Of a stretch of 29,943 bases of DNA, positions 1 to 29,943 are shown one piece after another. The stretch is from positions 1 through 29,943 of the IMG/VR virus record IMGVR_UViG_3300021389_000102; one strand, given 5' to 3'. The position numbers were made by a program, and so were the translations under genes. Below the pieces are notes generated by a model, which saw only the letters and a program-made list of their open reading frames with translations, was not told where the DNA came from and made no database searches. Position 1 is the stretch's first letter. Every line of letters begins with the position of its first letter. Source of the stretch: a virus.

Positions 1-95
1 TAAGTGGTTACTGTATTTGTAAACCCACCATAACCATCAGATGATTTATTTATTTGTTTTATAATTACTCGACTATTTAATTTACCAGGATTCAT
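1..95 (-). CDS. Head-tail adaptor protein, N-terminal 31 residues (partial at window edge)
   Basis: The start codon is at 95-93 and the frame stays open to base 1. The visible residues begin MNPGKLNSRVIIKQ, followed by a short DGYGG segment. This is the usual opening of the SPP1 gp16 / HK97-type head-tail adaptor family (small beta-barrel that joins the connector ring to the tail): a 'G-L-x-x-R-V-x-I' strand, then 'D-x-x-G-G'. The start overlaps the stop of the gp6-like connector gene by one base (TAATG), which fits the classic connector order. Only about a quarter of the protein is present, so the assignment rests on the N-terminal pattern and the neighbour. Confidence 0.7.
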   Translation of the reverse strand, partial: MNPGKLNSRVIIKQINKSSDGYGGFTNTVTT

Positions 96-604
96 TACAG
101 AAACATTGATTTATATGAGTTTAAAATATCTCTCGTGTCTGTTGGTATTTCTGATGTTATACTGCCAGTAACAAAATTGGTTCTATTCTCATAATAAGTT
201 GCGGCAAGTTGTAAAATAGATTGTTGTAATAAAGAATCATCCATACCAGCTGTAATATAAATTACCTTAACTTTCCTAGCAGCACCATTATCAAGCTCAA
301 CTGTTTCTTTGTCTAAGCCAATATTTGTATGTGTTACCAATACACCATCTGCATGAATACTGGTAATAGAGGATACTGGACCAAAAGGCAAATCAAATAT
401 GCCATTAGTTTCATCTAAATAATAAGTTCTATTTTTTGCTACAATATCTCTGGATATATAATTTTCACACCAGATTCTAGCTTGAGTAATCATTCTAGCT
501 ATAATTGCATCATCAGCTGTTGTGTCAATTCTACTAAACAGTTTTAAATCTGCTGTTGATACGATTTCAGATCCAGTTGTGGAATTAATTTTAATTTGCC
601 TCAT
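95..604 (-). CDS. Head-tail connector protein, gp6-like (phage_connect_1 type)
   Basis: A 169-residue protein of the HK97 gp6 / SPP1 gp15 connector family, which forms the ring added below the portal after DNA packaging. Seen: an N-terminal segment with 'LKLFSRIDTTADDAIIARMI' followed by 'ARIWCENYI', the typical helical start of the family, then a strand-rich middle with 'LPFGPVSSI' and a C-terminal helical segment 'QSILQLAATYYENR'. These three blocks in this order are the usual signature. It overlaps the upstream 67-residue gene by 14 nt and the downstream adaptor by 1 nt, so the three are probably translationally coupled. Confidence 0.85.
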   Translation of the reverse strand: MRQIKINSTTGSEIVSTADLKLFSRIDTTADDAIIARMITQARIWCENYISRDIVAKNRTYYLDETNGIFDLPFGPVSSITSIHADGVLVTHTNIGLDKETVELDNGAARKVKVIYITAGMDDSLLQQSILQLAATYYENRTNFVTGSITSEIPTDTRDILNSYKSMFL

Positions 605-794
605 CTTTTGTTTCTTTAGAATCCAGTTTCAATTCCTTAGTTTCTTTTTTTGGTTTATGCTCTTTAGTGCTTATTGCTTTACACCATTTCTTTGCAATCC
701 AATGTTCTGCTTTATTTTCATCAATATTCATTGTTTCACCCTCAGCATACATTTTACCATCTTTAAAAATTTCAACAAGTAATTTAATTTTCAT
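591..794 (-). CDS. Small head-region protein (67 aa)
   Basis: A short basic and acidic protein. Its first ~40 residues have the pattern 'K-x-L-L-V-x-I-x-K-D-G-K-x-Y-x-x-G-E-x-x-x-I-D-x-x-x-A', seen in small proteins encoded between capsid and connector genes in many HK97-type phages (a small beta unit followed by an A-rich helix). The C-terminal ~25 residues are a Lys/Glu-rich, probably disordered tail. It overlaps the gp6-like gene by 14 nt. Upstream lie the terminator at 817-853 and a TTTACATAAAA leader also seen before other structural genes. Function unknown; a minor head or connector role is inferred from position only. Confidence 0.7.
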   Translation of the reverse strand: MKIKLLVEIFKDGKMYAEGETMNIDENKAEHWIAKKWCKAISTKEHKPKKETKELKLDSKETKDEAN

Positions 795-802
795 AATTAT
801 AA

Positions 803-817
803 TTTTATGTAAAGATA
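803..817 (-). promoter_or_regulatory. Diverged copy of the structural-gene leader (TATCTTTACATAAAA)
   Basis: On the minus strand the bases between the terminator and the 67-aa gene read TATCTTTACATAAAA, ending 8 nt before the ATG. The leaders of the portal and tape measure genes have TATTTTTACATAAAA at nearly the same distance. The first eight bases resemble the Bacteroidota -7 box TAnnTTTG with A in place of G. No -33 element is visible. It may be a phage-specific promoter or a translation leader. Because a terminator lies directly upstream, some promoter is needed here, which favours the former. Confidence 0.4.
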
Positions 818-853
818 AAAAAAAAGTGCCACTACCTTTTTTAGTAATGACAC
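817..853 (-). terminator. Rho-independent terminator after the PDDEXK gene
   Basis: Minus-strand stem GTGTCATTAC / GTAGTGGCAC (10 pairs, two G-U wobbles), 8-nt loop, followed by a run of nine T. It begins 11 nt past the stop of the nuclease gene and ends 22 nt before the next start. Confidence 0.85.
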
Positions 854-863
854 CTTAACTTAT

Positions 864-1238
864 TTATGAAATCAATGCAAAGTTATTAAAATTTTCTTTA
901 TACTTTCCATTTATATTTATCTTTAGGCAAGTTTGTCCTAGATTTGGAATTATAAAAAACCCATCATTTCCCTCATCCCATAAAGCAAAAAAATCAACAT
1001 ACTTTTTCTCATAAGAAGATAAGCCAGTTCGCCTTAGGGTTATTTGCATACTATTGCCTCGCCTTAATCGATTTATACCTAAATACTTAACCTGGATCTT
1101 AAATAGTTTACCATTCTTTTCTAGTATACAGTCGTAATAGCTTGAGCTTGATAATGGAGTTGAAACATTATAACCATTAGAGATAGCGGTTGCTGCAAAG
1201 TGATATTCAGCAAAACACCCTTTCTGATTATGTGTCAT
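864..1238 (-). CDS. PD-(D/E)XK endonuclease, homing / group I intron endonuclease-like (PDDEXK_5 type)
   Basis: A 124-residue single-domain protein. Visible core: 'QKGCFAEYHFAATAISNGYN' with Glu11 in the first helix, then 'YYDCIL' with Asp36, then 'KIQVKYLG' with Gln49-Val-Lys51. The order E ... D ... QxK with the 'GxxAExxxxxxAxxxGYxVxxP' opening is the pattern of the I-Ssp6803I-like PD-(D/E)XK family, found in intron homing enzymes and as free-standing phage genes. It is isolated between two terminators (1250-1278 upstream, 817-853 downstream), next to the micro-gene cassette, and interrupts the usual capsid-to-connector order. Likely activity is DNA cleavage; whether it acts as a homing enzyme, a resolvase-like enzyme or in defence cannot be told from the sequence. 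Confidence 0.75.
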   Translation of the reverse strand: MTHNQKGCFAEYHFAATAISNGYNVSTPLSSSSYYDCILEKNGKLFKIQVKYLGINRLRRGNSMQITLRRTGLSSYEKKYVDFFALWDEGNDGFFIIPNLGQTCLKININGKYKENFNNFALIS

Positions 1239-1249
1239 TTACTAAAAAT

Positions 1250-1278
1250 AAAAAAAAACCAGCTGAACTAACAACTGG
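1250..1278 (-). terminator. Rho-independent terminator after the micro-gene cassette
   Basis: Minus-strand stem CCAGTTG / CAGCTGG (7 pairs, one wobble), 6-nt loop TTAGTT, followed by eight T. It lies 44 nt past the stop of the last micro-gene and 12 nt before the PDDEXK gene. A -7-like box TAATTTTG at 1309-1316 lies just upstream, so the hairpin could also act as an attenuator for the nuclease gene. Confidence 0.8.
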
Positions 1279-1321
1279 CTTTTTAACAACCGCAATTTTA
1301 AAACAAAACAAAATTACATAA

Positions 1322-1483
1322 TTACAATGGATGCGATTGCATTATTTTAACAATTTCTTTAGCATGATAATAAATTCTTAATTTCTTTGTTGCTGGTAAA
1401 CTCTCAAAAGCATTTCTCTCAACAGAGCTGTTAACTATTGTATCAACATCTAATACTACTATTTTTTTATTTTCTTTACTCAT
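1322..1483 (-). CDS. Micro-gene 6 of the accessory cassette (53 aa, soluble)
   Basis: Begins MSKENKKIVVLDVDTIVNSS and continues with a charged helical stretch ending 'KEIVKIMQSHPL'. No transmembrane segment. It overlaps the stop of the preceding gene by 8 nt (ATGAGTAA), as at the other cassette junctions. The N-terminal 'KKIVVLDVDT' looks like a beta strand followed by an acidic turn, but the protein is too short to be a HAD-type enzyme. Function unknown. Gene status is supported by the chain of overlaps, coding-like composition and the terminator 44 nt downstream. Confidence 0.65.
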   Translation of the reverse strand: MSKENKKIVVLDVDTIVNSSVERNAFESLPATKKLRIYYHAKEIVKIMQSHPL

Positions 1484-1622
1484 TGTCTTTTGTCATCATT
1501 ACTGAAATGCATAATAAACCTAATATAACAGCTGTTAACAAGTCGTTTGATAGTATCATAACCCTAAGGGTTAAAAACAGCAGTAAACCGCTTAAAATGT
1601 GTTTTAGATAGTATTTTTTCAT
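1476..1622 (-). CDS. Micro-gene 5 of the accessory cassette (48 aa, two predicted membrane segments)
   Basis: The peptide starts MKKYYLKHILSGLLLFLTLR; hydrophobic stretches lie at about residues 8-24 and 28-43, separated by a short polar turn (SND), and the end is charged (TKDNE). This is a small membrane hairpin. It overlaps the gene before it by 4 nt (ATGA) and the gene after it by 8 nt. Size and topology would fit a holin-like protein, a superinfection-exclusion protein or a toxin-like peptide; no motif decides between them. No lytic enzyme lies next to it, which weakens the holin reading. Confidence 0.65.
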   Translation of the reverse strand: MKKYYLKHILSGLLLFLTLRVMILSNDLLTAVILGLLCISVMMTKDNE

Positions 1623-1735
1623 TTCTTAAAAGAATCTTTTTGAACTTTAGCCATTACACTAAATAAATTATTTAACCTTCTTTTCTCTTTTGCCTTAGCT
1701 ATGTTGTGATTAAACTTTGCTTTATTATAACTCAT
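1619..1735 (-). CDS. Micro-gene 4 of the accessory cassette (38 aa, very basic)
   Basis: Starts MSYNKAKFNHNIAKAKEKRR and ends 'AKVQKDSFKK'. About a third of the residues are Lys or Arg and the chain should be helical, so nucleic-acid or membrane-surface binding is possible. It overlaps both neighbours by 4 nt in the ATGA arrangement (stop TGA of one gene, ATG of the next). Function unknown. Confidence 0.6.
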   Translation of the reverse strand: MSYNKAKFNHNIAKAKEKRRLNNLFSVMAKVQKDSFKK

Positions 1736-1845
1736 ACATCTAACATTAAAATTAAACCTACTGCATAAACAACTAAATGAATTGCAATTAACCATTTCCA
1801 GTTATCTGGATCTTTTTTTAAAAACTTTTTATACATATTAAACAT
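1732..1845 (-). CDS. Micro-gene 3 of the accessory cassette (37 aa, one predicted membrane segment)
   Basis: Starts MFNMYKKFLKKDPDNWKW, a basic aromatic N-terminus, followed by a single hydrophobic span at about residues 19-35 (LIAIHLVVYAVGLILML). The likely topology is cytoplasmic N-terminus with a short C-terminus. It overlaps the preceding gene by 8 nt and the following gene by 4 nt. Function unknown; small single-span phage proteins often act on the host envelope or on an enzyme partner, but this is inference. Confidence 0.6.
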   Translation of the reverse strand: MFNMYKKFLKKDPDNWKWLIAIHLVVYAVGLILMLDV

Positions 1846-1960
1846 TTTCTTTTTTATTTAGAATTAATGATTTAGATAAGTCATGCAATAATAATTGTCT
1901 ATAACGCTTTGGCATATTTAGTGCCTTATCTTTTATTTTATTGTAGTATATTATTTTCAT
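1838..1960 (-). CDS. Micro-gene 2 of the accessory cassette (40 aa)
   Basis: Starts MKIIYYNKIKDKALNMPKRY, continues with a Leu-rich helical stretch (RQLLLHDLSKSLIL) and ends in a Lys-rich tail. Soluble, amphipathic, basic. Its start overlaps the stop of the 61-aa gene by one base (TAATG) and its end overlaps the next start by 8 nt. Function unknown. Confidence 0.6.
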   Translation of the reverse strand: MKIIYYNKIKDKALNMPKRYRQLLLHDLSKSLILNKKENV

Positions 1961-2145
1961 TATTTTTCAATTGCCATTCTTGAATACCATACTGATGGAT
2001 CAGCTATTGCCATTCTAAGTAATTTAACTTCGTAAGCCATTTCTTTTTGTTTTTTTAACTCAAAAATCATTTTAAGATTTCTTTTACAAGATTTTAAAAA
2101 AGTTGCTTTTTTGTCAGTATTAGTTTTTGATATCTTAATAGTCAT
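1960..2145 (-). CDS. Micro-gene 1 of the accessory cassette (61 aa, basic)
   Basis: First gene of the cassette. I chose the ATG at 2145-2143 (MTIKISKTNTDKKATFLK) rather than the longer open frame from 2193, because the longer version would be translated from inside the promoter elements at 2165-2194. The protein is Lys-rich and probably helical, with a C-terminal 'IADPSVWYSRMAIEK'. The promoter's -7 box ends 19 nt upstream of the ATG, giving a leader of only about 10-15 nt. Function unknown. Confidence 0.65.
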   Translation of the reverse strand: MTIKISKTNTDKKATFLKSCKRNLKMIFELKKQKEMAYEVKLLRMAIADPSVWYSRMAIEK

Positions 2146-2164
2146 ATTATTTGTAATTATACAC

Positions 2165-2194
2165 CAAAGATAAAAGAATTTTTTAAAAAACAAA
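2165..2194 (-). promoter_or_regulatory. Bacteroidota-type promoter of the micro-gene cassette
   Basis: On the minus strand TTTG (2194-2191), 18 nt, then TATCTTTG (2172-2165) matches the Bacteroidota primary sigma consensus (TTTG / TAnnTTTG with about 17-20 nt spacing). It sits between the capsid terminator at 2238-2264 and the first micro-gene. Confidence 0.75.
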
Positions 2195-2237
2195 ATATAT
2201 TTTGCATTTATTTTATTATTATTTCAGTTTACTCCAT

Positions 2238-2264
2238 AAAAAAAGGGGTAATAAATACCCCTTT
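2238..2264 (-). terminator. Rho-independent terminator after the major capsid gene
   Basis: Perfect 9-bp stem AAAGGGGTA / TACCCCTTT with a 5-nt loop, followed by T residues (the stem's TTT runs into four more). It starts 20 nt after the capsid stop codon, separating head genes from the accessory cassette. Confidence 0.9.
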
Positions 2265-2284
2265 AATTAATATAATAGTTATTA

Positions 2285-3484
2285 TTATGGCGTTTCTAGT
2301 GCTGCCTTGGCAGTTGTGAAATTTCCATCTATAATACCATTTGGTAAATAAGTCGCTAGTGCAACTCTTTCCATTACTCTAACAGTAACAAAACCATCTC
2401 TTACGTTAGTTCCATCTTCGCTAAAGAACTCAACAGATACGTTATCTCTAACCCATAATTGAGCTGCTTGTCCAAAGTTTCCAACTAGGAATGTCCCAGC
2501 GTTAACCTCGTTATTTACAGCGATTGGCACACCTAAGAAATTAGGTTGTAACCCTTGATATACTTGATCTTTTAGATAGTTGTTTGTGCTATCTTTTAAT
2601 AATAAGATCTTATGGAAATCAGTTGGGTTAAGTAAAATATAATCAGCTTTATAGTTAGCAATCTGTAATTGATTGATTGCTGCAACTAATACATCAAATT
2701 CATTTGCTGATTCAACTGACTGGTAAAATTTACCATTAGATGAAACATCAAAGTTAGTTCCTGAGTTATAGAAACCATTTAAATTTGGAGCTGATCCATT
2801 ACCACCTAAAATTTGATCATCTTCAACTTCCATTAATTTTGCTGGTACTCTTGCTGATAAATAGCTAGAAATTTGCGGAGTATCTTGTAACATCTCATCA
2901 GAGATTCTTAGATATGTTCCGATTTTTCTAACATTAGCATCAACAGCAGTCATATCAAAATCAGTTTGTCCTAATGTAGAACCTTCTGCCGCAGCAGCAG
3001 CTCCATTAGAATAACCACTTTCTTTTACATATTTAACAACATCACTATTAGTTGAACCAATTGGGATTAATTGTCTTATGTTTTGTGGAGTTGTAGGATC
3101 AAATTTGTATCCTGGTATTCTTTGTGGTGGAATTACATCACCAGTAAAATCAGCAGCAACAGTCATATCAGCTTTGATATCAAATGCTGTTGATCTTGAT
3201 GATCCATTTCTCATTGAATCTAAAGCACCTTCTTTGATAGCTTTAGTTAAGTTACCATGAAATGATTTATCTTCTTTTTGAGATGCCTCAAATCTTTTTT
3301 TACTAGACACTTCAATAGCATCCATTCTTTCAGTAAATTTTTGTGTTAGGTTTGCGATCTCTCCTTTTAGAGCCACATCTGCCTTACCAGTTGCTGAATC
3401 AACTGCTTGTCCATGAGCTTTTTCCAATTTAGCATCTATAATATCGCCTAATTGGTCAAGCTGGTTTTTTACATTTTCATCCAT
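2285..3484 (-). CDS. Major capsid protein, HK97 fold
   Basis: A 399-residue capsid subunit of the phage_capsid (HK97 gp5) family. Residues ~1-75 form a charged, coiled-coil-like delta (scaffold) domain; the mature domain probably begins near residue 90-110, after cleavage by the protease encoded just upstream. Family landmarks: 'VIPPQRIPGYKF', 'KYVKESGYSNGAAAAAEG', 'RKIGTYLRISDEMLQDTPQI' (N-arm/E-loop/spine region), 'ILGGNGSAPNLNGFYN', 'YILLNPTDFHKILLLKD' and the A-domain/P-domain segment 'FLGVPIAVNNEVNAGTFLVG'. Length is normal for a capsid protein with a fused scaffold. It is 14 nt downstream of the protease and followed by a strong terminator, as expected for a very highly expressed gene. 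Confidence 0.95.
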   Translation of the reverse strand: MDENVKNQLDQLGDIIDAKLEKAHGQAVDSATGKADVALKGEIANLTQKFTERMDAIEVSSKKRFEASQKEDKSFHGNLTKAIKEGALDSMRNGSSRSTAFDIKADMTVAADFTGDVIPPQRIPGYKFDPTTPQNIRQLIPIGSTNSDVVKYVKESGYSNGAAAAAEGSTLGQTDFDMTAVDANVRKIGTYLRISDEMLQDTPQISSYLSARVPAKLMEVEDDQILGGNGSAPNLNGFYNSGTNFDVSSNGKFYQSVESANEFDVLVAAINQLQIANYKADYILLNPTDFHKILLLKDSTNNYLKDQVYQGLQPNFLGVPIAVNNEVNAGTFLVGNFGQAAQLWVRDNVSVEFFSEDGTNVRDGFVTVRVMERVALATYLPNGIIDGNFTTAKAALETP

Positions 3485-3498
3485 TTTTAATAGAATTT

Positions 3499-4179
3499 TT
3501 AAAGTTTATTAATTAAGTATTTGTAAATATCAACCTCTTGTACCATCTTTTCAACTGGCTCAGTAGTTTCCTCAACTGGCTGAGTAGCATTCACGAAATA
3601 TGTTTTGAGTTTAAGTATTTCTGATTCTAGGGCATATCCCATTTCATCTGAGATATTACCTTTTCTAAGTAGCTTACAGATATTATCATATCTATTGTAA
3701 ACTTGATCAATATCAACCATCCCTTTGATGTCTAATATCTTAGCTTGATCATTTGCTGCCATAGTAACAGCACTAATTTCATATAATTTTACCTCTCTAA
3801 TTTCTCTGTAATCACCTTTCATTTGTTTTACAATTGGCATAATACCAACTGAGTTTTCAGTAATTACTCCAGCTTTCATTAATTCTATAACATCAGTTCC
3901 AAGTTGTGTTTTAGGCACACTAGCTGTAAATACTAAACCTTTTTCATCTTCATATAATTCATCCATTTTACCTAATGGTTGCATCATATCGTGCTGGTAT
4001 AAATATTTAACTCTATTGCCATTTTCTTGAATTGTTTTTTGATAAGCACCTCTGCGAATAATATCTTGATCGCTATCCTTATTATCAAAATAAGATCCAT
4101 ATCCTTTTACGATATTATTTTTCTCATCAAAATCAACTATTTGATCACCTATTGGTGCTGATTTATATATAAATTCCAT
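3499..4179 (-). CDS. Prohead maturation serine protease (HK97 gp4-like, peptidase S78)
   Basis: A 226-residue protease that removes the capsid delta domain during head maturation. Seen: the N-terminal 'VKGYGSYFDNKDSDQDIIRR' block, catalytic His63 in 'YQHD', the strand 'GLVFTASVPKTQLG', and the nucleophile Ser110 in 'VITENSVGI'; 'YEISAVTMAAN' near residue 133 is the conserved strand closing the fold. The C-terminal ~60 residues (Val/Glu-rich, 'EETTEPVEKMVQEV') are probably flexible. It directly precedes the capsid gene. The minus-strand leader contains TAATTTTGTAAAAAATA before the start, shared in form with the 110-aa tail gene. Confidence 0.92.
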   Translation of the reverse strand: MEFIYKSAPIGDQIVDFDEKNNIVKGYGSYFDNKDSDQDIIRRGAYQKTIQENGNRVKYLYQHDMMQPLGKMDELYEDEKGLVFTASVPKTQLGTDVIELMKAGVITENSVGIMPIVKQMKGDYREIREVKLYEISAVTMAANDQAKILDIKGMVDIDQVYNRYDNICKLLRKGNISDEMGYALESEILKLKTYFVNATQPVEETTEPVEKMVQEVDIYKYLINKL

Positions 4180-4208
4180 AATTATATTTTTTACAAAATT
4201 ACTAAAAA

Positions 4209-4418
4209 TTAATTAGTGTTTTTTTCAATTTCAATTAACTCTAATGATTTACCCTTTTCAAACACTATATTGTTGTTTTGACCTGGTATTGGCTTACTAT
4301 GTTTATTTTGTAACAAAATGCTTTCTGGTATGCCATCAGGAAAAGCAGCACACCCACCAGCAAATTCCCTAACAAACTTGCATTTTATACAAATAAAATT
4401 TTCCTCTCTATTTTCCAT
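4209..4418 (-). CDS. Small Cys-rich head-region protein (69 aa, possible zinc-binding)
   Basis: Cys10, Cys13 and Cys23 with His40 could bind a metal; the pattern 'C-x-x-C ... GGCAAFPDGIPESI ... H-x-x-P-x-P-G-Q' recurs in small proteins encoded next to SPP1 gp7-like genes in many phages. It overlaps the gp7-like gene by 11 nt, so the two are probably coupled. Function not established; a structural or assembly accessory role is inferred from location. Confidence 0.65.
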   Translation of the reverse strand: MENREENFICIKCKFVREFAGGCAAFPDGIPESILLQNKHSKPIPGQNNNIVFEKGKSLELIEIEKNTN

Positions 4419-6018
4419 AATATTTTTTTATCAATTGACCAACTTTTATAGCATAGGGTGATGGGGTTGAGCTTAAATGAAACTCGGTCCATGCCTCTGC
4501 AAAAAACTCATCAGCATTTTTATTTGCATATCTCCCTAAAAAAATCTTGTTATAAGCACTAGCATTACCAGCTCTAAACAATCTGTTTTTTTCATCCATG
4601 TACTCTGTTCTTAGTTTTTTCAAATCATTCCAGAATTTACTACCAACACTACTAATATTTTTAACAAATTCTTTTCTAGCGGTGTATGAGCTAGTTAATG
4701 CATGAGCCATCTCATGTATTGGAGTAGCCATAAAAAACTTATCCTCATCTATTACACTTTTAAATCTGTCATCAAATTTACCCCTCATGTTTAGATGATA
4801 ATTTCTTAATCTAGTTGTTCTGCTAAATCCATCACCTAAATTAACAACCGCTGACTTGCCATCCAAAAAAGGTTGGTAAAATCCCCACGATCCAGATGTT
4901 GATTTGAATCTTAGTTTGATGCCATTTTGATTATGCCAAGTGTTAAAGTTATAATTATCAAATAATATATTTAATTCTTTTTGTATTGCATTATATTCAT
5001 CTAGTGTTCTTTTTTTTGACAATTGTAATTTATCTATTTTAAAACCATTTTTTTCAAAAGAATCTGTTATTTGTTTTCTAAACTCTTTTATTGTGGTTGC
5101 AGTACTGCTTACCAATTGAGTACCAATTGCAGTCATCGCCTCTGCCACTACATTAGTTAAATTAGCTAAACTAAAATCTTCTATTCTGCTTTGTCCTAAT
5201 CCAACACCTATCTCATCCAATTCAGTAACTGGTATTGCTGCTTGATCTGGAATAGGTATAATTCGACATCTACAATTAATAACATTCCTGGCGGATCCCT
5301 CTCCTGGTCGTGGCATTTCCTCACCACCAACAATAAAATTTTCATTCATTCTAACAGTTTGACCATTAGCTGCTCTATGCCAAATCCTTTCTCTCCCGTC
5401 CATTACAGATAACCACCTTTTTGATAGATCATTCTCACTAAACAATGTCTTAGCACTTTTCTCAACTGCAAAGTTTGCAGCTCTAGTACTCTCTGTTCTC
5501 ACTAATCTATTAGCTTGAAAATTACTATAATGATTAAATTTTTTTCTTAAAACCCTTGCTTTTGCATCATTACCTAATTGCATAAACTCTGGATCTCTCA
5601 TAAGCTGTTGTGTTAGCTTAACTAATGTTTGTTTAGCAGTACCACCTACAAGAGTTACATTAGTTGCAGCAACCCTACCACCATAATCTGAAAATGACTT
5701 TTCCCATTCGCTTTCAAAAGGTTTGGTGTCTGCTTTAGTTTGATACTTTTGAAAAATATTAAAATACCATTTAGCAATGTGATTGCCAATTGATACATAC
5801 ATTTTTTGATATTCTGCCTCTAAATCTCTGTTAGTAAATAAACCTTGATAATTAGTGGTGTTATATTCTAAGAAATTACTGATGCCTTGTTCGTAATTCT
5901 TTTTATAGAATCTTTTAAGCTCTCTAATGTTTTTTTTCTCAATCTTTACTACCTCTCTTTCAAATGCCGCAAGAAACTTATTATCTATCTCATTCTTTGT
6001 TAAAATAGCATTACTCAT
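4408..6018 (-). CDS. Head morphogenesis protein (SPP1 gp7-like) fused to an HExxH metallopeptidase-like domain
   Basis: 536 residues in two parts. Residues ~1-260 are the minor head protein family of SPP1 gp7 / Mu gpF: helical N-terminus, 'RLVRTESTRAANFA' (171-184), 'RWLSVMDGRERIWHRAANGQ' (201-220), and the closing 'NCRCRIIPI' with Cys249 and Cys251. Residues ~330-536 carry a second domain with His435-Glu-Met-Ala-His439 and, about 65-70 residues later, 'NADEFFAEAWTEF' (Glu504, Glu508), the layout of a zincin whose third metal ligand is a downstream Glu. Family members bind the portal and accompany DNA; the fused domain could act on host peptides or peptidoglycan or in head assembly. It overlaps the portal gene by 8 nt. 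Confidence 0.85.
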   Translation of the reverse strand: MSNAILTKNEIDNKFLAAFEREVVKIEKKNIRELKRFYKKNYEQGISNFLEYNTTNYQGLFTNRDLEAEYQKMYVSIGNHIAKWYFNIFQKYQTKADTKPFESEWEKSFSDYGGRVAATNVTLVGGTAKQTLVKLTQQLMRDPEFMQLGNDAKARVLRKKFNHYSNFQANRLVRTESTRAANFAVEKSAKTLFSENDLSKRWLSVMDGRERIWHRAANGQTVRMNENFIVGGEEMPRPGEGSARNVINCRCRIIPIPDQAAIPVTELDEIGVGLGQSRIEDFSLANLTNVVAEAMTAIGTQLVSSTATTIKEFRKQITDSFEKNGFKIDKLQLSKKRTLDEYNAIQKELNILFDNYNFNTWHNQNGIKLRFKSTSGSWGFYQPFLDGKSAVVNLGDGFSRTTRLRNYHLNMRGKFDDRFKSVIDEDKFFMATPIHEMAHALTSSYTARKEFVKNISSVGSKFWNDLKKLRTEYMDEKNRLFRAGNASAYNKIFLGRYANKNADEFFAEAWTEFHLSSTPSPYAIKVGQLIKKYYGK

Positions 6019-7744
6019 TTCTTATGCTTTCCATTTTCTTGATTGCCCAATTAACACCAGATGTACCACCCCAGAGATTCCAAGCCACATAGCCATTATC
6101 CTTCCATGGTGTATCTTTAAATTTTGGATCTACTGTTGAGTTTTTTTTATGTCTATTAAATGCAGCCATCCGACCAACTGTTTCAGAACTCAAACTCTCT
6201 CTCTTAGACAAACTCGATGCTCTCTGCCAACCAACAGATGTACCACCTTTTACCTCATCTCTCCCATATTTTTCTCTCCATTCAATCATTCTTTTAGCAT
6301 TGTTAGATGCGGATTGTGGATAATCATTATAAGTTGCTTTAATTTCTATATTCTCAACTTTAGTTTTTTTTTCCTCTTGTTCTTGTAAAGCTGGTTGTGG
6401 ATCTGGCAATTCAACATCATCACCAGATGCTGGAATTAAATTAGCTGGTATATAATAATCATCAAGAATTGGATTATCCTCATCATGATCATAAGACATT
6501 GCAGCTCTTTTTTCATTTGGAGTTAACCACCACGCCTTAGTCATTTGATCTACAATCTTATCTGTTTCCTCTTGTAATTCTGGTATAACGCTAAAATCAA
6601 ATTCAATACATATTTTATCGCCATACTTTGGAGCCAACCATCTATTTAATTCATCTTGAATTTTAATTAGCTCTGGTATAACACAATTTTGATATAATGC
6701 TTTTTTAGCTTCTTTTACGTTATTGTATGTGCTTGATTCAGTATTGTTAAGTAGTGTAACTGGTACATTGTAAATATTACATAAATCTTTTATTGATGCA
6801 TTGTATTGCTCTATTAAGCTCATATCAGATGCATTTAAACCAAAATTAACCCAAGATAATTTCTTTGGAGTTATAATAATATCACCAGCTTTTTTACTGC
6901 CTTGATGATCTTTTCTAAACTTATCTTTTAGTTGTTGAGCTTGTACCTCATTTAAATCACCCTCATCACTCATTAATATTCCCCTAGCTGTCTGGTTTTG
7001 TAAGAACTTAACTCCGCTTTCTGTCGCCTCATTATTAGTAGTCATAGAACGTAAACCAGCTTTTAGGGGTGATTGACCATATAAATGAGATCCAGTACCA
7101 TCATAGTAAGGGTTAAAATCTTTTATGTGGCACATCTGCTCTGCTGGTATGTGATAGGTGCCATTATACTCAATTGTGTAAGATTCTACTGGTTTCATTA
7201 TACCTCCAGAATTAATCTCTATAATTTGTGATGGCATTACATATAACTCAGTATATTTGTTTACATTCTCTCCAGTTTCTGGACCAATACCATAAATGTA
7301 TCGGTTACCAGTTAGTTTACCAAAAGCAATCAATTCACTTATCCAAGTGGCATAAGATTGAGCTGGGTTTGGGCGATCTAATAATTTATGTAGTTCTGTA
7401 TGTTCTAACTCAACTAAAGCGTGTTTTTTAAGCAATTGAGCTTTTAACATTACATTTGGATCTGATATGCCACTAGACATGGCTTTATATCTTTTATAGT
7501 TATTGTCATTAACCTTTTCGTAAACATGATAAGGAATTGTAGATGCCGCTTTAGTAATTAGATTAATTATAGAATATATTGTTGCATTTTTTCTATAACC
7601 ATCATTTATGTAAGTTTCATCATTTTCAGTATTCCAAACAATTGTATTACCCAGCCAATTGTAAATAGCTCTATTGTATTGTTCATTGGTATTTTGGGAT
7701 TTACTGGTGATTAAAGATCTTAATCTATTAAAGAATGTTGCCAT
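6011..7744 (-). CDS. Portal protein (HK97 family) with a conserved C-terminal extra domain
   Basis: 577 residues. Residues ~1-430 match the HK97-type portal family: 'ATIYSIINLITKAASTIPYHVYEK', 'LLDRPNPAQSYATWISELIAF', 'LTGNRYIYGIG', 'MCHIKDFNPYYDGTGSHLYGQ', 'SPLKAGLRSMTTNNEA', and the stem/clip region 'NVPVTLLNNTESSTYNNVKEA'. Twelve copies form the ring through which DNA enters. Residues ~473-577 form an additional ~100-residue domain ('YPQSASNNAKRMIEWREKYG', 'VGWQRASSLSKRESLS', 'VAWNLWGGTSGVNWA') that I recognise as recurring in other phage structural or protease proteins but cannot name. It is separated from TerL by 45 nt holding a leader element shared with the tape measure gene. Confidence 0.92.
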   Translation of the reverse strand: MATFFNRLRSLITSKSQNTNEQYNRAIYNWLGNTIVWNTENDETYINDGYRKNATIYSIINLITKAASTIPYHVYEKVNDNNYKRYKAMSSGISDPNVMLKAQLLKKHALVELEHTELHKLLDRPNPAQSYATWISELIAFGKLTGNRYIYGIGPETGENVNKYTELYVMPSQIIEINSGGIMKPVESYTIEYNGTYHIPAEQMCHIKDFNPYYDGTGSHLYGQSPLKAGLRSMTTNNEATESGVKFLQNQTARGILMSDEGDLNEVQAQQLKDKFRKDHQGSKKAGDIIITPKKLSWVNFGLNASDMSLIEQYNASIKDLCNIYNVPVTLLNNTESSTYNNVKEAKKALYQNCVIPELIKIQDELNRWLAPKYGDKICIEFDFSVIPELQEETDKIVDQMTKAWWLTPNEKRAAMSYDHDEDNPILDDYYIPANLIPASGDDVELPDPQPALQEQEEKKTKVENIEIKATYNDYPQSASNNAKRMIEWREKYGRDEVKGGTSVGWQRASSLSKRESLSSETVGRMAAFNRHKKNSTVDPKFKDTPWKDNGYVAWNLWGGTSGVNWAIKKMESIRNE

Positions 7745-7754
7745 TAAAATAAAA

Positions 7755-7774
7755 TTTTATGTAAAAATACAAAA
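7755..7774 (-). repeat. Repeated 20-nt structural-gene leader, portal copy
   Basis: The 20 bases here (plus strand ttttatgtaaaaatacaaaa) are identical to those at 21762-21781. Both lie about 10 nt upstream of a minus-strand ATG (portal and tape measure). On the minus strand they read TTTTGTATTTTTACATAAAA and contain TATTTTTA, one base off the TAnnTTTG box. Probable phage promoter or translation leader. Confidence 0.5.
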
Positions 7775-7789
7775 TAATAAATTCTTTTT

Positions 7790-8971
7790 TTATACAACAA
7801 AAAAGTCATTACGATTTCGCCACCTACTATAAACACAATATCTAATTGAATCCAAAAGGTGATCAGCTTGATTTGCTTTAGGTTTGTTTATTATTGTACC
7901 ATCTTTTAACTCATCATATACATAGCTCTGCTGCTCTTTAAGAATGTTTTGCGATTCCTCGCTAACATATATATCAAATTCTTTTAATAAGCTAATACCA
8001 GCATTTATACTACCTTGACCTTTAATAGCTGGTTTTGCCCATATACTCATTTGCCTTAATTCCTCACCAGATTTCGGTTCTGCTGAATCGTAATAAAGCA
8101 GCACATCATCCATCTTTATGCTTTTAATAAACTCTGCAATATCTCTGTTAGTCATACCCTTTTTATATATAAGCTCATGTATATATAGATTATCTTTGTG
8201 CTTTCCTACCCTTACAATAGCTAATGGATCTTGACTAAAACCAAAATCACACCCAAGCACCACATCATCTAGCTCTGGAAAATCTGCATAAGGAATATAA
8301 TTCCAGTTTTTAAATATTTGCTTTTCACTAAATACAGCTCTTTGACCTTCACCATATACTCTCCAGTAATCAGGATCCCTTTCCCTTATCCTTTCAATTT
8401 CATCTATTAATTCTTTAGGTAAAAACTTATTATCCTTATATGTAGAAATAAATAAATTAGCATCATCTCTCTCTGCTAAATCATATAAGTAGTGTACTGG
8501 ATCAGATGGGTTAAAATCTATATATATCTTTTTCCTGGTCCGCATAACCAACTGCTGATAATCTTCAAAAAATAATTCATTACCCTCATTAATCCACAAA
8601 ATATCTCTTGATGAACCTCTAATCTTTTGTGCATCATCAGCACTAAACATTTCAAGTGTATGCCCATTAAACTCAAATGTGTTTTCTGACTTATTATGCA
8701 CTCCATTCCAATAAATACCTAATTGCCTAGATATATGTAAAAAATCCCTTAGAACTGATCTTTTAAGTGCTGGGAGTGTCTTTCTTACTATGCTTATTGT
8801 AAGTGGCTCCTTTTCAGTAGTCATTAAATATAAACAGTACTGCATTAAGCTCCAGGATTTACCAGATCTTGTACCGCCTTGAAATATGTTTAATCTTTTA
8901 TTAGAGTTAACAGCTTCATAAAATTGTTTATTACAAAACTCAGTTACTCTTTTTGGTTTGCTGGTGTCCAT
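7790..8971 (-). CDS. terL: Terminase large subunit (PBSX / Terminase_3 type)
   Basis: 393 residues with both domains of a DNA-packaging motor. ATPase: Walker A 'GGTRSGKS' at 32-39, Walker B with catalytic Glu in 'ILWINEGN' (Glu129), coupling motif around 'IDFNPSDP' (151-158). RNase H-like nuclease: Asp242 in 'GCDFGFSQDP', Asp295 in 'LLYYDSAEPKS', and the C-terminal Asp370/Asp374 in 'NQADHLLDSIRY'. All expected catalytic acids are present. Length is typical for this small TerL class. The start overlaps the TerS gene by 28 nt. Confidence 0.95.
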   Translation of the reverse strand: MDTSKPKRVTEFCNKQFYEAVNSNKRLNIFQGGTRSGKSWSLMQYCLYLMTTEKEPLTISIVRKTLPALKRSVLRDFLHISRQLGIYWNGVHNKSENTFEFNGHTLEMFSADDAQKIRGSSRDILWINEGNELFFEDYQQLVMRTRKKIYIDFNPSDPVHYLYDLAERDDANLFISTYKDNKFLPKELIDEIERIRERDPDYWRVYGEGQRAVFSEKQIFKNWNYIPYADFPELDDVVLGCDFGFSQDPLAIVRVGKHKDNLYIHELIYKKGMTNRDIAEFIKSIKMDDVLLYYDSAEPKSGEELRQMSIWAKPAIKGQGSINAGISLLKEFDIYVSEESQNILKEQQSYVYDELKDGTIINKPKANQADHLLDSIRYCVYSRWRNRNDFFVV

Positions 8972-9303
8972 TCAATTAGTTTGCTTTCAATTGAGCTATC
9001 ATGTTGGATCTCTTGTCTTTCAACATAACCTCTTTTTTTCCCTTTTGTTTTTAAAAGAAATATAGTTGCTGTTGTATTCCCTTCTTGTATTTGTTTATGT
9101 AATTGGCTTTCAGCAAAATCTAATGTAATGTCCTCAATAGATTTAACTTCTGCTGCATACTTAGGATCATCTTTAAGCCAGTTATAATGTGTTTGTCTAT
9201 TGATACCAACCGACCTAACAGCTGTTGTAACAACTGATAAACTTTTTTCCAATGCTTTGAGCATTAATCTTTTTTTATGTGTCGAAACTTGTCTATTTGC
9301 CAT
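8944..9303 (-). CDS. terS: Terminase small subunit
   Basis: 119 residues. An N-terminal helix-turn-helix ('ALEKSLSVVTTAVRSVGINR' then 'THYNWLKDDPKY') should recognise the packaging site, and the following helices ('DFAESQLHKQIQEGNTTATI') fit the oligomerisation region of small terminases. It lies directly upstream of, and overlaps, the large subunit. A terminator (9319-9347) ends 16 nt before its start, and the minus strand has a -7-like TAATTTTG at 9315-9308, only 4 nt before the ATG, which would give a nearly leaderless mRNA if used. Confidence 0.85.
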   Translation of the reverse strand: MANRQVSTHKKRLMLKALEKSLSVVTTAVRSVGINRQTHYNWLKDDPKYAAEVKSIEDITLDFAESQLHKQIQEGNTTATIFLLKTKGKKRGYVERQEIQHDSSIESKLIEWTPANQKE

Positions 9304-9318
9304 TTAACAAAATTACAT

Positions 9319-9347
9319 AAAAAAAAGGGAGTTGTAAAACCCCCTTT
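9319..9347 (-). terminator. Rho-independent terminator upstream of terS
   Basis: Minus-strand stem AAAGGGGGT / ACTCCCTTT (9 pairs, one wobble), 6-nt loop, then at least five T after the stem. It follows the 84-aa gene (stop at 9382). Confidence 0.85.
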
Positions 9348-9381
9348 GATTACCTAATGCCAATAGAATTAACCTGGCTTT

Positions 9382-9636
9382 TTATATTAGGTTTTTGGTG
9401 TCAATAAAATTAAATTTATTATTTATTAATACAACTCTAATTTTATTTATTTCACTTTTTTTATTATCTATTTCAAATAATAATAAGTTTTGTTTAGCAA
9501 TGTTTTGATCAGAACTTTTTCTTAGTTCAAATATTATATTCCAATGAGAATTTATTTTAAATTCAAGATCAATAATATCATCTAATAAATGCTTTCTGTT
9601 TTCGTTGGTTAATTCTAAATTTTTAATTTCACTCAT
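9382..9636 (-). CDS. Small coiled-coil protein (84 aa)
   Basis: Starts MSEIKNLELTNENRKHLLDD and is rich in Leu, Ile, Lys and Glu with a heptad-like pattern over residues ~10-70, so it is probably a short helical coiled coil. No motif, no Cys, no membrane span. The start has the local AATTATG context also used by its upstream neighbour. It is flanked by terminators on both sides (9659-9680 and 9319-9347). Function unknown. Confidence 0.65.
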   Translation of the reverse strand: MSEIKNLELTNENRKHLLDDIIDLEFKINSHWNIIFELRKSSDQNIAKQNLLLFEIDNKKSEINKIRVVLINNKFNFIDTKNLI

Positions 9637-9658
9637 AATTGTAATTTTTTATTTATTT

Positions 9659-9680
9659 AAAAGGGGGTTTTTACACCCCC
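9659..9680 (-). terminator. Hairpin terminator between the zinc-binding and coiled-coil genes
   Basis: Stem GGGGG / CCCCC with an 8-nt loop, followed on the minus strand by TTTT and an AT-rich stretch. It lies just after the stop of the 79-aa gene. The T run is short, so some read-through into the 84-aa gene is likely. Confidence 0.65.
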
Positions 9681-9687
9681 ATTATTA

Positions 9688-9927
9688 TTAAAATTTTCCG
9701 ATAAATTCTTTTGGATATTTTTTTTTGCAAATTGGTCCAATTGGGAAACATCCTTGCGAGTTTGATGGATTTGATTTAAATGGTACTAAATTGCCATCAG
9801 TTGTAAAATGTACCCAAAATTTTTCATTAGTTTTTCTGCCACATATAAAACAATTTGTGCCATCATCACCAAAAGTATCAATGTTTTTGTCGTAATCTTT
9901 ACTGTGTTCGTGTTCTATTGCATTCAT
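9688..9927 (-). CDS. Small zinc-ribbon-like protein (79 aa)
   Basis: Four cysteines, Cys26-x-x-Cys29 ('NCFICGRKT') and Cys60/Cys67 ('QGCFPIGPICKKKYP'), with 'FWVHFTTDGNLVPF' between them. The pattern is that of small zinc-ribbon proteins common in phage genomes, where the second half reads 'SQGxFPIGxxCxKKxP'. Zinc binding is inferred from the Cys pairs; the role is unknown. Transcription probably starts at the promoter 9969-9998, about 40 nt upstream. The start sits in an AATTATG context. Confidence 0.75.
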   Translation of the reverse strand: MNAIEHEHSKDYDKNIDTFGDDGTNCFICGRKTNEKFWVHFTTDGNLVPFKSNPSNSQGCFPIGPICKKKYPKEFIGKF

Positions 9928-9968
9928 AATTGTAATTTTTAATTTATATAATTTGTTTGTTAATACAT

Positions 9969-9998
9969 CAAATATACAAATATTTTTTCAATTACAAA
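9969..9998 (-). promoter_or_regulatory. Bacteroidota-type promoter ahead of the packaging/head region
   Basis: Minus strand TTTG (9998-9995), 18 nt, TATATTTG (9976-9969): an exact match to TTTG / TAnnTTTG with the same 18-nt spacing as the promoter at 2165-2194. The leader to the 79-aa gene is about 40 nt. The promoter overlaps a tandem direct repeat (9976-10012). Confidence 0.75.
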
Positions 9999-10012
9999 AT
10001 ATTTTTTCAATT
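9976..10012. repeat. Tandem direct repeat across the promoter
   Basis: Two adjacent copies, 9976-9993 (acaaatattttttcaatt) and 9994-10012 (acaaaatattttttcaatt), differing by one inserted base. One copy spans the spacer between the -33 and -7 boxes and the other contains the -33 box. This arrangement would suit a repressor or activator binding site, although simple AT-rich duplication is also possible. Confidence 0.55.
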
Positions 10013-10014
10013 AT

Positions 10015-10461
10015 TTATAGTTTTCTACCACATTCTGGACATTTCTCATCTTCATTTTGATTATTTTCTGGCTCATCAATCTCTGTATCTATTGTGTCAA
10101 ACTCTGGAAGATGTAAACCCCAATCATTTAATTCTTTTACATCCCACTCATTTGCTAATATATCCCAATCCCAATCACCAAAACCAACATTATCCTTTAT
10201 TATAAACTGCTGTTTTTGTTTTTCTGTCCATCCTTCTGCTACAATAATATATATTTCAAATAAACCAGCAGCTTTAGCGGCTTTTAATCTCATGTTACCA
10301 CCCAAAGCAACCATTTTCTCATCAACTATAATTGGTCGCTTTTCAAGCATTTCTGGAAATTCTTTTATAGATTTTACCAGCTTTTTAAAATTGTTGTCTC
10401 TTATGTATCTAGGATTGCCTTTATTTTCGTGAATGGATCTTATATCAACTTTCTGTATCAT
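10015..10461 (-). CDS. Orphan ParB-like domain protein with C-terminal CxxC
   Basis: 148 residues from the ATG at 10461-10459 (MIQKVDIRSIHENKGNPRYI). Residues ~1-75 have the ParB/Srx N-terminal pattern: 'NPRYIRDNNFKKLVKSIKEF', 'RPIIVDEKMVALGGNMRLKA' with the GGNxR motif, then 'AKAAG'. The middle ('KQKQQFIIKDNVGFGDWDWD') is the stretch that in many phages joins this domain to a DNA methyltransferase; here there is no methyltransferase and the protein ends in CPECGRKL. The longer open frame starting at 10533 lies inside the previous gene, so I reject it. The gene overlaps the upstream 74-aa gene by 17 nt. The domain could bind CTP or DNA, or cut DNA; this is not resolved. Confidence 0.75.
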   Translation of the reverse strand: MIQKVDIRSIHENKGNPRYIRDNNFKKLVKSIKEFPEMLEKRPIIVDEKMVALGGNMRLKAAKAAGLFEIYIIVAEGWTEKQKQQFIIKDNVGFGDWDWDILANEWDVKELNDWGLHLPEFDTIDTEIDEPENNQNEDEKCPECGRKL

Positions 10462-10669
10462 CTTTTGATTTTTGATTAAACAAATATAAATACAAATCCC
10501 ATATTTTATCACTTGCATCTTTTTGATATGCATAAGTTTTAGGGGATCTAATTATTTGACCATCATCATTTATTTCGACATAGCATTTTTTTTTACCCCT
10601 AATTGGTACTATATAGATTTTTATATTGTTTTCTAAACACCACGATTGTGCTTTTAAGTATTTATTCAT
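10445..10669 (-). CDS. Conserved small phage protein of unknown function (74 aa)
   Basis: I use the ATG at 10669-10667 (MNKYLKAQSWCLENNIKIYI), which overlaps the preceding stop by 8 nt (ATGAATAA); the frame extends further upstream, but into the previous gene. The protein has an alternating pattern (KIYIVPIRGKKKCYVEINDD) suggesting a small beta sheet, then a C-terminal helix (ASDKIWDLYLYLF). I believe similar proteins occur in other Bacteroidota phages, but no function is known. Confidence 0.65.
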   Translation of the reverse strand: MNKYLKAQSWCLENNIKIYIVPIRGKKKCYVEINDDGQIIRSPKTYAYQKDASDKIWDLYLYLFNQKSKDDTES

Positions 10670-11060
10670 TTCTATAAATATCTGACAAAGATGCTTCGTT
10701 TTCAATAAAATGATTTTTTTTAAACCTATTATGTTCACATAACAATGCATAACCTAAAAATAAATAGTTTATTGCATCAGCAAATCTACTTTGTAAGGGT
10801 TCTGCTGGTTCTAAATCTGGTTGACTTGCATGACTCATAATTGCTTGAACATGCTTAAAAAAATAAGTTGCCCAAATTTGTTCTGTTGGTACTTGCATTA
10901 TTTTAGCTATTGATTTAAAATTATGTAATATGTCTGGATCACCATTAGTATATTCTGGCTGTTTCATATCCATTATGTTTTGACATATTTCTAAAATTCT
11001 TTTTCTTGATTCTACAAAAGAATCATAATCAGTCATGGTTGTTTCAATTTTTACTTTCAT
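10662..11060 (-). CDS. All-helical phage protein of unknown function (132 aa; DUF6378/DUF1599-like pattern)
   Basis: Residues ~17-110 show the layout 'Y-x-x-G-D ... HNFKSIAKIM ... EQIWATYFFKHVQAIMSHAS ... EPLQSRFADAINYLFLGYAL': repeated helices with conserved Asn-Phe, a Lys-His and a closing Arg-x-x-Asp-x-x-x-Tyr. This resembles helical phage families such as DUF6378 or DUF1599, sometimes compared with MazG-like nucleotide pyrophosphohydrolases, but the metal-binding ExxE motifs of MazG are not clear here. It lies directly downstream of the primase-helicase, separated by a 21-nt spacer made of tandem 10-mers. Confidence 0.6.
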   Translation of the reverse strand: MKVKIETTMTDYDSFVESRKRILEICQNIMDMKQPEYTNGDPDILHNFKSIAKIMQVPTEQIWATYFFKHVQAIMSHASQPDLEPAEPLQSRFADAINYLFLGYALLCEHNRFKKNHFIENEASLSDIYRNE

Positions 11061-11080
11061 GTTATTTTATGTTATTTTAT
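11061..11080. repeat. Exact tandem 10-mer filling the intergenic spacer
   Basis: gttattttat occurs twice in tandem (11061-11070, 11071-11080) and a third copy begins at 11081. It fills the whole gap between the primase-helicase stop and the next ATG. On the minus strand it reads ACATAAAATAACATAAAATA; ACATAAAA also occurs in the leaders of portal, tape measure and the 67-aa gene. Confidence 0.6.
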
Positions 11081-11081
11081 G

Positions 11082-12767
11082 TTAAAATGGTATGTTATCT
11101 TTTATTACTTGTATTTTCTTTTCGCCTTGAAATATCTCTTTATATATGCCTCCATTATCAAAATCTGGAGCTATCTCAAAATCACCTAATTGTCCATTCT
11201 CTTTTCTTTTTACCTTTTCTACATGAACCCTTACAACATCACTTTTATATTTAGTTCTTTGCCCTATACATCTATATGCAATCAATCCATTATATGCTTT
11301 ATTAAAAAAATCAGCTGAGCCAGAAATATCATAAAGAGTCGGTTTTTTATAAACACCACCCTCACTTTCAATTTTTCTAGGATGAGCTACCAAAAATAAA
11401 TGGGTGTTTGTTTGTTGACAGAATTGTGTTATTTGACTAAGAATTTTGCCTATATAGCTATGATCTCTTTGTGCTGAATGATCTAACATATTCCATGGAT
11501 CTATTACACATACATTTATACCCTTTTGAAATACAAGCTCTCTAAATGCATTTAAAATGCCTTTTAAGGTTAGGTTTTCTAAATCAATCTTAATCCAAAA
11601 AAAATGATCTTCAATAAAATCTTTAGTATTGTTTAGATCTTCACTATTGCAATTCTTTTGATTTAATTTATTAGCAATTCTTTTTATATGCCCTTCATAA
11701 GGAAAACTCTCAGGAGAAAACATTGCACATCTAAAATCATGTTTTAGTGCAACATTGCAAAGTATTTGATCTAAAATGTCAGATTTTCCCGAGTTGGGTA
11801 TGCCAGATAATACACTCCATTCCCCAAATGCTAACTTAAAGTAATTATCAGATCCTGGTAAACCAATTGAATAATTAGTAATACCATTTTCATTATAATT
11901 TAAAACATCTTGCCAAATATTATCTAAATTTAAAACACCCTCAAGTGGAAAATCTTTAGCTTGTTTAATTATGTTTCTAAGTGTCTCAGCTCCCTTTTCA
12001 ATTAACACTTCGTTGGCATCTTTAAAATCACCAAATTCAACGTATTTACATCTGTATTTACCAAACCTTCGAGCCAATTCATTTCTAAGCTGTAACCCAG
12101 CATCATCATTATCAGTACAAAGTATTATTTCTTTTTTATCTTTAAAATATTGGTAGCAATTATCTAAGTACTCTAGCTTTTGAGATCCTTTACTGGCACC
12201 ATTTGGAACAGAACAAACGCTATACAATCCAGCTTCATGTAAACTAAGAGCATCCATTTCACCCTCAACTATATAACATTTTTTTAAATCTTTTATATTA
12301 TCAATGCCATAAAAAATAAGCTCAGCTCCAGAAACTAATTTAAAATTCTTTTCACCATCTCTATATTTTACATTAACTACCTCATTATTTCTATAATAGT
12401 TAAAATTAATACACCTTCTTTTTGCCTTAACTTGCGGCATATATTCAAGTGATTCGCCTATTTTCCAATGTACTAAAGTTGGCTCAGTTATACCTCTATT
12501 GCCAAACCATTTAATAACTTTTTCATTTAAATTACAATTAACTTTTGGGGGTAAAACATATTCAACTCTTTTTTTAAATTTAACACCTACATTACCACCC
12601 CATCCACAATGATGGCAATTATATAACCCCTCATCTATATTAACCGATAAGCAGTCATCAGTTTTGTTTTTTCTGGTATGTGAACATTTAGGGCATTTAG
12701 TTTTAACAGATCCATTTGATCTTTTTAGGTTAATACCTAGAGCCAACAAGTCATTGTAATGATTCAT
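11082..12767 (-). CDS. Bifunctional primase-helicase (T7 gp4 / Twinkle type)
   Basis: 561 residues with the full gp4 layout. Zinc finger: Cys25-x-x-Cys28 and Cys51-x-x-Cys54. TOPRIM primase: 'IVEGEMDALS' (Glu168, Glu170, Asp172), 'CTDNDDAG' (Asp219, Asp221, Asp222) and 'KDANEVL' (~249-255). Linker ~265-310. RecA-like DnaB-family helicase: Walker A 'GIPNSGKS' (322-329), 'SPES' after the next strand (351-354), Walker B Asp423 in 'VIDPWNML', and 'LVAHPRK' (459-465). It should unwind the fork and lay primers for lagging-strand synthesis. No DNA polymerase is present in the window. All catalytic residues look intact. Confidence 0.93.
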   Translation of the reverse strand: MNHYNDLLALGINLKRSNGSVKTKCPKCSHTRKNKTDDCLSVNIDEGLYNCHHCGWGGNVGVKFKKRVEYVLPPKVNCNLNEKVIKWFGNRGITEPTLVHWKIGESLEYMPQVKAKRRCINFNYYRNNEVVNVKYRDGEKNFKLVSGAELIFYGIDNIKDLKKCYIVEGEMDALSLHEAGLYSVCSVPNGASKGSQKLEYLDNCYQYFKDKKEIILCTDNDDAGLQLRNELARRFGKYRCKYVEFGDFKDANEVLIEKGAETLRNIIKQAKDFPLEGVLNLDNIWQDVLNYNENGITNYSIGLPGSDNYFKLAFGEWSVLSGIPNSGKSDILDQILCNVALKHDFRCAMFSPESFPYEGHIKRIANKLNQKNCNSEDLNNTKDFIEDHFFWIKIDLENLTLKGILNAFRELVFQKGINVCVIDPWNMLDHSAQRDHSYIGKILSQITQFCQQTNTHLFLVAHPRKIESEGGVYKKPTLYDISGSADFFNKAYNGLIAYRCIGQRTKYKSDVVRVHVEKVKRKENGQLGDFEIAPDFDNGGIYKEIFQGEKKIQVIKDNIPF

Positions 12768-12801
12768 AAATAAAAATATTTTTTAAATATATAAATTTAT
12801 T

Positions 12802-13311
12802 TTAAATATTTAACAAGAAAATTAATTCTTTGTAACTTAATAAGTTGTTTTTCTCAATAACATAAGATTTTACCTTAGTCATTTTTTTATTAAAATCTTG
12901 AAAAATTATGTTGTTTAATGCAAAACCTTCAAAAGTATATTTAGGATATTTACAAGTAAACAAGGCAAATATTTTACAATCTGTATTTGCATATTCTGGT
13001 ATCATTAATGGGTGATCTTTTCTGTTTACTTTTACATCAACAGAATGTCCTAACCAGGTTGCATCATAATCATCTGTTTTATTTACTTTGCTAGTATTAT
13101 GTATTTTAAAATCTGGATATAAATTATTTTCTCTAGCAAATATAAACTCACCACCAAACCCAACTATATTTAAATCAAGCTCTGATTTTGAATTTACTGT
13201 TTTAGAGCCATCCCAACCAGTTTTAATTTTATTGTTATGCCTTTGCTCAGCTGATAGCTTAACAATAGCTTGTTCATATTTATCTAAACTATAAACTTTG
13301 CCAATTATCAT
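12802..13311 (-). CDS. Predicted PD-(D/E)XK nuclease-like protein (169 aa)
   Basis: Core motif: Glu55 in 'GFGGEFIFARENNLYPDFK', then Asp83 in 'TDDYDATWLG', then Asp92-Val-Lys94 in 'HSVDVKVNRK'. This E ... D ... DxK order, with the strand-turn-strand between the last two, is the active-site pattern of the PD-(D/E)XK superfamily. The residues after it ('YANTDCKIFALFTCKYPKYT') fit the next strands of the fold. It overlaps the upstream replication gene by 4 nt. A role as resolvase or repair nuclease in the replication module is plausible; the specific family is not recognised. Confidence 0.65.
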   Translation of the reverse strand: MIIGKVYSLDKYEQAIVKLSAEQRHNNKIKTGWDGSKTVNSKSELDLNIVGFGGEFIFARENNLYPDFKIHNTSKVNKTDDYDATWLGHSVDVKVNRKDHPLMIPEYANTDCKIFALFTCKYPKYTFEGFALNNIIFQDFNKKMTKVKSYVIEKNNLLSYKELIFLLNI

Positions 13312-14153
13312 TTAATAAAGTTTTTTAATTCCTCAATCTCATCTCTATTTAAAAATTGTGATAAATTAAATTCATTGAGTTTATTGTATTTAGTTATAGC
13401 ACCTAATCTTTCTGAGCCATCTGGATCATTATATAGTTTATATTCTTTTATACCTTTTATTTTATAAAAACATTTAGGTTTATTATTTTTTCTATTCATT
13501 TCAATAAACCTATGAATAAACATTATTCCATTTTTATCATGATTTCTTAATTTTAAAAGTGTAAGAAAATTATTTCGCCAGAAATCACTTTGTCTAGCAT
13601 TTTTAACTGCAAGATAAATTTCATCTAAATTATATTTATCAATTCTAACACATCTATCTAAACACACTTTCCAACTTTTAATTTGTGCATCGGTTTTTGG
13701 CTTATATCTTTTATCAAACAAATCAACAAAATGAGGGAATGCTTTTTGCATTTTCTCAGTTTGTGTAATATTACTTTTATTATTATATATATTATTAATA
13801 TTACTTTGTGGCGGATTTTCCGACTTCGGTTTTTGTTGGCTCTGGTTTTGTCCTTTGTGGTTTGCTTTTAAGATATAGTTATAACCTTTAAATTTACCTT
13901 TTTCAGTAACCTTTTCCCTAACTAGATAACCAGCTGAAATAAGCTCATTTAGCTTAGATCTAATGGCATCTTTGCCCTCTTTAAAATGCCCACAAATAAA
14001 TTCAACTGTTATTTGTTGCTCAGCTTTGTGAGAAAATAAATAAGCATACAAGCCAGTAGCACCGACTGTAATATCTTTGTGCCTAAATATTGAGCTAGGT
14101 ATAATTGTAAAGTTATCAAACTTTTTAGGTTTTAAAATCTTATTGTATTTCAT
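13308..14153 (-). CDS. Winged-helix replication protein (281 aa)
   Basis: Residues ~15-95 look like a winged helix: 'IIPSSIFRHKDITVGATGLY', 'QITVEFICGHFKEGKDAIRS', 'LNELISAGYLVREKVTEKGK', the usual opening of phage replisome organiser / replication initiator proteins. An Asn/Gln/Ser-rich linker follows (~97-130), then a helical C-terminal part ('IKSWKVCLDRCVRIDKYNLD', 'FWRNNFLTLLKLRNHDKNGI') resembling the DnaD-like C-terminal region found in such proteins. It sits directly upstream of the nuclease and primase-helicase genes. Likely role: origin recognition or helicase loading; no canonical iteron array was found nearby. Confidence 0.7.
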   Translation of the reverse strand: MKYNKILKPKKFDNFTIIPSSIFRHKDITVGATGLYAYLFSHKAEQQITVEFICGHFKEGKDAIRSKLNELISAGYLVREKVTEKGKFKGYNYILKANHKGQNQSQQKPKSENPPQSNINNIYNNKSNITQTEKMQKAFPHFVDLFDKRYKPKTDAQIKSWKVCLDRCVRIDKYNLDEIYLAVKNARQSDFWRNNFLTLLKLRNHDKNGIMFIHRFIEMNRKNNKPKCFYKIKGIKEYKLYNDPDGSERLGAITKYNKLNEFNLSQFLNRDEIEELKNFIK

Positions 14154-14173
14154 AAATAAGTAAAGTAATAAAA

Positions 14174-14425
14174 TTATTGCTTGTCAACCAAACCTTTAAT
14201 TCCATCACAAAATGTTCTTAATTCTCTAAAAGTGTCAAAAAACTGATTATAACTAATATCACCATCTTCATACATAAACCATAGCAGTTCCATTAAAAGA
14301 TCAAATTCTGCCTCACTTGCAACTCCTATAAATTTATAATCGTATTTAAAACCATCAGAGCTAGATTGTGTCCATCGGACCTTTTGATTCACTTCCTCAA
14401 AATATATTTTTTTTGATCTAGCCAT
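14174..14425 (-). CDS. Hypothetical acidic protein (83 aa)
   Basis: Starts MARSKKIYFEEVNQKVRWTQ; a basic N-terminal strand region is followed by an acidic helical part ('EAEFDLLMELLWFMYEDGDI'). No known motif. It shares one base with the end of the VRR-NUC gene (TAATG-type junction), so the two are probably coupled. Function unknown. Confidence 0.65.
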   Translation of the reverse strand: MARSKKIYFEEVNQKVRWTQSSSDGFKYDYKFIGVASEAEFDLLMELLWFMYEDGDISYNQFFDTFRELRTFCDGIKGLVDKQ

Positions 14426-14796
14426 TATTTGTTATTAAAATATTTATCTATTATTTCTATACATTCATCTAAATTATTACTCCAAACAGCCACCCAATTT
14501 GCATTTTCAAGCTCTCTAAGCCACTTTTTTTGGTTTTCGGTGGGTTTATTATACCCAGCTTTTAATTCAATGGCTAAACCATTCTTTGTTTTGTTTGGAT
14601 CAAATATCATTATGTCAGGAATCCCAGGTTTTGTGCCTAAGTATTTTAACTTATATTGCTCAAATGGTGTTCTTTTACCTTCATTTGATACATGAGTAAA
14701 TAATGCTTTTGGATATTTTAAACCAATGTATCTCATCACTTGATTTTGCAACACATCTTCTTTGCCTAAATACTTTGCAAATGGATTTCTTTTCAT
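14425..14796 (-). CDS. VRR-NUC domain nuclease
   Basis: 123 residues forming a stand-alone VRR-NUC (PD-(D/E)XK) domain: 'EDVLQNQVMRYIGLKYPK' (first helix, Gln17), 'GIPDIMIFDP' with Asp61, 'GLAIELKAGYNKPTENQKKW' with Glu77-Leu-Lys79 and the downstream Thr-Glu-Asn-Gln, then 'WVAVWSNNLDECI'. All expected active-site positions are present. Phage stand-alone members act on branched DNA such as Holliday junctions, which fits the replication/recombination context. Confidence 0.88.
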   Translation of the reverse strand: MKRNPFAKYLGKEDVLQNQVMRYIGLKYPKALFTHVSNEGKRTPFEQYKLKYLGTKPGIPDIMIFDPNKTKNGLAIELKAGYNKPTENQKKWLRELENANWVAVWSNNLDECIEIIDKYFNNK

Positions 14797-14824
14797 AAAA
14801 TTTTTTTATAAAATTAAAAAATAA

Positions 14825-15322
14825 TTAATCAGTATCTGCCATTATAGTAATAATTCTATCCATTTCTAAATTTTCTTGGTAAATTTTATGGTATCTGTTA
14901 TTCAATCTTTCTAATTTTTTCTTTAGATTTTCACATTGCATTAAGTAGAAATTATGATCAGTAACTAATTGTTCAATGGTTTTACCATTTCTAGTTTCTA
15001 TGTGATCTTTTTCTGCCTCTTTAATTATTTTATTATATATATTACTTTTTACTGAATCGTGCTTTATAATATATGGCAGCTCTTTTAAACTATGCATTAC
15101 AGTTGCATGATTTTTTTTTACTGATTCACTAATTTTAGCAAAGCTCATTTGACCAAATTTTCTACACAAATAATAATAACAAGATCTAGCAAATACATAA
15201 TCAAATTGCCTAGTAATTTTATTAATCTCTAAATTAGTATGTCTCTCAACTATCTCTTTATATTTTTCTGCTTGTTTATTATAAAATATAGGATCCATCT
15301 TTATGTTTTTTGTGCCAATCAT
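14825..15322 (-). CDS. DnaA domain IV-like DNA-binding protein with C-terminal coiled coil
   Basis: 165 residues. Residues ~36-82 resemble domain IV of DnaA: 'FDYVFARSCYYYLCRKFGQM', 'SFAKISESVKKNHATVMHSL', where 'NHATVMH' (71-77) is the DnaA signature that reads DnaA boxes. The AAA+ domain is absent. Residues ~115-160 are a Lys/Glu/Leu-rich coiled coil. It may mark the phage origin or hijack host DnaA sites. The first ATG is at 15322; a second in-frame ATG at 15298 (MDPIFYNK) would reduce the overlap with the RecE-like gene from 44 to 20 nt and could be the true start. Confidence 0.78.
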   Translation of the reverse strand: MIGTKNIKMDPIFYNKQAEKYKEIVERHTNLEINKITRQFDYVFARSCYYYLCRKFGQMSFAKISESVKKNHATVMHSLKELPYIIKHDSVKSNIYNKIIKEAEKDHIETRNGKTIEQLVTDHNFYLMQCENLKKKLERLNNRYHKIYQENLEMDRIITIMADTD

Positions 15323-16037
15323 ATCTAGTGATGATGCCAGTTTGTTTATATTTTTTCCATTGCTCTAATGCTGATTTGTAAGCCATTCTACCAAATTCAA
15401 TGTCCTTTTGATCTAATGTGTACACTTCTACTGTATATGGATATTTAGTAGAACAAGCAATAAACTTAAAGTTATCTATACCACCACAAACATCCATATA
15501 AAATGCGGCTTGTAGATGGTAACCCCAATGATATACATCTCTTTTAAATGCTTGAGGTGAATTATCCTGGCAAGTTTTTACATCACTTATAAAGTTAGAT
15601 ATTGTATTTAAACAATCTGGTCGCACTCTAACATCAACACCATTCATTTTAGTATAATGAGATAATTCAATTTCGCCTTTACTAAATTTTTGTGCTAACT
15701 TGTTTCTTTTATGATCAGCAACAAGTGCCTCTATAATTTGATAAACATCATGCTCAAGTAAAATTTTATCACCAGCAATATCAATTTGTTTTTGATATGC
15801 CTCTTTTCCAGCTTTAGTTCTTTTATCTATTTTTTCAATAACATGATAAATATCCCAAAAATCATGTGGCTCTAAAATTGCTTGATGAACAGCAGTTCCT
15901 AATTTCATAGCTGGTGATTCTTTAAACTTTCTATTTAAAAAATGATAAACTGATTTTTTATAAATTTCTTTTAAACCACTAGCACTTATGCTATCATGAG
16001 AATGATAAACCTCATTGGAATCTCTAACTTTTTTCAT
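15279..16037 (-). CDS. RecE / exonuclease VIII-like PD-(D/E)XK exonuclease
   Basis: 252 residues matching the catalytic domain of the RecE-like exonuclease family (PDDEXK_1 / DUF3799 type). Landmarks: 'ISASGLKEIYKKSVYHFL', 'KLGTAVHQAIL' with His51, 'VRPD' with Asp141, 'SDVKTCQD' with Asp152 and Lys154, and 'YHLQAAFYMD' with Gln176 and Tyr180. These are the metal-binding and closing motifs of the fold. Such enzymes chew the 5' strand and hand ssDNA to an annealing protein; here the ERF protein and SSB are encoded about 1 kb upstream, completing the set. Confidence 0.88.
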   Translation of the reverse strand: MKKVRDSNEVYHSHDSISASGLKEIYKKSVYHFLNRKFKESPAMKLGTAVHQAILEPHDFWDIYHVIEKIDKRTKAGKEAYQKQIDIAGDKILLEHDVYQIIEALVADHKRNKLAQKFSKGEIELSHYTKMNGVDVRVRPDCLNTISNFISDVKTCQDNSPQAFKRDVYHWGYHLQAAFYMDVCGGIDNFKFIACSTKYPYTVEVYTLDQKDIEFGRMAYKSALEQWKKYKQTGIITRYDWHKKHKDGSYIL

Positions 16038-16233
16038 TTATTATTTGATTTTTAAGTATTGTTTTGATAAGTTTTGTATTAGCTATTTTTTGTTCATCTC
16101 TATTGTTGAAATGCATCTTATAGCGACACCATTTGTGAGTGGATTTAACATTACTTGTAAAAAACAAATCTTTAATTAGCTTTCCCCAAACCCTCATTGG
16201 TCGGTAAATTTTAGTTGCTTTAGTTACTTTCAT
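16024..16233 (-). CDS. Hypothetical basic protein (69 aa)
   Basis: Starts MKVTKATKIYRPMRVWGKLI and is strongly basic (many Lys/Arg), with 'TSNVKSTHKWCRYKMHFNNR' in the middle. No motif recognised. It overlaps the RecE-like gene by 14 nt. Its upstream spacer contains an AT-rich sequence nearly identical to one upstream of the HTH gene, and a terminator (16300-16329) separates it from the SSB region. Could bind nucleic acid; unproven. Confidence 0.6.
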   Translation of the reverse strand: MKVTKATKIYRPMRVWGKLIKDLFFTSNVKSTHKWCRYKMHFNNRDEQKIANTKLIKTILKNQIINEKS

Positions 16234-16263
16234 ATATAAATATTAAAATTGATTTTTAAATTT

Positions 16264-16283
16264 AAAAAATATTTACAATAAAA
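16264..16283 (-). repeat. Copy of an early-region upstream element
   Basis: aaaaaatatttacaataaaa here is matched by aaaaaatatttacaaataaaa at 17665-17685 (one base inserted). Both lie upstream of the first gene after a terminator in the early region, so they may be regulatory. No clean TAnnTTTG promoter is visible at either. Confidence 0.4.
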
Positions 16284-16299
16284 CAAATTATTAAAGCAT

Positions 16300-16329
16300 A
16301 AAAAAAGGCAAGAAATTAATCTCGCCTTT
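16300..16329 (-). terminator. Rho-independent terminator after the SSB / 51-aa genes
   Basis: Minus-strand stem AAAGGCGAGA / TCTTGCCTTT (10 pairs, one wobble), 6-nt loop, then further T residues. It lies 24 nt after the 51-aa gene and splits the early module. Confidence 0.88.
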
Positions 16330-16353
16330 TATTTCCCTTTGTTTGCTTAAAAA

Positions 16354-16509
16354 TTAAGGGGATTTAATGTTATCTATATTGTCCTTATTAATCACATTAT
16401 AATGCTTGTCTATGACTTGATATCCATTTACAACTAAAAGCAAAACCGCATCATTAACAGCTTTGTCATTTTTTCTAAAGTGATCAAAAATTTCATTATC
16501 AATACACAT
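16354..16509 (-). CDS. Small hypothetical protein (51 aa)
   Basis: Starts MCIDNEIFDHFRKNDKAVND and ends 'VINKDNIDNIKSP'. Its ATG is two bases after the stop of the SSB gene and its stop is 24 nt before a strong terminator, so it exactly fills the space between them. Composition is coding-like (a helical acidic start, then 'AVLLLVVNGYQVID'). No motif; function unknown. Confidence 0.6.
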   Translation of the reverse strand: MCIDNEIFDHFRKNDKAVNDAVLLLVVNGYQVIDKHYNVINKDNIDNIKSP

Positions 16510-16511
16510 GA

Positions 16512-16853
16512 CTAAAATGGTAAATCACCAGATTGATCCTCGCTAGGAACTGGATTTACATTAGATACAACATCACCTTCTTTAGATATTTTCCAACCTT
16601 GTATTGAATTAAAGTATTTAGTTTCACCAGATTTTGGATCATCCCATTCTCTGCCTTGTATATTACAAGCAATAGTGACCTCATCGCCTAAATTATAATT
16701 ATTAAGCACATCACATTTCTCTTTAATAAATTCAATAGTAATGTATTGTGGATAATCACCACCAGTATCAATTACCAATTCTCTTTTTTTAAAGCCATTA
16801 GCTCCATATTCTTTTGTGTCATTTAACACTTTAATTTTACCTTTTAATTCCAT
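16512..16853 (-). CDS. Single-stranded DNA-binding-like protein (DUF3127)
   Basis: 113 residues. The N-terminal ~90 residues match the DUF3127 pattern: 'MELKGKIKVLNDTKEYGANG' then 'FKKRELVID', 'YPQYITIEFIKEKCDVLNNY', 'LGDEVTIACNIQGREW' and 'YFNSIQGWKI', an OB-fold layout. The C-terminus ends in an acidic tail closed by DLPF, like the SSB tail that recruits partner proteins. DUF3127 is mainly a Bacteroidota family, which supports the host call. Together with ERF and the RecE-like nuclease it forms the recombination module. One base separates it from the ERF gene. Confidence 0.82.
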   Translation of the reverse strand: MELKGKIKVLNDTKEYGANGFKKRELVIDTGGDYPQYITIEFIKEKCDVLNNYNLGDEVTIACNIQGREWDDPKSGETKYFNSIQGWKISKEGDVVSNVNPVPSEDQSGDLPF

Positions 16854-16854
16854 A

Positions 16855-17397
16855 TTATTTAATTTTAAATTTATTGTTAATTTCAGTTCTATATTCTTTT
16901 TTCATTCTATAATCTTTGATGATTCTTAGAGCTTCGTTTTTTGTGCTTTTTAATACAGCATCTAATTGCCATTTTTGTAACCACTCTCTTTCATCATTAT
17001 TTTGAGTTTGATTATTTACAGCATTATTAATTTTTTTATTACTAGCTAAATTACCATCATCATCAATAGCTTGTAAACCCAATAAAGAAACCAATGTATA
17101 TCGCCTATAATAAGTTATACAGCTTCCTAGTTTTTGTGGATCACTAATATCTGGCAATGTTAAACTTGATGGTTCTGTTTTTTCTTTTGTTTCTATACAC
17201 TTAATAATACTATGAACTTCACCATTTTTTATTGGTTGATATACTACTAATTTGTATTTTCCTAAAAGTGGTTCTAAGTTTCTAAGCAGCATATTAATGT
17301 CGAAATAACTGCTTTTAAAAAAAGGATTTTGAGCATCTTTTGAGATTGCTCCTATCTCTTGCTGTAATGCAAACAGCTTTTGATCAATTGATTTCAT
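16855..17397 (-). CDS. ERF-family ssDNA annealing protein
   Basis: 180 residues of the ERF recombinase superfamily (phage single-strand annealing). Seen: 'LFALQQEIGAISKDAQNPFF' then 'KSSYFDINMLLRNLEPLLGK', 'DPQKLGSCITYYRRYTLVSL' (87-106; the conserved G-S-x-x-T-Y-x-R-R-Y motif) and 'LGLQAIDDDGN' (106-116). The C-terminal ~60 residues are a helical, basic tail. It should anneal ssDNA made by the RecE-like exonuclease, with the SSB encoded next to it. Confidence 0.92.
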   Translation of the reverse strand: MKSIDQKLFALQQEIGAISKDAQNPFFKSSYFDINMLLRNLEPLLGKYKLVVYQPIKNGEVHSIIKCIETKEKTEPSSLTLPDISDPQKLGSCITYYRRYTLVSLLGLQAIDDDGNLASNKKINNAVNNQTQNNDEREWLQKWQLDAVLKSTKNEALRIIKDYRMKKEYRTEINNKFKIK

Positions 17398-17407
17398 AAA
17401 AAAATAT

Positions 17408-17638
17408 TTATTTATTAGTTAAACTGTAAATAACTCTGTTAATTTCAAATCCAGCGTTATTTAATTTTGTTATGTCATTTACAGTCAATGTGCCTGGATT
17501 TCTTATTTTACTTGTTAATGTAGGCATAGTGCAATCTAGTATCTTGCAAACATCATATCGCCTCATGGGTTTTGCCTCACCATCAACATTAATAGTTAAT
17601 CTTTTTAATTCATTTCTAAAATGTAATTCAAATTCCAT
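17408..17638 (-). CDS. Small HTH protein, first gene of the early module (76 aa)
   Basis: Residues ~26-60 read as a helix-turn-helix: 'RRYDVCKILDCTMPTLTSKI' followed by 'LTVNDITKLNNAGFEI', similar to small phage regulators that bind DNA by a Cro/MerR-like HTH. It is the first gene after the tail-module terminator. An inverted repeat in its upstream region (17654-17679) could be its own operator. Alternative: a general DNA-binding accessory protein of replication. Confidence 0.7.
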   Translation of the reverse strand: MEFELHFRNELKRLTINVDGEAKPMRRYDVCKILDCTMPTLTSKIRNPGTLTVNDITKLNNAGFEINRVIYSLTNK

Positions 17639-17653
17639 ATATATCTATTTAGC

Positions 17654-17679
17654 TTGTAAAAATAAAAAAATATTTACAA
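17654..17679. promoter_or_regulatory. Inverted repeat TTGTAAA-N12-TTTACAA upstream of the HTH gene
   Basis: Perfect 7-base arms at 17654-17660 and 17673-17679, 12-nt AT-rich spacer, centred about 30 nt upstream of the HTH start. Arm spacing puts the half-sites close to two helical turns apart, as expected for a dimeric repressor operator. It may instead be a chance palindrome in AT-rich sequence. Confidence 0.45.
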
Positions 17680-17712
17680 ATAAAAGAATTTTTTTAAATT
17701 ATTTTGCAAAAC

Positions 17713-17747
17713 GAAACCCCTAAAGTGTTAGGCACTAGAGGGGTTTC
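17713..17747 (-). terminator. Strong hairpin terminator closing the tail module
   Basis: Perfect 9-bp arms GAAACCCCT / AGGGGTTTC, with a nested AGTG / CACT stem inside the loop. On the minus strand it is followed by G and TTTT. It lies 26 nt after the stop of the tail-tip gene and before the early module. Confidence 0.75.
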
Positions 17748-17773
17748 TCAGCAAACAAGGAAAAGAAAAAAGT

Positions 17774-19765
17774 TTAGAAAGTAACTTTAAAATCACTTGC
17801 AATATCATCATCTTGATTTGGTATGTGCATAATCACATTAAATGTATTTCTTTTAACATTATAAGTCATTGAATCCATTATACAGCTTACTGGCTCTCTT
17901 AAAACAGAAGATCCAAAATTGATCCAAATTTTATTATGTAATCCAATAGGATCATTTTCTAAATTATATAAAGATCCTTCATATCTAATCAAATGAGATC
18001 TATAATCATTAATTACTTGTTGAGTAATAATTTGATCAATAGATTTAACAAAATTTGAATTATTATCTCTAGGTCGTATAAATTCAGAAACCTGGACATT
18101 TCTATAATTATTAGATGAAAGCTGTATGCCATCTAAACTTAAAACACCAGTAACATTACTTGCTGAACTTCTTACTCTTTGATATTCAAAACCATCAATA
18201 TTGGCAAAAAATTCAGTTCTCTTATTGTTTTCAAACCTTTCATAATACAACTCAATATTGTCATAATAAATTCCATTTAAACCAGTAGCGACTTGAGTAT
18301 ATGGTTCATATAAATCAATAGTCAATTCCCCAGTTATTGGAAAAGTTGGCAATTCATAAGTAAATTTTTCCCAAGTATTTTTAGAGTTTGATTCTTGTAT
18401 GTTGGTTGTGTCTGTTGTGGTCCATGTTTGATCACTAGCTTTATAATAATAATTTTGAGTAGCACCTGGACCAGTTTCTGCTAAATGTAATTTAAATCTA
18501 AAACTTAAATTTTGAGCATTTGAGTTTGCATCCATATAAGAATTAATACAAAATTTATATGCTAAATGTGTTGAATTATAAGCATCAATTGTTTTAGATA
18601 TTGTCTTTCTAGTGCCAGTTTCATTTGTTTGTGTTTGTGTATTTTCATAACTTTTTCTGCCTTGTTTAGCAAATGTAGTTGAAATGGCACCTGGTGATGT
18701 TGTGCTAGTAGATGAGTATGTGGTCCAACCAGCAGTATCATTTTCAAATCCAGCATTAGTTATATAATTAGTGCTTAAATATTGACTGGTTTGGTGCTTA
18801 ATATTATATTGATTTAATGGTCGCAAATACTCTTTTGTAAGATTATTACCAATAGGTTGTAAATTTGATGGAACTTGTTTTAAGACATTGATGTTAGATG
18901 TTGATTGATGTGTACCTTGATAATTATATATAACAAACTCAGGCAATTCAGTACCATTTGAAACTAAATTACTAGCTTCTGATGCTCTAATGCCAGTTGG
19001 AACAGTACCACCTTGAGCAGTAGATGCACTTGCACTTTTAACAGCTTGACCAGAATAGCTAGAATTATTTATTATATACCATCTACCATAACTCTGAAAT
19101 ATCCTAGCGTTAGTAATTTTTAATATTTGATCTAAAACAAACTTTGCATTGTTAATATTATATTTATCCTTTTGTAATGTATATGGCGATATGTTTAAAA
19201 CATCATAAACACTATAAACAGTAGATCCAGGATTTAAAATATAAATATCTTGACTAACATAAATATCTAGTTGTAAATCTAAATTATTTAAGCAATTGGT
19301 AATCCAATATCTGGCAGTTTGTATTGATGCTGATGATGTGTCAAGAGGCATATCAAATGCATCTAATGTGCCTAAACCATCAAATGCAGTCAAAGTTATT
19401 GGAAATGGAGTGGCAGTAACAGCTTCTTTAAATTGATCTACTACAAGCCATCCTATCCAATATGTTTGATAATTATTAGAGCTATCCTTATAAGATATTT
19501 TAACCTGATATTCTCTTTCATCTGATGCATAAAAATCATCATAACTAACAGTATCTGTAACTAATAAATTTAAAGTGCATTGTGATCCCTTAATTGGTGA
19601 ATAAAAATTGTCATTACTTTCCCAAGTTATTTCACATGGATCTTTAGTTGCAACAATAGGATAAATTGTTCCAGAGCTGCTATAATTTTTTTTTAAAATT
19701 TCTATTTTTTTCTCATTTTCTAAATCATCAGAAAACTCTAATCTATATTTTACATTATATGCCAT
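17774..19765 (-). CDS. Large tail-tip / baseplate-hub-like protein with a carbohydrate-binding-like insert
   Basis: 663 residues. The N-terminal ~330 residues ('YRLEFSDDLENEKKIEILKK', 'CTLNLLVTDTVSYDDFYASD', 'YWIGWLVVDQFKEAVT', 'FVLDQILKITNARIFQSYGR') match a protein encoded after the tape measure in many Bacteroidota siphophages, probably combining distal-tail and hub roles. Residues ~335-520 look inserted: 'NYITNAGFENDTAGWTTYSS' is the opening of CBM_4_9-type carbohydrate-binding beta-sandwiches, and 'GIYYDNIELYYE' is their typical end. The C-terminus returns to the hub-like pattern ('DNNSNFVKSIDQIITQQVIN', 'GSVLREPVSC'-like region). It shares one base with the tape measure gene. Likely involved in host surface binding. 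Confidence 0.75.
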   Translation of the reverse strand: MAYNVKYRLEFSDDLENEKKIEILKKNYSSSGTIYPIVATKDPCEITWESNDNFYSPIKGSQCTLNLLVTDTVSYDDFYASDEREYQVKISYKDSSNNYQTYWIGWLVVDQFKEAVTATPFPITLTAFDGLGTLDAFDMPLDTSSASIQTARYWITNCLNNLDLQLDIYVSQDIYILNPGSTVYSVYDVLNISPYTLQKDKYNINNAKFVLDQILKITNARIFQSYGRWYIINNSSYSGQAVKSASASTAQGGTVPTGIRASEASNLVSNGTELPEFVIYNYQGTHQSTSNINVLKQVPSNLQPIGNNLTKEYLRPLNQYNIKHQTSQYLSTNYITNAGFENDTAGWTTYSSTSTTSPGAISTTFAKQGRKSYENTQTQTNETGTRKTISKTIDAYNSTHLAYKFCINSYMDANSNAQNLSFRFKLHLAETGPGATQNYYYKASDQTWTTTDTTNIQESNSKNTWEKFTYELPTFPITGELTIDLYEPYTQVATGLNGIYYDNIELYYERFENNKRTEFFANIDGFEYQRVRSSASNVTGVLSLDGIQLSSNNYRNVQVSEFIRPRDNNSNFVKSIDQIITQQVINDYRSHLIRYEGSLYNLENDPIGLHNKIWINFGSSVLREPVSCIMDSMTYNVKRNTFNVIMHIPNQDDDIASDFKVTF

Positions 19766-21753
19766 TATATAATTCTGTTTCTGTTGCTGTTTGCTCTTTC
19801 TAATACTACTACTAGATCTTGTCCTTTTAAGGTAAATTGTCCGCCTACTTGTACTTGAGCAGCACCTCTATCTCCAATCATTGATTTTAGCTTATCTAAG
19901 GGAGCAACCACCTCTGGATTTGATCTAGCTCCAGGATACTCTCCAATGGTCGCAAGAGTTGGTGTTGTTACAATACCGCCAGATGCTAGTTTCACTCCAC
20001 CAGTACCCTTGTCGCCTCCACCTAAGCTAATACCAGTTAAAGCTCCAAATATGCCAGTAAAACTTGTGGCAATACCCTTAATTTTAGTTATTCCAATACC
20101 ACCCAGTAATGTGCTTAAAACTAAAGCCGCAGCAGCAGCCGCAATTAATTTTTTAATCATTGGTATTAAAGCATTAGTAATAGATTTTATAAAACTTTCA
20201 CCTTTTGCAATTGCATCAAATGCTTGACCAAAAGCAAATATAAATTGTTCACCTAACTCTCCAATAACACCATCAAGCTCAAAAAACTTTTCTTTTGTTA
20301 CTGTTGTTTTATCGCCAATTTGTTTCATGTACTCACTTAATAAACCAACCCACTCTGGTAAACCACCCTCACCGCCACCACCTGGACCAACATTAAACCA
20401 CTCAAAAAAGCTTGAAATTTTACTTTTTAAATCAGTAAAAGAGCTTTCAATTTTTTCTTTTGATGTGTATTCCAATCTATTACTTAGTGCATTACCAATA
20501 GCAGTACCAGCTAAATCACCAATGTCCTCACCTAGTTTTTTTGTTATATCTTTTGATTTTTGAAACCCATCTTTGATGGCTAACTGCATTCCAATTGGAT
20601 TAAATTTGTTTTTAGCCACCTCAAAAAGAGTTGCAAAACCATTGATTAATTGATCAACACCAGCTTTCATTGTTAATATAGCGGTTCCAAAAACAACTTT
20701 TATAGCTTCAATTAACATTCTAAACTCAAGCGAGTTGTTATACAAGTCAACAAACTTATTAGATAATTCTACTACTGTATCTATTATGCCATCCCAGTTT
20801 TTATATATTACAAAAGCAATTGCAGCTAAACCAGCCACAACAATGCCTATTGGACCAGATAAAAAAGCTAAAGCAGTTGCAAGTTTTCCTAATATAAACA
20901 ATGCTGGACCTAATGCACCAACTAACAACCCAGTTGTAATTATAATACTTTTAGTTTTACCATCTAAGCTAATAAACTCAGACACTAAAGTGTTTAATTT
21001 AGTAACTATTTTAGTAAATGCTGGTAATAATAAATTACCAAAAGATTGACCAAGTTGTTTTGTTCCTTCTGTAAATATTCTCATTTGGTTTGCAGCACCT
21101 CCAGATGTTCTTGCAAAATCACCTTGAGCATTCGTGGTTTGTGATAAAATGTAGGCAAATCTTAAATTAACTTTTTCAGCTTGAGTCATGTCTTTAACAT
21201 TCTTTTGAATGCCCTCAGATAGTGCAAACGCCTTTAAGTTTGCCTCAGTCATTACAATTCCTAATTTTTTCAATGATTCTGTTTCACCAGTAAAAACACC
21301 AGCCAAAGCAGTTGTAGCTTGATCAATACCTATGTTTTTAAAAGATGCTAAATCTCCAGCTAAACCAACCATTGATTTACTCATGTCAGCAGCTTGTTTT
21401 TTATTAATACCCATTGATGTTGCCATATCACCAAAAAGAGCTGCCATGTCTAATGCTGAACCTTCTGCAATACCAAATTCAGTTAAAGTCGTTTTGGCAA
21501 AGCTTTTGACTGCTTTAGAAGATGATCCAAATGCTACATTTACTTTATTTAAACTTTCCTGGAAATCACTTGCTAATTTAATTGCCGCACCACCAGCTAA
21601 GGCAATTGGTCCAGTAGCAAATATTGTTAAACTTTTACCAAGATCGCTTGTTGTTTTGCCAAATTTTTTTAATTTTTTACTAGCACTATCTAATGATCTA
21701 TTTAATTTAGATGAATCACCAATAATGTTAACTCTTAAATCGTTATTTGCCAT
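19765..21753 (-). CDS. Tail tape measure protein
   Basis: 662 residues of the PhageMin_Tail / TP901 tape-measure type. Residues ~60-220 carry the conserved core ('FQESLNKVNVAFGSSSKAVK', 'ALDMAALFGDMATSMGINKK', 'GVFTGETESLKKLGIVMTEA', 'AYILSQTTNAQGDFARTSGG'); residues ~269-317 are strongly hydrophobic, and an Ala-rich hydrophobic stretch lies in the C-terminal third, as in membrane-inserting tape measures. By the usual 0.15 nm per residue rule the tail would be about 100 nm long. It lies between the assembly chaperone and the tail-tip gene, as expected. Confidence 0.92.
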   Translation of the reverse strand: MANNDLRVNIIGDSSKLNRSLDSASKKLKKFGKTTSDLGKSLTIFATGPIALAGGAAIKLASDFQESLNKVNVAFGSSSKAVKSFAKTTLTEFGIAEGSALDMAALFGDMATSMGINKKQAADMSKSMVGLAGDLASFKNIGIDQATTALAGVFTGETESLKKLGIVMTEANLKAFALSEGIQKNVKDMTQAEKVNLRFAYILSQTTNAQGDFARTSGGAANQMRIFTEGTKQLGQSFGNLLLPAFTKIVTKLNTLVSEFISLDGKTKSIIITTGLLVGALGPALFILGKLATALAFLSGPIGIVVAGLAAIAFVIYKNWDGIIDTVVELSNKFVDLYNNSLEFRMLIEAIKVVFGTAILTMKAGVDQLINGFATLFEVAKNKFNPIGMQLAIKDGFQKSKDITKKLGEDIGDLAGTAIGNALSNRLEYTSKEKIESSFTDLKSKISSFFEWFNVGPGGGGEGGLPEWVGLLSEYMKQIGDKTTVTKEKFFELDGVIGELGEQFIFAFGQAFDAIAKGESFIKSITNALIPMIKKLIAAAAAALVLSTLLGGIGITKIKGIATSFTGIFGALTGISLGGGDKGTGGVKLASGGIVTTPTLATIGEYPGARSNPEVVAPLDKLKSMIGDRGAAQVQVGGQFTLKGQDLVVVLERANSNRNRII

Positions 21754-21761
21754 AAGTAGAT

Positions 21762-21781
21762 TTTTATGTAAAAATACAAAA
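21762..21781 (-). repeat. Repeated 20-nt structural-gene leader, tape measure copy
   Basis: Identical to 7755-7774 upstream of the portal gene. It begins 9 nt upstream of the tape measure ATG and immediately follows a terminator's T run, so it may supply a new promoter after the terminator. On the minus strand it contains TATTTTTACATAAAA. Confidence 0.5.
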
Positions 21782-21808
21782 AAAATAAGCCACTTATTTT
21801 AGCGACTT
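21778..21808 (-). terminator. Rho-independent terminator between the tail chaperone and tape measure genes
   Basis: Minus-strand stem AAGTCGC / GTGGCTT (7 pairs, two wobbles), 8-nt loop, one A, then eight T. The stem overlaps the last codons and stop of the frameshifted chaperone frame. Confidence 0.7.
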
Positions 21809-22126
21809 TTTCTTTTCAATTAATTTTTTAAATAATAACATTTCAGCTTTGGTTGATTTAGGTTTACCTCTTTCTAAATAAACATCTTGAGGCAATGGGA
21901 AAAGTTTATCAGGTGTAATCATTTGTGCTTTTTTTTGACAATTTATATTGTATAACATTGCTGCTAAATATCTTGTCTGCTCCCATTGTAAATTACATCT
22001 AATCATGTGAGCTTCACCTAGCAAATGATTTTCCTTCCAAGTATTAATCCAAAACGAATCTGGATCTATGCCAACTTGACCAATGTAAAAATCAAGTAAA
22101 CTATCCCAATCTAGTTGGCTACTTAC
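21794..22126 (-). CDS. Tail assembly chaperone C-terminal part, reached by -1 frameshift (GT-type product)
   Basis: This frame is open from 22126 down to 21794 and encodes 110 residues beginning VSSQLDWDSLLDFYIGQVGI and continuing with 'WKENHLLGEAHMIRCNLQWE' and 'QTRYLAAMLYNINCQKKAQM'. It has no convincing start of its own. It is in the -1 frame relative to the preceding gene and joins it at GGGAAAG (22132-22126). The fusion would be 128 + 110 = 238 residues, the equivalent of lambda gpGT: the long form bridges tape measure and tail tube subunits. The 'WxxTWKExxLLGEAxMI' style of sequence is common in the chaperone C-termini of Bacteroidota phages. Confidence 0.82.
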   Translation of the reverse strand, partial: VSSQLDWDSLLDFYIGQVGIDPDSFWINTWKENHLLGEAHMIRCNLQWEQTRYLAAMLYNINCQKKAQMITPDKLFPLPQDVYLERGKPKSTKAEMLLFKKLIEKKKSLK

Positions 22127-22509
22127 TTTCCCTCTTTTGTTTGCTTAGTAGTTTTTTTGATATTTCTTGCAACGCCCATGTTAAGATCATTACCAAGTAT
22201 TCTTGATTCCATCATTGAATTTACAATGTCATTTAGTTTATCAGCTTCAATATCTTCAAGCCACATACCAACTTTAAACTCGTTATATGTTATCTCGTTG
22301 CCTTGTTCTTGATCATTTGCCAATAAACCAGAATACACTAAACCTATGATTGCCTTTATAGAAATACCATCTTTAAAAACATCGCCAATATTTGACAATG
22401 GTACGTTTAAAAATTCAGTAAAATTTGACCAGAAATTCATAGAAAAATGCATAGTTCGCATTTTGCCGCCTATTTTTAAGGTATAGTAACCTCTTTTCTT
22501 GTTTGCCAT
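22123..22509 (-). CDS. Tail assembly chaperone, short form (gpG-like)
   Basis: 128 residues encoded between the tail tube and tape measure genes, the canonical position of the tail chaperone. Sequence features: 'YYTLKIGGKMRTMHFSMNFW' at the N-terminus, helical 'ISIKAIIGLVYSGLLANDQE', 'FKVGMWLEDIEADKLNDIVN', and a basic C-terminus (KKTTKQTKEGK). The last codons are GAG GGA AAG TAA, containing the slippery heptamer G GGA AAG; most ribosomes stop here and a fraction continue into the -1 frame. Confidence 0.88.
   Translation of the reverse strand: MANKKRGYYTLKIGGKMRTMHFSMNFWSNFTEFLNVPLSNIGDVFKDGISIKAIIGLVYSGLLANDQEQGNEITYNEFKVGMWLEDIEADKLNDIVNSMMESRILGNDLNMGVARNIKKTTKQTKEGK
22126..22132 (-). promoter_or_regulatory. 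Programmed -1 ribosomal frameshift site GGGAAAG
   Basis: The heptamer G GGA AAG is in the correct phase (X XXY YYZ) and is the same heptamer used in phage lambda G-GT. It is followed directly by the zero-frame stop TAA. After slippage the next codon is GTA, which opens the 110-residue downstream frame. Confidence 0.85.
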
Positions 22510-22572
22510 AATTATATATATATAAGGGCATAGCTCCTTAAACTACACCCAATTATTTTTAAAATTTGATTG

Positions 22573-22989
22573 TTATGCTTTTGAGATAGCTCCAGTAACT
22601 GTAATAGATCCAGAAAAACTTACTGGTGATTCCATTTCAGCACTCATTTCAACTGAATTTAAAAATCCCTCTCCGCTATATACAGCATCCCCAGATACAC
22701 CAGTTCCAAATGACCAATCAACCTTAGTACCAGCTATTAAAAGATCTGCTGCTTCAATAGCATTGTTTGCATGATCATAATTTACTAACCCCTCAAAACT
22801 AATTTCACCACTTTTAACTCCAGAAATTACCTCTTGAAAACCAGCACTTGTTTTTGTTGTAGCTTCTGGTAAATCATTTGATAGAGAAAGTGTACAAGAT
22901 GTTGAATGACCTAAAACTGCTGGTGTTGAGCCATCAGCTGCAAATTTTAACAATAAACTGGTCCCATTAAATACTCCTACTGTTGGCAT
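22573..22989 (-). CDS. Major tail tube-like protein A (138 aa)
   Basis: A tail-tube family protein (TP901-1 / phage_tail_2-like): 'GVFNGTSLLLKFA', 'LGHSTSCTLSLSNDLPEATT', 'KTSAGFQEVISGVKSGEISF', 'YSGEGFLNSVEMSAEMESPV', 'SFSGSITVTGAI'. These repeated beta elements and the closing 'S-x-x-x-G' strand define the tube subunit fold. It lies directly upstream of the chaperone, the usual place for the major tail protein. It is clearly related to the next gene upstream (155 aa). A box TATATTTG at 23033-23026 lies ahead of it. Confidence 0.85.
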   Translation of the reverse strand: MPTVGVFNGTSLLLKFAADGSTPAVLGHSTSCTLSLSNDLPEATTKTSAGFQEVISGVKSGEISFEGLVNYDHANNAIEAADLLIAGTKVDWSFGTGVSGDAVYSGEGFLNSVEMSAEMESPVSFSGSITVTGAISKA

Positions 22990-23025
22990 AATATATATTT
23001 TTTTATAATTAACTTAAATTTAAAA

Positions 23026-23033
23026 CAAATATA
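23026..23033 (-). promoter_or_regulatory. Candidate -7 box TATATTTG upstream of tail tube gene A
   Basis: Exact match to TAnnTTTG on the minus strand, 36 nt upstream of the ATG. No TTTG or TTG at the expected -33 distance, so this is only a candidate, perhaps weak or activator-dependent. Confidence 0.35.
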
Positions 23034-23045
23034 CAAATAAAAATT

Positions 23046-23513
23046 TTATACATCTTCCCAATCTTTTGCTAGATCTTCCCACTTACTAAATACATTTTCC
23101 CATGTCAAACCAACAGTTGCATCAGTAATTGAAAAAACACCAGTAAGGTTTATTTCTAAATTAAAACTGGTTGCATTTTCAAACTCAGCTGTTTCATCAA
23201 TGGATTGTATAAATCCCTCACCTCTTAATACAAGTTTTGTATTTACTGGATCTTTAAAATAAAATACAGCTTTTTGTTTAAGGATCATCATGTCTGTTAG
23301 ATCCTCAAAACTTAATGTGTCGTTATAATCAGTTAGACACTCGCAACTTACAGTACCGCTTTTAACACCAGGAATTACCTCTTTCCAGCCACCACTATCT
23401 TTATTAGTAGATTCTGGTAAATCAACATTTATATTAAAGCTAGTGCTTTTAGAATGCCCTACAACTGTTGTATCTTTTAATAACAGAAAGCTAGTGGCAT
23501 TAATAAGTGCCAT
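23046..23513 (-). CDS. Tail tube-like protein B, paralogue (155 aa)
   Basis: Shares with the 138-aa protein the blocks 'GHSKSTSFNINVDLPESTNK', 'SGGWKEVIPGVKSGTVSCEC', 'LRGEGFIQSIDETAEFENAT' and 'SFNLEINLTGVF', in the same order, so the two are tandem paralogues. It has an extra C-terminal tail of ~20 residues rich in Trp, Glu and Asp (ENVFSKWEDLAKDWEDV). It could be a second tube subunit, a tail terminator-like or decoration variant, or the tube protein proper. It starts 1 nt after the 79-aa gene. Confidence 0.8.
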   Translation of the reverse strand: MALINATSFLLLKDTTVVGHSKSTSFNINVDLPESTNKDSGGWKEVIPGVKSGTVSCECLTDYNDTLSFEDLTDMMILKQKAVFYFKDPVNTKLVLRGEGFIQSIDETAEFENATSFNLEINLTGVFSITDATVGLTWENVFSKWEDLAKDWEDV

Positions 23514-23514
23514 C

Positions 23515-23754
23515 TTATTCTTCTTCTAAAGGAGTGATTTCGCCAGTATCAATATTTAGAGAACCTTTGCCATGCTTTTCTTCAATTGACTTCATTAACT
23601 CTTGTTGCTCTTTAGATGCCTCGTTAAATGCATCAACAAGTTTGTCAATAGAGTTATATGCAATTACTCGCATACCAATTTCAGTTGCAATTTGATTTGG
23701 TTTTGCAATTGATTGTTTTAATTCTTGTAATTCTTTTTCTTCTAGTTTGCTCAT
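23515..23754 (-). CDS. Small coiled-coil tail-region protein (79 aa)
   Basis: Starts MSKLEEKELQELKQSIAKPN; Glu/Lys/Leu-rich helical N-terminus, 'AFNEASKEQQELMKSIEEKH' and a C-terminal 'GSLNIDTGEITPLEEE', a pattern ('G-x-x-x-I-D-x-x-T-G-E-x-x-P') that I have seen at the end of small proteins in Bacteroidota phages. No enzymatic motif. It sits between the 110-aa gene and the tail tube genes. Function unknown; a tail assembly role is inferred from position. Confidence 0.68.
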   Translation of the reverse strand: MSKLEEKELQELKQSIAKPNQIATEIGMRVIAYNSIDKLVDAFNEASKEQQELMKSIEEKHGKGSLNIDTGEITPLEEE

Positions 23755-23775
23755 TATTTATTTATTTAATTATTA

Positions 23776-24108
23776 TTAATCCCACATTGGATAAAAAAAT
23801 TCATCAACTGGGTTTTTCTTATCATCAATTTGTTTATCTAAATTTTCCTTCATACCCTCGATGTTTATATCTACTGATGCTTCTAACCAACCAACAACAT
23901 CTTGTTTAGTTAAATCCTCATAAGGTATAAATGGATCGCCCTCATTATATGTAATATTAGTAGAGCCATTTAAAGATGCAACTATATTTTCATTTTCCGA
24001 ATATTTAGCAAGATATGTCCAGTTTATATTAAAAATTACATTTTTTAATTCACCCTCTTGTATTTTTGCAGTCATTTTATTTATTCGCCAAGTATAAGTA
24101 TTTGCCAT
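23776..24108 (-). CDS. Conserved marine-phage protein of unknown function (110 aa)
   Basis: Begins with 'TYTWRINKMTAKIQEGELKN' then 'VIFNINWTYLAKYSE', a middle 'FIPYEDLTKQDVVGWLEASV' and an end 'NPVDEFFYPMWD'. The layout (Trp-x-Ile, a hydrophobic strand with Trp, 'PYExLT-x-x-x-V-x-x-W' and a C-terminal Pro-x-W) is shared by small proteins near tail fibre genes in marine phages (DUF7936-like). Function unknown. Its leader, TAAATTTGTAAAAAATAAATTATG on the minus strand, contains a TAnnTTTG box. Confidence 0.68.
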   Translation of the reverse strand: MANTYTWRINKMTAKIQEGELKNVIFNINWTYLAKYSENENIVASLNGSTNITYNEGDPFIPYEDLTKQDVVGWLEASVDINIEGMKENLDKQIDDKKNPVDEFFYPMWD

Positions 24109-24138
24109 AATTTATTTTTTACAAATTTAATAATTATT

Positions 24139-24699
24139 TTAACAACTTGAAACTCCTACAACAGTTCCAGCAAAACCACCACCACCACCAATGACTTCTG
24201 CATAATCACCAGTACTTGTTCCACTATCAGGTTCAAACAAATGATAATATCCAGCTGGAGCTGGAGTAAATCCATCATAAGTAGTATATATTTTATCCCC
24301 ATCTGTTGGCAAGGTACTGCTACCATCATGATAATATCTAGTAGATTGTATTGAGAAACTACAAGCTGTTGATGAATTAACACTACTATAAGCAAACCTA
24401 ACTTCTCTCCTAGTTAATGTTTGATTGTAGCCAAAAAACTCAGACATTTTTAAAGGATCATTTCCATCTGGACGTCTGTTTCTATTAAAGTTAGCTGATT
24501 GTACATTTAATAAGTTTACTGCTGGATAACTATTGCCTGATCCACCAGAGTTACCACCACTTAAATTACTTAAATCTTTAAGAGATATTGGTGATGTTAC
24601 ACTTGTGCTTCCACTATAACCACCACCTAACCTTTCTCTTGCAACCTTTAACATTTGCATTCCAGGATCTTGTAGCTCATCATAAGTAGGTACTGGCAT
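24139..24699 (-). CDS. Gly/Ser-rich tail or fibre-associated protein (186 aa)
   Basis: Residues 1-30 ('PVPTYDELQDPGMQMLKVAR') are helical; ~25-60 are Gly/Ser-rich; 'PLKMSEFFGYNQ' (~84-95) is a motif found in several phage fibre-tip proteins; the C-terminal half is strand-rich with Tyr and Ser and contains a poly-Gly turn before a final Cys. The composition fits an adhesin or fibre tip. It starts 3 nt before the end of the fibre gene's stop region, so it is co-expressed with the fibre. Specific function unknown. Confidence 0.6.
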   Translation of the reverse strand: MPVPTYDELQDPGMQMLKVARERLGGGYSGSTSVTSPISLKDLSNLSGGNSGGSGNSYPAVNLLNVQSANFNRNRRPDGNDPLKMSEFFGYNQTLTRREVRFAYSSVNSSTACSFSIQSTRYYHDGSSTLPTDGDKIYTTYDGFTPAPAGYYHLFEPDSGTSTGDYAEVIGGGGGFAGTVVGVSSC

Positions 24700-24702
24700 A
24701 AT

Positions 24703-27700
24703 TTATTTTTTTAATTGTTTAATTTCTGCTTTTAACTCGTTTATTTCTGTTTTTAAATCTTTTATTGCCTCAATAAATACACCAGCCATTTTACCATAAT
24801 CAACTCCATAAATATCATCATTTTTATCATAACTTACAACTTCTGGCAACACTTCATTGACCTCTTGTGCAATAACTCCTATTTTTTTTGATTTATCAGT
24901 AGCATCTGTTCTATTATAACTTACTCCTCTAAGTTTTGTTACTTTTTCAAGTGCATTATCAATAGTAACTATATTTTCTTTTAATCTTTTATCTGAATAA
25001 GCAATAACATCAGCAGTAGCAGTAAATGTGCCACCAACTTCAAATTTAAAATAACTTGTAAAAGTAGTGTCATACCAGTACCATTCAATTCTGTGTGATT
25101 GACCACTTGGTCGTTTTGATATATGCCACATTTTTTGTGAACCAGAAAGTGTTGATGATAAATTTAAATTTGCATAACCATCCCCAAGATTGTGTGCGCC
25201 AATAGTTGCTTGAGTACTGCTACTTGATTGAGCTAAAATACCATAACCATCCAAATCGCCGCCACCATTAGTTCCATCATAATTTACTGTTAATGCTGGT
25301 CCATTATTATTTATTTGTACAACATTAGTTGTGCCTTGTGGGTGAAATGCAATTATACCATTACTATTATAAATATTTAATGAGCTTGGTCCACCATAAG
25401 ATGTGTAAGCACTTCCAGCTTTAAATATTTCACCACTTCCACTATTTGATCTAATTACTAAATCACAGTATTGAGTATTTGATGAATCACCTACTTCAAA
25501 TACAGCAGTAGTTAAATCATTTGTAAACACAGCTAGTTTTGAATCAGAAGATGTTGCATTTATATAACGACCTCTAAATTCATAAGTTCCAGTATCACTT
25601 GGCTCACCCCAATAAACATTTTTACCAGTTTCGTAATTATAAACACCAGCAACAGTCGGATGTCCAGATAAATGTGGTATTCTCCAATAATCACTACTTT
25701 GTGTGTCTGAATCTACTTTATAAGGATAATATTGCACATTAGTACGATCGCCACTATTAGTTCCTTGTGCTGGCACAAAAAAAGTAGTACCATAGGTTGT
25801 TGTATTTTGTTTTACTGTTAAATTTGATGCACCACCTTGTGTTGTCCCAGTTCCAATATTAAATTCAATTTGACCATCAGGTAAACCAATAAGAGAGGAT
25901 TTTTTACCACCATATTTATTTACCCAACCAGATGATGTATATTGAGTGTTACCAGTAATATAACAGTCATAAGAGTTTCTAAATAAAACACCAAAAGCAC
26001 CAGCACTAAACATTTCATAACTACCTGATATTGTTAATGAATTACTGCTGCCAAGTTCAAAAAGATGATTTGGTCCATCATTAGCAATACCTACATTACC
26101 ACCTGATAGAATAGTCATCACTTCATTACTTACACTATTCCAAATTCTATATCTATCAGCATTAGTAGTTAAATATGTAAGCCAATGAGTTGTGCCATTT
26201 GATAACCCTAAAGATGCATTACCTGAGCTAACAATAGAAATACCATTTGTTCCTGACATTTGTGAATCTGGATCGTTAGTGCCAACTCCAAAATTAAATG
26301 ATGATCCATTAAAAGCACCAACATCATTATTATTAATTCTAAAACGTAAATCTTGACCAGATGGTGCATTTAAATATGTTTGACCACTAGCGTTTTGTAG
26401 CAAAGCATAAGAGCTAGTACTGTTTTGATCAATGTGAGAAAAACCCGCGTGATCAGCGTGTCCGACATAACCAATATGTACCCTACCAAATTCATAAGTT
26501 GTGTCTTGATTAAAACTTGCTTGAATATTTCCAGAACTATCTATATCCATTGATACATTGCCAATTCCTGATCCAGTTCTAAACTTTAATGAACTTCCAG
26601 CAACAGTTAAAGCATCCCAAGCTGTTAAAGCTGAATTATGCCCTCCAACAATGTTTTCGGCTAGAGCAGTATCTAAAAACCCTATAATAACTTTTCTTTG
26701 CCCACTTTGTCCAAATACAGCCGCACCATCCCATACAGTTGATGGTCCTACAGTATCTCCAACTAACAAAGTTCCATTATTATTAATCGTTAATCTAGTT
26801 ATATTGCCAGTTCTGAAATTCATATAATCTCCAGCGCTACCATAAATATTTATAGAGTTTCTGTCATTTTCTGTTCCAGCACCTTGTAATCTTAACCAAC
26901 CACTTGGACCAGCACCATTTAAATAAACACCATTACTAGCTGAGTAATAAGATAACGCACCATCAGCAGCATATAAAGTTCCAGTTTTAGCTGATAATTT
27001 AATACCCTCACTATTATATAAAGTAACTCTACCATCTGTATTTATAGTTAATCTTTCTGTTGCAGCAGTATAAAGAAACATAACATCTGTAGCATGGTCA
27101 TATCTAACCTGACCTCTCCAATTTGCATCAGCATCACCAAATAATATTCCTTGATTTTGACCGGCTGGAGATAAAAAGGATAAAAAATTATCATTTGCAC
27201 TTGATTCTAATGTTAAAGTTGTATTTACATATGCAGTTACACTACCAGCCGATCCATTTTGTACATGGAGTTTAGTATCAATACTAGAGTCAGTGCCAAT
27301 TCCTACATTACCATTACCACCAATAACCATTCTTAAGTTACCAGTTCCTTTGTCAGCACCAGTTGCAGTATGGAATTTTATATCAGCAGCATCATCTGCA
27401 TATGTTGTTTGTATATGTAAATCACCTTGACTGTTATCATACCATATTTGTGCGCCCTCAACACCTATTGCACTATCTGATTTTAAATTAATAATTGGAT
27501 CATTTGCATTAGCAGATGTTTCTAAAGTTATGGATGGTGTTGATTGTGTAATATGTAAACTTGATGTTGGAGTTGTTTGACCAATACCTATTGATCTTTG
27601 AAAATAGTTTGTTCCACCTTCAACAAAAGCAACATCAATATCATTCCAAGGTCCGATTGTAACTCCAGCATTACCATCTATATTTAAAGTATCTGTGGCA

Positions 27701-29943
27701 TGTCCATATATAGTTCCACTTTGCCAATATTGACTGAAAGCATGTATTGTATTTCTATTAGTACCCCCATGCAAAAACCTTACAACACCATAATCACTAG
27801 TTCCATTTCCACTTTCTATTCTTAAACCTTGATTGTTAGATGCATCATCACCTATATATAAGTTTCCACTAGCTATTAAATCACCAGATGATTCATACAT
27901 AACACTATCAGTCAATGTATTTGCATCTGACCATTTAGGAATGTAATTTGCAGTTCCTGATCCATCTACAACACTACCATCTGTTTCTATTATATTTCCA
28001 CTTGAATCAACAGCTAGGTTTTTAGCAACAGTTCCAGTATGTGTACCACTTCCATATGATCCAATTTTGATTAATCCATCTTTATTAATTCTCATTCTTT
28101 CAACAAAAGCTACTCCATCACCTGATCGACCACCAAAAACTAAATCTCCAGCTGGATTATCACCAGTTGTTGTTCTAACACTTGCAATAAAATTTGTATA
28201 ATGAAAACCACCATGACCAAAAGTCATTCCAACAGCATTGCCAGCAGTAGTATCTGAATTGCTTATCTCTAAAGCATAAATATTTGTATCTCCTATAAAA
28301 TTACCAGAAGCAGCACTTACATCAACATGAACTGGATTTTGAGGATCTGTTGTTCCTACACCTAAGTCATCATCAACATATAAATCACCATAAAACCTTG
28401 CTGATGCATCACTTACAACTAATTGGTGAGTACTTGTATTGTTTCCACTTCTTATATGTACACTACCTCCATCACCACCACTAAGAAATGTGTGTGTTCC
28501 ATCAGTTAAAATAGCATATTCAGAACCAGACATATTACTAGTTCCCCACATTACATAATCAGTATTGCCTGTCCAATTTCTTATAACAGCACCACCATCA
28601 ACACCTTGTGTTGTTAAGCTGCCAGAGGTTTGAATGTTACCAGTATCAGAAAATATTGTTAAAGTATCACCACTTCCACTATTGGCAATAAATTTCATGT
28701 TTTGATCAATTCTAAATCTATATGAATCCTCACTTGTACCATCAGAGCTAGTTCCCCACCTTTGTAGGTTTTGGTCACCATCTTTTACTATTGCAACTTG
28801 AGTTCCACTTACAGCACTATTTGAATTTACATATAATCCCTCACTAAAAATATCATTTGCAACATTAACATCACCAGTAGATTTAATCCTCATTAACTCA
28901 CTTCTGCTAGTAGAATTAACTCCAACAAAAAACACATGATCATCTCCATCTGCATATGTTGAATAAACTAATGTTGAGTTTTCGACACCAAATCCATAAA
29001 ATTCATAATCGTTATCAGCACCCTCATATAAAACTATTTTTCTTGTTTTAACATCATTTTCAAATTGTAATGTACTAGAGTTTGTTCCATCTGTTAAATA
29101 AACATCACCAACACAATATAAATCATCTAAAAATTTACTAGTACCACCAATAAATAATTGACTAGCAGTAGAATCCCACTTTATACTAGCATCATTTGCT
29201 GTATCGTTACCAAAGTATAATTTAAGATTATCTACTATATGTGGCGATCTACCAAATGGCACTGTGTTTGTAGAGCCATCTAATCTAAAGTATTCAATAA
29301 CACCACCAGATCCATTATCAGATTTAAATACTATGTCTTTGTCATTAGCTAAATTTTGTATAATTAAATCACCAGTTTGGTTTTGTAGGTATGAATCTAC
29401 AGCATCATGGTATATTTTAAAATCAGTATCATCACCGAAATTAATCATAGTATCATCAATAAAATTCATATTCCTATCAACTCTATTAGGAACATCATTT
29501 GCCCTACCAGCACCAAATACTTTTATTAATCCATTACTTGCATGGGATTTAATTACTACTGCTATTTTTTGAACTTGACTTGTATATGCAGTTGGTTTAG
29601 TTGCAGTAAATTCACCAGCAGTTTCAGATACATATAATTCATCGCCTATGCTAAAACTAGAGGTGTCAATGCCACTAACTGCTCCAAACATAACTGCTTC
29701 ACCCTCTGCCTCATCTGCAATAGTTTCATTCAAAACTCCTATTGCTGGCATTTTAGCAGCATCATTTGCATCTGCTGCAATAACTTCAATAACATTACCA
29801 CTAGGTGGTGTTGCTGTTGGTGCTGCATGAACTACAACTCCTTTTGCAAGTTCACCACCACTAACATTTTTTACAGTTACATCAATTCTTTTAGCAACAT
29901 CAGCACTACCAGTATTATCATCTACATACTTTTTAGTAGCAAA
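24703..29943 (-). CDS. Very long tail fibre with C-terminal S74 chaperone (partial, start outside window)
   Basis: The frame is open to the right edge, giving at least 1746 residues; the Met at 29751 is internal, since upstream codons encode fibre-like sequence (ATKKYVDDNTGSADVAKR). Near the visible N-terminus 'GDELYVSETAGEFTATKPTA' and 'VFGAGRANDVPN' form a module common in marine phage fibres. The centre is built of beta-helix-like units with recurring 'G-N-V-G-I-G-T' turns (for example 'GNVGIGTDSS', 'DLGVGTTDPQ', 'SIGIGQTTPT'). The last 97 residues (24706-24996) are a peptidase S74 intramolecular chaperone: 'SDKRLKENI', 'GVIAQEVNEVLPEVV', then a coiled coil. It trimerises the fibre and then cleaves itself off. 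Confidence 0.92.
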   Translation of the reverse strand, partial: FATKKYVDDNTGSADVAKRIDVTVKNVSGGELAKGVVVHAAPTATPPSGNVIEVIAADANDAAKMPAIGVLNETIADEAEGEAVMFGAVSGIDTSSFSIGDELYVSETAGEFTATKPTAYTSQVQKIAVVIKSHASNGLIKVFGAGRANDVPNRVDRNMNFIDDTMINFGDDTDFKIYHDAVDSYLQNQTGDLIIQNLANDKDIVFKSDNGSGGVIEYFRLDGSTNTVPFGRSPHIVDNLKLYFGNDTANDASIKWDSTASQLFIGGTSKFLDDLYCVGDVYLTDGTNSSTLQFENDVKTRKIVLYEGADNDYEFYGFGVENSTLVYSTYADGDDHVFFVGVNSTSRSELMRIKSTGDVNVANDIFSEGLYVNSNSAVSGTQVAIVKDGDQNLQRWGTSSDGTSEDSYRFRIDQNMKFIANSGSGDTLTIFSDTGNIQTSGSLTTQGVDGGAVIRNWTGNTDYVMWGTSNMSGSEYAILTDGTHTFLSGGDGGSVHIRSGNNTSTHQLVVSDASARFYGDLYVDDDLGVGTTDPQNPVHVDVSAASGNFIGDTNIYALEISNSDTTAGNAVGMTFGHGGFHYTNFIASVRTTTGDNPAGDLVFGGRSGDGVAFVERMRINKDGLIKIGSYGSGTHTGTVAKNLAVDSSGNIIETDGSVVDGSGTANYIPKWSDANTLTDSVMYESSGDLIASGNLYIGDDASNNQGLRIESGNGTSDYGVVRFLHGGTNRNTIHAFSQYWQSGTIYGHATDTLNIDGNAGVTIGPWNDIDVAFVEGGTNYFQRSIGIGQTTPTSSLHITQSTPSITLETSANANDPIINLKSDSAIGVEGAQIWYDNSQGDLHIQTTYADDAADIKFHTATGADKGTGNLRMVIGGNGNVGIGTDSSIDTKLHVQNGSAGSVTAYVNTTLTLESSANDNFLSFLSPAGQNQGILFGDADANWRGQVRYDHATDVMFLYTAATERLTINTDGRVTLYNSEGIKLSAKTGTLYAADGALSYYSASNGVYLNGAGPSGWLRLQGAGTENDRNSINIYGSAGDYMNFRTGNITRLTINNNGTLLVGDTVGPSTVWDGAAVFGQSGQRKVIIGFLDTALAENIVGGHNSALTAWDALTVAGSSLKFRTGSGIGNVSMDIDSSGNIQASFNQDTTYEFGRVHIGYVGHADHAGFSHIDQNSTSSYALLQNASGQTYLNAPSGQDLRFRINNNDVGAFNGSSFNFGVGTNDPDSQMSGTNGISIVSSGNASLGLSNGTTHWLTYLTTNADRYRIWNSVSNEVMTILSGGNVGIANDGPNHLFELGSSNSLTISGSYEMFSAGAFGVLFRNSYDCYITGNTQYTSSGWVNKYGGKKSSLIGLPDGQIEFNIGTGTTQGGASNLTVKQNTTTYGTTFFVPAQGTNSGDRTNVQYYPYKVDSDTQSSDYWRIPHLSGHPTVAGVYNYETGKNVYWGEPSDTGTYEFRGRYINATSSDSKLAVFTNDLTTAVFEVGDSSNTQYCDLVIRSNSGSGEIFKAGSAYTSYGGPSSLNIYNSNGIIAFHPQGTTNVVQINNNGPALTVNYDGTNGGGDLDGYGILAQSSSSTQATIGAHNLGDGYANLNLSSTLSGSQKMWHISKRPSGQSHRIEWYWYDTTFTSYFKFEVGGTFTATADVIAYSDKRLKENIVTIDNALEKVTKLRGVSYNRTDATDKSKKIGVIAQEVNEVLPEVVSYDKNDDIYGVDYGKMAGVFIEAIKDLKTEINELKAEIKQLKK
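24706..24996 (-). other. Peptidase S74 intramolecular chaperone domain of the fibre
   Basis: 97 residues starting at SDKRLKENI. In the known family (endosialidase, K5 lyase and neck-appendage chaperones) autocleavage occurs next to this serine, with a conserved Ser/Lys pair; both Ser and the following Lys are present. The 'LKGVSY-like' block (LRGVSYNR), 'IGVIAQEV' and 'YGVDYGKMAGVFIEAIKDLK' are intact. Confidence 0.9.

Follow-up and report, generated by a model that had tools for sequence, protein, structure and literature searches.

How does a phage translate a reading frame that follows directly on another, in a different phase, and begins without an evident start codon? We address this question for two frames, G and T, in an IMG/VR virus record of 29,943 bases (GC 30.5%), the whole of which is referred to here as the window. 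The named genes of the window all lie on the minus strand and encode a tail fibre (24703-29751), two major tail protein paralogues, the G/T region, a tape measure protein, annealing and exonuclease proteins, a primase-helicase, a terminase, a portal, a protease and a major head protein. G and T sit between the major tail protein and the tape measure, in the order MTP-G-T-TMP. Taking together a slippery heptamer, its phase, a conserved -1 frame, this gene order and a covarying 3' stem, all of which can be read directly from the sequences, we put the probability at about 93% that the locus is a programmed -1 ribosomal frameshift that yields a gpG/gpG-T pair of tail assembly chaperones.

The last codons of the G frame are GAG GGA AAG TAA, and the first base of the heptamer is the third base of GAG, which sets the X XXY YYZ phase (Table 1). 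Read from the last G of the heptamer, the -1 frame continues as GTA AGT AGC CAA and so forth (VSSQLDWD...). An initial annotation of this DNA had placed the in-phase heptamer at the end of the short form and described an open -1 frame of 110 residues; a re-reading of the minus strand reproduces both exactly, with the open frame running to 21794. It had also equated the heptamer with that of lambda G-GT, and the lambda sequence, when measured, has the same G GGA AAG in the same phase. The motif GGGAAAG proves nothing by itself, since the window holds four copies where 2.7 are expected by chance; position, phase and conservation lift this locus above chance.

Table 1. Features of the G/T region and its neighbours (window coordinates).
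Feature	Position	Strand	Basis
Major tail protein, second paralogue	23046..23513	-	phrog_1407 E 2e-20; Pfam Phage_tail_2 above cut-off
Major tail protein, first paralogue upstream of G	22573..22989	-	phrog_1407 E 7e-23; Pfam Phage_tail_2 above cut-off
gpG-like putative tail assembly chaperone, 0 frame, 128 aa	22123..22509	-	ORF; ends ...TKQTKEGK, then stop
Slippery heptamer G GGA AAG	22126..22132	-	in phase; retained in 159/182 distinct relatives
0-frame stop TAA directly after heptamer (N = 0)	22123..22125	-	reading of frame
Second 0-frame stop TAG, back-up stop	22111..22113	-	12 nt past start of first stop codon
gpT-like extension, -1 frame, 110 aa plus stop	21794..22126	-	open frame; stop 21796..21794
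TTG, sole separate-start candidate in the initial annotation; judged not used	22022..22024	-	relatives' start codons, coding constraint
Whole 3' stem-loop, proposed frameshift stimulator	22070..22119	-	MFE -13.3 kcal/mol; support = covariation
5' arm of 3' stem, GCCAACU	22113..22119	-	begins 6 nt after heptamer
3' arm of stem, AGUUGGC (Gln wobble, Val codon, Gly codon)	22070..22076	-	folding and covariation
Tape measure protein, next gene downstream	19765..21753	-	phrog_1535 E 5e-50

Scans of viral contigs and genome contigs gave 182 distinct complete G-T junctions, of which the first 133 compared were used for codon-level analysis and the remainder were collected later. All 182 place T in the -1 frame with respect to G. 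The slip site is GGGAAAG in 159, GGGAAAC in 2, AAAAAAA in 18, AAAAAAG in 1 and a doubtful AAACCCC in 2. A sequencing error or a decayed gene would explain the split frame and nothing else about the locus; recurrence of the same junction in 182 distinct sequences, with purifying selection on both the G and the T parts, already refutes this explanation, which we give practically no credence.

Codon usage at the junction is equally constrained. In the 133-relative set the codon that opens the heptamer encodes Glu, Lys, Val, Ala, Ser, Thr, Gln or Gly, and across these eight amino acids the wobble base before the slip is invariably G among GGGAAA relatives. The glycine codon of the heptamer is GGA at 124/124 aligned sites and the lysine codon AAG at 124/125, against a usage of 21% for each across the whole G-T set. 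Apart from the Ala codon after the start, no other conserved degenerate codons are so nearly free of synonymous change as those of the heptamer.

The initial annotation saw no plausible start for T and anticipated that automatic annotation would report the frame from a TTG. Both points hold: a mechanical ORF list gives 21794..22024 from that TTG, and gene callers will thus report a truncated T. Taken at face value, this output suggests that T is a separate gene, translated from TTG 22024 or by ribosomes that reinitiate at the G stop, with the heptamer incidental, and a distant Cellulophaga homologue of T is indeed annotated as a gene of its own with an ATG. Among the 133 relatives, however, the first ATG, GTG or TTG of the T frame falls anywhere from residue 4 to residue 68, a start codon is never conserved, and most have none at the site of TTG 22024. 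The -1 frame of the window contains no ATG, GTG or TTG between the heptamer and this TTG, and in 46/133 relatives the frame opens just 3 nt before the heptamer. Residues 5-34 of T all precede the TTG; they are conserved and change at rates of 0.20, 0.16 and 0.40 by -1-frame codon position, with the third position 2-2.5 times higher. Given this conservation, the third-position changes and the lack of a conserved start, the -1 frame is evidently translated from the heptamer on, and we reject a start at TTG 22024. A separate T gene would also leave the conserved G GGA AAG codons and the stem described below unexplained, and a Shine-Dalgarno-like tetramer is found at 0/29 genes of the window. We consider it improbable.

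As the signal for the frameshift, the initial annotation named the heptamer, correctly, but missed a stem-loop 3' of it. Folding the relatives one by one led to a 7-bp stem whose two arms covary (Table 1). Over 63 aligned rows, 90% of cells are paired, double-change cells number 54 against 17.7 after shuffling, and covariation reaches 0.380, compared with 0.212 shuffled and at most 0.123 with the partner slid. All seven pairs form in 82 of 98 gapless rows, and the other 16 rows have one to three. At the bottom of the stem, 43 rows pair G-C and 42 pair C-G, an exchange that entails a Ser/Thr change on one side and, on the other, a synonymous change at the third position of a glycine codon. CCCAGCU/AGCUGGG is one of the arm pairs that occur naturally. 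On a tree built without the stem columns concerned, the two sides switch in agreement in 7/7 independent contrasts (p 0.016). Among all 5-bp helices from -28 to +128 around the junction, the stem has the highest covariation, in a scan of 82 stem-bearing rows for which the ranking is informative and the pairing percentage is not. The case for the hairpin rests on covariation, because its energy in the window is by itself unexceptional (z -1.35).

GGGAAAG junctions collected later from other clades tell the same story: 27/30 have 6-7 of the 7 pairs at a spacing of 5-6 nt, with new versions of the stem (GCCGAUU/AAUCGGC and CCCGGCU/AGCCGGG), in a test that admitted spacings of 4-9 nt, a range broadened once the 5-nt version was known. 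Slid controls of +3 to +5 and -4 to -5 gave zero 7/7 matches, while those of -1 to -3 are not clean controls, since in many relatives pairing extends further up. The stem is absent from the A-run relatives (0/18) and from about 25 GGGAAAG relatives, mainly a clade typified by L240. RNAalifold returned no main stem when run on all stop-adjacent relatives, because one clade lacks it; the stem appears in the stem-bearing subset. The helix scan revealed no conspicuous pseudoknot partner for the loop, Rfam gave 0 matches in the window, and a search for an upstream Shine-Dalgarno-type stimulator found none. The L240-like clade (L240 5995-6060 and relatives) retains GGGAAAG-TAA and has short alternative hairpins (GUCC...GGGAC) at about the place of the stem.

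Stimulators of -1 frameshifting typically begin 5-9 nt after the heptamer (PMC5009743, PMC4066793). The stem, at 6 nt in the window and 5-6 nt in relatives, lies inside this range and shows compensatory changes. On this comparative evidence, the hairpin is a previously unreported conserved element at standard stimulator spacing, and it would be expected to raise frameshifting. Bacterial dnaX and IS911 likewise have a hairpin at short spacing after the heptamer (PMC4066793, PMC3711429), but both add an upstream Shine-Dalgarno-like stimulator, of which we see none here.

The probable host may offer a reason for this difference. Since the best cultured matches of the portal are Cellulophaga phages and the window genes are devoid of Shine-Dalgarno-like tetramers, the host is probably a member of the Bacteroidota. 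Flavobacterium genes likewise lack such a tetramer (PMC6847099, PMC9976891). The genome-contig scan yielded two MAG contigs and no others, one binned as an archaeon and the other as a gammaproteobacterium; we left both out of the host assignment because viral contigs are easily mis-binned. Genes of this kind make an upstream Shine-Dalgarno stimulator unlikely; it is probably unavailable in the host lineage, and the hairpin would serve in its place.

Flavobacterial phages provide a cultured comparison. In the Cellulophaga phages of the phi18:2/phi17:1 gp54-gp55 type and in Flavobacterium phage 11b, a tail protein, a G-like, a T-like and a tape measure gene follow in the same order and T is homologous by profile (hhalign probability 96%, E 2e-9 for phi18:2 gp55). 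Unlike the window, these phages have A9/A10 runs or an A-rich heptamer instead of GGGAAAG, and their G sequence is not alike. In phi18:2 (L339 28499-28539) and phi12:1 (L343), T follows an A9 run in the +1 frame relative to G; in phi17:1 (L341 about 697-716), it follows an A10 run in the -1 frame. The homologous T genes of all three are annotated as separate genes. This variation of run length and frame relation between near-identical Cellulophaga phages is compatible with slippage of polymerase or ribosome on the run.

Slippage of RNA polymerase could be used by the A-run relatives and by the cultured flavobacterial phages, which reach the same T in differing frames after A10 (phi17:1) or A9 (phi12:1/phi18:2). 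As the source of the fusion in the window it is very improbable, because GGGAAAG is not a long homopolymer run and the stem is placed as ribosomal stimulators are. One clade of relatives, L349-L368, has no stem, and its slip site is an A-run (A AAA AAA; in L349 near 1470-1501, for instance) that precedes the stop by 21 nt; judging from this arrangement, slip site and stimulator seem to have been exchanged together.

We next consider what the two frames encode. G has a weak match to phrog_2115 'tail protein' (E 1e-5). Its AlphaFold model (pLDDT 80) finds best viral structure matches in BFVD at E 1e-6, and several lower-ranked viral matches are annotated as tail assembly chaperone; comparison with the HK97 chaperone 2ob9 gives a Z of only 2.3, and a PDB fold search gave no convincing match. 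T matches phrog_16333 (E 1e-5); its model is poor (pTM 0.35), and searching with it for similar folds gave no informative match. A tblastn search with G and T against 50,697 phage records returned nothing significant, hhalign against lambda G and T gave a probability of about 0.1% for both, and the Pfam Phage_tail_T profile scored 13.3 bits, under its cut-off of 25.9. The proposal of a tail assembly chaperone made by frameshifting is nonetheless borne out by gene order, conservation across the 182 relatives, the absence of a conserved start and the covarying stem. The label 'lambda-type' fits the mechanism: G and T appear lambda-like in their working, and homology to lambda, for which we tested, was not found by sequence comparison.

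The resemblance to lambda G/G-T includes the heptamer and its phase, a site between the major tail protein and the tape measure, and a short form with a -1 extension. The differences are the distance from heptamer to stop (15 nt in lambda, 0 here), the lack of sequence relation of G and T to their lambda counterparts, and the covarying 3' stem; we know of no proven 3' stimulator for lambda G/G-T.

From these elements we infer that ribosomes slip here, at a rate stimulated by the hairpin. Most ribosomes would end at TAA and produce gpG. A minority would slip back one base on G GGA AAG, the two tRNAs re-pairing on GGG AAA, and would then read the T frame to give a 238-residue G-T fusion with the predicted junction peptide ...TKEGKVSSQLDWDSLL.... 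The hairpin, with its 7-bp base 6 nt past the heptamer, would hold the ribosome with the slip site in the P and A sites and set the rate. By analogy with lambda, gpG may coat the tape measure and the T part may recruit the major tail protein.

What, then, is the significance of the stop codon that adjoins the heptamer? The 0-frame stop directly follows the heptamer in 120/182 relatives and is 3, 9, 12, 15 or 21 nt away in the others. Heptamer-to-stop distances in phage tail chaperones average 26 nt in one set and 36 nt in another (PMC10885494), and stops directly after a slippery heptamer are known in Rous sarcoma virus and barley yellow dwarf virus (PMC4373837). The adjacent stop, which the initial annotation called unusual, is so when set against these phage means and against lambda, but it has precedents in the eukaryotic viruses and is not strictly kept among the relatives, 120 of which share it. 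The state changes between N = 0 and N > 0 about nine times on the protein tree, at least three of them on supported branches. In 39 of 105 stop-adjacent relatives, the window included, a second in-frame stop lies 12 nt on, in the same place as the stop of the N = 12 relatives, and in two relatives within N = 0 clades (L010 and L062) the first stop is lost and the second used; L010 reads TCA in place of the TAA. Because the state has been gained or lost repeatedly and N > 0 relatives are common, adjacency is, as far as sequences can tell, common in this group and unusual for phage tail chaperones, and not essential.

The adjacent TAA might still be a working part of the signal. If the ribosome slipped after translocation, the stop would stand in the A site, release factor would compete with slippage, and the gpG : gpG-T ratio would read its supply; this would refine the frameshift explanation and not replace it. 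In the usual model of slippage, AAG and not the stop occupies the A site, so competition there requires a late slip. The competition that the initial annotation proposed between termination and slippage in the A site therefore holds only if slippage is post-translocational (the E/P-site model) and fails in the usual model. Stops at N = 0 in the 182 relatives are TAA (107) or TAG (13) and never TGA, yet TGA ends 21/133 T genes of the same group. RF1 reads both TAA and TAG. The absence of TGA is suggestive, but confounded by relatedness, which weakens the count. In a bacterial system, a stop after the heptamer lets release factor suppress -1 shifting (PMC4373837). Against a working role stand the relatives with N = 3 to 15, which keep the heptamer and mostly the stem, the repeated changes of state on the tree, and the loss of TAA in L010 and L062. 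We regard such a role as unlikely. Slightly more doubtful is the fuller version, in which a late slip with TAA or TAG in the A site lets release factor supply set the gpG : gpG-T ratio and the hairpin is the only other stimulator, on host ribosomes that ignore Shine-Dalgarno sequences.

The frameshift site of Rous sarcoma virus has a 3' RNA stimulator. Barley yellow dwarf virus also has one (PMC5009743), so that both viruses resemble the window beyond the position of the stop. They differ in using eukaryotic ribosomes and other genes, whereas here the virus is bacterial, the heptamer is GGGAAAG and adjacency is not strictly kept. The kind of signal is thus already known, and the version with a conserved heptamer and hairpin is new; weight shifts from the stop codon to this conserved pair. 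The locus provides a testable tail-chaperone frameshift signal for a widespread group of marine phages of which no close relative has been cultured, and it combines a covarying 3' hairpin with a slip site that immediately precedes a stop. Should the hosts be Bacteroidota, as genes without Shine-Dalgarno sequences and Cellulophaga phage homologues suggest, the locus could serve as a model of how frameshifting is stimulated when ribosomes ignore Shine-Dalgarno sequences.

Two further observations concern the surroundings of the junction. The neighbouring major tail protein paralogues share a 70-bp stretch with 79% DNA identity. The motif TTTTTTGTATTTTTAC occurs in five intergenic copies on the minus strand (21768-21783, 7761-7776, 809-824, 17656-17671 and 1242-1257; at most 2 mismatches) against 0.5 expected, mostly just before gene starts, including those of the tape measure and the portal, and is perhaps a promoter of the Bacteroidota type.
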